From: an uncultured Alphaproteobacteria bacterium
Lineage (GTDB): Bacteria; Pseudomonadota; Alphaproteobacteria; Rhodobacterales; Rhodobacteraceae
DNA: 47,681 nucleotides
NCBI GenBank assembly: GCA_902600895.1
Contig: CACKLF010000011.1
Span: 1 to 47,681 of the forward strand
Direction of reading: 5' to 3'
Shown here: piece by piece, positions 1 to 47,681 of the stretch
Layout of the letters: every line of letters begins with the position of its first letter
Numbering within the stretch: the first letter of the stretch is position 1
Position numbers and translations under genes: made by a program
Notes under the pieces: generated by a model
Database searches by the model: none
Seen by the model: only the letters and a program-made list of their open reading frames with translations
What the model was told of the DNA's origin: nothing

Positions 1-308
1 TTTTAAAATTTAACGAAGAAGAAAAAGAGCAAGCAGGTTCCATACTGTATGGGAATGATATTTATCCTGGTGGTTGGATTAATATGGGCCAACCCCTATG
101 GGGTGAAGATGTCGAATATGAAGATGGTACAGAAGCAACTATGGAACAAGAAGCTCAAGATGTAGCCGCATTTTTAATGTGGACGGCTGAACCAAAATTA
201 AACGTCAGGAAAGAATCCGGATTTCGAGCATTATCGATGCTAATTATACTTGCTACCCTGCTATTCTTTACTAACAGACGGTTGTGGGCACCAATCAAAG
301 GTAAATAG
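1..308 (+). CDS. petC: Cytochrome c1, C-terminal part (cut by window edge)
   Basis: This is the C-terminal third of cytochrome c1 of the ubiquinol:cytochrome c oxidoreductase (bc1 complex), which passes electrons from the Rieske protein to soluble cytochrome c. The reading frame is open from base 3, so the gene enters from the left and the ATG at 84 is internal. Visible are the stretch YPGGWINMGQPL, whose Met (codon at 84) fits the sixth heme ligand, then a DGTEAT motif, the conserved FLMWTAEP segment, and one C-terminal membrane anchor (ILATLLFF) followed by the usual basic tail. The heme CxxCH lies outside the window. Rieske protein and cytochrome b genes are expected upstream, by analogy with the fbc operon. 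Confidence 0.93.
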   Translation, partial: LKFNEEEKEQAGSILYGNDIYPGGWINMGQPLWGEDVEYEDGTEATMEQEAQDVAAFLMWTAEPKLNVRKESGFRALSMLIILATLLFFTNRRLWAPIKGK

Positions 309-404
309 AATACTTCACCTTAATCAATATATAACTTAGTCCCACCTCGCTTTTTCTGCAAAACATGTTATATCTAAAACATAAAACTTATTTATGTTGA
401 GCCA

Positions 405-1505
405 ATGAACACCTTCGGTAATCTTTTTAGGGTAACAACCTGGGGCGAAAGTCACGGAAAAGCTATTGGGGCGACCATTGACGGTTGCCCACCAAATGTT
501 CATATTGATGAAGACTTCATTCAAGATTTTTTGGACCAGAGAAAACCAGGTCAGAGCAAATTTACGACACAACGGAAAGAGGATGACAAAATGGAAATTT
601 TGTCAGGAGTATTTGAAGGTAAAACAACTGGCAGCCCACTACAACTAATCATTCTAAATAAAGACCAAAAATCAAAGGATTACAGTGAGATTGCAAATTC
701 ATTTAGGCCAGGTCATGCCGACATCACCTATTATCAAAAATACGGAAATAGAGACTACAGAGGCGGAGGCCGATCCTCAGCCAGAGAAACTGCTGCAAGG
801 GTGGCCGCTGGTGGAGTAGCAAGGCTATGTATTAAAAAATTGATACCAGATCTGAAAATATTTGGACATTTAATACAAATTGGCACAAAGCATATTAATC
901 GATCTGATCTTGATTTTTCTGAAAGGCACAAAAACCCATTTTTTTCTGCAGATAAGAATATAGTTGAAGAGTGGTCTAAATATCTCAAAGAAATAAGAAA
1001 ATCTGGAGATTCTGTTGGTGCAGTAATTGAAATAATAGCCAAAGGAGTTCCAGCCGGACTGGGCGCTCCAATTTATGGAAAACTCGACTCAGAATTGGCA
1101 ATGGCTATGATGTCGATCAATGCTGTGAAGGGTTTTGAAATAGGTGCTGGTATGAAAGCGGCCGAACTAACCGGTAGCGAGAATGCAGATGAAATTTTTT
1201 TAGATAAAGGCCAGCCAAAATATACCAGTAATAACTCTGGGGGAGTATTAGGAGGTATAAGTACTGGTCAGGATATAATCATTCGCTTTGCTGTGAAACC
1301 AACTTCTTCCATACTTAATTCTAAAAAAACAATCTCTAAAGATGGAAATGAAGTGGATTTAATTACTAGAGGAAGACACGACCCTTGCGTAGGAATAAGA
1401 GCTGTACCTGTTGGGGAAGCAATGATGGCATGCACAATTCTAGATCATTTTTTGCTTCATAGGGGCAACATTGGCAAAAACCAAGGTGAGTTTATTAGTG
1501 AATAG
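405..1505 (+). CDS. aroC: Chorismate synthase
   Basis: Converts 5-enolpyruvylshikimate-3-phosphate to chorismate, the last step of the shikimate pathway, using reduced FMN. The 366-residue length is normal. Family signatures are GESHG (residues 14-18), the central RPGHAD block followed by [17 protein letters not shown], and the C-terminal [17 protein letters not shown]. The ATG at 405 starts the canonical N-terminus ([17 protein letters not shown]); only a weak GAG lies upstream. The gene follows cytochrome c1 after 96 bases and precedes hemF after 88 bases, so co-transcription is possible but not shown. Confidence 0.97.
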
Positions 1506-1593
1506 AAAAATAATCATCGGATCTACGTTAAAATAGTACAAGTACTGCGGTCATCGAAAACCTAATAAATTAAAAAGAATTGGAGCTTAATGC

Positions 1594-2496
1594 ATGGTAT
1601 TGGTAGATAAAGTTGGAAAAAAAGAGAAGGAACTTGCTTCTCTATGGTTCTTTTCTTTAAGAGACAATATCTGTTCTAAATTTGAAGATCTAGAACAAGA
1701 TCAAACCACTGGCCCATTTAAACATCTTCCACCTGGAAAATTTGAGCGTAAAGAAACATTTCGTAACGGTGATGGAGGAGAAGACGGTGGAGGTGGAGTA
1801 ATGTCTGTAATGCGTTCGGGTCGTTTATTTGAAAAAGTTGGGGTCAACATTTCTACTGTTTATGGCAAGCTCGGGGATGCGGCACAAAAATCTATTTCTG
1901 CAAGAAATAACATACCTAACCTAGATAAAGATCCAAGATTCTGGGCATCTGGTATCTCACTTGTAGCACACATGAGATCACCAAAGTGTCCAGCAGTACA
2001 TATGAATACTCGTATGTTTTGGACAGCAAATGGCTGGTGGTTTGGCGGTGGTACCGATTTAAACCCAATGGTTGAGGAAGTGGAGGACACAAAATTCTTT
2101 CATAGTATCTTGGAAGAAGCTTGTACAAGACATAACAAATCTTACTATAAGAAATTTAAAGAGTGGGCAGATGAGTATTTCATGATCAAACATTGGAGAG
2201 AACCTAGAGGAGTTGGTGGAATATTTTTTGATGATCACTGTACGGGAAACTGGAATGCGGATTTTAATTTCACAAAAGATATCGGTAAGGCATTTCTAGA
2301 AGCCTATATACCAATCACAAAAAAGCACAGAGACGAAACTTGGTCCAAAGAAGATAGAGAGTGGCAACTTATTAAAAGAGGCCGGTATGCTGAGTTTAAT
2401 CTTGTTTATGATAGGGGAACTCAGTTTGGACTACAAACGGGCCACAATCCTGAAGCTGTATTAATGAGCCTTCCACCAGAAGCTAAGTGGCCTTAG
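1594..2496 (+). CDS. hemF: Oxygen-dependent coproporphyrinogen III oxidase
   Basis: Decarboxylates coproporphyrinogen III to protoporphyrinogen IX with molecular oxygen, a late heme step in the cytoplasm. The 300 residues cover the whole family: the glycine-rich GDGGEDGGGGVMSVM block, MNTRMF, WWFGGGTDLNP, EPRGVGGIFFDD, and the C-terminal RGRYAEFNLVYDRGTQFGL and SLPP segments. GGAG eight bases upstream supports the ATG at 1594. Ferrochelatase lies at 14219-15304, so two terminal heme steps are in this window though not in one operon. The oxygen requirement points to aerobic heme synthesis; I cannot see whether an oxygen-independent HemN exists elsewhere. Confidence 0.97.
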   Translation: MVLVDKVGKKEKELASLWFFSLRDNICSKFEDLEQDQTTGPFKHLPPGKFERKETFRNGDGGEDGGGGVMSVMRSGRLFEKVGVNISTVYGKLGDAAQKSISARNNIPNLDKDPRFWASGISLVAHMRSPKCPAVHMNTRMFWTANGWWFGGGTDLNPMVEEVEDTKFFHSILEEACTRHNKSYYKKFKEWADEYFMIKHWREPRGVGGIFFDDHCTGNWNADFNFTKDIGKAFLEAYIPITKKHRDETWSKEDREWQLIKRGRYAEFNLVYDRGTQFGLQTGHNPEAVLMSLPPEAKWP

Positions 2497-2503
2497 TTTA
2501 ATT

Positions 2504-3676
2504 TTACAAATATTTTAACAGCTCTTTCTTATTCAACTTGAAATTGGATTTTAACCAAATATCCTCTAACTTGATGAGTTTTTTACCAATCTCTGGCCCA
2601 CTTTTGAACTTATTTAACAAATCTTTACCACTTAAAGGAAACCTTGCATCGGCTGCAGCTTTTATAATTTTTTTTGCTAAATTTTTTTCTACAGTAATCA
2701 ATTTAGAACCCGAATTTACCAGCCAACTCTCAGCTATAAGTTTTCCATACTTATACGCCACTAACATCAAATCACTATGATTTTCCATGCATTTCCTTAG
2801 TTGCTCTAATGTTTTTCTATCAGCTGCCTTAATTGCAACGTAATTTGACCATTTTCCACCCAGTTTTTTATTGAGGGAAAAAAGTCTACTCAAAAGTGAC
2901 GGTTCAGTACCGTAAAACTTTTCTAAATGAATAACTTTTTTTAACTCCTCTACGTCTATTTGGGGGAAAATCTCCTCCAAGACATTCATCTTAAGCAATA
3001 ACTCAAAAGTTTTTTGAGGTTTGGGGGCCATAAGGATACGACTTAACTCTGCCCAGATTCTTTCTTTACTTAAAAACTTTATTTTTGACACTTGTTTATA
3101 AATGGCCTCACGAACTTCGATATCTATTTTATTGCTTCTTTGGTTAAATTCAGCACGAAAACGAAAATATCTCAAAATCCTTAATCGGTCTTCTTTAATT
3201 CTTTCTAAGGGATCTCCGATGAATTTTACTTTTTTACTCAAAAGGTCACTCAGAGCATTTAAGGGATCTATAATTTCACCATTCATTTTCATATAAACAC
3301 TATTCATTGTAAAATCCCGACGCTTTGCATCCAAATGAAGTTTTGAAGTGAAAACTACTTTAGCTTTTCTTCCGTCAGTTTTAATGTCCTGCCTGAAGGT
3401 TGTGACTTCAAATTTTCTACCAGAGTTAAGTATAGTAACGGTTCCATGAGAGAACCCCATAAGTAATACGCCAAATCCATTAATTTCAGCTTTACGAACA
3501 ACTTCATCTGGAAGAAGTTCTGTAGCCAAATCAATATCACGAATTTTTTCTCCCAAAATTACGTTTCTTACGCAGCCGCCTACTAAATAGACTTGTGCTT
3601 CATCACTCTCAAGTGCTGACACCACTTGCATAAGTGCTAGGTCATTCCTCCATAATTTTTTAAAGTTAGTATTCAT
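2504..3676 (-). CDS. cca: CCA tRNA nucleotidyltransferase (poly(A) polymerase family)
   Basis: Class II nucleotidyltransferase expected to add or repair the 3' CCA of tRNA. Seen: nucleotide-binding VGGCVRN (residues 32-38), catalytic DIDLA with Asp47 and Asp49, the RRDFTMNS block, and the ERIKEDRLRILRYFRFRAEF helix of the neck region. Length 390 fits the alphaproteobacterial CCA-adding enzyme, and no HD phosphohydrolase motif is apparent. AGGA seven bases upstream supports the start. It is the last gene of an hslO-nudix-cca run on this strand, 38 bases after the Nudix gene, and converges on hemF with seven bases between stops. A PcnB-type polymerase cannot be excluded by motif alone. Confidence 0.9.
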   Translation of the reverse strand: MNTNFKKLWRNDLALMQVVSALESDEAQVYLVGGCVRNVILGEKIRDIDLATELLPDEVVRKAEINGFGVLLMGFSHGTVTILNSGRKFEVTTFRQDIKTDGRKAKVVFTSKLHLDAKRRDFTMNSVYMKMNGEIIDPLNALSDLLSKKVKFIGDPLERIKEDRLRILRYFRFRAEFNQRSNKIDIEVREAIYKQVSKIKFLSKERIWAELSRILMAPKPQKTFELLLKMNVLEEIFPQIDVEELKKVIHLEKFYGTEPSLLSRLFSLNKKLGGKWSNYVAIKAADRKTLEQLRKCMENHSDLMLVAYKYGKLIAESWLVNSGSKLITVEKNLAKKIIKAAADARFPLSGKDLLNKFKSGPEIGKKLIKLEDIWLKSNFKLNKKELLKYL

Positions 3677-3714
3677 AACATCATCCTGAACTTCTATTTC
3701 TTGATTATTATATA

Positions 3715-4338
3715 CTATCCATTAAAAGTAGAAATCATATCAGAAAGGGATTTAATTATCCTAGCAGTAGCACCCCAAATATAACGTGGTCCGAAAGGGA
3801 TTGCATAGTATTCTCTGGCTTGCCCTCTATATCTAACTTTATGCAAAATCATGTTCTTTGGATTCATTAAAAATGCAAAAGGGACCTCAAATATCTCACT
3901 TACCTCTTTACTATCCGGTAAAAGTAGAACTTTCTTAGAGGTAATTTCTGCTAGAAAAGGTGTTATCATAAAACCTGTAACCGTTTGATGTTTCGGAATT
4001 GTGGCTATCTTACGGATCAATTTTGGGTCCAAGCCTATTTCTTCTTTTGTCTCACGCAGAGCGCAACTCCAGTGTGTCTCCTCATTTAGTATCACCTTTC
4101 CTCCAGGAAACGATATTTGACCTGGATGATTTTTTAAAGCCGTTGACCTTTTAGTAAATATAACATTGAACTCACTCTTTCTTCTGATCAAAGGAATTAA
4201 CACAGCTGCAGGGATGGATTTATCAAAGATTTTACCCTCTGAATATAGCAAATCCTTTAATGTTATGTCTGATGAAAACGAACCCAGTTTGTGAGCTGTT
4301 ACCTTAGATAAATGATCTTCAATTTGCCTTAAATTCAT
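3715..4338 (-). CDS. Nudix hydrolase, CoA pyrophosphatase type
   Basis: Nudix enzyme of the peroxisomal-coenzyme-A-diphosphatase-like group, which splits CoA or its oxidised forms into phosphopantetheine and 3',5'-ADP. The characteristic segment before the Nudix box is present as FTKRSTALKNHPGQISFPGG, followed by a Nudix box ending RETKEEIGL; the box holds one extra residue between the first Glu and the Arg, as CoA-type members often do. Length 207 is typical. It sits 25 bases after hslO and 38 before cca, so the three are probably one transcript. No clear ribosome binding site precedes the ATG, which fits translational dependence on hslO. Substrate is inferred from family. Confidence 0.88.
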   Translation of the reverse strand: MNLRQIEDHLSKVTAHKLGSFSSDITLKDLLYSEGKIFDKSIPAAVLIPLIRRKSEFNVIFTKRSTALKNHPGQISFPGGKVILNEETHWSCALRETKEEIGLDPKLIRKIATIPKHQTVTGFMITPFLAEITSKKVLLLPDSKEVSEIFEVPFAFLMNPKNMILHKVRYRGQAREYYAIPFGPRYIWGATARIIKSLSDMISTFNG

Positions 4339-4363
4339 AGTAATTCGATATAAATGCTGTGAT

Positions 4364-5347
4364 TTAGTGCTGAGATTTCATTCCTAATGAGTCTGGATTA
4401 AATGAATAGTTTGCACCACAAAACTGACATTCTGCTGTCACTTTTCCAGCACTATTTGTCATTTTTTCGATATCCCTTGAAGAATAAATAGACATAGTCT
4501 GCTTTACTTTATCAGGACTACAAGTGCACCCAAACTCAATATTTCGCTTTGCATAGACTATTGGTCGTTCCTCATTAAATAACCTATACAGAAGATCATT
4601 GCTAGAAATGCTTGTGTCAAAAAACTCTTCTGTAGTTAAGGTGTCTAAAAAAATGTTCACTCTCCTCCATTTTTCTGATGCACCTCCTATTAATAGATCA
4701 GCAGAGGACAGGTTGTTGAGCTCATTTATCTCATAATTTCGTTGCATTTCAGCTCCTTGTGCCAAGTACTGTAACATGATGCCACCAACTTTTATATCTG
4801 CTTTGCTGCCAATCTGATTCGACTCCATTAACTTTACCTCAAAGCGCGTTGGGAGCTGCTCCGATTGATGGAAAAAATTCTCGGCGCAAGCACTTAAGCT
4901 GTCCCCGATAATTGGAGTTATGCCTTGATATGGTTCTGAACCAGTACCTTGGTCAATAATTATCGCAAAATAACCATCACCAAATAATTTCTGCATTTCA
5001 TATGTATTAATAAATTTATATCCTCTATCAAAACTGGCATATCCTCGCACCTTAAAGCTATCATTCTCATTTCCAAAATTAAAATAATCCGTTGCTATTA
5101 ATTTTACAGGCCCTTTGCCTCTTATTTGAAGGGATAGTTTCCATTTTAAATCCATACTCTGCCCAATCAACGAAGTGATCAGACAAGCCTCTGCCACTAG
5201 CTTTGACAATATCTTGGGATAACCTTTGTTTCTAATTATATCATTTACAGAATTTGACACTAATCCAAGACGGCCTTTTACATCAGACTTCTCGAGCTGA
5301 AAAGGCTGTACTATATCAATTTCTTCCATACCTACCAACTTCTTCAT
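4364..5347 (-). CDS. hslO: Redox-regulated chaperone Hsp33
   Basis: Cytoplasmic holdase activated when its zinc-bound cysteines are oxidised. The four redox cysteines are present as CTC (Cys274, Cys276) and CQFC (Cys307, Cys310) in the C-terminal switch region, with the N-terminal HSP33 fold before it (QIRGKGPVKLIATDYF; GTGSEPYQGITPI). Length 327 is slightly above the common range, from a short N-terminal extension and longer linker. An alternative ATG at 5329 would give a more usual N-terminus but has its purine-rich stretch too close. It leads the hslO-nudix-cca run and is divergent from a second Nudix gene at 5409. Confidence 0.95.
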   Translation of the reverse strand: MKKLVGMEEIDIVQPFQLEKSDVKGRLGLVSNSVNDIIRNKGYPKILSKLVAEACLITSLIGQSMDLKWKLSLQIRGKGPVKLIATDYFNFGNENDSFKVRGYASFDRGYKFINTYEMQKLFGDGYFAIIIDQGTGSEPYQGITPIIGDSLSACAENFFHQSEQLPTRFEVKLMESNQIGSKADIKVGGIMLQYLAQGAEMQRNYEINELNNLSSADLLIGGASEKWRRVNIFLDTLTTEEFFDTSISSNDLLYRLFNEERPIVYAKRNIEFGCTCSPDKVKQTMSIYSSRDIEKMTNSAGKVTAECQFCGANYSFNPDSLGMKSQH

Positions 5348-5408
5348 TTACTTGCTACTATCATCTAAATAAGATATGTGTTCACTTTTTTCCAGAGTGT
5401 AACTGAAT

Positions 5409-5837
5409 ATGATACGATTTGGCGAGCCATATAAGAAAAAAATATCCTATACCAGGAGGCCTGGAGCCTATGCGATAATTAAAGTGAAAAATCAGATTCT
5501 ATTAACATTCCAAGATGATGAAAATCAGTTACCAGGTGGAGGCATTGATAAAAATGAGGGACCTTTACGAGCACTTTATAGAGAAGTAATGGAGGAAACA
5601 GGCTGGATAATATCAGTACAGAAAAAAATCCGTACCTATCAAAAATTTATCTTTATGCCTGAATATAATCTGTGGGCCCAAAAAATATGTTCAGTGTATG
5701 TTGCAAAAGGTATTTATCCAATCTCGGACCCAACAGAAAATAACCATTTTTCTTTTTTAACAGAACCTGCAGTGGCTTCCAGAATATTACATAGCCCGGC
5801 AGATCGTTTTTTCGTCAAGGAGTATTTTCAAGTCTAG
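5409..5837 (+). CDS. Nudix hydrolase, small single-domain
   Basis: A 142-residue protein made of one Nudix fold. The Nudix box is exact: Gly, five residues, Glu, seven residues, then REVMEETGW, preceded by QLPGGGIDKNEG. Nudix enzymes cleave nucleoside diphosphates linked to another group; the substrate cannot be read from the sequence. An HFSFLTEPAVASRIL segment near the C-terminus probably recognises substrate. It is transcribed away from hslO (61 bases between starts), and its TAG stop shares bases with the TAG stop of the convergent transglycosylase gene, so the two genes overlap by four bases. Confidence 0.87.
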   Translation: MIRFGEPYKKKISYTRRPGAYAIIKVKNQILLTFQDDENQLPGGGIDKNEGPLRALYREVMEETGWIISVQKKIRTYQKFIFMPEYNLWAQKICSVYVAKGIYPISDPTENNHFSFLTEPAVASRILHSPADRFFVKEYFQV

Positions 5838-7048
5838 TGTAATAAAAGAACACCTAAGAAGCGTCTAGTGGGCCAACTGTCAGCAATAAAGCCTTTCTTT
5901 ATTTGCCATTTTCTAACAGCCTGTCTAGTTTTAGCCCCTAATATCCCATCTACTTCTCCAACATCCTCACCTAATGCAACGAGCTTTTTCTGCAATCTAA
6001 TCATATCATCATATTCTAAAATTTCTTCTGGACTTTCGTGGACAAAAGAGCCCTGGCCCTGCAACCGCTTCGCTAAATAAGCTGCAGTTACTGTGTATAT
6101 AAAACTATCATTCCATTTAAGGAATAGCATATAGTTTGGATAGGCCAAGAAACTCGGTCCTTTGTGACCCTGAGGCAAAAGCAAGATGGCATCAAGATTC
6201 TTCTCAATTATAGTATTAGGAATTTCATCAACACCTAAACTTTTCCAATCCCTTACTGATCGCTCTCTTCCAAACCCTGCATCTCCAAATTTAAAATTCT
6301 CTTTTAAAACCACTTCATCTAGCCACGGCTCATTGGGTTTCCAGCCCAAGTGATGAAGAAGCTTATAAGCTGTAGCTAGAGCATCCTCTGGAGTGCTTTT
6401 TAGATCAATATACCCATCATCATTACCATCAGTACCATAAATTAAAATGTCTTCTGGCAACATTTGAACCTGTCCAATTTCTCCTGCCCAAGCACCCTTT
6501 CCATCAAACTGTAAACTGCCGCTATCAATTAACCTTAATGCATAAAAAAGCTCTGTTTGAAAAAATTTACTTCGCCTGCAATCATGTGCAAGAGTGGCCA
6601 AAGAGTTCAAAGTAGTAAAATCACCCTGAACTGCACCAAAATCTGTTTCCATAGCCCAGAATGCGACTACAACTTCTGCTGGAATTCCATACTTCTTTTC
6701 AAGCTTTGAAAATATTTCTGAATATTCTTTAATTTTTTTCTTTCCTGTTTGAATCCTATATTGATTTACAGCCTTCTTTGAAAAATCAATAAAGCTCATT
6801 TTGAAAGACTTTTGGCTTCGGTCATATAATAGGACTTTTTTATCTTGTACAATTTTTTTTGAAGCAGACTCAATGGTGATTTCTGAAACACCATCTTTTG
6901 AAACAGCCGATAGAAACCTTTCGAGGAAGTTTTGAAAACTTCCACCACATTGTATTGGAAGTGAGTTTACAGAGGCTGATACCATCCCAAAAGAGTGCAT
7001 AAAAATCAACATAAATATGAAGATCTTAAATGAGTAGTTTTTATTCAC
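5834..7048 (-). CDS. Lytic murein transglycosylase, MltB family, with peptidoglycan-binding domain
   Basis: Periplasmic enzyme that cleaves the MurNAc-GlcNAc bond of peptidoglycan to give 1,6-anhydroMurNAc ends. After a signal peptide (hydrophobic residues about 8-26, cleavage near VSA-SVN) comes the MltB catalytic domain: catalytic Glu134 in AFWAMETDFGA, and AGEIGQVQMLPEDILIYGTD. Residues about 345-400 form a PG_binding_1 domain (LQKKLVALGEDVGEVDGILG). AAGGA lies six bases before a GTG at 7048 and only three before a TTG at 7051, so I start at GTG 7048. There is no lipobox cysteine, so it is probably soluble rather than lipid-anchored. dapB lies 27 bases upstream on the same strand. Confidence 0.93.
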   Translation of the reverse strand: MNKNYSFKIFIFMLIFMHSFGMVSASVNSLPIQCGGSFQNFLERFLSAVSKDGVSEITIESASKKIVQDKKVLLYDRSQKSFKMSFIDFSKKAVNQYRIQTGKKKIKEYSEIFSKLEKKYGIPAEVVVAFWAMETDFGAVQGDFTTLNSLATLAHDCRRSKFFQTELFYALRLIDSGSLQFDGKGAWAGEIGQVQMLPEDILIYGTDGNDDGYIDLKSTPEDALATAYKLLHHLGWKPNEPWLDEVVLKENFKFGDAGFGRERSVRDWKSLGVDEIPNTIIEKNLDAILLLPQGHKGPSFLAYPNYMLFLKWNDSFIYTVTAAYLAKRLQGQGSFVHESPEEILEYDDMIRLQKKLVALGEDVGEVDGILGAKTRQAVRKWQIKKGFIADSWPTRRFLGVLLLH

Positions 7049-7075
7049 CAAATTTCCTTGATACTTTTATTTAGT

Positions 7076-7885
7076 TTACAGTCCTAAAACATCAATCATG
7101 TTGTAAAGGTTTGGTTGCTTTTTAGGGGCCCATTCAGCAGCTTTTAATGCACCTCTAGCGAAAATTTTTCGATTATTTGCAATGTGATTGATGACTATCC
7201 TCTCACCGCTACCTGCAAAGATTACAGAGTGTTCCCCAACTACATCTCCTCCTCTGAGTGAGCTTAATCCAATATTCCCAGATTTTCTTCTTTGTCTAAC
7301 TTTTGTTCTGTCAAAGTCTTTAACATTTTCTAATGACACAGCTCGTCCCCTAGCTGCAGCTTCACCTAACATCAAAGCCGTTCCAGAGGGGGCATCAACC
7401 TTATCTCTATGATGCATTTCTACAATCTCAATATCGAACTCGGCGTCTAAGGCATTAGCAATCGTCTCTGTAAGTTTCGTAATTAAATTAACACCGAGGC
7501 TCATGTTACCAGCCTTCACTATAACTTTATTCATAGAATGCTCAGATATTCTTAACTCCTGATCAGCTGTAAAACCAGTTGTTCCTATAACATGACTGAT
7601 ATCCATATCTTTTGAATATTCTAACAAGTCTATAGTTGACTCTGGCGTGGTAAAATCAATGATGACATCAACCTCATTAATATTTTTGGGAAAACTGTCA
7701 GATATAACTAAATTAAAATCAGATTTTTTATTCACTAGGGAATATTCTTTTCCAATATCTTTATGTCCCTTCTTTTCAGTTAATTTCACAAGCGTAAAAC
7801 CCTCGTATTCAGGCAATAGTTCTAAAATCATTCTGCCCATTCGCCCAGTACATCCAGCTATCATCAACTTAATTTTTTTTGCCAT
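7076..7885 (-). CDS. dapB: 4-hydroxy-tetrahydrodipicolinate reductase
   Basis: NAD(P)H-dependent reductase of the diaminopimelate/lysine pathway. The Rossmann motif is GCTGRMGRMI (residues 11-20), GTTGFT follows at 101-106, and the catalytic EMHHRDKVDAPSGTA holds His158, His159 and Lys162. Length 269 is standard. A clean AGGA eight bases before the ATG supports this start. It probably shares a transcript with the lytic transglycosylase 27 bases downstream, which pairs a peptidoglycan precursor gene with a peptidoglycan remodelling gene. A DapC-like aminotransferase is at 36164, not linked. Confidence 0.97.
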   Translation of the reverse strand: MAKKIKLMIAGCTGRMGRMILELLPEYEGFTLVKLTEKKGHKDIGKEYSLVNKKSDFNLVISDSFPKNINEVDVIIDFTTPESTIDLLEYSKDMDISHVIGTTGFTADQELRISEHSMNKVIVKAGNMSLGVNLITKLTETIANALDAEFDIEIVEMHHRDKVDAPSGTALMLGEAAARGRAVSLENVKDFDRTKVRQRRKSGNIGLSSLRGGDVVGEHSVIFAGSGERIVINHIANNRKIFARGALKAAEWAPKKQPNLYNMIDVLGL

Positions 7886-7993
7886 ATATATAATCCTCGT
7901 AGAATTTTTAATGAGTATAATCTAAGCTTACCTAAAATATAATTAATAATATTCATACCTTGACAGTTATAATATGAAAGTGAATGAAAGAGT

Positions 7994-8371
7994 ATGAGAA
8001 ATATATCAAATAAAAAAATGAGTGGGCCTAGTCAAAGGCAATTAAGAGTTTCAGAATTAATAAAACGTATATTAGCCGATTTAATATTGCGCATGGATTT
8101 TTATGATACACATTATTCTGCATCCTCAGTATCGGTGTCCGAAGTACGCTGCTCACCTGATCTAAAACTTGCTAAAGCGTATGTTCTCGGTATTGGGAAA
8201 AGCAACACAGAAGAAATAATTGAAGTTTTAAATTTAAATAAAAAAGAACTAAGATTTCAATTAGGTAAATTATTGGACCTAAAATATACTCCCGAAATTA
8301 AATTTCTTAAAGATACTTCTATCGACCAAATGTTCAGAACTGAAAAACTTCTGAAAACAACAAAAAGATGA
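7994..8371 (+). CDS. rbfA: 30S ribosome-binding factor A
   Basis: Late 30S maturation factor that binds near the 5' end of 16S rRNA. The 125-residue KH-like fold is recognisable from SQRQLRVSELIKRILADLI at residues 15-33, the SVSEVRCSPDLKLAKAYV strand region and the RFQLGKLLDLKYTPEIKF segment. A second ATG at 8018 would remove eight residues and keep the domain whole. It opens an operon with truB (21 bases later), DUF1643, rpsO and pnp, matching the classic rbfA-truB-rpsO-pnp order but without infB immediately upstream, which is a departure from many bacteria. Confidence 0.94.
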   Translation: MRNISNKKMSGPSQRQLRVSELIKRILADLILRMDFYDTHYSASSVSVSEVRCSPDLKLAKAYVLGIGKSNTEEIIEVLNLNKKELRFQLGKLLDLKYTPEIKFLKDTSIDQMFRTEKLLKTTKR

Positions 8372-8392
8372 ATTCTATTTTTCTACATAAAA

Positions 8393-9304
8393 ATGTTTTT
8401 TAGACGAATGCAAAGTACAAGTGGTGAAAGGAGAGTTCATGGGTGGTTAGTGGTTGATAAGCCAAGAGGTATAAGTTCATATAAGGTAGTTGCTACAATA
8501 AAACATCTTTTTAAAATTAGGAAAGCTGGACATGCAGGAACATTAGACCTCGAGGCAAGTGGACTTTTAGCTGTAGCATTAGGTGAAGCAACAAAAACAA
8601 TATCTTTCCAAACTGACTCTACTAAAGAATATACATTTAAAGTTGTGTGGGGAGCACAAACAGATACAGATGATTCATCGGGTTTAAAGATCCACGTAAA
8701 CAAAAAGGTGCCAAAAGAAATAGAGATCTTGAAGGTGTTAGAATTATTTAAAGGAAACCTTGAACAGATTCCACCTATCTACTCCGCAAAAAAAATTAAT
8801 GGGGAGCGAGCGTATAAGTTAGCTCGCAAAAAAATAGATGTTAATCTTAGTGAAAAAAAGATCCATGTTTTCAAACTAGATCTCATTGAGTATAAAAAAA
8901 ATATTGCTGAGTTTTTTATTAGGTGCAGTAAAGGAACATATGTAAGAGCAATGGCGCGAGATATGGGAAAAGCTTTGGGCTGTTTTGGTCATGCTGATGA
9001 TATACGTAGAATTAGCTCAGGTGTACTTAACCTGAAGGACGCAATAAAATTTGAAAAAATAAAAGAATTAAGCAGCTATGACTTAAGCAAGTCCATTATT
9101 CCCACTAGAAAAATCTTAGAGCATCTAATTGAGATCAAGTGTTCAGAAAACCAATATTTTCGCTTAACTCATGGGAGTCCAATCAAAATAGCTAATACCC
9201 TAGAGTATGATGATGCATGGGCTAGTTATCTAGATGTACCCATTGCTCTAGGCAAAACCGAATCTGGATTCTTTACGCCTCGAAAAGTCCTTAAAATTGT
9301 TTAA
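8393..9304 (+). CDS. truB: tRNA pseudouridine(55) synthase
   Basis: Makes pseudouridine 55 in the T-loop of tRNAs. The catalytic block is GHAGTLDLEASGLL with the nucleophile Asp52; the Pro that usually follows this Asp is Leu here. Other marks are GWLVVDKPRGISSY near the N-terminus, IPPIYSAKKINGERAYKLAR, and RCSKGTYVRAMARDMGKALG. Length 303 is normal. Neither the ATG at 8393 nor the one at 8408 has a good ribosome binding site; the latter would give a more typical short N-terminus. The last eight bases overlap the DUF1643 gene, so the two are probably translationally coupled. Confidence 0.96.
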   Translation: MFFRRMQSTSGERRVHGWLVVDKPRGISSYKVVATIKHLFKIRKAGHAGTLDLEASGLLAVALGEATKTISFQTDSTKEYTFKVVWGAQTDTDDSSGLKIHVNKKVPKEIEILKVLELFKGNLEQIPPIYSAKKINGERAYKLARKKIDVNLSEKKIHVFKLDLIEYKKNIAEFFIRCSKGTYVRAMARDMGKALGCFGHADDIRRISSGVLNLKDAIKFEKIKELSSYDLSKSIIPTRKILEHLIEIKCSENQYFRLTHGSPIKIANTLEYDDAWASYLDVPIALGKTESGFFTPRKVLKIV

Positions 9305-9845
9305 AAAGCAATCTACTAAATTAGTAATAAGGGAGAATTATGAAAATGGTATATACTCATTTGTCGAATTTTCGGATTGCGCTAAGTATCGATACAGCTT
9401 AACAAGACAATGGAATATTGAGAAGCCAAGAATGCTGGTAATTTTATTCAACCCTTCAGCTGCAAATGAGAAATATGATGACCCGACAACGATTAGATGT
9501 ATAAAAAGATCCATGCTCCTAGGTTTTGGATCCATAAGAATATGTAATCTATTTTCTATAATAAGCGGGAATCCCAAAATTGTAATATCAAGTTCTGAAC
9601 CAATTGGTCATTATACAGATTCTATAATCCAGGATTCTTGCCATTGGTTAAAAGAGTGTCATTTAAGACCAATATTGATTTGTGGCTGGGGAAATAACGG
9701 CATCTTTCGCCACAGAGCGGAGAAAGTAAAAAAAATTTTAAAACAGTATGTATCGGAATTATATTGCCTTGGTCTTACTAAAAACTCTCAACCGAAGCAC
9801 CCTCTTTACTTAAAATATACCGAAAAGATCAGGAAGTACATATAG
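9297..9845 (+). CDS. DUF1643 family protein of unknown function
   Basis: Recognisable as DUF1643 from its conserved blocks: YSLTRQW, then PRMLVILFNPSAANEKYDDP, a TIRC motif, the IRICNLFSI segment, a GHYTD stretch, the Trp/Gly-rich ILICGWGNNG, and the C-terminal CLGLTKNSQPKHPLYLKY. No biochemical activity is known to me for this family. At 182 residues it is full length, with no signal peptide or membrane segment. Its start lies inside the end of truB (eight-base overlap) and it precedes rpsO, so it is embedded in a translation and RNA-processing operon. That context suggests, without proving, an RNA-related role. Confidence 0.88.
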   Translation: MFKKQSTKLVIRENYENGIYSFVEFSDCAKYRYSLTRQWNIEKPRMLVILFNPSAANEKYDDPTTIRCIKRSMLLGFGSIRICNLFSIISGNPKIVISSSEPIGHYTDSIIQDSCHWLKECHLRPILICGWGNNGIFRHRAEKVKKILKQYVSELYCLGLTKNSQPKHPLYLKYTEKIRKYI

Positions 9846-9915
9846 TTACAGTACCTTTATTTTTACCTTTCCAAATGAAAAAAAATTCTCTATATACAGC
9901 ACAGAGTTTTAAGCT

Positions 9916-9944
9916 GCCTAGGCTGGACGACATCCTGGCTAGGC
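9916..9944 (+). promoter_or_regulatory. Hairpin in the rpsO leader, candidate S15 autoregulatory element
   Basis: GCCTAG at 9916-9921 pairs with CTAGGC at 9939-9944; an inner GGA (9925-9927) can pair with TCC (9933-9935) across a small internal loop. The structure ends 18 bases before the rpsO ATG and just before the ribosome binding site TAGGAG (9951-9956). S15 is known to bind its own mRNA leader in several bacteria with varied structures, so an autoregulatory role is plausible but inferred. No run of T follows, so it is not an intrinsic terminator. Confidence 0.42.
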
Positions 9945-9962
9945 GTAAATTAGGAGAATGAG

Positions 9963-10232
9963 ATGTCGATAACATCAGAAGAAAAGAAAGAGACTATAAA
10001 AGAATTTGCAACGAAAAAAGGCGATACAGGGTCTCCAGAAGTTCAAATTGCTATATTGACGAAAAGAATAGCCACCCTTACAGAACATTTTAAGATTCAC
10101 AAAAAAGATAACCACTCCAGGCGTGGACTCTTAAAAATGGTATCTCAAAGGCGAAAATTACTGGATTACGTAAAGCAAAAAAATGACAGCAGATATCACG
10201 ATATTATAAAGCGCTTAGGGTTGCGAAGATAA
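9963..10232 (+). CDS. rpsO: 30S ribosomal protein S15
   Basis: Primary 16S rRNA-binding protein of the small-subunit platform. The 89-residue length is exact for the family, with [21 protein letters not shown], the RNA-contacting [20 protein letters not shown] and the C-terminal [21 protein letters not shown]-type end. The site TAGGAG sits seven bases upstream. A GC-rich hairpin in its leader may carry autoregulation. It lies between DUF1643 and pnp, the usual rpsO-pnp pairing, with 107 bases before pnp. Confidence 0.98.
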
Positions 10233-10339
10233 AATATACCACATTACCTCACGACAAAAATTTAATGTGACTTACGTGCTAAAGAAAATCCAGATGTCGA
10301 TGGATATCAGGTTAAAAAGGAATATGTAGAAGGAATAAA

Positions 10340-12466
10340 ATGTTTAAAGTAATAAATAAATCGATGAAGTGGGGACATGATACGTTAACCCTAGAGACTG
10401 GAAAAATCGCTCGACAAGCAGATAGTGCTGTTCTTGCTACTTATGGAGAAACTTCCGTTTTAGCTGCCGTTGTATTTGCAAAGAGTGCTAAACCGGGACA
10501 AGATTTTTTCCCACTTACTGTAAATTACCAAGAAAAATATTATGCAGCTGGTAAAATTCCTGGAGGATTTTTTAAAAGGGAAGCCCGTCCTACAGAAAAA
10601 GAAACTCTTACTAGCAGGCTTATCGATAGGCCCATTAGGCCTCTTTTTGTTGAAGGCTTTAAGCATGAAGTTCAAGTTACATGTACGGTACTGAGTTACG
10701 ATGGAGAAAATGATCCTGATATAGTATCAATGATAGCGGCATCGGCAGCATTGACTTTGTCTGGTGCTCCTTTTCGTGGGCCGATTGGATCTGCCAGAGT
10801 AGGTTATTCCGATGGAGCATACATATTGAATCCCTCCGTTGAAGATATGGAAAAATTGCGGGACAATCCAGAGCAAAGACTTGATCTGGTTATTGCTGGG
10901 ACAAAAGATGCAGTCATGATGGTTGAGTCTGAGGCATATGAGCTTTCCGAAAAAGAAATGCTTGGAGCTGTAGAATATGGGCACAAAATGATGCAGCCAG
11001 TGATTGACTTAATTATATCAATGGCTGAGGAAGGAGCAAATGAACCGTTTGAATTCATACCGGCTGATAGTTCTCTGCTTTTAAAGGCTATAAAAAAAGC
11101 AGGTGAAAAAGAGCTTCGAGAAGCCTTTACTATTACTAACAAACTTGATAGGCAATTAGCGATACAACAGTCTATAGAAAAAATAAAAGATAGCCTCACA
11201 GAAGAGCAGCTCGAAGACGAAAATCTAGACAGTTGTATTAAAACCGTTGAGTCAGAAATTGTTCGTGGAGATATTCTGTCAAAAAGTAAAAGAATTGATG
11301 GAAGAGATCTTCAATCAGTAAGGCAAATAGTATGTGAAACAAGTCTTCTTCCCAGAACACATGGTTCAGCCCTATTTACTAGAGGAGAAACCCAAGGGTT
11401 AGTAATTACCACGTTAGGAACTGGAGATGATGAACAAATAATTGATGCACTTCATGGATCAGGAAGATCGAACTTTATGCTTCATTATAATTTTCCTCCC
11501 TATTCTGTTGGTGAATGTGGAAGAAATGCTGGACCTGGGAGAAGAGAAATTGGACATGGTAAGTTAGCTTGGAGAGCTCTTCAAGCTGTTCTACCAGCCT
11601 CAACGGACTTTCCCTACACAATAAGAGTAGTTTCAGAGATTACTGAGTCTAATGGGTCATCATCCATGGCTTCAGTTTGTGGAGGGTCTCTTTCAATGAT
11701 GGATGCTGGTGTTCCTTTAAAGGCTCCAGTTGCAGGCGTGGCAATGGGTTTAATACTGGACGGTAAGAACTTTGCAGTACTAACCGATATATTGGGAGAT
11801 GAAGATCACCTAGGTGATATGGATTTTAAAGTTGCAGGTACCAGTGAAGGTATCACCTCCTTGCAGATGGATATAAAAGTAGCAGGAATAACATCAGAAA
11901 TAATGGCTAAAGCCCTTGATCAAGCTAAGGAAGGTCGATTACATATCTTAGGAGAAATGGCCAAATCAATATCCACAGCTGGTCAATTTTCCGTTCATGC
12001 TCCAAAGATAGAAACTATGCAAGTTGCTACAGATAAGATTAGAGAAGTAATAGGCTCAGGTGGTAAGGTAATTAGAGAAATAGTTGAGTCCTCCGGTGCA
12101 AAGGTTGATATTAATGATGATGGAGTAGTGAAAATAGCTTCAACAGATTCAGAAAAAATTGAAAGTGCTATTAGGATGATACGCAATATTGTTGATGAAC
12201 CTGAGGCAGGTAAAATTTACACTGGGACAGTTGTTAAAATTATGGACTTTGGGGCTTTTGTAAACTTTTTTGGCAAACGAGATGGTCTAGTTCATGTAAG
12301 TCAACTAGCTAACGAACGGGTAAATCATCCAAAGGATCTTTTAAAAGAAGGTCAAGAAGTAAAAGTGAAATTACTTGGTTTTGATGATCGTGGCAAAGTC
12401 AGGCTTTCCATGAAAGTTGTAGACCAAGAATCTGGTAAGGAGATAATAAGTGAAAAGCCTGAGTAG
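10340..12466 (+). CDS. pnp: Polyribonucleotide nucleotidyltransferase (PNPase)
   Basis: 3'-5' phosphorolytic exoribonuclease of mRNA decay. Two RNase PH-like domains span about residues 1-230 and 310-550 ([25 protein letters not shown]-type segment and [15 protein letters not shown]). A KH domain follows at about 555-610 with the GxxG loop GSGGKVI, then an S1 domain at about 625-690 ([20 protein letters not shown]). Length 708 is normal. AAGGA with five-base spacing supports the ATG. The 107-base leader after rpsO holds only a weak large-loop dyad (CACATTA/TAATGTG); RNase III processing of such a leader is known in E. coli but not evident here. Confidence 0.98.
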
Positions 12467-12519
12467 ACAAAGCATTTCACTTTATTAAAGTTTTTATTGG
12501 AGACATCTATACCAATTAA

Positions 12520-13251
12520 CTAGAGTGGGGGTTTTATAAAATTCTTTAATCTTTCATAAAAAGGATAGGCCATTTCAACTATCGACTTTTGGTAGTCTGT
12601 TAAATTCGGATATGTTATTCTCTCTTTTATAAAACATGAACTTTTATAGGTATTTTCGTACCATACTGAACCCCATGTTCCATCATCTGGATGTGGCCCC
12701 TTGGGCCAAAATAACATTTCTTCTCTAAATCCAATACCAGCATATTTACACATATTTTTTAGTACGGATTCAGGGTGATCTAATAAATCTGCAGATGCAA
12801 TTACTAAAGGGGGCACCTCATTCCTATTCAATAAATATTCAAAAAGTGTCACTTGTTGCTTTATGCCGATATCATCTAACTCAAAGTTTTCAACTTTTTC
12901 ATTGAAACTTTTGACAACATGTTCAGGTTTTCTAATTAAAAATACATTATATATATTATCTAAGAAACTTAGGTCTAAATCTGAAAAAATGTGATGTGCC
13001 ATTTGCTTCTGATATAGCACTTTTTTGTTGAAACAAAAGTCAGAGCAAATCTTACTTACTTCTTCATAACTCGTGCTCATAGAAGCAATGATTTCTTCCC
13101 TAAGTGGATGCATTTTACTTGATCTGTGCAAATATGCACCATAAAAAGGTTCATCTAATACTTTACAATCACCACGATTCGCAAAACTTCTCATTAACGA
13201 TGTTGAGACATTCCTAGGACCGGACCAAACTGCAAGCCTAATTTTAGTCAT
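12520..13251 (-). CDS. P-loop sulfotransferase-like protein coupled to a class IV PLP-fold gene
   Basis: About 243 residues. The N-terminal SGPRNVSTSL (residues 10-19) matches the 5'-phosphosulfate-binding loop of PAPS sulfotransferases and FLIRKPEHVVKSF (Arg107, Ser115) resembles the 3'-phosphate-binding motif, so the fold is assigned with fair confidence. Sulfotransferase activity is inference, since the family also holds non-sulfotransferase P-loop proteins. A TTG at 13257 is possible, but the ATG at 13251 begins right before the first strand and I prefer it. It overlaps the end of the class IV gene by eight bases, so the two are translationally coupled. As I recall, plant BCAT-like proteins carry both domains fused. 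It converges on pnp with 53 bases between. Confidence 0.78.
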   Translation of the reverse strand: MTKIRLAVWSGPRNVSTSLMRSFANRGDCKVLDEPFYGAYLHRSSKMHPLREEIIASMSTSYEEVSKICSDFCFNKKVLYQKQMAHHIFSDLDLSFLDNIYNVFLIRKPEHVVKSFNEKVENFELDDIGIKQQVTLFEYLLNRNEVPPLVIASADLLDHPESVLKNMCKYAGIGFREEMLFWPKGPHPDDGTWGSVWYENTYKSSCFIKERITYPNLTDYQKSIVEMAYPFYERLKNFIKPPL

Positions 13252-14146
13252 ATCCAATCTTTTTTCTATAAAGGCTCTTTATCTTATTGGTAATAGGCGT
13301 ACCTGATGTTCCTATAATTTTACTATCAATTTGATAAACACTTGTCTGACCAGAAAATGTACCAGTAATAAATGCTTCGTCTGCTCCATAAGCTTCCAAA
13401 AGACTATAATTTTTTTCCTTTACTACGATACCATTATTGTTACAAATTTCTATTACTTTTGACCGAGTAATTCCATTCATGCAATAATCGCCAGTTGAAG
13501 TCCAAACTTCTCCAGATCTAACAATAAAAAAATTGCAAGCATTAGTAGTATTCACAAAACCATTCGGGTCTAACATCAAAGCTTCATCTCCCCCTGCTTC
13601 CTTGGCTTGCAAACAAGCAATTATACAGTTTAATTTTGAATGACTATTCAGCTTAGGATCCTGACTCATTGGCAAACCTCTAACTTGGGGAACAGTAACT
13701 AACTTAATCTTCTTATCTGATTTGTTTCCCAATGGGATAGAATGCTCCATGATAATTACAAGAGTCGATCCAAAGATGGAGAAGTCAGGGTGTTGAAATG
13801 GTCTAACCTTCTCTCCCCTAGTTAACATCAATCGTGCATGTACGTCTTTAGTCATTTTATTAGCTAGTCGAGTTTTTTCTAAAGCTGATAATATACCTTT
13901 TTTATTCATTGCAGGATCAATTCCAATAGCACTTGCAGCTTCAAAAAACCTATCCAGGTGTTCAGATAAAAATACCCATCGGGAATTATGTAACCTAATG
14001 CCTTCCCAAACACCGTCGCCTAACAAAAAACCACTATCATAGACAGATATTTTTGCCTCATGTCTTGGTAATAATTCACCATTTACATAAATCAATATAT
14101 CATTGTTTCTAGGGTCCTCTTCAGCAGAATGGGTAGATACCATCAT
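13244..14146 (-). CDS. Class IV aminotransferase-fold protein with unusual active site
   Basis: About 300 residues of the D-amino-acid/branched-chain aminotransferase fold (fold type IV): YDSGFLLGDGVWEGIR near residues 36-51, LGDGVWEG being the N-domain hallmark, and GDEALMLDPNGFVNTTN further on. Two positions look altered. Aligned by eye to the usual family, the Schiff-base Lys position appears as Asn167 in the stretch PKLNSHSKLN, with Lys165 and Lys171 nearby, and the Glu that contacts the PLP ring nitrogen appears as Thr200. So the reaction may not be transamination. GGAG lies five bases before the ATG at 14146 (eight before ATG 14143), while the GTG at 14152 is too close. It leads the pair with the sulfotransferase-like gene. 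Confidence 0.8.
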   Translation of the reverse strand: MMVSTHSAEEDPRNNDILIYVNGELLPRHEAKISVYDSGFLLGDGVWEGIRLHNSRWVFLSEHLDRFFEAASAIGIDPAMNKKGILSALEKTRLANKMTKDVHARLMLTRGEKVRPFQHPDFSIFGSTLVIIMEHSIPLGNKSDKKIKLVTVPQVRGLPMSQDPKLNSHSKLNCIIACLQAKEAGGDEALMLDPNGFVNTTNACNFFIVRSGEVWTSTGDYCMNGITRSKVIEICNNNGIVVKEKNYSLLEAYGADEAFITGTFSGQTSVYQIDSKIIGTSGTPITNKIKSLYRKKIGYD

Positions 14147-14218
14147 TAACACTCCATTTTATATTTCAGTCATATCTCAAGAGTACAAGCTTAATTTTAA
14201 AAACAAAACTTTTTTACG

Positions 14219-15304
14219 TCAGGACAACCAACCTTTGGTTTCATTTACAATTAACCTATGAAAAAATTTAATATGGTCATCCCTACTATTAAGACACTCT
14301 ATGTAAGTGAATTCTTCTCCCCCAGATTCCAAAAAACTTTCCTTTATCTCTTCCTGTATTTCTTCAAGGGTTTCAATACAATCTGAGGAAAAAGCAGGAG
14401 CGATTACTGCAATACTTTTTTTCCCTTCCTTGGCTAATTGAGAAACAAAGTCGATTGTGGCTGGACCCAACCATTTACCAGGACCAAACTTAGACTGAAA
14501 CGTTGTAGTTAATTTAGCCGAATGCCAACCTAGATATTCTTTGAGTAGCCTTGTTGTTTTCTGGCAGTGGCAATGATACGGGTCACCAGCCAAAAGATAC
14601 CTCTCAGGTACACCATGATATGATACTACCAGATGGTCAGGGTCTTTATCTAGAGTCTTATATTTGTCTAAAATTGAATTTGCTAAACACTTGATATATT
14701 CAGGTTTATCAAAATATGCTGGAATGGTTCGTATAGCTGGCTGCCAATTTAAAGACATTAAAGCTCTAAAAGCCTCATCATTAGCTGTACCAGTTGTCGG
14801 AGCACTGTATTGTGGGTAAAGAGGCAAAAATACGATTTTTTCACAACCCAGATCTTTTAATTTGAAAATTGTTTTTTTTGTTGATGGATTGCCATACCTC
14901 ATACAAAATTCCACTACAACAGAATTTCCAAACCTCTTTTGTAAGCTTGTCCTAAGTTTATCAGTCTGCTCCCGAACATTAGTTAGCAGAGGGCTTTCAT
15001 CCTTTTCATGGTTCCAAATTGACCTGTATGCAGCTCCACTTGAGAAAGGTCTCCTAGTTAATATTATGGTTTGCAATATTATTTGCCAGATCCAAGGCGT
15101 ATAATCAATCACTCGTCTATCGGACAAGAACTCACTCAAATATCTTCTTATTGCCCAATAGTCAGTAGAATCGGGTGTGCCCAAATTTGCAATTAATACA
15201 CCGACTTTCGGCTGACCAATCGTTGGGTGCTTTTCAGGAAGATTATCTATGGGTTTAGAAGCCCTCGACTTACTATCCACAAGACTATTATTGAGGTCTT
15301 TCAT
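14219..15304 (-). CDS. hemH: Ferrochelatase
   Basis: Inserts ferrous iron into protoporphyrin IX, the last step of protoheme synthesis, at the inner membrane face. Seen: KVGVLIANLGTPDS, the YRSIWNHEKDESPLL block, QYSAPTTGT, the metal-site VVSYHGVPERYL with its His, and FQSKFGPGKWLGP. The pair CHC after GDPYH is common in alphaproteobacterial forms. Length 361 is normal, with about 30 polar residues before the domain. It lies 72 bases upstream of the class IV gene and 125 bases after the methyltransferase gene on the same strand, so a shared transcript is possible. Confidence 0.97.
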   Translation of the reverse strand: MKDLNNSLVDSKSRASKPIDNLPEKHPTIGQPKVGVLIANLGTPDSTDYWAIRRYLSEFLSDRRVIDYTPWIWQIILQTIILTRRPFSSGAAYRSIWNHEKDESPLLTNVREQTDKLRTSLQKRFGNSVVVEFCMRYGNPSTKKTIFKLKDLGCEKIVFLPLYPQYSAPTTGTANDEAFRALMSLNWQPAIRTIPAYFDKPEYIKCLANSILDKYKTLDKDPDHLVVSYHGVPERYLLAGDPYHCHCQKTTRLLKEYLGWHSAKLTTTFQSKFGPGKWLGPATIDFVSQLAKEGKKSIAVIAPAFSSDCIETLEEIQEEIKESFLESGGEEFTYIECLNSRDDHIKFFHRLIVNETKGWLS

Positions 15305-15429
15305 TCAAACTCACAATGTTATTTAAAGCTATTTAGTTTTTATTTGGCCGTTACTACAATGCGTAACTCGAATCAGATAAGTACTTTTGGGCAAATATCA
15401 ACCAACATGCAAATCTTACCCCATAATGG

Positions 15430-16170
15430 CTAACTCTTCCAGCCAGTGAAACAAAATATATCAAATGTAACATTGAAGTTACCATCTGATTGAGAAAAGT
15501 CCCTTTTGTAGTTCTCTACCATCAGATTGAAGAGCTTCTTGGTTAAAAATGTTTTCTTTCGCTTGTCAATTACATTCGTCTCTCCCATTCTGCGCAAATC
15601 AATGAATAATCTATTCAAGGAAGAATATTGTATTCTGTGAGAAATTAGGTCTACCACTGTATTTTTTAATCCGGCTTTTACCAGTAGATTACCAAAAGTC
15701 TTTAATTCCATCATAGGAGCTACTCTTACTGATAAAGAACTCTTCAGTTCGATTTCAGCCTTGCTAAATGAACTTCTTAGCTCATTCAATGTATTGCCGC
15801 CAAAAAGATAACCCATTAACAACCCCTCCGAATTTAAACTCATTCGCAATTGAATAAGTTTTCCAAGTGGATCATTAGCCCAATGAAGGCAAAGGCAATG
15901 CATAATAAAATCGTACTGCTTTTTTAGATTTAAATTATCTGAGTCGATTCCTTCTTCAAAATCAAGGTCCCTTATATGATTCTGCCAATGTTCGGTGAAT
16001 GGTCCAATCATTATCCGCCTGTCAAAATCTCTATTTATATCGGTGAGTCTTTCTTTCAAATCTTCAGCTAAGAGTTTACAGATAAAGTCCTCATAGCCCA
16101 ACAAGTTTGCTCTAGCTCTTCTATTATGTAAGAGATCCATATCGAATAAATTTTTAACGCTGTTAGACAT
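15430..16170 (-). CDS. NDUFAF5-like methyltransferase-fold protein
   Basis: About 246 residues resembling alphaproteobacterial homologues of NDUFAF5, a complex I assembly factor that hydroxylates an arginine in mitochondria. Recognisable: FDMDLLHNRRARANLL at the start, CLCLHWANDPLGKL, LFGGNTLNELRSSFSKAEIE, SVRVAPMMELKTFGNLL, FIDLRRMGETNV, and the final FDIFCFTGW. The SAM-binding motif I, normally a DLG-type glycine-rich loop, reads MIGPF (residues 54-58) here and has lost most glycines, so SAM use is doubtful. A TTG at 16176 is possible; the ATG at 16170 is preferred. It is divergent from the marR gene over 160 bases. Confidence 0.8.
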   Translation of the reverse strand: MSNSVKNLFDMDLLHNRRARANLLGYEDFICKLLAEDLKERLTDINRDFDRRIMIGPFTEHWQNHIRDLDFEEGIDSDNLNLKKQYDFIMHCLCLHWANDPLGKLIQLRMSLNSEGLLMGYLFGGNTLNELRSSFSKAEIELKSSLSVRVAPMMELKTFGNLLVKAGLKNTVVDLISHRIQYSSLNRLFIDLRRMGETNVIDKRKKTFLTKKLFNLMVENYKRDFSQSDGNFNVTFDIFCFTGWKS

Positions 16171-16330
16171 AGACAAAAAATCTCACTAAATCGTAAATGA
16201 TACCCATTAAATAGTTGGACATTTACTGTAGCAATTTCCTATGAAAAAATCACAAATAAATTGCAAAAAATTCAATCAGTTATAATGTATAGGTATGGGT
16301 TTTATTACCATTCGAAATACTAGATAACAT

Positions 16331-16816
16331 ATGAAAAGTACATCTCAAATAAGTGATATAGGTGATACCCAGTTAAAAAAAACTGAATCTCTCGCAATAA
16401 CTGCACTTAGTGAACTATTAGCTGTGGATAACCTAATTAAAAGTGATATTTCTACTAAGCTACCGAATGACATGGAACTATCACAATTTATGGTTTTAAA
16501 TTATTTCTTCCACCTCAAAGGTGAAAAAACACCAGCACAATTAGCAAAAATATTTAGAGTTACAAAAGGAGCAATGACTAATACAGTAAATAAACTAGAA
16601 CAAAAAGGATATATTCATTCTCGTCCCGATTGGAATGATGGGAGGAAGAAATTAATTTCATTAAGTGATTCTGGGAACACTGCAAGAGCAGCCGCAATCA
16701 AAAATGTGAGCCCGTTTTTTTTTAGCCTTGTGGAAAGTCTTGGGCAAGAAAAGCTAAAAAGTATAATCCCAATATTAAGAGAGATAAGAATCCACTTGAG
16801 TAAAATAGAACTTTAA
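16331..16816 (+). CDS. MarR family transcriptional regulator
   Basis: A 161-residue winged-helix regulator. The DNA-binding core spans about residues 55-125: TPAQLAKIFRVTKGAMTNTV is the recognition region and GYIHSRPDWNDGRKKLISLS the wing with the typical DxRxK-like turn. Flanking helices would form the dimer interface. The ligand is unknown. It is divergent from the NDUFAF5-like gene and lies 36 bases before an unrecognised gene, so that gene is a natural target or partner. I saw no convincing operator dyad in the 160-base divergent region; the only -10-like TATAAT (16281-16286) lacks a properly spaced -35. Confidence 0.9.
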   Translation: MKSTSQISDIGDTQLKKTESLAITALSELLAVDNLIKSDISTKLPNDMELSQFMVLNYFFHLKGEKTPAQLAKIFRVTKGAMTNTVNKLEQKGYIHSRPDWNDGRKKLISLSDSGNTARAAAIKNVSPFFFSLVESLGQEKLKSIIPILREIRIHLSKIEL

Positions 16817-16852
16817 ACATAGATAACTTTACGCACTATCAATAAAAGCCTC

Positions 16853-17578
16853 ATGACTAAAAATGAAACTAACATCCTTATAATTGGCAGCGCTCCCTCA
16901 GCGCTTGCAGCTCAAAAATGGAATTTAAGTTCCTTTAATAAGATAGTTGTAATTAATAATGCATGGCAAATTACATCAAATTGGACAAATTCAATATTTC
17001 CTGAGGATTTCCCCGTTGAGAAGCGACCAAAGCCAAGTAGATGGCAAACTTTACATTCAGCGGCTGAATATGTCAGGGCTCAAAACCATTATGGAGGTTT
17101 TGTCTATGCAGGGGGAACTATGGCCTTTACCGCTGCGTATTGGTCGCTGTTTACCTTTTCTCCTTCCTTAATAGCCTATCTAGGATGCGACATGGTCTAT
17201 TCAGGAACAAAAACGCATTTCTACGGTAAAGGTACACCCGATCCATTAAGAAAAGATAAAACACTGAAAAATCTTCGGGCTAAGTCGGCTAGGTTTGAAT
17301 GCTTCGCATCTAAAGAAGGTTGTGCGGTTATAAATTTATCAGTAATGCCCAATAGCAATCTTGTACATCAACAAATGTCCCTAAATGAGTTAAATTTTAG
17401 TCATGTAAAACCAAAAAAAATAGATGCAGAACAATACACCAGAAATCTAGAAATGGAGAAACGTCTTGGTTACTATGTAGCTGATGGTAGGTATTGGAAA
17501 AAGATGCAAGATTTTCGTGAAGATGAAATTTTGAAACTAGATGAATTATGGATTAAAACTTTGAAAAACTTCAACTGA
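16853..17578 (+). CDS. Unrecognised protein with GT42/DUF115-like layout
   Basis: A 241-residue soluble protein I do not recognise with certainty. Its layout resembles GT42 sialyltransferases and DUF115-type glycosyltransferase-like proteins: an N-terminal strand then GSAPS (residues 12-16), a VINNAW segment (33-38), an [15 protein letters not shown] helix in mid-protein, LGCDM (110-114), an aromatic/His stretch THFYGKG, and [11 protein letters not shown] (160-170), where the sialyltransferase family has a CPNS-like element. This likeness is by eye and unproven. No signal peptide or membrane segment. It follows marR by 36 bases and its TGA overlaps the end of convergent ubiG by eight bases. 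Confidence 0.68.
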
Positions 17579-18314
17579 TACGTTTACAAGTCATTACGAA
17601 GTTAGCTGAAAGATCCTTACTAGACAAAGACCAATCCCAGCTCAATGGGTTAAAAACGAAACCCTTTTTATCAATGCAGCTAAATGCCACTGAGTTAAAG
17701 ATTTCCTCCAATTCCTTTGGAGTTATGAATTTTTTCCAATCATGTGTCCCCCGTGGTAACCACCTCAAAATATACTCAGCACCGATGATGAGTAATATGT
17801 AGCTTTTCAAATTTCTGTTAATAGTAGAACAGACCATAACTCCGTTTGGTCTAAGTAAATTAAAGCACTCTTCAGCATATATTGAAGGTTCATTTACGTG
17901 CTCTATTACTTCCATGTTTAAGATTACATCAAACCGCTCACCCTGTTCGAGAAGGGAACTAGTGGTTCCGACACGATAATCTATTATCAAACCACTTTCT
18001 TCAGAATGAATTTTTGCAACTTTAATATTTTTCTCTACTGCATCAACTCCAACAACCTCTGCACCCAAACGGCGCATTGGTTCAGTCAATAATCCTCCTC
18101 CACATCCAATATCTAATATTCTCAGTCCGTTAAACGGTTCTTTATTGCGGTTGTCTTTACCAAACTCCACACAAATTTGATCAACAATGTAGTTAAGCCT
18201 GGTAGGATTAAGCATATGCAAGGGTTTGAACTTGCCGTTTGGATCCCACCATTCCTCAGCCATGGCCTGAAATTTTTCTAATTCAAATTTATTTGTCGTG
18301 TTTGTAGTTTGCAT
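17571..18314 (-). CDS. ubiG: Ubiquinone biosynthesis O-methyltransferase
   Basis: Performs both O-methylations of the ubiquinone ring. The 247 residues carry the UbiG-specific N-terminus [28 protein letters not shown] motif [12 protein letters not shown] (67-77), [17 protein letters not shown], and the later [11 protein letters not shown]-type and [12 protein letters not shown] segments. These distinguish it from generic class I methyltransferases. A UbiH-family hydroxylase is at 33462 and the quinone-sensing kinase RegB at 30828. It lies between two plus-strand genes, overlapping the unknown gene's end by eight bases. Confidence 0.96.
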
Positions 18315-18376
18315 TGCACTTCCTTAAATTAGCAGGTAACCTTCTCCACATAATTAATATAGAAATTTTTACAACT

Positions 18377-19354
18377 ATGCCTGAACAAATATCTACCATT
18401 TTTGATAAAAAGAAAAAAGCTCTTTACCCGCCAATTGAACCATTTAGACAAAGAATATTAGATACTGACGATGGTCACAAAATATATGTAGAGCAATGTG
18501 GCAATCCTGATGGCATACCAGTTGTGGTTTTACATGGCGGCCCGGGTGGTGGCTGTAGTCCTACGATGAGACGCTACTTTGATCCTGACGCATATCATGT
18601 TGTCCTTTTTGATCAACGTGGCTGTGGGCGATCAAGACCTTACGCAAGTGTGGAAAACAATACTACCTGGCATCTAATTAGTGACATTGAAAAAATCAGA
18701 AAATTACTTTTTATCGATTCATGGTTTGTTTTTGGTGGTTCCTGGGGAGCGACTCTAGCACTTCTCTATGCTCAGTCTAATCCCAACTCAGTTTCTCACT
18801 TAATTTTACGAGGTATCTTTACTTGTACCAAGTCAGAATTAGATTGGTTTTATAAGGATGGTGGAGCAGAAAGATTTTGGCCAGAAGCGTGGAAATCTTT
18901 TAAAGGAATGGTCCCCATTTCAGAACAGTCAGATTTGATAAAAGCTTACAAAAAAAGACTTTTTGGAGCAAACCCTGCTGAGCAAGCTAAATTTGCAAGA
19001 GCTTGGACTGCCTGGGAAAATGCGCTAGCCAGTCTGGAAAGTCCAGGCTTTGGCTCAAGTCCCTCCACAGATTACGCAAAAGCTTTTGCTAGGCTCGAAA
19101 ACCACTATTTTTCGAACAAAGGTTTTCTGAAAAGTGACAACCAGATATTCAATAATTTGCATCTAGTCACCCACATCCCATTAACAATAGTTCAGGGCAG
19201 ATATGATATGATTTGCCCACCCTCTTCTGCCCAAGCGTTACATCATAAGTGGCCTGAGTCCAAGCTTATTATGGTTCCAACAGCTGGTCACGCTATGAGT
19301 GAGCCAGGTATAGCTTCAGCATTAATTTCTACAATGGACAAATTAAAAAATTAA
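18377..19354 (+). CDS. pip: Proline iminopeptidase
   Basis: Alpha/beta hydrolase (peptidase family S33) that removes N-terminal proline. Seen: the oxyanion motif HGGPGGGCS (residues 53-61), FDQRGCGRS, nucleophile elbow GGSWG with Ser122, the acid region IVQGRYDMICPP, and catalytic His in TAGHAMSEPG. About 325 residues from the ATG at 18377, the usual length. A TTG at 18314 would add 21 residues, but it overlaps the ubiG start codon and the extra residues do not belong to the family, so I reject it. Convergent with the SDR gene, 53 bases apart. Confidence 0.95.
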   Translation: MPEQISTIFDKKKKALYPPIEPFRQRILDTDDGHKIYVEQCGNPDGIPVVVLHGGPGGGCSPTMRRYFDPDAYHVVLFDQRGCGRSRPYASVENNTTWHLISDIEKIRKLLFIDSWFVFGGSWGATLALLYAQSNPNSVSHLILRGIFTCTKSELDWFYKDGGAERFWPEAWKSFKGMVPISEQSDLIKAYKKRLFGANPAEQAKFARAWTAWENALASLESPGFGSSPSTDYAKAFARLENHYFSNKGFLKSDNQIFNNLHLVTHIPLTIVQGRYDMICPPSSAQALHHKWPESKLIMVPTAGHAMSEPGIASALISTMDKLKN

Positions 19355-19407
19355 AGGTTGATCCATTTAAATTAAAATGTCTTTTACCCGTTTCTTGGAT
19401 TGTTTAA

Positions 19408-20274
19408 TTACTTATACACACTAAACGTTTTAGTCGGAATTGAGTTAGCAATATTTTCAGAAATAAAGAAATCTCTGATAAGGACCTCATCTGACAACCG
19501 ATACTTTTCAAAGTCTTCATAGCCACATTCTCTAAGTATGATTTCATCAATAAAAAAATTTCCTGTGCATTCTAAAGGTGATTTTTTTAAAATTTCAAAA
19601 GAAGCATCTGCCACTATTTTAGCATCTCTACTTCTCTTTGAGATTTCAGCTCCCCCCAAAATATTCCTAACTGCTGATGTGTCAATAGCGGTTAAAGGCC
19701 ATAATGAATTTACTCCAATCCCATATTTTCGAAACTCTCGTGATTGTCCGAGTGTAATTAAGCTCATTCCCATTTTTGACATAGTATACGCTACATGCGG
19801 CGCGTACCATTTGTCATCCAGATCAATGGGTGGTGATAATGTTAGGATATGAGCATGAGAGCTGTTCTTCAGATAGGGTAAACAAAATTTTGTTGCGAGA
19901 AAAGTACCTCTTAAATTTATTTTATGCATTAAATCAAATCTTTTTTTTGATGTCTCTGCCGTTCCAGTAGGCGAAATCGCACTTGCATTATTGATGCAAA
20001 AGTCTATCCCACCAAATTTTATTGCAGTTTGATCAATGGAATGTTTTAACTGTTCCTCCGACCTTATATCACATTCTAGAGGCAGGCATTTTCCCCCTGC
20101 AGCCTCTATTTCTCTAGCTGCCGAAAAAATAGTACCAGGCAACTTATCATTTGGCTTAATAGTCTTCGAGGCAATAGCAATGTTAGCTCCAAAACTAGCC
20201 AATTTTTTTGCTATCTCCAGACCTATTCCTCTACTTCCACCTGTAATGAACACTGTTTTTTTTTCAAAGATCAT
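19408..20274 (-). CDS. Short-chain dehydrogenase/reductase, HSDL2-like
   Basis: NAD(P)-dependent oxidoreductase of the classical SDR type: TGGSRGIG (11-18), NNAS (95-98), and catalytic Ser147, Tyr163, Lys167 in YTMSK. The C-terminal FFIDEIILRECGYEDFEKY is characteristic of hydroxysteroid dehydrogenase-like protein 2, which in animals carries an extra SCP2 lipid-binding domain that is absent here. Length 288 fits the bacterial stand-alone form. Substrate unknown; fatty-acyl or steroid-like substrates are suggested by family only. The lipoprotein gene lies 74 bases upstream on the same strand. Confidence 0.9.
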   Translation of the reverse strand: MIFEKKTVFITGGSRGIGLEIAKKLASFGANIAIASKTIKPNDKLPGTIFSAAREIEAAGGKCLPLECDIRSEEQLKHSIDQTAIKFGGIDFCINNASAISPTGTAETSKKRFDLMHKINLRGTFLATKFCLPYLKNSSHAHILTLSPPIDLDDKWYAPHVAYTMSKMGMSLITLGQSREFRKYGIGVNSLWPLTAIDTSAVRNILGGAEISKRSRDAKIVADASFEILKKSPLECTGNFFIDEIILRECGYEDFEKYRLSDEVLIRDFFISENIANSIPTKTFSVYK

Positions 20275-20348
20275 ATACTCAACACCACCTAGGATTGATT
20301 AAATGCATTTTTAAATAATCACAAAGTACAAATAAAATCAAAGTATTA

Positions 20349-21020
20349 TTAAGCATCTAAATTTGAATTTAATATTACTATGGCAGTTTCTTTTATCAAA
20401 TTTTTTATCCGGTCATTATCACTATATTGTGTTATATAGTCACTACCAATAAGAGATACTATTCTTTCCTTTATAATAAATACCGCCCTGCAAAAACTTT
20501 TAGACCGAAATGTAGATTTAGCTTGTAAATCTGAATTAGATTCCTCAAAACACATGTAATAAACACCATCAGATTTTGATCTCCCTACGGTTTTCACGGT
20601 TATATCCCTATCACTTCGTCTAAAAAGACCATCAAAGTTTCCTGACATAATTAAGCTATCTAGAATTCGAAACTCTTCATCTGATTTGATTTTTTTATCA
20701 CTGATGGTTACGGTGACCAAAGATCTGACTGGGCTCCTTACTAACATAACTTCCTTATTTTTTGATATGCTAAAGCAATCCGAGAAAATAACTGTGAAAC
20801 CAGAGGAATGCCGTCGTTGGGTAGCCTCATTAATACAATAACCCTCGGGAGATGATAGGAATATTTCATCGTTTCCCATATTTACTAACATTCTATTTGG
20901 CAAGCTTGATAAATTATCTGTTGAACAAGATATCAGAAAGAAATAAACACAAATAAAAAGAGGTGCAAGCCACTTATTTACATCAAAATTTTGGTCTTTT
21001 GCGTTGACAGCTTTCCACAT
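20349..21020 (-). CDS. Conserved hypothetical lipoprotein
   Basis: A 223-residue protein with a long N-terminal polar stretch, a hydrophobic segment (about residues 18-30) and a lipobox LISC ending at Cys32, so it is probably lipidated and held in the cell envelope. The mature part holds EGYCINEATQRRHSSGFTVI, a pair of cysteines in the first third (EGYC and SDC), and a second pair further on (YMCFEES, SFCRAVF), which could form disulfides in the periplasm. It resembles short envelope proteins of unknown function in Rhodobacterales as I remember them. It is divergent from accD over 163 bases containing two inverted repeats. Confidence 0.72.
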   Translation of the reverse strand: MWKAVNAKDQNFDVNKWLAPLFICVYFFLISCSTDNLSSLPNRMLVNMGNDEIFLSSPEGYCINEATQRRHSSGFTVIFSDCFSISKNKEVMLVRSPVRSLVTVTISDKKIKSDEEFRILDSLIMSGNFDGLFRRSDRDITVKTVGRSKSDGVYYMCFEESNSDLQAKSTFRSKSFCRAVFIIKERIVSLIGSDYITQYSDNDRIKNLIKETAIVILNSNLDA

Positions 21021-21093
21021 ATTACCACTCTACTAATTGGTCTCGGAAAATTAAGAAATAATCGAACTAAAACAACATATAAAAATTTCAGCC

Positions 21094-21109
21094 ATGACAC
21101 AACTGTCAT
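21094..21109. promoter_or_regulatory. Inverted repeat ATGACA-N4-TGTCAT, candidate operator
   Basis: A perfect six-base dyad with a CAAC spacer in the divergent region between the lipoprotein gene and accD, 75 bases before the accD ATG. Size and symmetry fit a dimeric regulator site. A related GACA-N4-TGTC core occurs at 36106-36117 before the DapC-like gene. Which regulator binds is unknown. Confidence 0.4.
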
Positions 21110-21121
21110 TAATTTAAAATT

Positions 21122-21139
21122 ATTGATCTTTTAATCAAT
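21122..21139. promoter_or_regulatory. Inverted repeat ATTGAT-N6-ATCAAT, candidate operator
   Basis: A second perfect six-base dyad 12 bases after the first, ending 44 bases before accD. It looks like an FNR/FixK half-site pair (TTGAT/ATCAA) but the spacer is six bases, not the four those proteins need, so an FNR-type assignment is not supported. Confidence 0.35.
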
Positions 21140-21183
21140 CAGTAATAGATCTAAGTTAGAGTATTAGAAAGAACCGCTATAAT

Positions 21184-22065
21184 ATGAACTGGATTTCAAA
21201 TTACGTGCGACCCAAATTAGGCGCGATGTTTTCAAGACGTGAAACGCCTGAAAATCTCTGGAGAAAGTGTGATGATTGTGGATCTATGCTTTTCCATAAA
21301 GAATTATCGGATGCTTTATTCGTGTGTACGAATTGTGGCTACCATATGAATATATCTGCAAGAGATAGATTTAAGCATTTGTTTGATGGTGGGCTGTTTT
21401 CAGAAATAGAGATAGATAGTCCGGTAAAAGATCCATTAAATTTTAAGGATACAAAAAAATATATAGATCGAATGAAGGCTGCCCAAAAGGAAACTTCTGA
21501 GAAGGAGGCCATGCTTGTAGCTACTGGTAAAATTGGGCAGATGGATATTACAGTAGCTGCCCAGGATTTCAAGTTTATGGGTGGGTCCATGGGGATGGCC
21601 GTTGGGAATTCAATTATTGGAGGGATAAATAATTCTATAGAGAATAAAACACCATTTGTTCTCTTTGCCGCCGCAGGAGGAGCTCGAATGCAAGAAAGTA
21701 TTCTTTCACTAATGCAGATGCCGAGATCAACAGTGGCCGTACAAATGTTAAAGGAATCTAGGCTACCATATATTGTAATTTTAACCAATCCAACCACTGG
21801 AGGTGTGACAGCTAGCTATGCAATGCTTGGAGATGTTCAAATTGCAGAGCCCAATGCCCTTATCTGTTTTGCTGGTCCACGTGTAATCGAACAAACTATT
21901 AGAGAAAAACTACCAGAGGGATTTCAAAGATCAGAATATCTTCTTGATCACGGGATGCTTGATCTAGTGGTTGAAAGATCTAAAATACGAGAAACCTTGA
22001 TTACATTATTGCATCTGCTTATGAAAAAACCTCAGTCCGTTAAGGGAAATCTACCTGCAAAATGA
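21184..22065 (+). CDS. accD: Acetyl-CoA carboxylase carboxyltransferase subunit beta
   Basis: Beta subunit of the carboxyltransferase that makes malonyl-CoA for fatty acid synthesis. The N-terminal zinc ribbon is complete with Cys29, Cys32, Cys48 and Cys51 (CDDCG and CTNCG). The crotonase-type core follows: AAQDFKFMGGSMG, FAAAGGARMQESILSLMQM, TNPTTGGVTASYA, and FAGPRVIEQTIREKLPEGFQ. Length 293 is normal. It is followed by folC after 30 bases, the accD-folC pairing common in proteobacteria. Two dyads in the 163-base upstream region may regulate it. Confidence 0.98.
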   Translation: MNWISNYVRPKLGAMFSRRETPENLWRKCDDCGSMLFHKELSDALFVCTNCGYHMNISARDRFKHLFDGGLFSEIEIDSPVKDPLNFKDTKKYIDRMKAAQKETSEKEAMLVATGKIGQMDITVAAQDFKFMGGSMGMAVGNSIIGGINNSIENKTPFVLFAAAGGARMQESILSLMQMPRSTVAVQMLKESRLPYIVILTNPTTGGVTASYAMLGDVQIAEPNALICFAGPRVIEQTIREKLPEGFQRSEYLLDHGMLDLVVERSKIRETLITLLHLLMKKPQSVKGNLPAK

Positions 22066-22095
22066 TCAAGATACTTTCCAATTATTCGCTTCAGC

Positions 22096-23391
22096 ATGAT
22101 AAACAGAAAAACTTTTAAGCCTGAAAGGCTTGTTGATAAAATAATCGAAAAACAGCCTAAACTAATTGATTATGATCTGAATAGATTAAAAATAGTCTTA
22201 TCACGGCTAGGTGCACCACACTCTGGTTTAAAAGATACAATCCATGTAGCTGGAACAAATGGAAAGGGATCTACTGTTGCTAGCCTGCAAGCACTTTTAA
22301 GAGGACATGGATTTTCTGTAAATTCGTTCACATCACCGCATCTGATCAAACTAAATGAGCGTATAAACATTGATGGTATTAACATATCAGATGAAAAACT
22401 CAGCGAATTTTTATTGGAGATAATTGAAGTCAAAAATGATGTACCATTGTCTTATTTTGAAATTTTGACATGTGCCTGCTTTATGGCTTTTAATCAAACT
22501 AAGGCAGATTTTAACCTTATTGAAGTGGGGCTTGGCGGAAAAAAAGATGCAACTAATGTAATTGAAAAACCAATGGCAAGTTTAATAACACCCATATCAT
22601 TAGATCATAAAGAATTTTTAGGTGCTAAGCTTTCAAATATAGCCACTGAAAAGGCTGGGATAATAAAGAAAAATGTTCCAGTCTTTTTAGGAAAACAAAA
22701 TGAGTGTGTGGCAGAAATAATTAAAGAACGAGCAGACAGTCTTGAATGCCCTCTATTTGAACATGGCAGGGACTGGAAGATAGAGAAATTGTCAGGGAAA
22801 TATTTTCTTAGAATTAAAGAAAGCCAAATAAGTATGGAAACCAAATCGCTTCACGGAGATTATCAACTTGAAAACTCAGCTCTTGCAATTGGAACAATGT
22901 ATTACCTTAATTTGCTAAATTTCAAACATGCTAAAAGAAATCTTGAAGAAGTGGTTTGGCCCGGTCGATTTCAATATTTGAAAAAAGGTCCGCTTTGTGA
23001 CCAGGCAAAAGTGTCTAATGTAAACAACCAAATTATTATTGACGGAGCTCATAATCCTGCAGGTGCAAGAGCCTTGTCTAGAGAAATCCGAAAAAAAGGT
23101 TGTGAAAATTTTTACCTGGTTTTAGCAATGCAGAAGAATAAAGACTTGCAACATTTCATAAGCAAATTTGATGGTTTGGCAAAAAAAATATATTTCATTA
23201 CAAACGGTTTCGATAACTTTTACACATACACCGAAGCTCAAAAAGTACTTAAAACCCAAAATTTAAAAATTGAACAAAGTTTCTCAGCTTGCTCAGCGGT
23301 TAATGCAATAGTTCAGAACAAACAACCTAATCTAATACTTATAACCGGTTCGTTGCATCTTGTAGGTGATATTTTAAAAAATCACTCTTAA
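22096..23391 (+). CDS. folC: Bifunctional folylpolyglutamate/dihydrofolate synthase
   Basis: Adds glutamate to folates and makes dihydrofolate from dihydropteroate. ATP-binding loop HVAGTNGKGSTVA (50-62), the FTSPHL motif, the ligase IEVGLGGKKDATNV block, the SLDHKEFLG segment with its metal-binding His, and the C-terminal IIIDGAHNPAGARAL. Length 431 is standard. It lies 30 bases after accD, likely one transcript, and converges on trxA with five bases between stops. Confidence 0.97.
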   Translation: MINRKTFKPERLVDKIIEKQPKLIDYDLNRLKIVLSRLGAPHSGLKDTIHVAGTNGKGSTVASLQALLRGHGFSVNSFTSPHLIKLNERINIDGINISDEKLSEFLLEIIEVKNDVPLSYFEILTCACFMAFNQTKADFNLIEVGLGGKKDATNVIEKPMASLITPISLDHKEFLGAKLSNIATEKAGIIKKNVPVFLGKQNECVAEIIKERADSLECPLFEHGRDWKIEKLSGKYFLRIKESQISMETKSLHGDYQLENSALAIGTMYYLNLLNFKHAKRNLEEVVWPGRFQYLKKGPLCDQAKVSNVNNQIIIDGAHNPAGARALSREIRKKGCENFYLVLAMQKNKDLQHFISKFDGLAKKIYFITNGFDNFYTYTEAQKVLKTQNLKIEQSFSACSAVNAIVQNKQPNLILITGSLHLVGDILKNHS

Positions 23392-23396
23392 ATAAT

Positions 23397-23717
23397 TTAA
23401 ATATTTTCTGAGATCCAATTATCCAATTCATTCTTCGGCAAGACACCCATTTTGTTTGATACCATTTCTCCATCCTTAAATATAAACAATGCAGGGATTC
23501 CTCGAACCCCTAAATTACCGGGAGAAACAGGGTTCTCATCAACATTTACCTTGGCAATCTTAACTTTTCCAGCATATTCCTCAGAAAGCTCTTCTAAAGA
23601 CGGACCAATCTGTTTGCACGGTCCACACCATTCGGCCCAAAAATCTACAACCACTGGAACATTGGCTTTCAGAACTTCAGCTTCAAAATTATCGTCATTA
23701 ACATTTACTGTTGCCAT
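23397..23717 (-). CDS. trxA: Thioredoxin
   Basis: A 106-residue cytoplasmic thioredoxin that reduces protein disulfides. Active site WCGPC with Cys31 and Cys34, preceded by VDFWAEW, then KVNVDENP and the cis-Pro region [18 protein letters not shown] with six-base spacing precedes the ATG. It is 80 bases downstream of addA, in the order addB-addA-trxA that I remember from Rhodobacterales. Convergent with folC. Confidence 0.97.
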
Positions 23718-23797
23718 TATTTTCCCTTTCGTTAGAGATGTAATTTATGGCTTGTTGTGTGTAACGTCAAGTCCTTGCAGAAAAGATTGATAATAGA

Positions 23798-26700
23798 CTA
23801 CTGAGGTTGATTTTTAATTAAGTTAGATAAACAAATATCTCGAAAATCTTTGGTTATTTGCATTAGACTGTTATTTTTGGTCCACAAAAGATATGTATGA
23901 ATACAATGCTCTGGGAAAGACCTTTTTATTAAATTAGCATATGCAGCTAACTGAATTATATAATTAAGTGTTACTTCAACTTCTGCTGTTGGTGGAATTT
24001 GGTCAGTCTTAAAATCTACAATTTCAACAATTTTATCTAAGACTAATAAGCAGTCAATTTTTCCACTTAATTTCCCAATGCCACTAATATAACCAACAAT
24101 AGGAACCTCAAATCTTGCCTTTCCTGAAAAAAATCTTTTAGCCTTATTTGAATTAATTACTGTTAAGGCTTCCTTTACAGCTAAACTTACTTGCTTGTCG
24201 TTAAGAGATGGAAAATTAACCCTTGCTAAATTCAATGCCGCACCCTCTCTTTCTGCAGCCTCTTTTTTGACCAAAGACCCCAATAGTCTATGAATAAATG
24301 TTCCCATCTCTAGCGAACTGTCTCGCGTATAATCCCCAGTGGCTTTAGCGTCTGATGTCCCAAAAAAATGAAAATCTTCTCCTAAGCTAGATGGTGCAAA
24401 TTTCTTTTTTTGGAAAGAACTGGGTTTGATTGGCATTAAATCAATTTCCTCTTCAGCCGAAATTTTAACTTTCTGTAACTTTTCATTAACATGAGCAGGA
24501 CCTTCATACCAATTTAAGCTCAAAATAGCTTTATTGGAATTATAAGAATAATTTAGCTTGGCCATTTTTTTGGATAGACACTCATGAGCTAAGGCAGATC
24601 TTTGATACCACGATCTTTCATTGGGAGAGCCATGACCACATATTATCAGCCAATATTTGGGTCTTGTTAAAGCTACGTATAATAGACGATTTTCTTCCAG
24701 TTTTTGCTCTTCCTCATTCAATTCTTCAATCTTTGAAATAGTGTCAGATGCTTCATACTTGTCTTGCCTAAAAAAAATTGAATTTTTTGATTTAATTATT
24801 TTTGATTTTTTTCTGTTTAAACTATGGCTATTTGTATCTGGTAGTATAACTATTGGAGACTCATGTCCTTTAGATGAATGAACAGTTAATACCCTTATGT
24901 TGTTATGATCATTTTCAATTTGTCTTTTTATTTCAATATCGTTAAGCGAAATCCAATGAATAAAATGTGACAATGAGGAAACTTTGGCCTCTTCGTAATC
25001 TAATGTATAAGCTAAAAATTCTTCTAGGATTTCCTTCACTTCCAAACCTAAACGAGCTATGAATTTTTCCATTCCATGTAAGCTTACTAAAACAAATTCT
25101 AAGATCTCATATACTGTTAGATAATCTACTTTAGACAATAGGCTCTTTAGTTCTATTGTTGCCGTATTATGCTGAAATAAATCTAAGCAACTATCCCAGA
25201 GTGAACCGCTTCGGTTATATGCTAATTTAAATAGAGTTTTTTCATCAAGACTAAACAAGGGTGACTTAAGCGCTTCAGCTAAACTCAAATCATCAAGCGG
25301 ATTATCCAAGAACTTTAAAAGTGATATCAGATCGTTAACAGCTATGTCATCACTTAACTTAATGCGGTCAGCGCCACTAACTGGCAATTGGGCTCTCTTC
25401 AACTCTGCTATAACATTATAAAAAAGCGGTCCTCTGCTGCGAAATAAAATAAGAATATCCCTTGGCTCTACTTTTCTAAAACATTTATTTTCTGTACTCT
25501 CATCAGGTACAACTCCCACTTCAACTATCTGAGAAATTTCATTAGCCAAATTTTTAGCTAGTGAGATGTCCACAGTTTGAATTTCGTCTCGAAAAAAAAT
25601 TTGCTCCCAATCTTCACTACTATTTACTTTGCTCTTTTTTTCTATATTTGGCCAAATCTCAATCCTTCCAGGAATACTTTTCTTGGCATGATGGAGATTA
25701 AAATTTTCCACTCCTAAAAAAGCAGGTTCATTAAATATTTCGTTTACAAAGTTCAAAATTACAGATGAAGATCTGAAAGACTCACCCAACTCGAGGCATT
25801 CCAGTTCCAAACCCAGTTTGGAAAGCTTTTTTGAATAAACAGATTTGGTTTGACTAAAAGTATTAGGAACAGCTCCTTGAAAAGAATATATTGATTGCTT
25901 GTCATCTCCAACGGTAAAAATGCTTTTAGTGTCCATTACGATACTCTGATCCTCAAAAAATTGGGATGCAATTTTGTTGATTATATCCCACTGCAACGGA
26001 GAAATATCTTGCGACTCATCGACCAATAAATGGTTTATTGAGCTATCAATTTTAAAATTAACCCAAGGAAGCATTCCTTCTTGTGATAGTAATTGAAGGG
26101 TTTTATCCAATAAGTCATTATAATCCAAGACGTTCTTTTGTAATTTTTTCTTTTCAAATTTCTTCTGAACCAATAACCCAAATTTTTTTAATTCCTTGGT
26201 CCTTATATACAGTTCTTTTGTCTGGCGCTTTGCCCGAATTGCTAAAATTTGATTCGTTATTTCTGCTATAAGTTGAATACATCCTGGGAACATGTCTTTA
26301 ACCACTTTTTCGGGAAATCGGTTCACCTGCCTAACCCTTTTTTCCTTTGTTAAAAATACCTCTTCAAGATACTGAAAAAGATCTGGGTTTTTAGAATTTA
26401 GGCCATCATTAATTATTTTTGAATACCTTTGGCTCTCTCTTCCTCCATAGGAGAAGGCAAGCACCAGTGACTTCAAGTCCTCTCTTGAAATAGTTTTTAG
26501 CGCTTTTTTTAATGATTCAACATCACTAAAATTTCTTATTTCTTTTGAAAAATCTGCTCCAAAATATAAATCAAAATCGTCTTTATACAATCGCTCTTTT
26601 TCTTGAATTAGATCCATAGCCAATTCAGTTATTGCTGCATCAGAAGCTGGAGTGATAATGGAATTAATAAAACGGAATATTTGGTTTTTTTCTTTTGCAA

Positions 26701-27202
26701 GGTCTGAAAGAGTTAACTCAATAATAGCTTTTCTCTCTAACTCATCAATTATTTTAAAATCGAACGGGATTTCAGTTTCAAAAGAAAAATGCCTTAATAT
26801 GTATTCACAAAAGCTATGTATGGTAGATATACGCATTTTAGATTGAGACTCCAGGACTTCGGCAAAAAGTTGTCTTGCACGTCTTAGAGTAGATTTCTTC
26901 AAATCATCATTATCAAAATCAATTTTAAGCAAGTTCCGCAATTGATCCAGAAGAACTTTATCTTCCATAGTTGTCCACTCAGCGAGACGCTCAAATAACC
27001 TTGCTTTCATTTCTTCAGCAGCTGAATTAGTGAACGTGATGCAAAGAATTTTATTAGGGTCTGCTCCTGAAATTAACAACTGCATCACCCTATTAATGAG
27101 GCTGTAAGTCTTTCCTGAACCTGCATTAGCAGAAATCCATGCTGACTTAACTGAAAGTAACGGTGCATTACCTGGAAAACTCAAATTGCTCTCAGCTCCC
27201 AT
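23798..27202 (-). CDS. addA: Double-strand break repair helicase AddA
   Basis: UvrD-like superfamily I helicase and nuclease subunit of AddAB, which resects DNA ends for RecA recombination. Walker A NAGSGKT (26-32), TFTNSAAEEMKARL (motif Ia), VDESQDISPLQW (motif II), GDDKQSIYSFQGA (motif III), a VLTVHSSKGHESPIVI motif and LYVALTRPKYWL (motif VI). A RecB-type nuclease ends the protein with IVDFKTDQIPP near residue 1060. Length 1134 fits. Its start overlaps the end of addB by 11 bases, implying translational coupling that secures equal subunit amounts. Confidence 0.96.
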   Translation of the reverse strand: MGAESNLSFPGNAPLLSVKSAWISANAGSGKTYSLINRVMQLLISGADPNKILCITFTNSAAEEMKARLFERLAEWTTMEDKVLLDQLRNLLKIDFDNDDLKKSTLRRARQLFAEVLESQSKMRISTIHSFCEYILRHFSFETEIPFDFKIIDELERKAIIELTLSDLAKEKNQIFRFINSIITPASDAAITELAMDLIQEKERLYKDDFDLYFGADFSKEIRNFSDVESLKKALKTISREDLKSLVLAFSYGGRESQRYSKIINDGLNSKNPDLFQYLEEVFLTKEKRVRQVNRFPEKVVKDMFPGCIQLIAEITNQILAIRAKRQTKELYIRTKELKKFGLLVQKKFEKKKLQKNVLDYNDLLDKTLQLLSQEGMLPWVNFKIDSSINHLLVDESQDISPLQWDIINKIASQFFEDQSIVMDTKSIFTVGDDKQSIYSFQGAVPNTFSQTKSVYSKKLSKLGLELECLELGESFRSSSVILNFVNEIFNEPAFLGVENFNLHHAKKSIPGRIEIWPNIEKKSKVNSSEDWEQIFFRDEIQTVDISLAKNLANEISQIVEVGVVPDESTENKCFRKVEPRDILILFRSRGPLFYNVIAELKRAQLPVSGADRIKLSDDIAVNDLISLLKFLDNPLDDLSLAEALKSPLFSLDEKTLFKLAYNRSGSLWDSCLDLFQHNTATIELKSLLSKVDYLTVYEILEFVLVSLHGMEKFIARLGLEVKEILEEFLAYTLDYEEAKVSSLSHFIHWISLNDIEIKRQIENDHNNIRVLTVHSSKGHESPIVILPDTNSHSLNRKKSKIIKSKNSIFFRQDKYEASDTISKIEELNEEEQKLEENRLLYVALTRPKYWLIICGHGSPNERSWYQRSALAHECLSKKMAKLNYSYNSNKAILSLNWYEGPAHVNEKLQKVKISAEEEIDLMPIKPSSFQKKKFAPSSLGEDFHFFGTSDAKATGDYTRDSSLEMGTFIHRLLGSLVKKEAAEREGAALNLARVNFPSLNDKQVSLAVKEALTVINSNKAKRFFSGKARFEVPIVGYISGIGKLSGKIDCLLVLDKIVEIVDFKTDQIPPTAEVEVTLNYIIQLAAYANLIKRSFPEHCIHTYLLWTKNNSLMQITKDFRDICLSNLIKNQPQ

Positions 27203-30200
27203 CTATTTTTAAGGGAAAAGGTTTGTCTGTTATGGACCACTCTCCATATCTAGCGAGATGATCATAGTCTCCTGAATAATTAGACAATCCACTTTTTTTC
27301 GAAATATAACCCCAGTCATCACAAAAAATTCGCTCTACAATGTTCAAAAAGCCCTTTTCTATTTTCTTAACCTGCTCCTGATTAATGCTTTTTTTTAATT
27401 CGAGTATTTTTGTTCCCAAAACTATGATGCCTACTTCAAGATCTGAATGTTTTTTCGATTGACTAAATGCACTGTAGTTTGCCAAAAGTGCTTCTAAATC
27501 AAGCTGAGGCATATTGAGTTTAAACACTTTTTCAGATGGCTTGGAGCTTTTGTAATCAAGTATTATTACTTTGTTATCTCCACTTGTGTCAATTCTATCA
27601 GCTTTTGCGGTTAGGACTATATCAATACCTGAAAGCAAAGAAAACTTCTTTTGACCTGTAATTTCTAAATTGGTTGGGTTGCTGGTTTTTCTCCTTTCAA
27701 TTTCTGCTGTTATTATATGATTTACTTTGTTTTTGATCTCTGCCATTAAACGAATTTTTACTCGAGGATCCCTTATATTCTTTTCTATGAAAGAGTAAGT
27801 TATCTCTATTAGCTGCTGACACCACTGATGGAAATCAGGTTTTTTTTTCATAGTCTCTTGAACAAATTTCCTCATTAGCTCATGCATGAAGATTCCTTTT
27901 AATCTGCTATCAAAAGGAACGTAAACTGGATCCATTTTTTTTAACTCCAATATCTCTCTCGCATATATTTCATAAGGATCATTTATTAGCCTTATGAAAG
28001 AGGAGATAGATATTTTTGTAGGTCGAAATTTTACCGAGGGCATTGGACAAGGCCTCAGACCAACAGTGGGTTCTGTTGTCAAATTTATTTCATTGTATAG
28101 TCTTTTTCGTATTCCAAATAATATGTTACTGTAGAAATCACCTCGTTTATTCAACTCTTTTAACGTTCTTATGCCTCCAGCACCTGAAAGAAGTTTTTGT
28201 AAGCGTAGCAACCAGCGAGTGGGTAACATATTATTACCATCAGTGAAGGTTGAACGAGATAAAATTACTTCATCCATCATAAAAGCATTTTGAAAATCGT
28301 GTGCTGCTAGACCCAAAGTATGATTTTGCGATTGTAAGCCTATATCGCCTCGCATTTTTTCATTCAGCCAAAAATCACTCCTAGGTCTCCGCGGCCAGAC
28401 TCCTTCATTAAGTCCACTAAGAATACAGATATCAGTTTTTTGCGTCCTACTTTCTAGAGTGCCCCAAATGAAAACATTTTCAGTTGAGTCAATTGGATTT
28501 AACGGAATGTGTAAATTTTTTAGAATACAAGTAAAAAATGCTCTGAAAGATGCAAAGTTTAATTTCCTAGAGTGGGTTGCATTAGCTTTAATTTCTTCAA
28601 TGATTTTTATTAGACTCATGGAATTGTGTTCCAAACCAAAAAAATCATTAGGATTCAAATTCTGAAACCCAGTCTTATTTTCTTCAGTAAAGGTTTGTGA
28701 TAAGCCGTTTAATTTTACTACGAGACTTTCAAAGCCTTTTATAAAAAAATTAAGATCATAATTTTCTTTTTTGTCTTTTATCCCAAGTTTATAGTCTAAT
28801 AAATCGATAATCCAAGTCAGCCAATTGGTGTATTCTTGTTTAGAAGTCTGTTTATATTTTTCTTTTATAAAAGATCTCTTAAGATCAAAAATATCTACTT
28901 CAAAAGTATTCCCTCTAAGATACCTTACTTCAAAATTTCTGAAAAAACTTAAATGTCTTAAACGGTTGCTTTTCAAGCATAAGGGATGCTTTAAGAGAGC
29001 TATAAAGTTATGGATGTCAAACCTCAGGCATTGAAAATCAAGTACTAATCTTATGAATCGGGAAAGTGAGGTCTGAAGTGGATCTAATCCAAAGCTATTA
29101 TCTGGCGTAATATTCCACCTTTTCAGAGCCTGAGTAACTCTCTTGGCATTTTTAATATCTGGAGTGACTATTGATACGGTTTGTTTTTTTTCTAAAGCCA
29201 TACGTACAATCAAAGCTATCGTTTCAGCCTCTTCTCTAGAGCTTGAAACTTCTAAGATTGATACCTTTTTAAGACCTTCTTTAAAAATGCCTGCTAATTC
29301 ATGTTTAAGCTCTTGCCAAATATGTAACCTTTTTGAGGGCAACATTGCATATGACATAAGTTTAGCTCTAGATTTGATTTCCTGTTTTCTTGAATCCGCG
29401 GTCCAGTTAGGCGGACAGGTAGCTTTATTATACTCAATTTTAATCCCATTTATGTAACTGTATAATTTCTTAAAACTGTATTGTGGATGGTCAGGTTGTA
29501 TTTCCTTCCAACATTGGTCAGTCATTGTTTCATCAACACCAGGTAATATCACCCATCCCATTGGCAATTTTGATATCGCCTTCATCAGTCTTGCCGTTGT
29601 ATGCCTGGAACCGGTCGAGCCAGCAATAATTATGGGAAAATTGGGTGGAAATATTTTCCACTCTTCCTCAATTAACTTGAGCCATAAGAAATTTAAACCC
29701 TCCAAATCAAGTATATTGTTTTTATTTAGATAAACTTGATATTCTTTTATAATTTTTAAGAAGCCCAGGGACTGAATCCTATGAGATGACAAATCACCTT
29801 TGTCTATATTATCAAAAGCGTTTGCATCTGACCCAGACAAAGTCAAATCATGGAGTATTTGCTCTAAGCTCATTGTTAAATCAAAGCTACTATCTTTTTG
29901 AATATAATGCCCAAGCTCCATAAGATAGCCAAAAACTAATTTCTCAAGACTGAGTAGCTTCTCAAGCCTACTTTCAACCTTAATTTCCTTTTTTATAGCT
30001 GTTGAACCATTAGTTAAAAAGGAAATATCTGTCACCAATCCAAGCTTTGGTAAGATAGTTATTCCACTCTCATAAAAAATATTTTCTAACCTTCGTAGCG
30101 ATCTAGAATTATTCAATAGAATTACGGTATCTATATACCTGTCTGGTTTCTCCCTTACACTTTCACTAAATCTCTGTTCTAAGCCCCTCACCAGTGAGGA

Positions 30201-30257
30201 AGCGAAATCTTCTCCAGGTGGTATATTAAAAAATTTTTCTTGCCAACTATTCTCCAT
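27192..30257 (-). CDS. addB: Double-strand break repair protein AddB, alphaproteobacterial type
   Basis: Partner of AddA with an inactive helicase-like body and a C-terminal nuclease (IILDYKSSKPS, about residue 900). Other family marks are ILSGLNEGVWPRRPR and the ending YDHLARYGEW. Unlike the B. subtilis protein there is no Walker A GKT near the N-terminus and no CxxC cluster at the C-terminus for a 4Fe-4S cluster; to my memory this is usual for the alphaproteobacterial form. A TTG at 30278 would add seven residues; I prefer the ATG at 30257. About 1021 residues. It follows tsaE by 50 bases. Confidence 0.93.
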   Translation of the reverse strand: MENSWQEKFFNIPPGEDFASSLVRGLEQRFSESVREKPDRYIDTVILLNNSRSLRRLENIFYESGITILPKLGLVTDISFLTNGSTAIKKEIKVESRLEKLLSLEKLVFGYLMELGHYIQKDSSFDLTMSLEQILHDLTLSGSDANAFDNIDKGDLSSHRIQSLGFLKIIKEYQVYLNKNNILDLEGLNFLWLKLIEEEWKIFPPNFPIIIAGSTGSRHTTARLMKAISKLPMGWVILPGVDETMTDQCWKEIQPDHPQYSFKKLYSYINGIKIEYNKATCPPNWTADSRKQEIKSRAKLMSYAMLPSKRLHIWQELKHELAGIFKEGLKKVSILEVSSSREEAETIALIVRMALEKKQTVSIVTPDIKNAKRVTQALKRWNITPDNSFGLDPLQTSLSRFIRLVLDFQCLRFDIHNFIALLKHPLCLKSNRLRHLSFFRNFEVRYLRGNTFEVDIFDLKRSFIKEKYKQTSKQEYTNWLTWIIDLLDYKLGIKDKKENYDLNFFIKGFESLVVKLNGLSQTFTEENKTGFQNLNPNDFFGLEHNSMSLIKIIEEIKANATHSRKLNFASFRAFFTCILKNLHIPLNPIDSTENVFIWGTLESRTQKTDICILSGLNEGVWPRRPRSDFWLNEKMRGDIGLQSQNHTLGLAAHDFQNAFMMDEVILSRSTFTDGNNMLPTRWLLRLQKLLSGAGGIRTLKELNKRGDFYSNILFGIRKRLYNEINLTTEPTVGLRPCPMPSVKFRPTKISISSFIRLINDPYEIYAREILELKKMDPVYVPFDSRLKGIFMHELMRKFVQETMKKKPDFHQWCQQLIEITYSFIEKNIRDPRVKIRLMAEIKNKVNHIITAEIERRKTSNPTNLEITGQKKFSLLSGIDIVLTAKADRIDTSGDNKVIILDYKSSKPSEKVFKLNMPQLDLEALLANYSAFSQSKKHSDLEVGIIVLGTKILELKKSINQEQVKKIEKGFLNIVERIFCDDWGYISKKSGLSNYSGDYDHLARYGEWSITDKPFPLKIDGS

Positions 30258-30307
30258 TTCGCAACGTTTTTCTTTCAACAGACCAAACTCTTTATAAAGT
30301 GATACTT

Positions 30308-30772
30308 TTAAATATTAATCTTAAAATATTTATTGTTAAAATTTTTTTTAGGTATCACCAATTCCAAATCCCTTAAATTTAATGCTGATTCTGAATTGCA
30401 TATTGATAAGCGAATGGCTCGATCTGCTATTTCACCAGCCAATATATCGGGCCATTCTACCAAACATATTGCTTCAAAAAAGGCTTGCTCCAATCCAATT
30501 TCATTAATGTCTGATGGGTCCCTCAATCTATATAAGTCAACATGCCAGATCGGGGCCGCTTGTTGGTCATATATATTTACTAAATTAAAGGTCGGTGAGG
30601 TAATTACATCACCCACTCCCTCCGCCGAAAGTATCTCCTTAATTAAGTGACTTGCAAAAAATGTTTTACCCGCACCAACCGGGCCATAAAGAAAAATAGA
30701 ATCTCCAACCTGTAAGCATTTACCTATCTTTTCTGCAAGAACTTGAACATAGCCCTTATCACAGTTTTTCAT
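30308..30772 (-). CDS. tsaE: tRNA threonylcarbamoyladenosine biosynthesis ATPase TsaE
   Basis: P-loop ATPase that helps TsaB and TsaD attach threonylcarbamoyl to A37 of ANN-decoding tRNAs. Walker A GPVGAGKT (residues 30-37), SPTFNLVNIY, HVDLYRL, and CLVEWPDILAGEI, all typical. About 154 residues from the ATG at 30772; a TTG at 30790 is an alternative with a slightly better purine-rich leader. It sits between regB and addB. In many Rhodobacterales an aminoglycoside phosphotransferase-like kinase and a nucleotidyltransferase gene lie between tsaE and addB; neither is here. Confidence 0.95.
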   Translation of the reverse strand: MKNCDKGYVQVLAEKIGKCLQVGDSIFLYGPVGAGKTFFASHLIKEILSAEGVGDVITSPTFNLVNIYDQQAAPIWHVDLYRLRDPSDINEIGLEQAFFEAICLVEWPDILAGEIADRAIRLSICNSESALNLRDLELVIPKKNFNNKYFKINI

Positions 30773-30827
30773 TATTATTTTCGTATCCAATTAAATCTTT
30801 CCAAATCAATAAAAAGTGAGTTTGCTA

Positions 30828-32168
30828 CTAATTCCATGTCTCCTCTAGCAAATCTCTATTCCAGATCGAAATTACTTCAGCTCCTGAAATAAGAACTCCT
30901 TCTACAGAATTAGAATAGTTTTTAAAGGTAAGTTTGGCCCCACTTCTTTCTAACAAAGTCTTTGCGATGAAAAGTCCTAACCCCATGGGTTCATATTCTG
31001 GTCTACTCGAGTCAAAAGTAAATTCAATATTTTGTTTATATCCAAATGGTTCTCCAATTGAATTAATAATATCTTTTGGAAATCCTGGACCATCATCTTT
31101 AATAACTATAAATATTTCAGCTTTAGACCAACTAATATCAATAAATACTATCGTTTTGGAAAAATCAGTGGCATTTTGAATTATATTTCTTAAACCATGG
31201 ATCAGTTCAGAACTCCTTCGTACTACAACTTGTTCTTCTCCATGCTTTTCTGCCAGAGGATCAAGATTTTGCAAAGAAAATTTGATTTCTTTCCCAATAT
31301 TTTGAAATGGCAAGCAAGCTTCTTTTACAAGAGCAATTATTGGTACGGCACTTATCTGAGCGTTTTTGTTTACATCTGTTGCCATATCTTTTAAAATCTC
31401 TTTGCATCTTTCAGCTTGGGATTTTATGAGCTCAAGATCTTCTAAAGTTGGATCCCCCCTTGACCTACCAGATAATTCCTCCAACAGCTCTGAGGAAACT
31501 AGCTTTATAGTGGTTAGAGGTGATCCTAGCTCGTGAGCAGCCGCAGCTACTACACCGCTTAGGGCCGTTAGTTTTTGCTCCCTCTCAAGAGCTAGCTTTG
31601 TAGTTAAAAGTAGCTCGTTGATTCTTGTCATATCTCGCTTTACCCGCCAAGCATATGCGGAAATGAAGATAATTGTAATCATTAGGGCAACCCACATACC
31701 AAACATTAGGGTATCAGGTAAAAGAAGGTACTCGTTACCGGGTAGTTCCAGTGGAATATAGGAGTAAGACAACATTGACACAATGATAAGAGCACTAGAG
31801 CCAACTAATGCCATGGGAATAATAGACAAAAGAGTCGCTGCTATTGCAACTGGCGCCAAGATTAGAACGGAAAAAGGGTTGGTCAAACCTCCACACAGAT
31901 ACAATAGTAACGACAACTGAAGCAAATCATACATAAGGAGTGACAATGTAGATTTTCCAGAAAGGCGTTTTGATTGTGGGAAATATGTAATAGAAACTAC
32001 ATTAATAATCAGTGATAAAAGAATCAAAACCATACAATATATGATATTCAGTTCGAGTTTTATGATTGTAGCGCCAATTATTAATGCTAACGATTGTCCA
32101 ATTATTGCAAGCCATCTTAGGTTCGTTAGTGTACTAAGAAACACCACATCACTTCTTTTTAAATCCAT
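30828..32168 (-). CDS. regB: Redox-sensing histidine kinase RegB/PrrB
   Basis: Membrane kinase of the global redox two-component system of alphaproteobacteria. Six membrane segments fill about residues 10-175, with the quinone-sensing GGLTNPF at 93-99. The dimerisation box carries phospho-acceptor His212 in AAAHELGSPLTT, Cys255 in ERCKEIL fits the redox-active Cys265 of Rhodobacter capsulatus RegB, and the ATPase part shows IIQNATDF, DDGPGFP and GLGLFIAKTLLE. AGGA seven bases upstream supports the ATG. It is divergent from senC-regA, the Rhodobacter layout, and tsaE follows 37-55 bases downstream. Confidence 0.96.
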   Translation of the reverse strand: MDLKRSDVVFLSTLTNLRWLAIIGQSLALIIGATIIKLELNIIYCMVLILLSLIINVVSITYFPQSKRLSGKSTLSLLMYDLLQLSLLLYLCGGLTNPFSVLILAPVAIAATLLSIIPMALVGSSALIIVSMLSYSYIPLELPGNEYLLLPDTLMFGMWVALMITIIFISAYAWRVKRDMTRINELLLTTKLALEREQKLTALSGVVAAAAHELGSPLTTIKLVSSELLEELSGRSRGDPTLEDLELIKSQAERCKEILKDMATDVNKNAQISAVPIIALVKEACLPFQNIGKEIKFSLQNLDPLAEKHGEEQVVVRRSSELIHGLRNIIQNATDFSKTIVFIDISWSKAEIFIVIKDDGPGFPKDIINSIGEPFGYKQNIEFTFDSSRPEYEPMGLGLFIAKTLLERSGAKLTFKNYSNSVEGVLISGAEVISIWNRDLLEETWN

Positions 32169-32288
32169 TAAATTATCCTACATGAGACTAGAATTTATAG
32201 CTTGCGCTGAATATATACTTCGCATACCAGTAATTAAACATATAACTCATAGGCGTAAATAAATTTGTGGTATTTTAGATATAAATAC

Positions 32289-32906
32289 ATGGTCGGCTTT
32301 ATATTGTTAGCGTTAATAGGTTTCGGAGTGCCACTTTCAGGCATTTTCCACGAAAAAAATTTAGAACGTTGTTCCGGTAGCACACGTGGTGCCGAAAAAA
32401 GCATTGACCTTAACATCAATTTAATTGATGAAAATGGCTCATTTATAGTTTTTAAAGACTTAGTAGCGTCTTTTAATTTAGTATATTTCGGTTATAGCTT
32501 TTGCCCAGATATATGTCCAATAGATTTGGGAAGAAATGTAGAAGTGAACGCCGTTCTTAACGACAAATATAAGAAACTTTCTACATTTTTTGTAACAGTG
32601 GATCCAGAAAGGGATACGTCGGATAGACTGAAAGAATACACAGATTTATTAGATGAGTCACTAATTGGACTAACGGGCTCCGCAGAACAGATTGATATAG
32701 CTAAGAAAAATTTCATGGTGTACAGCTCAAAAGGTATATCTGATGAAAATTACCTTGTAGATCACACTACCTTTACCTATTTAATAGATGGTGAAGGGAA
32801 CCTTTTACGCTATTTCAAACGTCAGGATACCCCTTCTGAAATTAAAGAAACGATAGAGTGCTTGATAGAAAAAGCACAAAATAAAAATGGGTTCATAAAG
32901 AAATGA
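32289..32906 (+). CDS. senC: SCO1/SenC/PrrC family copper protein
   Basis: Membrane-anchored thioredoxin-fold protein that delivers copper to cytochrome oxidase and is linked to RegB signalling. One N-terminal membrane segment (residues 3-18), then metal-binding Cys72 and Cys76 in GYSFCPDICP and His159 in VDHTTFTYLID, with TVDPERDTSDRLKEY between. The open frame begins at a TTG (32265), but the ATG at 32289 starts directly before the hydrophobic segment and is preferred; about 205 residues. regA starts 13 bases downstream, so the two are one operon, divergent from regB. Confidence 0.95.
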   Translation: MVGFILLALIGFGVPLSGIFHEKNLERCSGSTRGAEKSIDLNINLIDENGSFIVFKDLVASFNLVYFGYSFCPDICPIDLGRNVEVNAVLNDKYKKLSTFFVTVDPERDTSDRLKEYTDLLDESLIGLTGSAEQIDIAKKNFMVYSSKGISDENYLVDHTTFTYLIDGEGNLLRYFKRQDTPSEIKETIECLIEKAQNKNGFIKK

Positions 32907-32919
32907 GTATGTACTTAGG

Positions 32920-33459
32920 ATGTTAGAGAATTTAGTAGATAAATCACTTGCTATAATCGATGATGATGAACCATTTGTGAGGCGATTGAGCAAAGCAATG
33001 GAAAAAAGAGGTTTCGTTGTTAGCCATGCTTTGAATATTTGTGATGGTAAAAAGCTTGTCGCTTCAATGCCTCCTGCATTTGCAGTAGTTGACTTGAAAC
33101 TGAGTGATGGCAATGGACTAGAAGTTGTCGAACAACTAAGACAAGCGCGCTCTGACGCTAAAATTGTAGTGCTTACTGGATATGGAGCCATAGCTACGGC
33201 TGTAGCAGCCGTAAAAATTGGAGCTACAGATTATTTGGCTAAACCGGCTGATGCAAACGACATCACAAATGCTTTGCTTACAGATGTGAATAAAAAGCCT
33301 CCGCCACCAGAAAATCCAATGTCAGCAGACCGTGTTAGATGGGAACATATTCAAAGAGTTTATGAACTATGCAATAGGAATGTATCTGAAACAGCACGTA
33401 GATTAAATATGCATCGGAGAACTCTACAGAGAATACTAGCGAAGCGAAGTCCTCGGTAA
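32920..33459 (+). CDS. regA: Redox response regulator RegA/PrrA
   Basis: DNA-binding partner of RegB, controlling respiration, carbon fixation, heme and, where present, photosynthesis genes. The receiver has phospho-acceptor Asp58 in VVDLKLSDGNGLE, Thr86 and Lys108. A polyproline linker (PPPP at 127-130) joins it to a Fis-type helix-turn-helix at the C-terminus: NVSETARRLNMHRRTLQRIL. Length 179 matches the very conserved family. The ribosome binding site TTAGGA sits directly at the ATG, closer than usual. Its stop is two bases from the stop of convergent ubiH. Confidence 0.97.
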   Translation: MLENLVDKSLAIIDDDEPFVRRLSKAMEKRGFVVSHALNICDGKKLVASMPPAFAVVDLKLSDGNGLEVVEQLRQARSDAKIVVLTGYGAIATAVAAVKIGATDYLAKPADANDITNALLTDVNKKPPPPENPMSADRVRWEHIQRVYELCNRNVSETARRLNMHRRTLQRILAKRSPR

Positions 33460-33461
33460 TG

Positions 33462-34679
33462 TTACGGTGCTACCCCTCTAAGTAACCTCGGTAAGTCACC
33501 AATCATTCCCATTGCTTCGTACATCAAGATTTTTTTTATTAATGGAGTGTGCTCAACAGCTCTCATGCCTATTACGTTGGTTATTTCATTGAATTTATTT
33601 TCAGTGGAAAATAAGCGATTAATTATGTCTGTGCTAGCAGATAGTAAAGTACTATCAAACCGCCGCCACTTTTCATATCTCGTAAGTACTTGTACTGACC
33701 CAATATCTTCTCCAAGTCTAAAGCCGTCAATAACGACATCAGCAAGTGATGCAATATCTCTTATTCCTAAATTTAGCCCCTGCCCAGCAAGTGGGTGTAT
33801 ATTTTGAGCACTATCACCAACAAGCGCTAACCTGCTTCCAATTATACTCTCAGCGAATCCAAGATCTAATTCAAACGAATTCTTATTACCTATGACACTA
33901 ATATCACCCAAAAAATCTCCAAACTTTTTCTCTAGAGATTTTAAGTAATCTTTGTCTGGTAGATTGTTTATTGCTTTAGCATCATTAGAACTTTCAGTCC
34001 AAACTAAAGAAGATTTGTTACCTTTTAGAGGTAGGATTGCAAAGGGTCCGGAAGGATAAAACTTTTGATATGCAATGCCTTCGTGTGGATATTCGTGAGA
34101 AACCGCACATACCAAGGAGGTTTGATTATATTTCCAACCTAGTCTGGATAAGCCAAAATGCTTCGCCGTTTTTGAGTTTTTACCATCAGCTGCGACAACA
34201 AGGTCAGCGCTGACTCTAATCCCTTTATCTAAATCAACAATTATTTTATTACCATTTTCCTCAAAACTTACGGCATTACTATTATTGATCATTTCGACAT
34301 CATCACCCAAGGCATCATATAAAACTGCTGTCAAAAACCGATCTTCAACCATAAAAGCTATATTTTCACCATTTAAGTCTGACTTATCAAATTCCAAAAG
34401 TGGTGAATTTATTGGATAATTCTCATTGTCTTTAAAAATTTTCATTTTCCTGATCTCTTGGGAGTGTTCCTTAATTTGGTCCCATAAATCAGTGGCCTTC
34501 AAAACATTAATCGAAGAAAATGACAAAGCGTAAGCACGACCATCAAAATCTTTTACGCCAGACTCTTTGATTTTTTCTTCAACTAGTGTTACTGATATAT
34601 TCGCTCTTGATAATATGAGAGCCAAGAGGTACCCAGTTATTCCACCTCCGATAATAATTACATTAGAACTAAATTGCAT
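33462..34679 (-). CDS. ubiH: UbiH/UbiF/COQ6-family FAD hydroxylase
   Basis: FAD-dependent aromatic-ring hydroxylase of ubiquinone synthesis. The FAD-binding IIIGGGITGYLLAL (8-21), the DG motif region LVVAADGKNSKTAKHFG, and the second FAD motif LVGDSAQNIHPLAGQGLNLG are all present. Length 405 is normal. Whether it hydroxylates C1, C5 or C6 of the ring cannot be told from sequence; alphaproteobacteria often use one or two enzymes for all three. The gene sits next to regA, and RegB senses the quinone pool, so the placement is functionally suggestive. No clear ribosome binding site. Confidence 0.93.
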   Translation of the reverse strand: MQFSSNVIIIGGGITGYLLALILSRANISVTLVEEKIKESGVKDFDGRAYALSFSSINVLKATDLWDQIKEHSQEIRKMKIFKDNENYPINSPLLEFDKSDLNGENIAFMVEDRFLTAVLYDALGDDVEMINNSNAVSFEENGNKIIVDLDKGIRVSADLVVAADGKNSKTAKHFGLSRLGWKYNQTSLVCAVSHEYPHEGIAYQKFYPSGPFAILPLKGNKSSLVWTESSNDAKAINNLPDKDYLKSLEKKFGDFLGDISVIGNKNSFELDLGFAESIIGSRLALVGDSAQNIHPLAGQGLNLGIRDIASLADVVIDGFRLGEDIGSVQVLTRYEKWRRFDSTLLSASTDIINRLFSTENKFNEITNVIGMRAVEHTPLIKKILMYEAMGMIGDLPRLLRGVAP

Positions 34680-34743
34680 CGTCTGTTTGTTTAGATTATT
34701 TTTATATTAAACTGAAAAGAATAAAAATTAAGAAATTCATTAA

Positions 34744-36069
34744 GTGACCGATAATACAAATATATCAGCTAGTCTACAAGGAAAACTCATAGGGGAAGGT
34801 AAGCTATGTCCTGTTGATTTGTGTGAAGCATACTTGGATAAAATAAAAAACTCCGTGGACTCTAAATTAATATTTTCAGAAATTATGGAGTCCTCAGCTA
34901 GAAATGAAGCAATTGCGGCCAAAAAAAGGGCAATGAAAGGTACTAGGCTTAGTGGTTTGGATGGTATTTGTCTGTCATGGAAAGATTTATTTGAAATAAA
35001 AAACCATGAAACAGCTGCTGGTTCCCACTTGCTGAAGGGTAGTGTTTCAAAGCAAACAGCAAAAGTGGTTGAAAATTCGTCATTTTCAGGTATCACATGC
35101 TTAGGAAGAACTCACATGACTGAATTAGCTTTTTCAGGGCTTGGAATTAATCCGATTACAGCAACTCCTCCTAACGCAATCAATCCAGATCTTGCTCCTG
35201 GTGGGTCGTCTTCTGGCGCCGGGGTTTCAACAAGTTTAGGTTTGTCTTCAGGTAGTATCGGATCAGATACTGGCGGTTCTGTAAGAGTTCCAGCTGCATG
35301 GAATAATATTGTTGGCTTTAAAACATCGCATGGTGTACTTCCATTAACTGGAGTGATTCCTCTATGTCCTAGCTTTGATACTGTCGGCCCACTCACAAAA
35401 ACGGTAAAGGATGCGTCTGAAATTTATTCTGTTTTGTTAGGATCTAAATTTGCTCCATCTAGAAGTTTGTCACTAAAAAATCGATCTTTTTTAGTTATAG
35501 AGACTGTTGCCTTAGAAAATCTTGATGGAGTTATTGACGTCCAATTTGAGAATAGTCTTAGAAAAATTGCAAAGCATGGAGCTAAAATTAAAAAATGCAA
35601 GTTGGGTCTAATTGCTGAAGCAATAGCCCTTTCACCATTACTGTTTGCCCCTGAGGCCTATTCAATTTGGGAAAGAAATATTGAAAATTCTCCAGATGCT
35701 ATGTTTAAGCCCATTTTAGAACGTTTTCGCTCTGGGAGCAAAACCTTGGCTAAAGACTATGTCAGGGCTTGGAATGATCTACGAAGGCTTAGATCTGAAT
35801 TTAATAGATTTATTAATTCTTTTGATGCAGTCTTATTGCCAACAACGCCATTGCTACCACCCAAAACTGAAAAATTACTTGCTGATGAGGCGTACTTTAA
35901 TGAAGCTAACATTAACTCATTGCGAAACACTAGGATTGCAAATCTATTGGATCAATGTGCCCTCACTTTACCCACTGATATCGATTTTTGTGGTTTATCC
36001 ATCATGATGCCACGATTCACAGAATCAAAATTGATTAGTGTCGGTTTAGAGATAGAAAAAATATTTTAA
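34744..36069 (+). CDS. Amidase signature family hydrolase
   Basis: Ser-Ser-Lys amidase with Lys80 (LSWKDLFEIK), cis-Ser155 in GGSSSGAG and nucleophile Ser179 in GSDTGGSVRVPAAWN. At 441 residues it is shorter than GatA, and no gatC or gatB is nearby, so it is probably a stand-alone amidase of unknown substrate rather than the tRNA amidotransferase. It starts with GTG, preceded by AAGAA at ten bases. 94 bases separate it from the DapC-like gene; a dyad lies in that gap. Divergent from ubiH. Confidence 0.9.
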   Translation: MTDNTNISASLQGKLIGEGKLCPVDLCEAYLDKIKNSVDSKLIFSEIMESSARNEAIAAKKRAMKGTRLSGLDGICLSWKDLFEIKNHETAAGSHLLKGSVSKQTAKVVENSSFSGITCLGRTHMTELAFSGLGINPITATPPNAINPDLAPGGSSSGAGVSTSLGLSSGSIGSDTGGSVRVPAAWNNIVGFKTSHGVLPLTGVIPLCPSFDTVGPLTKTVKDASEIYSVLLGSKFAPSRSLSLKNRSFLVIETVALENLDGVIDVQFENSLRKIAKHGAKIKKCKLGLIAEAIALSPLLFAPEAYSIWERNIENSPDAMFKPILERFRSGSKTLAKDYVRAWNDLRRLRSEFNRFINSFDAVLLPTTPLLPPKTEKLLADEAYFNEANINSLRNTRIANLLDQCALTLPTDIDFCGLSIMMPRFTESKLISVGLEIEKIF

Positions 36070-36104
36070 TCTAAATATTTTTTTATCTTAAGACTGGAAA
36101 AAAA

Positions 36105-36118
36105 AGACATAAATGTCT
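36105..36118. promoter_or_regulatory. Inverted repeat AGACAT-AA-ATGTCT, candidate operator
   Basis: A perfect six-base dyad with a two-base centre, in the 94-base gap between the amidase gene and the DapC-like gene, ending 45 bases before the ATG. Its core, GACA-N4-TGTC, is shared with the dyad at 21094-21109. No T-run follows, so it is not a terminator. Confidence 0.38.
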
Positions 36119-36163
36119 ACTATTCATCTTAAAGGGCAGAAGACCTGATTGTAAGAGGCAAAA

Positions 36164-37387
36164 ATGCAGATGTATTCACCGTTTTCGGAAATGCCAGACT
36201 ATGCGTTTCCACGCTTGCGCAAGCTATTAGATGAAATAAAACCATCTTCAGAAACTATAGATATGTCTATAGGGGAGCCAAAGCATACGTATCCTCCCTT
36301 TGTAAATAAAATCATTAATTCTGATCTATCTGGGCTAAATAGATATCCACTAAACAACGGAACAGAATCGCTTATAAAATCCATTGCCTCTTGGGCTTCA
36401 ACAAGGTACGAATTGAATAATCTTGAATATCACAATAGGTTAATAATACTTAATGGTAGTAGGGAGGGAATATTCAATTCAACCTTGTCATTGTTTCCAA
36501 GAGACAAGGCATCAAAAAAGAAATACGTCATTATACCAAATCCCTTTTACCAGTGTTATTTAGCAGCATCAATTGCAGCTAATGCTCAACCCATTTTTGT
36601 TTCAGCCTGTAAAGATACCAACTATCTTCCAGATTTTGATGCAATTCCCAAGAATATTCTTGAGAAAGCAGGGATTTTCTTTATTTGCTCCCCTTCAAAC
36701 CCTCATGGTAGCACCGCTAATTTTGATTATTGGAGAAACCTAATACACCTATCAGAGAGGTATAATTTCAGAATCTTTTCTGACGAGTGCTACTCAGAAA
36801 TCTACAGACATATTAAGCCTCTTGGTGTTATTTCAGTTGCAGAAAAAATGGGAGCAGATTTGGAAAAAATATCTGTTTTTCAATCACTTTCAAAAAGATC
36901 TAATCTACCCGGTATTAGGTCCGGCTTTTCAATTAATGGGAAATTCACAACTCAAATATTAAAAAAAGTTAGAGCCTATGGCGGTGCGCCTTTGGCAACT
37001 CCATTTCAAAATGTTTCAGAAAAAATATGGCTTGATGAAGAGCATGTTGAATTAAATAGGTTGGAATACAATAAAAAATTTAAATTGGCGGAAAGTATGT
37101 TCAAGGATTACCATAATTTTAAAATTCCAGAGGCTGGTTTTTTTATTTGCCTCGCTGTCGATAATCCTGTGTCGTTTACAAAAGAGCTGTGGCAAAACAC
37201 TGGAGTAAAAGTATTGCCAGGTCCATATTTATGTAACTTTAATAATCTTTCAGTGTCTGAAAGCCAGAAGGTATCATCATTTGTAAGAATAGCACTGGTC
37301 GAAAAAGAAAATAAACTTAAGGATGGGCTAAATAAGATTAAAAACTTCTTAGCGAAAAACCCTAAATTTGTTCTGGAGGACTGTTAG
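36164..37387 (+). CDS. Class I/II aminotransferase, DapC-like
   Basis: Fold-type I PLP aminotransferase of 407 residues. PLP Lys244 in SLSKRSNLPGIRSGF, Asn179 in CSPSNPHG, Asp207 in FSDECYSEIY, and the N-terminal IDMSIGEPKH that is typical of succinyldiaminopimelate aminotransferases of alphaproteobacteria. That activity, the step before succinyl-DAP desuccinylation, is the best guess; other amino donors cannot be excluded. AAGAGG with five-base spacing supports the ATG at 36164. The stop is one base from the ftsK start, so the two are coupled. Confidence 0.88.
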   Translation: MQMYSPFSEMPDYAFPRLRKLLDEIKPSSETIDMSIGEPKHTYPPFVNKIINSDLSGLNRYPLNNGTESLIKSIASWASTRYELNNLEYHNRLIILNGSREGIFNSTLSLFPRDKASKKKYVIIPNPFYQCYLAASIAANAQPIFVSACKDTNYLPDFDAIPKNILEKAGIFFICSPSNPHGSTANFDYWRNLIHLSERYNFRIFSDECYSEIYRHIKPLGVISVAEKMGADLEKISVFQSLSKRSNLPGIRSGFSINGKFTTQILKKVRAYGGAPLATPFQNVSEKIWLDEEHVELNRLEYNKKFKLAESMFKDYHNFKIPEAGFFICLAVDNPVSFTKELWQNTGVKVLPGPYLCNFNNLSVSESQKVSSFVRIALVEKENKLKDGLNKIKNFLAKNPKFVLEDC

Positions 37388-37388
37388 T

Positions 37389-39884
37389 ATGACGATGATC
37401 CAAGTCTCCAACCACTCAAAGAAGAGAGCCCTAGTACCCAACAAACTTCAGAGAGTTTTAAATGATCGAATTAGAGAGTTAGTTGCTATAATCTTCATTT
37501 TTTTGGGTTTACTTATATTTTTGGCATTGTTTAGCTACAGTAGTGATGACCCCAGTATACGAAACGCCACTGGCCTCGAACCAGAAAATTTTCTTGGGCT
37601 TGTAGGCAGCTATACTTCAGACATCTTGTTAATATCACTCGGCATTGGAAGCTACTGCCTACCCTTTATTTTTGTATCTTGGGGCTACCGGATTATTGTA
37701 AAGGGTGGAGTGAGTATTCCATTTAGGCGCACATTATTTTTACCGATTACACTTGTTGTAACATCACTTTTTTTTGCAACTAATGAGGCGCCTGAGTCCT
37801 GGATATTCTCTAATGGTCTAGGAGGGGTCACTGGGGATACATACCTCGAATATCTACTAAAAAAACAGCCAGTAGAAATCAATTTATGGCTTAAATTAAT
37901 TTCAATTGCATCTGCATTTGCATTCATATTTTCTTTATCTTTCAGCTCAGGAATTACAACCAGTGAGGGTATAAAAATCTTGAAAAAATTTTTTCTGAAT
38001 ATTTTTCGGGTAGTGAAATTTCTAGGTTTTGATATCTTAGCATTTATTTTTCATAGGGAACAAACAAGGCAGGCAATACAAAAATTTCACTTACGAAAAA
38101 AGGTAGATGGTATATTTGGGAAATATGTCAAGAAACTTTTTCTTAGATCAAAACAGCAGCATTTTGAGCAGAACATAGTTTCCGAAAATCATGAAAATCC
38201 AGAAGATAGTGATTACCTAAATACTTCATCCACAGAAGCCGTTAATTCAAGTATCCCGTCTACCAAAAGCAAAATATTTTTTCCTCAACAAAAAAAATCA
38301 TCTGTTAGCCTAAAAGCAAAAATGGATTTTCAGCCCACTTTAGGACTCGAGAAATCACAAAGTGATTTTAAACTTCCCTCGCTTACACTGTTGGAAGCAA
38401 AAGCAGAAATAACAAATCATAATCTTAGCGAAGACTCTCTACAAGAAAATGCCCGAATGCTAGAAAGTGTACTTGATGACTATGGTGTTAAAGGTCAAAT
38501 AATATCAGTAAGGCCAGGTCCAGTTGTTACCTTATATGAATTAGAGCCTGCACCTGGAATCAAGGCCAGCAGAGTTATAAGTTTGTCTGATGATATAGCT
38601 AGATCAATGTCTGCTTTAGCTGCTCGAGTATCCACAATTCCTGGTCGCTCTTTTATTGGGATTGAGTTACCAAATGCACAAAGAGAAAAAGTATTGCTAA
38701 GAGAGATTTTGGCATCCAAAGTGTACGGTGATAGCAAATTCCAGCTGCCTCTGGCTTTAGGACGAGATATTGGGGGCGAACCTGTAATTGCCAACCTGTC
38801 AAGAATGCCACACCTTTTGATCGCTGGAACCACAGGATCTGGTAAATCTGTTGGTATTAATACAATGATACTTTCATTACTATATTCACTTAACCCTGAT
38901 GAGTGCCGAATGATAATGATTGATCCGAAAATGTTGGAATTATCCGTCTATGATGGAATCCCACATTTATTAAGCCCTGTAGTCACAGACCCCAAAAAAG
39001 CAGTAGTGGCATTAAAGTGGGCTGTACTTGAAATGGAGGACCGCTATAAAAAGATGTCAAAATTGGGTGTGAGAAGCATAGAGAATTATAACAGTAAAGT
39101 TAATGATGCAGTTCTGAATGGAGAAAACTTTAGTAAGACTGTGCAAACAGGTTTTGATAAAATCACAGGAGAACCTATATTTGAAGAGCAGTTTTTTGAA
39201 CCAAAAAAACTTCCATTCATAGTAATAATTGTTGATGAAATGGCCGACCTGATGATGATTGCTGGAAAGGAAATTGAAGCTTGTATCCAAAGACTGGCAC
39301 AAATGGCAAGGGCAGCGGGCATTCATTTAATTATGGCCACCCAAAGACCATCTGTTGATGTTATTACTGGCACGATAAAGGCCAACTTTCCAACTCGAAT
39401 ATCCTTCCAAGTCACATCAAAAATAGATAGCCGTACAATCTTAGGTGAAATGGGAGGTGAGCAATTATTAGGTATGGGGGACATGCTATTCATGGCTAAT
39501 GGAGGAAAAATTACAAGGGTCCACGGTCCCTTTGTCTCAGATAAAGAGGTGGAGGAAGTAGTTATACACATAAAAAACCAAAGAGATACAAATTATGAAG
39601 AAGCAGTTTTAGCAGGTCCAGATCCCGATACTGAAGACAAATTGAATAAATCGATGGGCCTATTGGTAACCGATGAAGGTGACGATACTAACTTATATGA
39701 TCGCGCCGTATCAATTGTTGCTCGAGACAGAAAATGTTCAACTTCATATATTCAAAGGAAACTATCGATCGGTTATAATAGAGCTGCAAAAATAGTTGAA
39801 GAAATGGAAGCTAACAACGTTGTTTCAGCAGCTAATCATGTTGGAAAGCGAGAAATATTTATTCAAAACCAAGAGTACGATTAA
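37389..39884 (+). CDS. ftsK: DNA translocase FtsK
   Basis: Septal DNA pump that clears chromosomes and aids dimer resolution. The N-terminus has four or five membrane segments (about residues 25-190), a fairly short linker, the RecA-like motor with Walker A GTTGSGKS (about 480) and Walker B IIVDEMADLM (about 613), and the gamma winged-helix domain (about 770-830, LYDRAVSIVARDRKCSTSYI). A TTG-initiated frame begins at 37368, but GGAGGA lies before the ATG at 37389, which I take as the start; 831 residues. The linker is much shorter than in E. coli. lolA follows directly. Confidence 0.96.
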   Translation: MTMIQVSNHSKKRALVPNKLQRVLNDRIRELVAIIFIFLGLLIFLALFSYSSDDPSIRNATGLEPENFLGLVGSYTSDILLISLGIGSYCLPFIFVSWGYRIIVKGGVSIPFRRTLFLPITLVVTSLFFATNEAPESWIFSNGLGGVTGDTYLEYLLKKQPVEINLWLKLISIASAFAFIFSLSFSSGITTSEGIKILKKFFLNIFRVVKFLGFDILAFIFHREQTRQAIQKFHLRKKVDGIFGKYVKKLFLRSKQQHFEQNIVSENHENPEDSDYLNTSSTEAVNSSIPSTKSKIFFPQQKKSSVSLKAKMDFQPTLGLEKSQSDFKLPSLTLLEAKAEITNHNLSEDSLQENARMLESVLDDYGVKGQIISVRPGPVVTLYELEPAPGIKASRVISLSDDIARSMSALAARVSTIPGRSFIGIELPNAQREKVLLREILASKVYGDSKFQLPLALGRDIGGEPVIANLSRMPHLLIAGTTGSGKSVGINTMILSLLYSLNPDECRMIMIDPKMLELSVYDGIPHLLSPVVTDPKKAVVALKWAVLEMEDRYKKMSKLGVRSIENYNSKVNDAVLNGENFSKTVQTGFDKITGEPIFEEQFFEPKKLPFIVIIVDEMADLMMIAGKEIEACIQRLAQMARAAGIHLIMATQRPSVDVITGTIKANFPTRISFQVTSKIDSRTILGEMGGEQLLGMGDMLFMANGGKITRVHGPFVSDKEVEEVVIHIKNQRDTNYEEAVLAGPDPDTEDKLNKSMGLLVTDEGDDTNLYDRAVSIVARDRKCSTSYIQRKLSIGYNRAAKIVEEMEANNVVSAANHVGKREIFIQNQEYD

Positions 39885-40523
39885 GTGTTACCCTTGATAT
39901 TAAAAAATTATAGGCCTTTGTGGTCCTCTTTTATTGCCATACCAATCCTTGTAATTACTGCTATATCAGTCGCCGCAACAGATTTGAATAAGATTGAAAC
40001 TTATCTAAATTCAATCCAAACGCTTAAGGCTAAATTTAATCAGATTAATTATGATGGATCTCAATCTTCAGGAATAATCTGGCTCGAAAAACCTGGTAAG
40101 CTAAGGTTAGAATATAAGGAACCAAGCTCCTTGCTTATTATTTCAAATTCTGGCTTTACAGCCGTTATAGATAAGCTATCAAACACTCCACCGCAACGAT
40201 ACTTAACTAAAAATATTCCCTTAAGTTTCCTGATTGAGAAGACCGTGAACTTATCAAAAAAAGAATTTTCATTCTCATTTACTGAGTCTAGAGACACCAT
40301 CAACTTAAATATTTTTAAAGCTGCGAATCAGAGTAAAAGTGAATTGAGCATAAAATTTATCATGTCCCCATTCACTATTAGCGGATGGACCGTTCAAACA
40401 CCTACCGGAGAGAATATCACAGTTGACTTATTGGAGCCAGAATTTAACATTGAGATTCAAGAGGAGTGGGTTTTCGGTATTGGTGGAGAAATCCAGAACC
40501 ATATGAAAAAAATTTCTGAATAA
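39885..40523 (+). CDS. lolA: Outer-membrane lipoprotein carrier LolA
   Basis: Periplasmic chaperone that ferries lipoproteins from LolCDE to the outer membrane. A signal peptide covers residues 1-31 (hydrophobic SSFIAIPILVITAISVAA). The LolA fold follows: IQTLKAKFNQ, SSGIIWLEKPGKLRLEY, LLIISNSGFTAVIDK, and PLSFLIE. It starts with GTG immediately after the ftsK TAA (no gap), with AAGAG nine bases upstream inside ftsK. The ftsK-lolA pairing is common in proteobacteria. Convergent with xth, 12 bases apart. Confidence 0.92.
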   Translation: MLPLILKNYRPLWSSFIAIPILVITAISVAATDLNKIETYLNSIQTLKAKFNQINYDGSQSSGIIWLEKPGKLRLEYKEPSSLLIISNSGFTAVIDKLSNTPPQRYLTKNIPLSFLIEKTVNLSKKEFSFSFTESRDTINLNIFKAANQSKSELSIKFIMSPFTISGWTVQTPTGENITVDLLEPEFNIEIQEEWVFGIGGEIQNHMKKISE

Positions 40524-40535
40524 CATTTTTTACAA

Positions 40536-41342
40536 CTACTTTTCTAAATTATAAATTGCCAATAAAGGTACGTGATCGGATGGCTTTTCCCAAGATCTAG
40601 CTTCTTTAAAAATAGAACAGGACAAAAAATTTTTAGTTATATCTTTGGTCGCCCAAAAATGATCCAAACGCCTACCTCTATTAGACTTTTCCCAATCTTT
40701 GGATCTGTAAGACCACCATGAAAATAATTCTTCATTCGGGAAAAAATTTCTTATAATATCGTTGAAACCACCAGCAACCATCACTTCTAATAGCTTATCA
40801 GTCTCTACCTTTGTATGTGACACAACATTCAGAAGTTGTTTATGTGACCATACATCATTCTCATTAGGCGCAATATTGAAATCCCCCAAGATCATCGTTT
40901 TTTCTACCCTATTTCTTAAAAAAATATTCTTCATTTCATCTAAATATTGCAACTTGTACCTAAACTTTTCATTGATCTGTGGATCTGGTTCGTCCCCACC
41001 CGCAGGAATGTAAAAATTGTGAATTATTATGTTATCTCCAAATGAACATGTAATGTGACGAGCTTCCGTTTTCTCACAAAAATTAAAGGTTTCAACTTGG
41101 TTAAGTTGAACATTAGAAAGTATAGCAACTCCATTATAACCTTTTTGCCCATTATAATAGATATGATTTAATCCTAAATCCTTAATGTCCTTATAGGGAA
41201 AATCAGAATTAGTGCATTTACACTCTTGAAGACACAATATATCAATTTTTTTTTTCTTTACAAAGTCTGCAATTAAAGGAAACCTCAGTCTAATCGAATT
41301 AATATTCCAAGATGCTATATTAATGGAATTTATTTTTCTCAC
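40536..41342 (-). CDS. xth: Exodeoxyribonuclease III
   Basis: AP endonuclease and 3'-5' exonuclease for base excision repair, of the ExoIII/APE1 fold. Catalytic Glu40 in CLQECKC, the GDFNIAPNENDVW block with the Asp/Asn pair, and the terminal SDHVPLLA catalytic His. Length 268 is normal. The start is GTG, strongly supported by AAGGAGG six bases upstream, the best ribosome binding site in the window. It follows the atypical response regulator gene by 21 bases, so it is probably on the same transcript. Confidence 0.96.
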   Translation of the reverse strand: MRKINSINIASWNINSIRLRFPLIADFVKKKKIDILCLQECKCTNSDFPYKDIKDLGLNHIYYNGQKGYNGVAILSNVQLNQVETFNFCEKTEARHITCSFGDNIIIHNFYIPAGGDEPDPQINEKFRYKLQYLDEMKNIFLRNRVEKTMILGDFNIAPNENDVWSHKQLLNVVSHTKVETDKLLEVMVAGGFNDIIRNFFPNEELFSWWSYRSKDWEKSNRGRRLDHFWATKDITKNFLSCSIFKEARSWEKPSDHVPLLAIYNLEK

Positions 41343-41363
41343 CCTAATCCTCCTTAAAGATCA

Positions 41364-42044
41364 TCAAATTATCTTGTAACCCCCATTTTCATAGATTATT
41401 AGTTTATCATTATCTAGTATAGGGCTAAGTTTTTTTCTTAATCGATAGATATGTGTCTCCAAAGTTCTAGTTTTAATATTGTCTGAGTAACCCCAAATTT
41501 TTTTCAATAACTCAGACTTTTTTAATACTTTAGGACTTGCCTCAATTAAAAGCTTGACCATAAGGAACTCTTTATCAGTAAGATAAATTCTCGAATCTAA
41601 GTGACTCGTTATAGTTCTATTTCGCATATCTACAAAACCTGATCCCAACCTAATCTCATTCTCATTAGAGAGCGCTAAATCATCCAATATTTCATCTATA
41701 CAATCACTTATGAAATTTATTGGAACTGGCTTATACAAGAGCCTTACTTTTCTAAAAACAGGTACCTCTATCATCTGTTTTTCCAGCATGGAGTCTATTA
41801 TCAGTACTACAGATGCTTCACTAAAATGACTTACAACGGACGAACACAAAAAATTAAAATCATTATTGGAAGATAAGTTAAATAGGATAATATTAGGATA
41901 AGCAGCGACCGCCTTCAATTTAGCATTTTTTTGATCAGAAAATACAGTTATATTGAAGCTGTATTTTTTTAAAAAAAGTTCTCGAAAAACTTCCGCTATG
42001 TTTTTGTTTCGTTCAAATATGAATAAATTGTATGCTCTATTCAA
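41364..42044 (-). CDS. OmpR-type regulator with a pseudo-receiver domain
   Basis: A 226-residue protein with an N-terminal receiver-like domain and a C-terminal winged helix (about residues 135-226: IYLTDKEFLMVKLLIEAS, TRTLETHIYRLRKKLSP, YENGGYKII). The receiver lacks normal acidic residues: the strand-1 pair is Glu11-Arg12, and the phospho-acceptor position is Asn56 in ILFNLSS. Lys105 is kept (LLYKPVP). So phosphorylation is unlikely, though DNA binding should remain. It starts with TTG; a TAA lies in frame two codons upstream and no ATG follows for about 85 codons. xth is 21 bases downstream. Confidence 0.86.
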   Translation of the reverse strand: MNRAYNLFIFERNKNIAEVFRELFLKKYSFNITVFSDQKNAKLKAVAAYPNIILFNLSSNNDFNFLCSSVVSHFSEASVVLIIDSMLEKQMIEVPVFRKVRLLYKPVPINFISDCIDEILDDLALSNENEIRLGSGFVDMRNRTITSHLDSRIYLTDKEFLMVKLLIEASPKVLKKSELLKKIWGYSDNIKTRTLETHIYRLRKKLSPILDNDKLIIYENGGYKII

Positions 42045-42125
42045 CGTTTAAGTCCCAAAAGATGACAACTTTCCTTTTACTTTAATGGGCGTTATAAAGG
42101 CCTAGAAAATGAAACATGGTTTAAT

Positions 42126-43217
42126 ATGTTAATACTCAAGGATACAGACCAAACTCTCCGAATGCAAACAGATCTTAAGATAGGCTTACCAATTATTATT
42201 AAGAGAGGTAGCATCAATTATATAATTTTTTCTACCGAATCCATATCAGAGGAAAATTTTGAAAAACTAAACCTTTTAGAAGGTGAACAGCCTTATCTGT
42301 GTGTTACCAGGAGAAGAGCTAAAACATTAAAGGCAAGAGTTTATAACGATACTATCTCTAGGATTAAAATACCTAGCGGTTCAAAATTGAGTTGGATAAA
42401 AGCTACTGCAGATCCAGTACTTGACTTAGATAACCCTCTAAAAGGTCCTTACAGTGTAGTGCGTGAAGATGATGCAGCAGTTGAGAAGTTATCCATAGAT
42501 TGGTGCAAAAAAAGTAAATTAATACCTGCTTGTATTGTAAAAAAAATTAGCAAAAAAACAGTAGAGTTACTTGAAAAAAAATTTCAAATACTTTCTACCG
42601 ACTTTTCGACAAATGCTCAAAAACAACCAACGTTAATCCGGGAAGAGCGTGCTAGTGCGAAGATCCCAATAAATGGGGAACAGGCCACACTCAGAGTATT
42701 TAAATTAAATAATGAAAATTTTGAGCATTGCGCTATAGAATTTGGAATTCCAGATAGAACTAAACCAGTTCTCACTCGAATACATTCAGCATGTTTTACG
42801 GGTGATACTCTGAACTCTCAAAAATGTGATTGTGGTACTCAATTAAAAAAAGCCATAGATAGATTATCTGCAGAAAGTAACGGTATTTTACTATATTTAA
42901 ATCAAGAGGGGCGCGGTATAGGACTTCTTAATAAAATTAGGGCATACAAACTGCAAGAACAGGGTTTTGATACTGTAGATGCCAACCATCGCTTAGGTTT
43001 CGAGGATGAAGAAAGGGACTTTCAAATTGGAGCAGAGATACTCACTGCCCTTGGATTTTCTTCAGCTAGATTATTAACAAATAATCCAAAAAAAATTCAA
43101 ATGCTTGAAAAACATGGAATTCGTGTTCAAGAACGAGTCAGCTTAGTAACCAAGCCAACTGATGAAAACCTTGCCTATTTAAGAACTAAAGCAAAAAAAA
43201 GTGGTCACATTTTCTGA
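42126..43217 (+). CDS. ribA: GTP cyclohydrolase II with degenerate RibB-like N-domain
   Basis: First committed step of riboflavin synthesis: GTP to the pyrimidine diamine. The C-terminal half is intact with zinc Cys223, Cys234, Cys236 (HSACFTGDTLNSQKCDCG), LYLNQEGRGIGLLNKI, and the RLLTNNPKKIQMLE end. Residues 1-170 resemble dihydroxybutanone-phosphate synthase by position but lack the acidic DRENEGD motif, so that activity is very probably lost and ribB must be elsewhere. Length 363 fits the alphaproteobacterial form. No FMN riboswitch is visible in the 81-base leader. Confidence 0.94.
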   Translation: MLILKDTDQTLRMQTDLKIGLPIIIKRGSINYIIFSTESISEENFEKLNLLEGEQPYLCVTRRRAKTLKARVYNDTISRIKIPSGSKLSWIKATADPVLDLDNPLKGPYSVVREDDAAVEKLSIDWCKKSKLIPACIVKKISKKTVELLEKKFQILSTDFSTNAQKQPTLIREERASAKIPINGEQATLRVFKLNNENFEHCAIEFGIPDRTKPVLTRIHSACFTGDTLNSQKCDCGTQLKKAIDRLSAESNGILLYLNQEGRGIGLLNKIRAYKLQEQGFDTVDANHRLGFEDEERDFQIGAEILTALGFSSARLLTNNPKKIQMLEKHGIRVQERVSLVTKPTDENLAYLRTKAKKSGHIF

Positions 43218-43220
43218 TAC

Positions 43221-43871
43221 CTAGGCCCTGGCACCAAATATTGCTGTTCCAATTCTAACGTGAGTTGCACCATTAGCTATTGCTAAACCATAATCTGCAC
43301 TCATTCCCATCGATAAACCACTAAGACAATTCCTTTCTGCCAAACGTCTAAGCTCTACAAAAAAACTTGTTGGATCTTTTTCAATTGGTGGAATACACAT
43401 TAGCCCACAAATTTTAAGCTGATATTTCTCAATGCACATTTTAACAAACTGATCAACGTCATTAACACTAATGCCAGACTTTTGAAGTTCGTTTTCAAAG
43501 TTTACTTGGACAAATATGTCAACATTTTTGCCCACTCTTTGGCTTGCCGTAGCAAGCTTTGCAGCAAGTTTTTCTCTATCTAAGGAATGGATTACATCAA
43601 AGATCTTTAAGGCCTGGTCCACCTTATTGGTTTGTAATGGTCCCAAAAGATGTAACCTTACTTGCTGATATTTCAACTTGAGTTGAGGCCATTTTGAGCA
43701 TGCCTCCTGAACTCTGTTTTCACCAAAATCCAAATGCCCCAATTTCAATATTTTCTCAATTTTTTCGATTGGTTGCACTTTTGAAACTGCTATCAGCTTT
43801 ACAGATTCGGGTTCCCTCTGAGTATCAAGCTCATGGTTTCTAATATTTTTAATGATTGTATTGAATGACAT
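43221..43871 (-). CDS. PLP homeostasis protein, YggS/PLPBP family
   Basis: Single-domain PLP-binding TIM-barrel protein that balances vitamin B6 and amino acid pools. PLP Lys31 in IAVSK, then HLDFGENRVQEA, HLLGPLQTNKV, LMCIPP and GMSADYGLAIANGATHVRIGTAIFG. Length 216 is standard. It is the last gene of a minus-strand run (ATC-hydrolase-like, small membrane protein, homocysteine methyltransferase-like, YggS), six bases after the methyltransferase gene, so probably co-transcribed. Three bases separate its stop from that of ribA. Confidence 0.95.
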   Translation of the reverse strand: MSFNTIIKNIRNHELDTQREPESVKLIAVSKVQPIEKIEKILKLGHLDFGENRVQEACSKWPQLKLKYQQVRLHLLGPLQTNKVDQALKIFDVIHSLDREKLAAKLATASQRVGKNVDIFVQVNFENELQKSGISVNDVDQFVKMCIEKYQLKICGLMCIPPIEKDPTSFFVELRRLAERNCLSGLSMGMSADYGLAIANGATHVRIGTAIFGARA

Positions 43872-43877
43872 GTTTAT

Positions 43878-44789
43878 CTAACTGAACTCGGAAACAATTT
43901 TATGTCCTTGTTCTAACAACAAGTCTCTTATGGCACTGATATAAATTGGTCCCATTTCACAACAACCACCTACGATAGTTGCTCCCTCATTAATCCATGA
44001 AGATACAGTTCTAGCATAACCCATTTCATCTAAATCATCTCTGGCCTTTAAGACATCTACAGTTCCTCCTGGGTCCAATTTGTCAATTGAATTAAATCTA
44101 TTTGCATATCCACCATAAGGTAATTTTAAGGATCTCAAAATTCTAAGTCCTTCAGTTATAATCTCCGGGAAACAGCAATTTAATAAAACCGCATCAATGT
44201 CAAGTTCAGATAAGACCTTAATACCCTCCTCTAAAGCTTCTCCAGATCTCAGTACTGAACCATTATCATCTGATACGGACCCACTAACCCATGAGCGTGT
44301 ACCTGATTTTGATGCTACATACCCAGCAGCATGTAATTCCTTAACAGACGACATTGTTTCACAGATTAAAACGTCGACTTCCTGAACCTGCACTTCGGCT
44401 ATTCGCTCATAACTGCTTATACAATCCACTAATGCTGGCGCAATTTCTGGTTTGTAGCTAGCGTATAGTGGTGGCAAGCAGCCTGCTATCTTAACATCAG
44501 ATGAGTTTTTTGCTCTATCCCTTGCTCTTTTCGCAACATCAATAGCCTTCGCCTGTAGTGTTTCAAACATATCTGGATGTCCATCTCTTTCTAACCTCTC
44601 TGGCGTACATGAATAGTTGTTGAGTGTGATTATCTTTGCACCAGCCATTATAAATTCATAATGCACTTGCTCTACCAAATCTGGTTCATCAAGCAAAATT
44701 TTAGCTGACCAAAGGGGATGAGGCTTGTGTTTTGATCGGTGAATGAGTTCTTGACCCATACCACCATCCATTAAGATTACCTCACTCAT
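43878..44789 (-). CDS. Homocysteine S-methyltransferase family protein
   Basis: Zinc-dependent S-methyltransferase of the Hcy-binding TIM-barrel family. Seen: MDGGMG at the N-terminus, Glu144 in CETMSS, and zinc cysteines in LNCCFPE (Cys205/206) and GGCCEMG (Cys276, Cys277). The methyl donor cannot be told from sequence; S-methylmethionine or betaine are the common ones for single-domain members. Length 303 fits. The gene lies between YggS (six bases downstream) and a small membrane protein (36 bases upstream), with an ATC-hydrolase-like gene leading the run, suggesting sulfur amino acid work. Confidence 0.9.
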   Translation of the reverse strand: MSEVILMDGGMGQELIHRSKHKPHPLWSAKILLDEPDLVEQVHYEFIMAGAKIITLNNYSCTPERLERDGHPDMFETLQAKAIDVAKRARDRAKNSSDVKIAGCLPPLYASYKPEIAPALVDCISSYERIAEVQVQEVDVLICETMSSVKELHAAGYVASKSGTRSWVSGSVSDDNGSVLRSGEALEEGIKVLSELDIDAVLLNCCFPEIITEGLRILRSLKLPYGGYANRFNSIDKLDPGGTVDVLKARDDLDEMGYARTVSSWINEGATIVGGCCEMGPIYISAIRDLLLEQGHKIVSEFS

Positions 44790-44825
44790 AGCAAAATGAT
44801 CTTTCTAATCTTATGTACTGCTAAC

Positions 44826-44990
44826 TTAGAAATAGACATAAAATGCAAATATTGCTAAGAAAATTATTAGAATAATACTAACGGTATTTAACTTTCTTCG
44901 TAAACTTCTTCCACTTTCTATCATTTCCTGATTAATTTCACCAAAAACCAAATCTAGCGAGGCTTGAGACCTTTTTTCATTTCTTCCCAT
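44826..44990 (-). CDS. Small single-pass membrane protein, translationally coupled
   Basis: A 54-residue protein: a polar, charged N-terminal part (about residues 1-33, with ELINQEMIE-like helix character) and one C-terminal membrane segment (VSIILIIFLAIFAFYVY). I choose the ATG at 44990 because it follows the TGA of the upstream gene by one base (TGAAATG) and has GGAG nine bases before it; a longer version from 45038 would overlap that gene by 47 bases. It would be a tail-anchored-like or inner-membrane small protein. I recognise no family and assign no function. Confidence 0.62.
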   Translation of the reverse strand: MGRNEKRSQASLDLVFGEINQEMIESGRSLRRKLNTVSIILIIFLAIFAFYVYF

Positions 44991-44991
44991 T

Positions 44992-45504
44992 TCAATCAGC
45001 TCCGAATTCATATCTAAATGTGCAACATGATGAGCCACTTAATATTGTTTTCTCTCTTTTCAGCGTAGCATTTTCATTGAACCCCTCAATCATAGCAAAG
45101 TCACGGTTACACGATAAAATTGCTCCTAAATCCTCCATTCCCATTGCCTTATAAAATTCTGCATATTTGCAACGCGTAACATCAAAATTAAGATTGGTTT
45201 TTGATTTCTCCAATACAGTTATTTCTAGTGCACCATCTTGTTTCCAAAACTCAAGAGTTTCTAAAAATGCTTCAATATCGTTTCCATAGGCGCTAGACAG
45301 ATCTTTTCCTTGTTTTCTTGCAAGCTCTTTAACTGTGCTAGCAAGAATCTCCACTACGTCCTGTCTACCGAAAGATTCGAAGAGCTTTTCTAAGAATGGC
45401 AACAGGATTCTCGCTTCAGTCTCTCTTCTATTAAGTACTCCAATTTTTTGAGTAATAAAATCTTCCAGCACTTTTCCTTCCATCTTACCTTTACTTATCG
45501 CCAT
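44992..45504 (-). CDS. L-2-amino-thiazoline-4-carboxylic acid hydrolase family protein
   Basis: About 170 residues. The C-terminal half matches the ATC hydrolase family: NFDVTRCKYAEFYKAMG, LSCNRDFAMIEGFN, a KREKTI strand, then a CCTFRY end, with Cys112, Cys132, Asp135, Cys160 and Cys161 standing out. ATC hydrolase opens a thiazoline ring to N-carbamoyl-cysteine, but most family members are uncharacterised and the carbamoyl-cysteine amidase partner is not in this window. The ATG at 45504 is preferred over a TTG at 45519. It leads a four-gene run and is divergent from the PhyH gene. Confidence 0.8.
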   Translation of the reverse strand: MAISKGKMEGKVLEDFITQKIGVLNRRETEARILLPFLEKLFESFGRQDVVEILASTVKELARKQGKDLSSAYGNDIEAFLETLEFWKQDGALEITVLEKSKTNLNFDVTRCKYAEFYKAMGMEDLGAILSCNRDFAMIEGFNENATLKREKTILSGSSCCTFRYEFGAD

Positions 45505-45557
45505 CTCTAAAACTTTCAATTATAGTTGTTATAAATTAATACAAAATAGAACTCAAT

Positions 45558-45579
45558 ATATCAATAAGATATCAATAGG
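45558..45579 (+). repeat. Tandem 11-base repeat ATATCAATAAG / ATATCAATAGG
   Basis: Two adjacent 11-base copies differing at one position, in the divergent gap between the ATC-hydrolase-like and PhyH genes. The end of the second copy forms the TAGGA ribosome binding site of the PhyH gene. An 11-base period puts both copies on the same helix face, so a regulator site is possible; it may also be chance in AT-rich DNA. Confidence 0.55.
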
Positions 45580-45591
45580 ATGAATTATACT

Positions 45592-46371
45592 ATGGAAAAT
45601 GAATTCTCTCAAACTTTTGAAAAAAATGGCGCTATACTACTAAAAGATACTTTCAAAGAATGGGTTCCCAAAATTATTGCTGGAATTGAAAGAAATTTAT
45701 CCTCTCCTTCTAAGTATGCCAATGAAAACAATGTAGATAGCGGTAGATTTTTTGATGATTATTGCAACTGGAAAGTTATAAACGAGTTTCAAGATTTTAT
45801 TTTTAACAGTAATGCTGCCAAAATAGCAGCAGAGGTGATGAATTCAAAGACAGCTCAATTTTTTCATGACCATGTTTTAGTAAAAGAGGGAGGAACATCA
45901 AAAGAAACTCCGTGGCATCAGGATGCTCCTTATTATTTTGTAAATGGAGAAAAAACGGTAAGTATGTGGATACCAGTCGATCCAATCACAAATACTGGAT
46001 TGAGATTTATCGCTGGGTCACACAAATGGGAGAAGATGGTGAAACCTGTTTCATGGGCTGATGATAGTGATTTTTACAAAAGTGAACACGATTGGTTGCC
46101 AGTACCGGAACCAGACTCTGATCCAGGAAATTTTAGAATTCTTGAATGGTCCATGGAACCTGGAGATGCTGTTTTATTTAACTTTAGGACTGTTCATGGT
46201 GCTCGCGGAAACGAAACTCCCATGAGACGGCGAGCTTTATCTTTGCGCTGGGTAGGAGATGACGTGACCTACATTGAGCGACCTGGTCGGACTTCCCCCC
46301 CATTTCCAGACCATAATATGCAAACCGGGCAAATTCTCAGAACTGACTGGTTTCCCATCCTATATCCTTAA
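45592..46371 (+). CDS. Phytanoyl-CoA dioxygenase (PhyH) family protein
   Basis: Fe(II)/2-oxoglutarate dioxygenase of about 259 residues. The iron triad is His and Asp in PWHQDAP and His in TVHGARGN, with an Arg shortly after for 2-oxoglutarate (numbers 113, 115 and 206 counted from the longer start). TAGGA at 45576-45580 abuts an ATG at 45580 but has 11 bases to the ATG at 45592, which I therefore choose. Substrate unknown; marine PhyH proteins act on compounds such as ectoine, phosphonates and acyl-CoA. Divergent from the ATC-hydrolase-like gene; one base separates its stop from the GNAT gene. Confidence 0.9.
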   Translation: MENEFSQTFEKNGAILLKDTFKEWVPKIIAGIERNLSSPSKYANENNVDSGRFFDDYCNWKVINEFQDFIFNSNAAKIAAEVMNSKTAQFFHDHVLVKEGGTSKETPWHQDAPYYFVNGEKTVSMWIPVDPITNTGLRFIAGSHKWEKMVKPVSWADDSDFYKSEHDWLPVPEPDSDPGNFRILEWSMEPGDAVLFNFRTVHGARGNETPMRRRALSLRWVGDDVTYIERPGRTSPPFPDHNMQTGQILRTDWFPILYP

Positions 46372-46372
46372 C

Positions 46373-46879
46373 CTAACCAGAAAGTTTTTTCTGCATGAGT
46401 ATTAAATTCAAAAACTTGCCAAATTTAAAACCTATATTTGGCAGTATGCATAATTTATTAAAGCCAATGGACTTATGAAAAGACAACCCTGCTGGATTAC
46501 TCTCAGATACACCGGCGATGAGACAATTTACCTCCTTGCTTACTGCGTCTTTCTCTAACTCAGCAACTAAGCGTTTTCCTAATCCACAACCTCTAAATTT
46601 TTGATCAATAATTACAGTATGCTCCATCGTTTTTTTATATCCAGTACCTGGTCTAAATTGAGTGTAACTTGCAAAGCCAACAACTTTTCCATCACTAACA
46701 CCTACTATACTTAAATGGCCATTTTTATTTCTCTCTGAAATCATAGTTTCAACATCTTTGGGAGACTTTTCTTTATCGTTAAATGTCCAGAGAGTATCAC
46801 GAATAATTGGATTCCAAATACTTGTGACAGCTGAAAAATGAGAGGGATTTGCTTGTTCTATTTTAAAATTTTTCAACAT
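46373..46879 (-). CDS. GNAT N-acetyltransferase, phosphinothricin-acetyltransferase-like
   Basis: A 168-residue acetyl-CoA-dependent N-acetyltransferase. The acetyl-CoA loop is RGCGLG (96-101) in QKFRGCGLGKRLVAELE, with the family FRPGTGYKKTMEHTVII before it and VSESNPAGLSFHKSIGF after, as in the Pat/YncA group. Such enzymes acetylate methionine derivatives such as methionine sulfoximine or sulfone, as well as phosphinothricin, which would fit the sulfur-rich neighbourhood, but substrate is inferred. It is 24 bases downstream of cysK, probably co-transcribed. Confidence 0.9.
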   Translation of the reverse strand: MLKNFKIEQANPSHFSAVTSIWNPIIRDTLWTFNDKEKSPKDVETMISERNKNGHLSIVGVSDGKVVGFASYTQFRPGTGYKKTMEHTVIIDQKFRGCGLGKRLVAELEKDAVSKEVNCLIAGVSESNPAGLSFHKSIGFNKLCILPNIGFKFGKFLNLILMQKKLSG

Positions 46880-46903
46880 ACAGGGGTGATTGCTTTTTAT
46901 ATG

Positions 46904-47681
46904 TCACATTTGATAATTTGGCGTTGATTGAGATATCTCCTTTTCTTCACCATTCATATCTTCGTCAATACTAGAAAAAAGAGGAGAAGAAAGATATCTT
47001 TCACCTGTATCTGGGAGCATACACAATATAGCTGAGCCTGGTTCAGCTTTTTCTGCTACTTTTATTGCTGTAGCAAAGGTGGCTCCTCCAGATATCCCAG
47101 TTATAATACCCTCTTTCTTAGCTAATTTCTGAGCCCAATTCACTCCTTCTTCAGAAGTAATTGGTATAATTTGATCATAAAAACTTTTGTCAACGGCTTC
47201 TTGCAACACAAATGGTATAAAATCTGGTGTCCAACCTTGAATCAGATGAGGTTGCCATGAACCATGACTTTCCGCAGGAGTATTCGATTCGGTTCTTAGC
47301 TGTGGGTGACCACTTGAAATTAGGGCGGCATTTTCTGGTTCACTAAGAATAATTTTTGTTTCAGGCCGTTTTTCTCTCAATACTCTGGCTACTCCAGATA
47401 CTGTACCACCAGTGCCATAACCTGTGACAAAATAATTAAGACTCTGGCCCTTAAAATCTGTTATTATTTCTCTGGCCGTTGTTGACTCATGTATATCCGC
47501 GTTGGCTTTTGTCTCAAATTGACTAGCCAAAAACCAGCCATTAGCCTCTGCTAATTCTTTTGCTTTGTTGTACATGCCTATACCCTTTTCAGCTCTGGGT
47601 GTCAGAATGACTTTTGCACCAAGAAACCTCATTAGCTTTCGCCTCTCAATTGAAAAACTTTCAGCCATAGTAATTACCAAA
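46904..47681 (-). CDS. cysK: Cysteine synthase, C-terminal part (cut by window edge)
   Basis: PLP enzyme making cysteine from O-acetylserine and sulfide. About 258 C-terminal residues are in the window; the frame stays open through the right edge and the Met near 47666 is internal (TMAESFSIERRKLM). The part holding the PLP lysine lies outside. Seen: the phosphate-binding GYGTGGTVSG, GISGGATFATAI, and LPDTGERYLSS. A C-terminal tail of about 25 polar residues follows, longer than in the E. coli enzyme. Cystathionine beta-synthase is a less likely relative. Confidence 0.93.
   Translation of the reverse strand, partial: LVITMAESFSIERRKLMRFLGAKVILTPRAEKGIGMYNKAKELAEANGWFLASQFETKANADIHESTTAREIITDFKGQSLNYFVTGYGTGGTVSGVARVLREKRPETKIILSEPENAALISSGHPQLRTESNTPAESHGSWQPHLIQGWTPDFIPFVLQEAVDKSFYDQIIPITSEEGVNWAQKLAKKEGIITGISGGATFATAIKVAEKAEPGSAILCMLPDTGERYLSSPLFSSIDEDMNGEEKEISQSTPNYQM

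Follow-up and report, generated by a model that had tools for sequence, protein, structure and literature searches.

Two overlapping genes in a genome of the Rhodobacteraceae raise the question of whether a PLP-fold protein of class IV and a P-loop protein resembling a sulfotransferase (ST) work together and, if so, on what. Both lie in the window, the whole stretch of 47,681 nucleotides that was analysed (Table 1). Plant BCAT-like proteins are said to hold both domains in one chain, and a preliminary description of this DNA had proposed a joint function on those grounds, with a sulfated derivative of an amino or keto acid as the possible product.

The gene pair in the window

According to the preliminary description, the ST gene starts inside the end of the class IV gene with an overlap of eight bases. 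Direct reading of the minus strand bears this out, the class IV stop being the TAA at 13246-13244 and the ST start the ATG at 13251-13249; an alternative ST start (TTG 13257) would extend the overlap to 14 nt. Three start candidates are available for the class IV gene (GTG 14152, ATG 14146 and GTG 14140), and homologues of the protein start near 14140. The next gene upstream of the pair is hemH, and rpsO and pnp, as read from the sequence, lie past its end on the opposite strand. Further upstream, a gene for a BioC-like methyltransferase (15430-16176) precedes hemH on the same strand, its match to TIGR02072 reaching 74.7 bits and thus remaining below the cut-off of 184.95. After a gene for a MarR-family regulator, positions 16853-17578 encode a protein of 241 aa with no Pfam match at E 0.1.

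Table 1. Features of the class IV and sulfotransferase genes in the window
Feature	Positions	Strand	Remarks
Class IV (fold type IV) gene	13244..14146	-	298-302 aa; PF01063 match
Sulfotransferase (ST) gene	12520..13251	-	243 aa from ATG 13251; PF19798 match
8-nt overlap, class IV stop / ST start	13244..13251	-	Direct sequence reading
Asn codon (N169, 302-aa numbering), Schiff-base lysine position	13646..13648	-	N in 141/141 rows
Thr codon (T202), pyridine-nitrogen glutamate position	13547..13549	-	T 131, S 10 of 141
Candidate 5'-phosphosulfate-binding loop S10-T17 SGPRNVST	13201..13224	-	S10, G11, P12, R13, N14, S16, T17 invariant, n=36
Candidate 3'-phosphate-binding motif R107-S115	12907..12933	-	R107, P109, V112, S115 invariant, n=36

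Co-occurrence of the two genes in Pseudomonadota

The two genes were sought genome by genome within the Pseudomonadota, in a set of 101 genomes, made up of that of the window and 100 relatives, and in a sample of 299 genomes from the phylum, with G000 and G055 common to both. A class IV gene was called at E <= 1e-60, and these matches were checked for the asparagine described below where they had been fetched as loci (30/43 in the 101-genome set and 25/25 in the 299-genome sample). Of the 101 genomes, 42 carry an ST gene, four weak second matches being disregarded, and 43 a class IV gene. The latter is present in all 42 ST genomes and in only one of the 59 others (Fisher's exact p 8.9e-28, a value that ignores shared ancestry). 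The same holds within the window's own family, where 39/39 ST genomes carry the class IV gene as against 1/22 of the rest (p 1.8e-15, ancestry again ignored). In the phylum sample, 30 genomes matched the ST, eight of them so weakly (E 3e-8 to 6e-4) that they were excluded from the count; none of these eight has a class IV gene. A strong ST match was obtained in 22 genomes and a class IV gene in 25, the latter comprising 22/22 ST genomes and 3/277 others. When both sets are pooled, a close ST homologue is present in 62 distinct genomes, and every one of them carries the class IV gene, a result that disposes of the concern that the pair might be confined to this one genome. The converse fails in four genomes (G015, G316, G341 and G374), which have a class IV gene and no ST gene. 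No confirmed relative of either protein was found in viral contigs, nor any match in phage records, which were searched with the ST alone.

In most of these genomes the two genes are also neighbours. Taking less than 500 bases as side by side, this is the arrangement in 30 of the 42 ST genomes of the 101-genome set, a share above what chance would give. In G003 the ST gene comes first and the class IV gene follows. In the phylum sample a class IV gene lies within about 1.5 kb of the ST gene at 16 of 22 loci; these include all nine outside the window's family, and at one locus (L130) the order is again reversed. Among 80 loci from named genomes, which were fetched by similarity to the class IV protein, an ST match is present in 38 and on the same strand in 37, the exception (L077) being a partial match on the opposite strand; two Alteromonas loci (L062 and L084) hold the pair. 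In total, 57 same-strand neighbouring pairs with the class IV gene first were examined, the window being counted twice. The start of the ST gene overlaps the class IV stop in 36 of the 50 that could be assigned (35/49 without the duplicate window), and 25 of these 36 overlaps measure 4 or 1 nt. A class IV-ST fusion was found in none of the 57 bacterial pairs.

The genes lie apart in 12/42 ST genomes of the first set and in 6/22 of the phylum sample, or 17 genomes given that G055 is shared. In these split pairs both genes are still present, even when they lie on different contigs or replicons. Their surroundings were read in all 17 genomes, with the anchor lost for 2/17 ST and 1/17 class IV loci and with the reading limited by ORF calling that is crude in GC-rich DNA. 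At least seven of the 17 unlinked ST genes (L211-L215, L217 and L221) have malic-enzyme or kinase genes on one side and argG on the other, which is the site of the paired genes in many relatives, and the class IV gene of these genomes is found elsewhere. The clearest case is G035, where the ST gene sits on the 3.79-Mb contig C1 and the class IV gene on contig C6, a stretch of 16,801 bases that shows full identity to plasmid pDSHI05 of Dinoroseobacter shibae.

This retention of both genes without linkage points to a joint function rather than to a common descent of neighbours. Inheritance alone would account for the stable setting of the pair in many Rhodobacteraceae, where it is flanked by what read as the housekeeping genes mutS, malic enzyme, msrA and argG. 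However, it is hard to reconcile with a co-occurrence that persists where the genes are unlinked, or with the maintenance of the pair in other contexts such as that of Alteromonas, and it is considered highly improbable. With the same crude ORF calling, no consistent third partner was found near the pair, the flanks being housekeeping genes in many Rhodobacteraceae and variable elsewhere. In a tree built from class IV sequences, 7 changes are required for the label "ST beside it", compared with 47.9 when labels are shuffled, and paired forms occur in deep branches as drawn; this tree was built by a quick method with midpoint rooting, has many weak forks and long branches, and counts L152, a canonical paralogue from the window's genome, as having no ST. 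The functional link of the two genes put forward in the preliminary description is therefore borne out by their co-occurrence, the unlinked cases included, and a joint function of the pair is well supported.

A class IV protein outside the canonical transaminases

The class IV protein matches PF01063 (Aminotran_4, E 1.4e-36), and comparison of its predicted structure (mean pLDDT 81.8) with solved ones confirmed fold type IV, with Z 28.2 to the archaeal BCAT 5e25. Despite this, the two residues on which PLP chemistry depends in this fold are replaced (Table 1). The figures for both positions come from an alignment of 141 rows, which represent 140 distinct proteins (the window protein appears twice) and 134 clusters at 95% identity, a further row with the canonical paralogue L152 having been left out; asparagine also occupies the Schiff-base lysine position in 80/80 loci of the named genomes. 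This position was assigned through the structures 7z79 and 9j32, the latter, titled as the mutant N174K, reading LKSHSRLN where 7z79 reads LNSHSRLN. Three canonical paralogues of the same genome retain glutamate at the ring-nitrogen position, and the lysines of these paralogues are aligned in or close to the asparagine column, where two alignments disagree. Since the PLP-binding lysine and the ring-nitrogen glutamate are both missing, no normal transaminase work is to be expected, and the protein falls outside the canonical transaminases. This weighs directly on the version suggested by the preliminary description, in which an active PLP transaminase would provide or use up the sulfated amino or keto acid. 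The PF01063 match and the fold speak for it, but they are outweighed by the loss of both residues in every row and by the NCBIfam search, in which 19 models match the protein and none reaches its cut-off (best 205.9 vs 363 bits), so that this version must now be regarded as quite improbable.

What the family has kept is equally informative. R53, T229 and T263, which we take to be residues of the phosphate cup, are fixed throughout the 141 rows, as are several positions peculiar to the family, namely H105, K/R115 (K 139, R 2), N169, H171 and K/R173, several of which surround the site of the old lysine. A fold and a phosphate cup maintained after the loss of both key PLP residues are what would be seen in a pseudoenzyme, which as a scaffold or sensor would bind a phosphate ligand and control the ST or keep it stable, with no chemistry of its own. 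The one-sided dependence between the genes, in which a close ST was never found without a class IV gene and four genomes show the reverse to fail, would also suit such a role. Against it stand the family-specific fixed His and Lys/Arg residues and the stronger conservation of the class IV protein, which at the same loci shares 60-67% identity with the window protein (44% at one locus) as opposed to 37-42% for the ST. The pseudoenzyme reading also has to accommodate class IV genes that lie without an ST in import cassettes with ABC transporters, a setting that suggests an activity of their own, and we hold it to be unlikely, if by no means negligible.

Class IV genes standing alone

At several loci the class IV gene belongs to a cassette with an amino-acid ABC transporter, to which a ClC channel or a ProC-/ornithine-cyclodeaminase-like gene is often added. 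Such import cassettes were found in Agrobacterium, P. savastanoi, Pantoea, Paracoccus and Yoonia. In three of the four genomes without an ST gene (G015, G316 and G341), the class IV gene adjoins transporter genes of this kind as read from the sequence, and the ClC channel was confirmed for G341; among the 11 loci of that reading the anchor was lost in 2. Other stand-alone neighbourhoods differ. Besides, class IV relatives were found in 20 plasmid records, none of them among the four with an ST match, a comparison made between plasmid records and extended to the chromosome for D. shibae. The presence of the class IV gene without ST in four genomes, on plasmid records and in import cassettes suggests that the protein also works alone, and an activity independent of the ST is probable from this genomic context.

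Some of these loci deserve a separate mention. The class IV gene, the amino-acid ABC transporter and the ClC channel are found together at L145 (4957-11697), L146 (8146-12550), L251 (5936-12506) and L265 (4305-10171), and the cassettes of L145 and L251 contain a ProC-like gene as well. With such a channel next to the import genes, the substrate could be one that releases a halide or another anion. Sulfatase genes occur near two unpaired class IV genes, one annotated as choline-sulfatase betC (L144, 14202-15719) and the other read from the sequence (L090, 8936-10477).

The partner protein has a sulfotransferase fold

The ST protein belongs to PF19798 (Sulfotransfer_5; E 6.1e-54), with 183.3 bits against a cut-off of 23.2 and a match that covers profile positions 2-223 of 226. 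Its predicted structure (pLDDT 91.9) matches TPST2 in Foldseek (E 5.4e-8) and reaches Z 15.1 to both 4gox and 5wrj, 216 residues being aligned to 4gox with an rmsd of 3.7. Three elements, W9-SGPRN-x-ST17, D33-E34 and R107...S115, do not vary among 36 ST sequences and are presumably donor-binding parts, and the S10-T17 loop and R107-S115 presumably represent the donor-binding motifs of PAPS sulfotransferases. The preliminary description had left room for a kinase-like P-loop protein. That reading was discarded in view of the sulfotransferase fold and the expected motifs: an arginine stands at the position of the Walker lysine and the nearest folds are sulfotransferases, adenylate kinases appearing among the Foldseek matches listed at E ~1e-4 and TM 0.29-0.34.

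Four distant ST homologues are carried by plasmids, and no class IV gene was found in the stretches read around them, which means that the partnership is a trait of the close ST subfamily and not of PF19798 as a whole. On two Streptomyces plasmids (L149, 3478-8720, and L247, 3467-8720) the ST homologue lies near cysD and cysC together with nonribosomal peptide synthetase genes, clusters that, judging from their gene content, probably make a sulfated peptide. Around the ST homologue of a third Streptomyces plasmid, no cys gene was seen in the part that was read. On a Dolichospermum plasmid (L148, 6001-7929) a PF19798 ST gene is followed by cysC, with amidohydrolase and 2OG-oxygenase genes nearby. 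Membership in PF19798 was confirmed for L148 and L149, and L247 was found by similarity.

Sulfate activation in genomes with the pair

If the ST uses PAPS, the genomes that carry it would be expected to make this donor. An APS kinase is present in 36 of the 42 ST genomes, including the window's own; this number counts G022, where the gene is a fragment at a contig end and scores below the cut-off. No APS kinase was found in the other six (G009, G020, G028, G033, G064 and G093). A recheck with PF01583 yielded nothing in four of these genomes and weak matches in G028 and G064 which, although just over the Pfam cut-off, correspond to an ABC ATPase and an AAA_33/APH protein. For PF01747, the ATP sulfurylase of the Sat type, no match was found in any of the six, and a PF01507 gene (CysH/CysD) is present in five, G093 having none. 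The failure to find APS kinase in six of 42 genomes leaves PAPS as a donor that is not secure. It is weak evidence of absence for G009 (82% complete), G020 and G033, which are fragmented or less complete; G028, G064 and G093 are 98-100% complete and have intact ST motifs. As a gene that might travel with the pair, APS kinase shows no enrichment (36/42 vs 41/59 in the other genomes, p 0.096; within the window's family 35/39 with ST vs 20/22 without, p 1), and CysQ is uninformative, with matches in 100/101 genomes at E <= 1e-20. At L263, on contig C1 of G093, the pair is present in a genome that is 99% complete and has no match to the APS kinase, Sat or PAPS_reduct families.

These six genomes, and in particular G064, with two PAPS_reduct-family genes and no APS kinase found, and G093, which matches none of the sulfate-activation families tested, would be explained if the protein kept the ST fold and used another 3'-phosphoadenosine or phosphate donor to transfer something else. 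The presence of APS kinase in the large majority of ST genomes, a fold and motifs that are those of PAPS enzymes, and the distant homologues near cysC all count against a donor other than PAPS, as does the poor assembly of half of the exceptions, and we consider such a donor rather unlikely.

A putative joint function and its product

Taken together, the two genes would constitute one functional unit whose product is a small metabolite, sulfated or sulfonated, and in which the repurposed class IV protein handles the substrate, a reading to which we give a probability of about 0.45. In this scheme, the class IV protein would act as a substrate-handling enzyme or carrier for a phosphate-bearing ligand, be it an adduct of PLP or PMP or a substrate that is itself phosphorylated, and would supply a small substrate bearing an amine or acid group. 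The ST would then transfer a sulfuryl group to that substrate, with PAPS as the most likely donor, and the product might serve as a solute for salty habitats. Of the proposal made in the preliminary description, the joint function stands, on account of a co-occurrence that extends to unlinked genes, and the working transaminase that makes a sulfated amino or keto acid is not supported, given the missing lysine and ring glutamate.

A sulfated or sulfonated solute would fit, as far as annotations and habitats can tell. Many record titles with the pair name genera that we take to be marine, among loci that were fetched by similarity to the query. In a study of six Erythrobacteraceae strains with a table of 113 clusters linked to salt tolerance, clusters 1089 ("Aminotransferase class IV") and 1090 ("Sulfotransferase") both show a co-occurrence of 0.81 with this trait (PMC10040529); they are likened here to the pair by annotation name alone. 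The same table lists two further sulfotransferases, and the pair receives no comment in the section with the table (PMC10040529). The head group of the roseobacter sulfonolipid (SAL) was also considered as a product and is unlikely because D. shibae, represented by G035, carries both genes without making SAL (PMC8319176).

A more specific chemistry can be imagined, in which the lysine-less PLP-fold protein would pass an amino-acid adduct, e.g., a PLP- or PMP-bound aminoacrylate derived from serine, to the ST, and a C-S bond formed from PAPS would give a cysteate-like sulfonate. We give this cysteate route only a slim chance. We know of no gene that has been assigned to a 2-aminoacrylate sulfotransferase. 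An activity of that name is used in a metabolic model (PMC7990286). Among the matches listed in literature searches there was no paper on the pair, the table of PMC10040529 being the one place with both annotations; the word "aminotransferase" does not occur in the main text of PMC12506393, and PF19798 is also named in PMC11625862.

What makes the pair important is that a partnership of genes so close to perfect, in bacteria that are common, points to an undescribed sulfur metabolite or reaction. If it is true that plants carry a fused form, the same chemistry may take place in crops.

Comparison with known systems

On the ST side, the PAPS sulfotransferases, including tyrosylprotein sulfotransferases and the olefin-synthase and CurM domains, have the fold (Z 14-15) and the candidate PAPS-binding motifs in common with the protein described here. 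The latter differs from them in its length of 243 aa, in an identity of 10-16% among the matches compared, in having a Pfam family of its own (PF19798) and in its class IV partner. The homologues on Streptomyces plasmids are PF19798-like as well, but they are set among nonribosomal peptide synthetase genes and, in the stretches read, have no class IV gene.

On the class IV side, the branched-chain and D-amino-acid transaminases of PF01063 share the fold and the phosphate-cup residues with the class IV protein, which in contrast has neither the catalytic lysine nor the ring glutamate and shows other fixed residues. Its nearest solved relative is 7z79, an "aminotransferase-like protein" of Variovorax paradoxus (E 4.8e-81, Z 31.2), on which no paper was found in our literature search. 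Both proteins have the same fold, with 43% identity over 291 aligned residues, and both carry asparagine at the lysine position, within LNSHSRLN in 7z79 and LNSHSKLN in the window protein. The combination of the class IV fold with the motif xNSHS(K/R)LN is thus present here as in the lysine-less family of 7z79, and 9j32, the N174K mutant of the V. paradoxus relative, matches the class IV model with Z 29.0. The gene pair provides a context for 7z79, a crystal structure whose title assigns no reaction to the protein.
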